From Candidatus Solibacter sp. (lineage in GTDB: Bacteria > Acidobacteriota > Terriglobia > Bryobacterales > Bryobacteraceae), in assembly GCA_017883345.1 (NCBI GenBank), contig JADGNT010000077.1, forward strand, positions 1 to 11,250: a DNA stretch of 11,250 nucleotides. Reading direction: 5' to 3'. A program made the position numbers and the translations under genes. The first letter of the stretch is position 1. The number at the start of each line of letters is the position of its first letter. A model generated the notes under the pieces. It had not been told where the DNA came from. It searched no databases and saw only the letters and a program-made list of their open reading frames with translations. Below, one piece after another: positions 1 through 11,250 of the stretch.

Positions 1-1
1 C

Positions 2-546
2 AATATCCGCTTCTGCCAGCAGTTTGTGCGGCGGCTGCTGGATTTCAGCCGTCGCGCGCCGGCGCACAAGCAACCCGAACCGCTGGGCAGCACGGTGGAG
101 TCGGTGCTCAGTTTTCTTGCCCCGCAGGTGCTCGCCAAACGCGCCCGCCTGCACGTGGACGTGTCGGCCGCGAACGGCGCCAAGGTGCTGGCGGACCGTA
201 ACCAGCTCGAAGCCCTGTTCCTGATTCTGGTCAGCAACTCGCTCGATGCTGTGCCCGACAGCGGCCACATCGATGTCCGCTGCCGCCTTCTTCCCGAGTG
301 CGTCCAGGTCGAGGTCGCCGACGATGGGTGCGGGATCGCACCCGAGCATCGCACCCGCATCTTTGAGCCCTTCTTCACGACCAAGCCGGCCGGGAAGGGG
401 ACCGGGTTGGGGCTGGCCATTGCCCGCAACATCGTCAACGAACACGGCGGCTCGGTCCGTCTCGAGAGTGGGCCCGGTCAGGGGACCACGGCCATCGTGG
501 AACTGCCGCTCTGGGTTGAAAGCGGCGTTCCCCAAGGAGTCCACGC

Positions 547-550
<4 letters not shown>
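2..550 (+). CDS. Sensor histidine kinase, C-terminal part (5' end outside window)
   Basis: This is the catalytic end of a two-component sensor kinase that would autophosphorylate and pass phosphate to the response regulator encoded next. The frame is open from base 2, so the gene begins upstream; the GTG at 26 is internal. The first ~25 residues (RLLDFSRR) resemble the second helix of a HisKA dimerisation domain, so the phospho-accepting His is probably just outside the window. A HATPase_c domain follows: N box around FLILVSNSLDA (N79 in this fragment), G1 box DDGCGI (107-112), F box FEPFFTTK (121-128) and G2 box GKGTGLGLAI (131-140). The first Asn of the usual N-x3-N N-box pair is Ile here; the second is kept. 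The sensing region cannot be seen, so the signal is unknown. The stop overlaps the next start by 4 bp (ATGA), implying translational coupling. Family assignment is secure; the substrate link is inferred from adjacency. Confidence 0.93.
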
Positions 551-1932
<1,382 letters not shown>

Positions 1933-1947
1933 ATCTTGGCGAAAGAT

Positions 1948-1962
1948 GTCCGAATACCTGAC
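1948..1962. promoter_or_regulatory. Putative enhancer-binding-protein site (upstream activating sequence)
   Basis: The sequence GTCCGAATACCTGAC matches the perfect palindrome GTCAGAATTTCTGAC at 3677-3691 at 12 of 15 positions, with both outer arms (GTC...CTGAC) kept. It lies 15 bp after the regulator gene and about 125 bp upstream of the start expected from the -24/-12-like element at 2055-2070, a normal distance for a sigma54 activator site. The match is visible; binding is inferred. Confidence 0.45.
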
Positions 1963-2054
1963 ATGTCTTGCCGCGCGCCGTTGGCTGCTGTCTTTGTGCT
2001 CGGAGTGAACCTCCTGCGCGGCATGGACTTGGATGAAGGAGCAGCCGTCTTACT

Positions 2055-2070
2055 TTGGTTGTCCGCGTGC
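2055..2070 (+). promoter_or_regulatory. Weak sigma54 (-24/-12) promoter candidate for the tetrahaem cytochrome gene
   Basis: The sequence TTGGTTGTCCGCGTGC has the invariant GG (2057-2058) and GC (2069-2070) at the correct 10-bp spacing, with TTGG and TGC conserved but not the full TGGCAC/TTGC elements. The expected start is near 2082, just before the ribosome-binding site at 2084-2090, giving a very short leader. Chance matches of this quality are not rare in G+C-rich DNA; support comes mainly from the upstream palindrome-like site. Confidence 0.3.
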
Positions 2071-2097
2071 CTCTGTAAATAGTGGGAGGGAGTCTCG

Positions 2098-3327
2098 GTG
2101 CGCCTTGAAGTGCCTCGCCGGTTGATGATCTGGGGAGCGATCGCGCTCGGCGCCGTACTGTTGTTCAGCGGTGCGTTGGTGACGCAGAGCCGCCGCGTGC
2201 GCACCCGCTCGCCCATGTTTTTGTCCGCCAGTCCCATCCAGGGCAGCCAGTTGTTCCAGGTCAAGGGTTGTTCGCGTTGTCACTCGGTCAACGGCACGGG
2301 CGGGAAACTCGCGCCCGATCTGGGCCGCAGCCAGGCCGCCGAAGCCAGCGTTTCGCAGTTGGTGGTGGCGATGTGGAACCACGCGCCCCAGATGTGGGAA
2401 CGCATGCGGGTGGAAAAGGTGGAGTATCCCGTGCTGAGTTATGAAGAGGTGGCGCAACTCCTCGCCTACTTGTACATCGCGCGGCATGCTGACGAGCCCG
2501 GCGATGCCGTGCGTGGCAAACAACTCTTCGCTGCCAAAGGATGCATCCGCTGTCACTCGGTTCATGGGCAGGGCGGCAGGATCGGCCCCGACCTCGCTGA
2601 GGTTTCCGGCGTGGACACTCCCATGGCATGGACGCAGGCGATGTGGAATCACAGCGACGCCATGCAGGCCCGCATGCGCGAGGTGAAGCTGGACTGGCCG
2701 CAGTTCGATAATTACGAGTTGCGCGATTTGTTTGCCTATGCGCGCCAGGTTTCCAAACCGCAGATCGCGGCGGGCGATCCGCAGCACGGCTGGAAAGTCT
2801 TTCAGAAACAATCGTGCAATGCGTGTCACTCGATTAAGGATGAAGACGATCAACGCGTCGGGCCGAACCTGGGCCCCTCCCTCAAAGTTCCACCGACATT
2901 TACCCAGTTCGGCGGCCTGATGCTCACCCATGCTCCCCAGATGGGACGCGCCATGAAGGAACATGGCATCGAGCGTCCCCAGTTCGCCGGCGAAGATATG
3001 GCCGATCTCTTCGCATTCCTCTATAGCCTGCGGTACGTGGAACCGAGCGGCTCTCCGCATGTGGGCGAAAGCGTGTTTTCCTGGCGCGGTTGCAACCGCT
3101 GCCACGGCGAGAGCGCGCAGGGCACGGCTCGCGCTCCCGCTTTGCGCGGCCGCGGAACGGGCTACACGTCGGTATCGCTCGCTACGGCTCTGTGGGCGCA
3201 TGGCAGCCGGATGTATCGCGAGAGCCGCGCCCTCGGGATGGGATGGCCGACCTTGTCAGAGGGCGACGTCGGCGATCTGCTCGCATTTCTCAACTCGCCC
3301 GTGCAGACATCGTCCGCCAAGAAGTAA
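2098..3327 (+). CDS. Membrane-anchored tetrahaem cytochrome c, four tandem mono-haem domains
   Basis: A 409-residue periplasmic electron carrier. One hydrophobic segment near the N-terminus (about 10-28) exports it and probably anchors it to the inner membrane. Four class-I-like cytochrome c domains follow, with haem sites CSRCH (58), CIRCH (149), CNACH (240) and CNRCH (332), an almost exact 91-92 residue period. Each domain carries an HxxxM motif 40-42 residues after its first Cys (M99, M189, M282, M372), likely the distal Met ligands. Domains 1 and 2 share KGC-x-RCHSV and GPDL/APDL motifs, so the protein looks built by internal duplication. GTG at 2098 is preferred because GGGAGGG (2084-2090) sits 7 bp upstream; ATG 2125 would cut into the basic N-terminal region. 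It lies between the regulator and the decahaem operon, so it is a candidate periplasmic or quinone-side carrier for it. The partner is inferred. Confidence 0.93.
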   Translation: MRLEVPRRLMIWGAIALGAVLLFSGALVTQSRRVRTRSPMFLSASPIQGSQLFQVKGCSRCHSVNGTGGKLAPDLGRSQAAEASVSQLVVAMWNHAPQMWERMRVEKVEYPVLSYEEVAQLLAYLYIARHADEPGDAVRGKQLFAAKGCIRCHSVHGQGGRIGPDLAEVSGVDTPMAWTQAMWNHSDAMQARMREVKLDWPQFDNYELRDLFAYARQVSKPQIAAGDPQHGWKVFQKQSCNACHSIKDEDDQRVGPNLGPSLKVPPTFTQFGGLMLTHAPQMGRAMKEHGIERPQFAGEDMADLFAFLYSLRYVEPSGSPHVGESVFSWRGCNRCHGESAQGTARAPALRGRGTGYTSVSLATALWAHGSRMYRESRALGMGWPTLSEGDVGDLLAFLNSPVQTSSAKK

Positions 3328-3338
3328 CTCCTCACGGC

Positions 3339-3375
3339 ATGTGTACGGTTTTCTGACACAATCCGCCGTACACAT
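3339..3375. terminator. 10-bp perfect inverted repeat after the tetrahaem gene (possible terminator or operator)
   Basis: ATGTGTACGG (3339-3348) pairs perfectly with CCGTACACAT (3366-3375) around a 17-nt loop, starting 11 bp after the stop codon. The position suits a transcription end. However, the nearest T-run is about 14 bp beyond the stem, so it is not a standard intrinsic terminator. The loop contains TTCTGAC (3351-3357), one arm of the palindrome found at 3677-3691, and TGTGT (3340-3344) could alternatively pair with ACACA (3356-3360). It could equally be a regulator-binding site. Confidence 0.4.
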
Positions 3376-3494
3376 TGGCATGGGCCGCTATTTTTCCCGC
3401 AGTCGTCCTGGTCCTTGAGCTCATCCGCCCCCTAATCCAGAGGACACCAGCGCATCGGAACGTGTGAGCGGTTGTGTCTTAACCGCCGGGGCGC

Positions 3495-3510
3495 TTGGCT
3501 ACCTAAGTGC
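3495..3510 (+). promoter_or_regulatory. Weak sigma54-type element inside the intergenic region
   Basis: The sequence TTGGCTACCTAAGTGC has TTGGC and TGC with GG (3497-3498) and GC (3509-3510) at the correct spacing. A partial palindrome match (11/15) lies about 170 bp upstream of its expected start, at 3343-3357. No gene follows within 400 bp, so if real it would make a long leader or a non-coding RNA. It may be a chance match. Confidence 0.2.
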
Positions 3511-3676
3511 CTGTACAGGGCAAGCTCCTGGAACCATCGGTTAATTTCGAGCCCTGGTTCACGGCTTGAGCGAGCACGCATTTTTCCTGGGCCGCAGCCC
3601 ACAGCGCATGACGGCCGGCCCACATCATTGCGCGAGTGATACGCGTTGTGACTGTCCGATCTACCCGTGTGATTTC

Positions 3677-3691
3677 GTCAGAATTTCTGAC
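3677..3691. promoter_or_regulatory. Perfect 15-bp palindrome, putative activator site for the decahaem operon
   Basis: GTCAGAA-T-TTCTGAC is a perfect 7+1+7 inverted repeat, the form expected for a dimeric Fis-HTH activator. Its centre is about 165 bp upstream of the start predicted from the -24/-12 element at 3823-3838. The close relative at 1948-1962 before the other cytochrome gene suggests one shared regulator, most simply the response regulator at 547-1932. A half-site GTCCGAT (3654-3660) lies 23 bp upstream and could be part of a paired site. Binding is inferred. Confidence 0.55.
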
Positions 3692-3822
3692 AGTTCATGG
3701 CTCGTGACCTGCGGCGCGTCGGCTTTCGTGCTCTCAGCGAGCGCTCTTCCTGCGACGTAACCGCAGCATTTCAGGCCCTTTAGCCGCGATTTCAGCGGAC
3801 CACAAGCTCTGCCTCACGGCGG

Positions 3823-3838
3823 TGGCCGTGCAATTGCA
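3823..3838 (+). promoter_or_regulatory. Sigma54 (-24/-12) promoter of the decahaem/MtrB/CuA/Fe-S/NrfD operon
   Basis: TGGCCGTGCAATTGCA matches the consensus TGGCAC-N5-TTGCW, with TGGC and TTGCA complete and GG (3824-3825) and GC (3836-3837) exactly 10 bp apart. The expected start is near 3849, giving a leader of about 86 nt before the ATG at 3936. This also argues against longer upstream starts for that gene. Confidence 0.6.
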
Positions 3839-3922
3839 TTTGCAACAGCGAAGCTTGGGGCGAAGTGTACGGCGAGTCTCCGACCCGCACTCGCACCGGC
3901 TGGCAGTTCGGGCAAAGGCATT

Positions 3923-3927
3923 AGGAG
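3923..3927 (+). promoter_or_regulatory. Ribosome-binding site fixing the decahaem gene start
   Basis: AGGAG lies 8 bp before ATG 3936. The in-frame region upstream back to 3822 has no such site and overlaps the promoter, so 3936 is the likely start. The choice also puts a clean signal peptide at the N-terminus. Confidence 0.75.
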
Positions 3928-3935
3928 CCAGAGGC

Positions 3936-4946
3936 ATGGACCAGGCAAGAAGGATGGGTCGAGCAGTGCGCTGGATTGCGTTGGTGTTTGCAGCCTGTCC
4001 GCTGTTGATCGCCGCTGCGGGCGATGCCGGGAAAGGGCCCTCGCCGGGTCCGGCGGTGGCTTACATCGGCAGTGAGCGCTGTGCGGACTGCCACGCGGCG
4101 CAGTTCGAACACCTCAAACAGACCACGATGGGCAAGATCTTCTTGCGCAATCCGCGCACGCCGCTGGAGAAGCAAGGTTGTGAGGCATGCCATGGGCCGG
4201 GAGCTGCGCACGCCGACAGCAACGGCAAGATCGGCCTGATTCGCTTCACCAAGAATTCGCCACAACCGATCGAACTGCGCAACGACCAGTGCCTGCAGTG
4301 CCATGAGAAGGGCAACCGGTTGTTTTGGAGAGGCAGCACGCACGAAAGCCGGGGCGTGGCTTGTACCTCCTGTCACCAAGTCCATACCGAGCAGACATCC
4401 GTGGCAGCAGACCGCTTCCAGGAGCCGCTTTCGGAGAACCGGCAATTCGTGAAACCGACGCAGATGGAAGTCTGTTTCCAGTGCCACCAGATGCGCCGCG
4501 CCCAGCTCCAGCGCTCCTCGCACATGCCCTTCCGCGAGGGCAAGGTGACGTGCAGCAGTTGCCATAACCCGCACGGCACACCGAATCCCAAGCTGCTGAT
4601 CGAGGCCACGGTGAATGACACCTGCTACAAGTGCCACGCCGAGCGCCGCGGGCCGTTCCTGTGGGAGCACCCGCCGGTGATGGAAAACTGCTTGAACTGC
4701 CACGACGCGCACGGCTCCACCAATCCGACTCTGCTCAAGGTGCGAGCGCCTCGTCTGTGCATGCAATGTCACGACGTCAGCGGACACAATTCCGATCCGC
4801 TATCGCTCAGTCCCAATCCGCCACGGATCAGTGCCAACCAGCAGATCAGCACCCGTGGGTTGCGAGTGATCAACCGTTCCTGCACCAACTGCCATGCCCA
4901 GATCCACGGATCCAATCACCCCGCTGGGTCGCGGTACCTGCGCTAG
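3936..4946 (+). CDS. Periplasmic decahaem cytochrome c, MtrA/PioA/DmsE family
   Basis: A 336-residue secreted cytochrome with ten CXXCH haem sites, first Cys at 49, 82, 119, 143, 180, 206, 230, 252, 275 and 316. Ten haems and a length close to Shewanella MtrA (about 333 residues) identify the family that threads through an MtrB-type porin to carry electrons across the outer membrane. The N-terminus is a signal peptide: basic RRMGRAVR, hydrophobic IALVFAACPLLIAAA, and a likely signal peptidase I site after A28. C21 lies inside it without a good lipobox. Start ATG 3936 follows AGGAG and a sigma54 promoter. The MtrB-type gene begins 14 bp downstream, the pairing usual for these porin-cytochrome complexes. 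No MtrC/OmcA-type outer-surface cytochrome gene is visible, so the pair resembles PioAB/MtoAB. The direction of flow (metal reduction or Fe(II) oxidation) cannot be decided from sequence. Confidence 0.95.
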   Translation: MDQARRMGRAVRWIALVFAACPLLIAAAGDAGKGPSPGPAVAYIGSERCADCHAAQFEHLKQTTMGKIFLRNPRTPLEKQGCEACHGPGAAHADSNGKIGLIRFTKNSPQPIELRNDQCLQCHEKGNRLFWRGSTHESRGVACTSCHQVHTEQTSVAADRFQEPLSENRQFVKPTQMEVCFQCHQMRRAQLQRSSHMPFREGKVTCSSCHNPHGTPNPKLLIEATVNDTCYKCHAERRGPFLWEHPPVMENCLNCHDAHGSTNPTLLKVRAPRLCMQCHDVSGHNSDPLSLSPNPPRISANQQISTRGLRVINRSCTNCHAQIHGSNHPAGSRYLR

Positions 4947-4955
4947 AGGAGGAGG
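4947..4955 (+). promoter_or_regulatory. Strong ribosome-binding site of the MtrB-type porin gene
   Basis: AGGAGGAGG ends 5 bp before ATG 4961 and starts immediately after the last base of the decahaem stop codon. It decides the porin start: the frame is open further upstream, but only through the decahaem gene in another frame. Confidence 0.85.
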
Positions 4956-4960
4956 CTTAT

Positions 4961-7549
4961 ATGACGAACCGTGCATTATCTAAGTCTTTCGCCTTGAGCG
5001 TAGCCGTGGCGGGACTGCTGTTGTTCTCGACCGTGGCATTCTGTCAAGAAGAGTCGAGCGAGAATCACGGCTCGGTTGAAGTGGGCGTCCGGCAAAACTG
5101 GGGCACCGTCTACGGAAGGGCGACCGCGAACTCTCTATTTCCATCGTTTCCCGCCACCACGGGGGGCGCGTATCCGCAAGCCTCCGGCGGCCCTTTCACG
5201 GCGCAAGCCCTCGGCTACACACCCGGCTTTGGCAGTTCCCGGTTCTTTGAATATCGCGATATGCCGAACGGCTTCTACGTGAAAAGCTTCCGGGCGGACC
5301 TGGACAACGTGCTGGGAAGGAACCTGTACGTCAAGGTGCAGGGCCGCGACAGCATTGAAAAAGACCAGGCCTACTTGCTGACGGTGGGACAGTACGGCAA
5401 GGCGAAATTCCAGTTCCGCTGGGACGACACGCCGCACGTCTTCACCAACACGGCGCAGAGCCTTTTCATACAGACGGCCCCAGGGTACTTCAACGTCTCG
5501 GCGCCCATTCAGACGACCTTGGCAGCCGGCGCCTCTACCTGTACGTATCAACAAATCGTGGGCGGCACTTGTGGACTGACGAACACCATCAATGGGCTGT
5601 TCTCCACCGTCACGCCGATTTCGCTCGACGTGCGCCGCCGGACCGCCACCGCCAGCTTCGCCTGGACGCCCACGGCGAACTGGGATATCCGCACTTCGTA
5701 CGCACAGGAGAACGAGAGCGGGTCCCGTCCCTTCGGCAACGCTTCGGGCTTTGAATTTCCTGAACCCATCAAGTACCGCACCCAGCAGTTCAGGGTTGGC
5801 GCGGAATACGGCGGGCACCACTGGGGAGTGCAGGTCGGGGTCGTAGGCTCGATTTTCGATAACCGCATCAGCAGCCTGACTTTTGTCAGCCCCTTCAGCA
5901 CGAATGCCACGCTCAACCAGGGTCGCACGGACCTCTATCCGTCCAATACCGCCATCAATGTTCCCATCGCGGGAGCTTTTGACCTGACCAAGTACGTGCG
6001 GGTGATGGGGAGCATTGTGCCCGGGTGGATGAAACAGAACGACGCTTTCCTGCCCTACAGCGTCAACTCCGGGACCACCGGATGCCCCGGCGGCCAGCCG
6101 TGTAATTCGGTCGCCGCATTGCCGGCGAGCAGCCTGAACGGCAGCAAGACCACCCTGGCCATGAACTACACCGTGGCCACCAAGCCCATTCATCGCCTGA
6201 GCTTCGTTGCGCGTTACCGCTCCTACGATTACTACAACGACAGTTCCACGATCGCATTCCCGGGAGTTGTCGTGACCGATGGCGCCACCTTCAGCTCTGG
6301 TGGCGATAATGCGCGCGTCTCCGTGCCCAAAGGATTCGACCGCAAGAATGTCGAATTCGAAGGGTCGTGGCAATTCAGGAAGGACGATCGGGTGAAGGTC
6401 GGTTACGCGCTGGAGAGAATGGATCGCCAACATCGTGATATCAGCCGCACCCAGGAAGGGACCTTCTCCACTTCGATTGACCTGAATCCCAACAAGATGA
6501 CGTTGGTGCGGTTTTCCTACAAGCACTCGGACCGCACCCCAGGCCCTTACAAGAACAACGACGAGAGCTACCTGAACGGCGAGGGCGGGACCGCCCAAAT
6601 GTTCGCTTTCCGGCGCTTCGACGAGGCGCAGCGGACCCGCGATCGCGGGGAAGCGTTGTTGCAGGTCAGTCCTTTGCAGTCGCTCACCTTCTCTGCGGTT
6701 TTCAGTACCGACCAGAATGCCTACGCCAATCATCTCACCGCCACCGAATGCGCGGAAACCAATGCGGAAGCGGTAGCGCAGGCCGCGTTGTCGTCAGCGA
6801 CGCTGGTGGCGCCGTTCAATCCTTCCTGCCTCAGCTACGGATTGCAGAAGGACATCAGTTCCAGCTACAGCTTCGACGTCAACTACAGCCCGATTGCGCA
6901 ACTCGTGTTCTTCGGTGAGTTCTCGCACGAGAGGTTCAATTACCAGCAGCGCGGGCGCGACCGCACTTATGTCACGAGCCTGCAGGCGGCCCCGGCGGTG
7001 CTTACGGGCGTGAAGGGCGCCTATGACGATCCCTCCAATGACTGGTTTAGCTGGAGCAACACCCACATCAACACCTACTCCGCCGGCGTTGATATCTACA
7101 TGAAGAGAAAGAAGGCGGTGCTGACCTCCTTCTACAGCCTGTCAGCCGCCAGCGGCGACATTCTCACCACCCTGCTCAGCGATAGTCCCACCATGAACAT
7201 AAACAACGTCACCACGGCGGCGCTGGTCACGCCGGCGCTGGCGGGCGGAAGCGGTTATTACAACTATCCGAGCACAACCAACCGGCTGCACCAGGTCGTC
7301 ACCTCGGTGAAGTTCGCCATCACTAAGAACATCACGCCGAAAATCGAGTACCGGTTTGAGCGCTATGACCAGCATGACTGGCAGAGCGACATCATGCTGC
7401 CTTACATGTCCGCCTACGACCCGGGGTCTTCCTACAGCACGAGCGCGTCCCGGTTGGGCGGAGGCGCACAAAAGTATCTGTACCTGGGGGCGGACGCTCC
7501 TTCGTACCAATCGCACGTCCTCTCCGGCAGCGTCGAATGGCGTTTTTAG
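4961..7549 (+). CDS. MtrB/PioB-family outer-membrane beta-barrel porin
   Basis: An 862-residue outer-membrane protein expected to form the sheath around the decahaem cytochrome. The N-terminus is a signal peptide (hydrophobic core SVAVAGLLLFSTVAF). The rest has alternating hydrophobic/aromatic strands rich in Tyr, Phe, Asn and Ser, and the chain ends in VEWRF, the C-terminal aromatic of outer-membrane barrels. Placement directly after a decahaem MtrA-type gene with a strong ribosome-binding site is the main support for the family. It is longer than Shewanella MtrB (about 700 residues) and nearer PioB. Apart from C28 in the signal peptide region, six Cys occur as three close pairs (194/204, 375/381, 597/623), likely loop disulfides. 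The N-terminal CXXC reported for some MtrB proteins is absent. Barrel nature is confident; the exact subfamily is less so. Confidence 0.9.
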   Translation: MTNRALSKSFALSVAVAGLLLFSTVAFCQEESSENHGSVEVGVRQNWGTVYGRATANSLFPSFPATTGGAYPQASGGPFTAQALGYTPGFGSSRFFEYRDMPNGFYVKSFRADLDNVLGRNLYVKVQGRDSIEKDQAYLLTVGQYGKAKFQFRWDDTPHVFTNTAQSLFIQTAPGYFNVSAPIQTTLAAGASTCTYQQIVGGTCGLTNTINGLFSTVTPISLDVRRRTATASFAWTPTANWDIRTSYAQENESGSRPFGNASGFEFPEPIKYRTQQFRVGAEYGGHHWGVQVGVVGSIFDNRISSLTFVSPFSTNATLNQGRTDLYPSNTAINVPIAGAFDLTKYVRVMGSIVPGWMKQNDAFLPYSVNSGTTGCPGGQPCNSVAALPASSLNGSKTTLAMNYTVATKPIHRLSFVARYRSYDYYNDSSTIAFPGVVVTDGATFSSGGDNARVSVPKGFDRKNVEFEGSWQFRKDDRVKVGYALERMDRQHRDISRTQEGTFSTSIDLNPNKMTLVRFSYKHSDRTPGPYKNNDESYLNGEGGTAQMFAFRRFDEAQRTRDRGEALLQVSPLQSLTFSAVFSTDQNAYANHLTATECAETNAEAVAQAALSSATLVAPFNPSCLSYGLQKDISSSYSFDVNYSPIAQLVFFGEFSHERFNYQQRGRDRTYVTSLQAAPAVLTGVKGAYDDPSNDWFSWSNTHINTYSAGVDIYMKRKKAVLTSFYSLSAASGDILTTLLSDSPTMNINNVTTAALVTPALAGGSGYYNYPSTTNRLHQVVTSVKFAITKNITPKIEYRFERYDQHDWQSDIMLPYMSAYDPGSSYSTSASRLGGGAQKYLYLGADAPSYQSHVLSGSVEWRF

Positions 7550-7606
7550 GCTTCAGACACAGTGTTCGTGCAAACAGAGAAACAGTACATAACGGGAGAA
7601 GCACAA

Positions 7607-8017
7607 ATGATGAAAAGTAATCATTCCAAGAGACTGGGCATGATGGTCCTGATGGTTCTGCTGTTTGGGACCCTCAGCGCCATGGCGGGCCCGCGCGTAA
7701 TCCAGATCACTGCCGACGAGGATGGCAAGTTCAAGGTCCCAGGGCAGAAAAAGCCAATGATCACGCTGAAGGCGCAGGAAGTGGTGGTGCTGCGCATTAC
7801 CTCGCACAAGGGCAGTGACTGGGAAAAGGACGGCGCCGTGCACAGCTTCACGATCAATGCGCTGAAAGACCAGGGATGGGACCTGCGCCTGAAAGAAGGC
7901 ACGAAGGATTTCACCGTCTCGGCGCCGGCCGAACCCGGGGAATACGTTGTCGAATGTACGGTTCGCTGCGGCAAAACACATGACGATATGAAGATGAAAT
8001 TGATCGTCACGCCGTAG
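7607..8017 (+). CDS. Secreted free-standing CuA cupredoxin (COX2-like copper domain)
   Basis: A 136-residue periplasmic copper protein. The signal peptide is MMKSNHSKR followed by a hydrophobic run ending AMA|GP, with cleavage expected after residue 27. The mature part is a single cupredoxin domain with the full binuclear CuA ligand set of cytochrome oxidase subunit II: H79 (VHSF), then C117-x3-C121-x3-H125-x2-M128. The preceding PGEYVVEC matches the usual PGEY/PGxY strand. There is no other transmembrane helix and no oxidase subunit nearby, so it is a soluble CuA domain rather than COX2; NosZ C-terminal domains share the fold, but the catalytic part is absent. ATG 7607 follows GGGAGA (7594-7599); ATG 7610 is an alternative. 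It lies 57 bp after the porin gene. It is likely an electron shuttle between the NrfD/Fe-S module or tetrahaem cytochrome and the decahaem protein; that role is inference. Confidence 0.88.
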   Translation: MMKSNHSKRLGMMVLMVLLFGTLSAMAGPRVIQITADEDGKFKVPGQKKPMITLKAQEVVVLRITSHKGSDWEKDGAVHSFTINALKDQGWDLRLKEGTKDFTVSAPAEPGEYVVECTVRCGKTHDDMKMKLIVTP

Positions 8018-8026
8018 CGAAACGGA

Positions 8027-8071
8027 GGCCCGCTTTATCGGCCCGCTCCATCGGCCCGGATCTATCGGCCC
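8027..8071. repeat. Short tandem repeat, about 13-bp units (3 plus partial)
   Basis: GGCCCGCTTTATC (8027-8039), GGCCCGCTCCATC (8040-8052) and a 14-bp copy GGCCCGGATCTATC (8053-8066) run head to tail, with a partial copy GGCCC to 8071. They fill most of the gap between the CuA gene and the small gene downstream. No function is apparent; it may be slippage or an mRNA-structure element. Confidence 0.75.
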
Positions 8072-8090
8072 TGACTGGAGGTGTGACGTG

Positions 8091-8201
8091 ATGCGGAGAC
8101 TCGTTTTGATCATGATCGTACTGGCTGCGCTGGCGTTCCTGGTTGAGCAGGCGCACAGCGAAACTGGCGAGCGCACTGCGCAACGGATCGCTTGTACTTG
8201 A
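8091..8201 (+). CDS. Small hydrophobic peptide, 36 residues, unknown
   Basis: A short reading frame beginning MRRLVLIMIVLAALAF, with one basic-flanked hydrophobic segment (about 4-18) and a polar tail (ending RIACT). It could be a small inner-membrane peptide or a secretion signal with a tiny product; C35 is its only Cys. Support comes from a good ribosome-binding site (GGAGGTG at 8077-8083, 7 bp before ATG 8091; GTG 8088 is an alternative) and tight packing. Its stop overlaps the AGGAGG of the next gene, which starts 9 bp later. This implies co-translation with the Fe-S gene. I do not recognise a family. It could be a remnant of a longer gene or a leader frame. Confidence 0.5.
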   Translation: MRRLVLIMIVLAALAFLVEQAHSETGERTAQRIACT

Positions 8202-8210
8202 GGAGGCCCA

Positions 8211-9044
8211 ATGGAGGTAACGCGGCGGGGTTTTGTTCAGTTTCTCGCCCGTGGTGCAGGCGCAGTCGCCGCGGTGGGTGTGGCCTGGAAGGCGAGCGCC
8301 TCAAAGCTGTTTCACGAAGTGTTGCCGGCCCGGTCCATTGCCCCCGGCAATCAGAAGTGGGTAATGGTAATTGACCTCGCCAAGTGCGATGGCTGCCGCG
8401 ATTGCACCCGCGCCTGCACCGCCATGCACCACATTCCTCCCATGCAGGAATGGATCAAGGTTTTTGAGGTCGCCGACAACCCTGCCGCGGGAGCGTATTT
8501 TCTCCCGCGCCCTTGCATGCAATGCGACAACCCGCCTTGCGTCCGCGGCTGTCCTGTCGGCGCGACCTACAAGCGCAGCGACGGCATCGTCATGCAGGAT
8601 GACGACCGCTGCATTGGCTGCCGCAATTGCATCGCACAGTGCCCCTATTCGGCGCGCTCGTTTAATTGGGGCGAACCGCCGCACACTCCCGAGGAACTCG
8701 CCCGTCCGTACTCCGTCGAGTACAACTACCCGCACCGCAAGGGCACGGTCGAAAAGTGCATCTTTTGCCCCGAGCACCTGCGTGCCGGCAAGCTACCCGC
8801 CTGCGCCAGTACCTGCAAGATGGGAGCTATCTATTTCGGCGACGAACTGGAGGACGCCGTCACCAACGGCAAGGGCGAGACGGTCCAGTTCACCAAGATT
8901 GCCAAGCGTGGCGCGGGCTTCCGCCTGATGGAGGAACTCGGCACCGAGCCGCGCGTTTACTATCTGCCGCCGGCAGCCAGGAAGTATCCCGGTCCTGACG
9001 AGCAGAAACAGGCCGTAAGTATGGCCGGCATGGAGCACTCGTAA
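8211..9044 (+). CDS. Tat-exported 4x[4Fe-4S] ferredoxin-like subunit (NrfC/DmsB/HybA family)
   Basis: A 277-residue electron-transfer subunit. The N-terminus TRRGFVQF with a hydrophobic stretch after it is a twin-arginine signal (R5-R6), so the folded protein acts on the periplasmic side. Sixteen Cys form four complete clusters: C59/62/65/69, C102/105/110/114, C134/137/140/144 and C183/186/198/202; no cluster has lost a ligand. This is the pattern of subunits that pass electrons between NrfD-type membrane proteins and periplasmic partners, as in NrfCD, PsrBC and the ActB C-terminal part of alternative complex III. AGGAGG (8201-8206) precedes ATG 8211. The stop overlaps the NrfD start by 1 bp (TAATG), strong evidence of a 1:1 complex. 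No molybdopterin catalytic subunit lies in the window, so the redox partner is probably the CuA protein or a multihaem cytochrome (inference). Confidence 0.95.
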   Translation: MEVTRRGFVQFLARGAGAVAAVGVAWKASASKLFHEVLPARSIAPGNQKWVMVIDLAKCDGCRDCTRACTAMHHIPPMQEWIKVFEVADNPAAGAYFLPRPCMQCDNPPCVRGCPVGATYKRSDGIVMQDDDRCIGCRNCIAQCPYSARSFNWGEPPHTPEELARPYSVEYNYPHRKGTVEKCIFCPEHLRAGKLPACASTCKMGAIYFGDELEDAVTNGKGETVQFTKIAKRGAGFRLMEELGTEPRVYYLPPAARKYPGPDEQKQAVSMAGMEHS

Positions 9045-9073
9045 TGGAACCCAGAGTAATGGAACCCAGAGAA
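9044..9073. repeat. 15-bp tandem duplication at the NrfD gene start
   Basis: Two near-identical 15-bp copies, ATGGAACCCAGAGTA and ATGGAACCCAGAGAA, lie head to tail and encode MEPRV-MEPRE. This gives two in-frame ATG starts (9044 and 9059). The first overlaps the upstream stop and has GGAG (9032-9035) 8 bp before it, so it is preferred. Confidence 0.8.
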
Positions 9074-11092
9074 GAGAACCTGTTGCGCTCGATGACCCAG
9101 ACCAGTTGGCGCTTTTATGCCTGGGTGGGATTCCTGGGCACGATCCTGCTGGTTGGCCTCGTCGCCTTCATCCAGCAACTTCGTCACGGACTCATCGTCA
9201 CCGGCATGCGCGACCAGATTTCCTGGGGAATCTACATCACCGACTTTGTCTTCTTCATCGGCATCAGCCACGCCGGCACCCTGATCTCGGCCATCCTGCG
9301 CGTCACCAACACCGGGTGGCGCACACCAATTACGCGCATGGCGGAAGCGGTCACCGTGTTTGCCCTCTGTATCGGTGCGCCCATCGTCATTATCGACATG
9401 GGCCGGCCTGACCGCATGCTGAATATCTTCCGCTATGGCCGCATCCAGTCGCCGATCATCTGGGACGTGCTCGGGGTCTCGACCTATCTCACCGGCTGCA
9501 TCCTCTATTTCTATATTCCCATGATCCCGGACCTGGCCCTGCTCGCGGACCGGCCGGAAATGTCCGCCTGGCGCCGCCGCTTCTACCGCCGGCTCTCACT
9601 GGGCTGGCGCAACACGGCAGCGCAGAAGAAACTGCTGGAGCGCGCCATCTCGACCATGGCCGTCTTCATCATTCCGCTCGCCGTCTCCGTCCATACCGTA
9701 GTCTCCTGGATCTTTGCCATGACGCTGCGTCCCGGTTGGGACAGCAGCATCTTCGGACCTTACTTTGTCGTGGGCGCCATTTACTCAGGCGCGGCGGCGG
9801 TGATTTTCTCGATGTATGTCCTGCGCCGGGTCTATCACCTGGAGGATTACATCAAGCCCCTGCACTTCCGCAATCTCGGCCTGATGCTGCTCGCTTTTTC
9901 CATGCTCTACCTGTACTTCAACATCAACGAGTACTTCACCGCCGGGTACAAACTGCAGGGCATGGAACGCACGCTCCTCGACCGCCTCTTCGTGGGCGAC
10001 TACGCCGTCATCTTCTGGACGGCGCAAAGTGTCTGCGTGTTCATCCCGCTGCTGATCATGCTCGCCGTGCTGGGACTGAAGCGCTACGAGCACTTCATCA
10101 TCCCGGGGATGGTCTTTGCCTCCGGACTGGTGATCGTCGGCGCCTGGGCCAAGCGCTACATTATTATTGTGCCCACCCTGCGCAGCCCGTTTCTCCCTTC
10201 CGGCCAGCGCCTGCCCTGGGAATGGACGCACTACAGTCCCACCTGGGTGGAGTGGTCGATCACGGCCGCCGCCGTGGCCGGTTTTCTCATGATCTACACC
10301 TTGCTCTCGAAAGTTTTCCCGATCGTCTCCATCTGGGAAACGCGCGAGGGAGAGGTGACCGAGACCGAGGCTGAGGCCGTACCCATTGCGGTCGGAGCGC
10401 CCTCCCGGTGGTGGAAGGGCGGGGCCGTCGCAACGTCAGTTCTGCTCGGATTCCTGCTTCTGAGCTCGCAGTCGGCGCAGGGCGCGACACCGCCCGCCAA
10501 ACACCCCAAGCCGGCTGCAATCTCGGTGGATTGGAAGGTGCTACCGGCCAACACGCCTTCCGTCACTGGCTCGCCGGACGAGCCGCAGCCAGCCGCGCCG
10601 CGCCGCGTGTACTGGTATGCCGGCCGGCTGTTCAACCCGTTCAGCACCACCGAGAACACGCCGCCGGAGGAGAAGACGATTGCGCCCGTTGCCATTGTCG
10701 CCACCCTGCACGATCCCGGCGGAGCCCCCATCGGCTTCAAGCCGCTGGAGTTCAGTCTCGACTCCGGCTTTGGCACGCTCTCCTTCGGCAACCGTCCGAC
10801 CATGGCGGACGGCCGCGCCCAACTCACCGTTCGCGACCGCCGTTATGGTTCGTATCCCGTGAAAGTGAGTTTCAGGGGAGACGACGAGTACGCCGCCACT
10901 TCGTTCCAGGTGCGGGTCAACTTTGGGGAGCGGCCGGCCCCGGCGCTGCCCAATGTGGGTGTCCTCATCACTCCCTACGCCACATCGCCGGTGACCGTTC
11001 CATTCGTGCTCTTCTATGGAGCAATGTGGGTGGTGTTCGCATATGTTTTCGGGTACCTGATCCTGTGGCGCATGCGCAAAGTACGCGATTGA
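9044..11092 (+). CDS. NrfD/ActC-type quinone-reactive membrane protein fused to a periplasmic Ig-like domain
   Basis: A 682-residue integral membrane protein. Residues 1-430 form an NrfD/PsrC/ActC core with about ten membrane segments (near 27-45, 62-86, 103-117, 137-160, 203-226, 238-262, 274-292, 321-344, 349-366, 404-424). Family motifs include SHAGTLISAILR (75-86), IDMGRP (117-122), SVHTVVSW (215-222) and YSPTWVEW (397-404). H76 and D118 are plausible quinone/proton-path residues. An extra ~250 residues follow. They comprise an acidic/basic linker, a hydrophobic segment (461-478) ending QSAQG that looks like a signal peptide, a proline-rich spacer, an Ig-like beta domain (about 545-627, motifs DGRAQLTV and GDDEYAATS), and a final helix (about 651-675) with basic tail RMRKVRD. 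Charge distribution puts the Ig-like part in the periplasm. The protein would oxidise or reduce quinone and exchange electrons with the Fe-S subunit. The fusion is unusual; NrfD proteins are typically 300-470 residues. Confidence 0.93.
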   Translation: MEPRVMEPREENLLRSMTQTSWRFYAWVGFLGTILLVGLVAFIQQLRHGLIVTGMRDQISWGIYITDFVFFIGISHAGTLISAILRVTNTGWRTPITRMAEAVTVFALCIGAPIVIIDMGRPDRMLNIFRYGRIQSPIIWDVLGVSTYLTGCILYFYIPMIPDLALLADRPEMSAWRRRFYRRLSLGWRNTAAQKKLLERAISTMAVFIIPLAVSVHTVVSWIFAMTLRPGWDSSIFGPYFVVGAIYSGAAAVIFSMYVLRRVYHLEDYIKPLHFRNLGLMLLAFSMLYLYFNINEYFTAGYKLQGMERTLLDRLFVGDYAVIFWTAQSVCVFIPLLIMLAVLGLKRYEHFIIPGMVFASGLVIVGAWAKRYIIIVPTLRSPFLPSGQRLPWEWTHYSPTWVEWSITAAAVAGFLMIYTLLSKVFPIVSIWETREGEVTETEAEAVPIAVGAPSRWWKGGAVATSVLLGFLLLSSQSAQGATPPAKHPKPAAISVDWKVLPANTPSVTGSPDEPQPAAPRRVYWYAGRLFNPFSTTENTPPEEKTIAPVAIVATLHDPGGAPIGFKPLEFSLDSGFGTLSFGNRPTMADGRAQLTVRDRRYGSYPVKVSFRGDDEYAATSFQVRVNFGERPAPALPNVGVLITPYATSPVTVPFVLFYGAMWVVFAYVFGYLILWRMRKVRD

Positions 11093-11250
11093 TGCTTTCG
11101 CTTCGATAGTCTGCCAGACGCCAATGGTCCGGAGTCGCTGCGCTCCAAGAGCGGCGGAGGGAGCGGGAGAGATCCAGGTGCGGATCAACGCGGATGAAGA
11201 CGGATAAGACCCAGTGGTAGGTCGGCGGCGGTAGGTCGTAGGTCGGAAGC
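11093..11250. other. Non-coding tail after the NrfD gene
   Basis: No gene is evident to the window end. A small imperfect hairpin (GGAG...CTCC near 11131-11146) lacks a T-run, so no clear terminator is seen. The motif TAGGTCG occurs three times between about 11219 and 11246, a low-complexity tract. The operon may end here, but the next gene is outside the window. Confidence 0.5.

Follow-up and report, generated by a model that had tools for sequence, protein, structure and literature searches.

Within the NetBCD quinol dehydrogenase, NetC is NrfC-like and NetD is NrfD-like. In Aeromonas and Vibrio, the MtrCAB-PdsA-NetBCD cluster combines a porin-cytochrome conduit with this dehydrogenase of the inner membrane and a c-type cytochrome in the periplasm, and a 2022 survey names NetBCD among the functionally characterised quinol dehydrogenases (PMC8805035). 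SirCD of Shewanella, which can replace CymA, and Cbc4/CbcSTU of Geobacter are likewise FeS and membrane quinol modules that feed periplasmic or extracellular electron transfer; unlike for the locus described here, the excerpts of the source that deal with them describe no copper protein and no operon linkage to mtrAB (PMC11434368). In Fe(II) oxidation, MtoAB and PioAB pair MtrA- and MtrB-family proteins without MtrC, as our locus does, and also have small periplasmic carriers nearby. According to the relevant passages of PMC10654088 and PMC12016527, these partners are the MtoD cytochrome or the PioC HiPIP, and CymA/ImoA, whereas in our locus they are CuA, cyt4 and FeS/NrfD. In Acidobacteriota, Group 5 MtrCAB clusters occur in Bryobacterales and other Acidobacteriia, with mtrB followed by a tetrahaem cytochrome, and the survey sections that treat them report no inner-membrane quinone oxidoreductase nearby (PMC8805035).

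We analyzed a window of 11,250 nt that is one entire contig (JADGNT010000077.1) of a Candidatus Solibacter sp. genome (Acidobacteriota, Terriglobia). All six genes from mtrA to nrfD (3936-11092) lie on the + strand. ORF checks and family profile searches recovered every gene that an earlier sequence-only reading had placed here, and its gaps were exact: 14 bp between MtrA and MtrB, 57 bp between MtrB and CuA, 73 bp between CuA and a 36-aa ORF, 9 bp between this ORF and FeS, and -1 bp between FeS and NrfD. We propose, with a probability of roughly 0.55, that the locus is a trans-envelope electron route comprising quinol, FeS/NrfD, CuA with cyt4, and MtrAB, running most likely outward. From the gene content, ligand sets and homology, and from the recurrence of the CuA-FeS-NrfD triad and its pairing with outer-membrane conduits, we infer that electrons pass between these proteins, in what sequence they do so and which way they flow. 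The likeliest direction would be from quinol to an extracellular acceptor, e.g., Fe(III) or humics, at about 60:40 over uptake.

The outer-membrane crossing would be formed by MtrA within the MtrB barrel. As in MtrAB, PioAB and MtoAB, we found a ten-haem MtrA/DmsE-family cytochrome (3936..4946, + strand; TIGR03508, 262 bits, cut-off 192.2; ten CXXCH) adjoining an MtrB/PioB-family outer-membrane beta-barrel (4961..7549, + strand; PF11854, 287 bits, cut-off 23). The former matches 6r2q chain A (E 3.2e-63), and the latter scores 206.8 bits against the stricter TIGR03509, below the cut-off of 240.05. The window contains no OmcA/MtrC-family decahaem and no second decahaem gene. Elsewhere in the genome, TIGR03507 (OmcA/MtrC) matches occur on contigs C73, C651 and C805, and C73 carries an MtrC-MtrA locus with a layout similar to that of Group 5.

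At the inner membrane, NrfD and a Tat-exported four-cluster FeS protein would exchange electrons with quinol. The NrfC/PsrB/DsrO-like FeS protein (8211..9044, + strand; PF13247 [Fer4_11], 76 bits, cut-off 26.2) has a Tat motif and 16 Cys in four groups, predicted to suffice for four [4Fe-4S] clusters. It matches 2vpw chain B (E 9e-33) and scores 144 bits against QrcC, part of a menaquinone reductase (cut-off 400). The next gene overlaps it by 1 bp and encodes an NrfD/ActC-like membrane protein (9044..11092, + strand; PF03916, 124 bits, cut-off 25.8), so that adjacent genes with both families above cut-off form a quinol module of the NetCD, SirCD and PsrBC type. The C terminus of NrfD bears an Ig-like domain (Big_1, 26.2 bits, below the cut-off of 34.9) and then a final transmembrane segment, and this part is represented in a 24-row alignment (A1). 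Its best solved relatives are ActC subunits (6lod, E 1.7e-71 across profile positions 25 to 438). NrfD thus aligns with ActC, and FeS with the C-terminal part of ActB, as in alternative complex III (ActABCDEF); unlike in that complex, the electron acceptor is apparently CuA plus cyt4. We rejected membership in alternative complex III, since the window has only the ActC-like and FeS proteins and lacks ActA, ActD, ActE, ActF and the molybdopterin-like part of ActB. DsrMKJOP was also rejected (DsrO, 185.2 bits, cut-off 200; DsrP, 127 bits, cut-off 350). Compared with MtrCAB-PdsA-NetBCD, the window has no five-haem NetB-like gene, PdsA or MtrC and has instead CuA, a four-haem cyt4 and an Ig-tailed NrfD. 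One NrfD relative (P0122) is fused to a dihaem cytochrome c.

The gene between the barrel and the FeS protein (7607..8017, + strand) encodes a secreted, unanchored CuA-type cupredoxin with a single N-terminal hydrophobic stretch, which we read as a signal peptide. H79, C117, C121, H125 and M128 are invariant in a 22-row alignment (A2), and we take these residues to be the two Cys, two His and one Met known as ligands from the CuA literature. The AlphaFold2 model matched cupredoxins and CuA domains about equally; Cupredoxin_1 was the best fold match, and nitrosocyanin was also among the matches. Because the fold match alone cannot separate cupredoxins, we based the CuA-type identity on the retention of all five ligand positions in 41 of 43 relatives. 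The protein is predicted to hold the complete CuA ligand set in a cupredoxin fold. No Pfam family matched it, and CoxB (TIGR02866) scored 21.6 bits, below the cut-off of 147.7. This score, the lack of a membrane anchor and the absence of COX1 from the window led us to reject an oxidase subunit II; COX1 matches in the genome lie on C292, C363 and C83.

The sequence-only reading had also counted the 36-aa peptide in the operon. The ORF exists (8091..8201, + strand; one hydrophobic stretch) and is unconserved: tblastn against the fetched loci gave no significant relative (best E, 0.89). In 15 of the 17 listed triad loci there is little or no gap between the CuA and FeS frames, and therefore no space for it. 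We ruled the peptide out as a subunit for lack of a significant relative, and the ORF probably lies outside the system.

Upstream of mtrA are three genes that the sequence-only reading overlooked: the C-terminal part of a histidine kinase, truncated by the contig end (2..550, + strand; PF02518, 99 bits); an NtrC-type sigma-54 response regulator (547..1932, + strand; PF00158, 209 bits, with PF00072 and PF02954); and cyt4 (2098..3327, + strand). Cyt4 has four mono-haem cytochrome c domains (four PF00034 stretches, four CXXCH) behind an N-terminal hydrophobic segment and is likely a periplasmic relay, a role that this anchored protein would share with soluble CuA. Relatives of cyt4 adjoin both other Mtr loci of the genome, on C13 (48% identity) and C73 (33%; truncated where the contig stops), so that all three Mtr loci seen there are flanked by cyt4 or a relative. 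The mtrA gene starts about 600 bp downstream of cyt4; this spacing does not imply a shared transcript, and cyt4 may be transcribed apart. A search for sigma-54 promoters returned 3 sites at ≤2 mismatches against a chance mean of 4.24, a sigma-70 scan returned 0 sites, and a looser scan, run on ten loci besides the window, gave no site that could be aligned between loci.

The CuA-[4Fe-4S]-NrfD triad is a conserved module. It recurs in genomes whose NrfD proteins are 53 to 70% identical, and thus the set is not due to chance. We judged 19 nonredundant triad loci, window included, and found that a ten-haem MtrA-family cytochrome and a barrel or barrel-sized gene adjoin the triad in 9. Four have MtrAB: the window and L032, L034 and L035, which repeat the order MtrA-MtrB-CuA-FeS-NrfD. 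In another four (L030, L036, L043 and L116), MtrA is accompanied by a different large barrel-like protein (A3), whose alignment remotely resembles MtrB along some 224 columns at its N terminus (hhalign probability, 92). The remaining one, L041, has the order FeS-NrfD-CuA-MtrC-MtrA (OmcA/MtrC TIGR03507, E 1.5e-135; MtrA TIGR03508, 233.8 bits), with a 654-aa ORF of no family match at the barrel position. The sequence-only reading had named, as a finding that would count against it, CuA and NrfD genes that never stand beside mtrAB; L032, L034 and L035, and also L041, show otherwise. Its full quinone-to-exterior route is partly supported by the genes staying together in these four loci and is weakened by the 10 of 19 triads without an adjoining MtrA. 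Further points against the proposed route are the lack of MtrC in the window and a phylum draw in which only 1 of 64 genomes with window-type MtrB had the CuA family.

The window's nearest NrfD relatives (L025 to L027 and L105) have a histidine kinase-response regulator pair followed by cyt4-CuA-FeS-NrfD, no MtrAB and a dihaem gene downstream, and the regulators of L025 to L027 are 72 to 73% identical to that of the window. The module and MtrAB are therefore separable. In an NrfD tree that excluded the short-contig rows L033, L037, L038 and L039, the window's NrfD grouped with loci without adjoining MtrA. The MtrAB label had to change two or more times on this tree, and thus the pairing was gained or lost more than once. 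Triad-linked MtrAs did not form a single clade in an MtrA tree in which long branches meet. Four genomes whose triad has no adjoining conduit carry one elsewhere: G257 (MtrA and an A3-type protein) and G398, G412 and G566 (MtrA and MtrB). MtrC, MtrA and an A3-like protein are also encoded in G399, where the contig with the triad is too short for a judgement. A class draw yielded at least four further genomes with the CuA family and MtrB, adjacent in G430 and apart in G398, G412 and G566. All 11 triad genomes of this draw had DmsE-family MtrA (hypergeometric, 0.011, kinship ignored), which is only mildly above expectation given how common MtrA is in the class.

The same proteins might instead work inward, with MtrAB drawing electrons from partner cells, from minerals or from Fe(II) and cyt4 and CuA passing them to a terminal oxidase, some going uphill via FeS/NrfD to the quinone pool. 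Several features fit uptake: MtrC is missing from the cluster, as it is with MtoAB and PioAB; CuA sites usually have a high potential; a COX1-type oxidase is encoded in the genome; and the FeS protein resembles QrcC. The relevant part of PMC12016527 adds that Sideroxydans cupredoxins are expressed with MtoAB in magnetite oxidation, but from a separate cluster and as predicted extracellular proteins. In contrast, the Mtr-associated FeS/NrfD relatives, NetBCD and SirCD, are quinol oxidisers, and the same genome has the MtrC-MtrA locus on C73, a layout best known from reducers. We consider uptake doubtful.

The four MtrAB-free loci, with their dihaem gene, and the ActC subunits as best solved NrfD relatives suggest another role, in which the triad and cyt4 would be an alternative-complex-III-like quinol:CuA/cytochrome c reductase for a terminal oxidase and MtrAB a mere neighbor under the same regulator. 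We regard this as unlikely. MtrA-type conduits adjoin the triad repeatedly, in separate NrfD clades, and in the window MtrA and MtrB sit between cyt4 and CuA, tightly packed with CuA. Two further NrfD genes of the genome (C183 and C164) adjoin, by eye, ActD-like or ActB-like frames, and thus the genome would have no need of a second complex III. The CuA protein could also be a copper carrier or a metallation or ferroxidase factor rather than an electron relay, as its fold is common to cupredoxins of other or unknown roles. Its kept side-chain ligands argue against this, as does the fact that every one of the 36 CuA genes found across the sampled genomes adjoins a redox partner, either FeS-NrfD or a monohaem cytochrome, and we consider it very improbable.

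Acidobacteriota are abundant in soils, and in other settings CuA centers have mostly been described in oxidases and N2O reductase. A soluble CuA center that works on its own as a carrier towards an outer-membrane wire would be novel, and would hint that electrons travel at a higher potential here than they usually do through multihaem relays. The sequence-only reading knew of no described porin-cytochrome operon with this gene set. Given the NetBCD and SirCD precedents, FeS/NrfD partners are already known, and the novelty lies in CuA rather than in NrfC/NrfD. In a search that covered subscription literature thinly, no publication came up that places a soluble CuA protein in an FeS/NrfD-to-Mtr relay, nor any that joins MtrA, MtrB and NrfD in Acidobacteria, MtrB, NrfD and CuA, or CuA, MtrA and multihaem proteins at the outer membrane. 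DmsE-family MtrA decahaems occurred in 200 of the 299 genomes of the class draw, yet the survey sections on mtrCAB saw no quinone oxidoreductase nearby (PMC8805035). CuA-FeS-NrfD is a candidate for this missing quinone-side link.

More tentatively, CuA-FeS-NrfD may be an undescribed copper quinol module that serves varied Terriglobia conduits (MtrAB, MtrC-MtrA, or MtrA with the second large barrel-like protein). CuA paralogues would then serve a minimal porin-monohaem-CuA conduit, and soluble CuA would be a hub in the periplasm that serves extracellular electron transfer in acidobacteria generally. In the monohaem cytochrome context, a porin-like barrel accompanies CuA in 20 of 22 loci. We term this small barrel porin-like only, because its AlphaFold2 model is of low confidence (mean pLDDT, 56) and the best 50 Foldseek rows are outer-membrane barrels, mostly porins.

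On the plus strand of the window, which spans all of contig C476 (11,250 bases; genome of 5.4 Mb, 79% complete), we found the end of a histidine kinase gene and genes for an NtrC-type regulator, a four-mono-haem cytochrome (cyt4; 2098-3327), MtrA (3936-4946), MtrB (4961-7549), a CuA protein (7607-8017), a 36-aa ORF (8091-8201), a Tat-type protein with cysteines sufficient for four [4Fe-4S] clusters (FeS; 8211-9044), and the membrane protein NrfD (9044-11092), in that order. We refer to the CuA, FeS, and NrfD genes as the triad. The genes listed in the sequence-only reading are present, with coordinates and intergenic gaps that were exact on rereading, but cyt4 and both regulators had been overlooked. 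The 36-aa peptide, counted there as a member of the set, probably does not belong to it, as we found no significant relative of it among the fetched loci. Cyt4 has a hydrophobic N terminus ahead of its four mono-haem c domains, and the interval of about 600 bp between its gene and mtrA is without a clear gene. The relatives are Acidobacteriota, and a genome of the same family (G430) carries a triad locus.

MtrA scored above the TIGR03508 cutoff and also matched structure 6r2q chain A, which we take to be the MtrA of the solved MtrCAB complex (the structure table names 6r2q otherwise). MtrB scored above the PF11854 cutoff and below that of TIGR03509. The FeS protein has a Tat motif followed by 16 cysteines in four groups. 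We found that NrfD aligns with ActC of alternative complex III (profile positions 25 to 438; E = 1.7e-71). Its C-terminal ~240 residues are weakly Ig-like (below the Pfam cutoff), have a transmembrane segment at the end, and are common to all 23 relatives aligned, which were selected from 120 listed. The CuA protein has a single N-terminal hydrophobic stretch, read as a putative signal peptide, and no further anchor. Its predicted structure (pLDDT, 81) matched cupredoxins first and scored nearly as well against CuA domains from ba3, cytochrome oxidase, and N2O reductase. Of 43 non-duplicate relatives, 41 retain all five of the presumed CuA side-chain ligands (H79, C117, C121, H125, and M128); the two that differ are one of the two L116 copies (M to Q) and the L137 copy (C to R). 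The L041 protein has one additional loop residue in the alignment.

An NrfD-profile scan of the named genomes matched at least 593 stretches, and the best 80 of 532 loci were kept. The first 19 among these best 80 (L025 to L043) are from Acidobacteriota or Terriglobia. We judged 19 triad loci, namely, L025 to L043 minus L033, L037, L038, and L039 (contigs too short for neighbours), plus the window, L105, L112, and L116; L079, another short acidobacterial contig among the best 80, lies outside this set. The conduit and quinol genes had been proposed to form one set. They do stand together at 9 of the 19 judged loci, where the cluster includes a ten-haem cytochrome of the MtrA family as well as a gene for a barrel or for a protein of barrel size, but the other 10 have no such conduit in the cluster. 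Beside the triad are MtrA and MtrB in the window, L032, L034 (a Bryobacterales locus), and L035; MtrA and a different large barrel-like protein (A3) in L030, L036, L043, and L116; and MtrC and MtrA in L041, where a 654-aa ORF occupies the barrel position. The A3 protein is remotely similar to the N-terminal part of MtrB and, at the three loci scanned (L030, L036, and L116), matched neither a Pfam nor an NCBIfam family; a family search with the 654-aa ORF gave no match. Among loci with no conduit, cyt4 precedes CuA and a dihaem gene lies 3' of NrfD in L025, L026, L027, and L105, and NrfD is followed by a five- or eight-haem cytochrome in L028 (just 1.1 kb visible there), L029, and L112. The others are L031, L040, and L042.

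L041 (9226-18102; Solibacteraceae SbA4) has FeS, NrfD, CuA, an OmcA/MtrC decahaem gene, MtrA, and the 654-aa ORF in one run; its NrfD frame is broken, and the ORF contains unread bases. In L031 (12032-14024), a plastocyanin-like protein (PF00127, 22.7 bits; cutoff, 21.2) and a protein of 494 aa, possibly a fused cytochrome-barrel, that has one CXXCH close to its N terminus are encoded 3' of NrfD. The NrfD relative P0122 is a natural fusion of 983 aa with a C-terminal dihaem cytochrome c, which recalls the dihaem gene that follows NrfD in L025 to L027. Two Verrucomicrobiota loci (L044 and L054) carry an FeS-NrfD pair, NrfD being similarly long, and then a seven-haem MtrA-like cytochrome; we found no CuA gene in either.

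In a tree of 24 NrfD rows, the window grouped with L025 to L027 and L105 (support, 99/98), which share its regulator-regulator-cyt4 front but lack MtrAB. A second clade (99/98) held the remaining MtrAB or MtrC-MtrA loci, and a third combined the A3 loci with the conduit-less L042. The tree requires the MtrAB label to change at least twice, so MtrAB came to lie beside the triad, or was lost, on more than one occasion. This history favors a functional link, through recurrence, and argues against an obligate one. In the MtrA tree, which carried long-branch warnings, triad-linked MtrAs were scattered.

In the phylum draw, MtrB resembling that of the window was detected in 64 of 396 genomes (E up to 1e-10) and the CuA family in 5, apparently of the same 396 (E up to 1e-15); the lists overlap in the window's genome only. 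In the class draw, the CuA family occurs in 28 of 299 genomes, at least four of which, besides the window's, also have MtrB: adjacent to the triad in G430 and elsewhere in the genome in G398, G412, and G566. Together, the two CuA searches gave 36 genes at 35 loci (two side by side in G475). CuA adjoins FeS and NrfD at 13 of these loci (a contig-edge fragment in L110) and a monohaem cytochrome instead at 22, and none of the 36 genes lay outside these contexts. A porin-like barrel of ~370 aa occurs in 20 of the 22 monohaem-type loci; it is absent from L108 (contig end) and was not found in L115. In L106, L107, L109, L121 to L128, and L130 to L138, this barrel, the monohaem cytochrome, and CuA are usually followed by a DUF5818-like gene, and the set resembles a minimal electron conduit of the outer membrane.

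All 11 tested triad genomes besides the window's have a DmsE/MtrA-family gene (10 above the cutoff), including those whose triad stands alone; the class background is 200 of 299. The chance of 11 of 11 class-draw triad genomes (the window's counted in, G258 left out) having this gene is 0.011, uncorrected for kinship. MtrC was found in 2 of the 11 tested triad genomes besides the window's.

The analysis shows which parts are present, what features their sequences have, and that they occur together; from this we infer a carrier order and a direction. Most likely, NrfD/FeS would withdraw electrons from quinol, CuA and cyt4 would ferry them across the periplasm, and MtrA within MtrB would conduct them outward. 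We keep open that electrons flow inward through the same parts, as the cluster is without MtrC and CuA sites typically have a high potential. Against this, another locus of the same genome has MtrC and MtrA together with a cyt4-like gene and a 752-aa ORF at the position of the barrel, and the Mtr-serving modules NetBCD and SirCD are quinol oxidizers. For both reasons, we favor outward flow. Judging by the P0122 fusion and by the relatives that lack MtrAB, the module may also be able to pass electrons to ordinary c cytochromes.

The gene set had been thought to match no described operon. This still holds for the copper protein, since our literature search, which left subscription journals mostly uncovered, found no soluble CuA protein in such an Mtr/FeS-NrfD cluster. 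It fails for the quinol partner: FeS/NrfD-type quinol dehydrogenases beside or serving Mtr genes are already published (PMC8805035, PMC13393422, and PMC11434368), and iron reduction via FeS/NrfD and multihaem cytochromes is proposed for MBNT15 and Melioribacter (PMC9386147). Sideroxydans is reported to express copper proteins alongside MtoAB, but these are predicted extracellular cupredoxins from a separate cluster (PMC12016527). Copper centers related to oxidase subunit II, described for ANME-2d archaea in connection with nitrate-dependent methane oxidation (PMC5244752), are the nearest printed CuA-like domain outside an oxidase in the literature found. Decahaem cytochromes of soil Acidobacteria were noted in 2013 as possible iron reducers (PMC3669403). 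A 2022 survey has Group 5 Acidobacteriia without a quinone oxidoreductase near mtrCAB (PMC8805035); L041 has FeS-NrfD-CuA directly adjoining its MtrC-MtrA set. The gene set is real and recurring, and copper is its unusual element.

Other acidobacterial Mtr loci were also seen. In the window's own genome, paralogue L003 (G000:C13, 1-5947) carries multihaem and, by eye, cytochrome b-like genes, followed by a divergent cyt4 and MtrA; MtrB is cut by the contig end, leaving its start. L142 (G000:C73, 3-6022) has MtrC, MtrA, the 752-aa ORF (assigned by position), and the cyt4-like gene at the contig end, a layout resembling that described for Group 5 acidobacterial MtrCAB. L155 and L024 (G017:C186) form a large cluster with genes for a 409-aa CXXCH-bearing protein, four- and five-haem proteins, a Tat-like 794-aa protein, FeS, NrfD, and cyt4, then Rieske-like and cytochrome b-like proteins (by eye), 11-, 4-, and 6-haem proteins, and finally MtrA and MtrB; apparently, two quinol modules share one conduit. 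L156 to L159 have MtrA and a barrel, followed by a monohaem gene in L156, L157, and L159, with a nine-haem cytochrome in L156, L157, and L158. By eye, L156 also has a cytochrome b-like gene and L157 a Rieske-like gene. Judging from gene content, these four loci may hold a quinol partner of another kind for acidobacterial Mtr.
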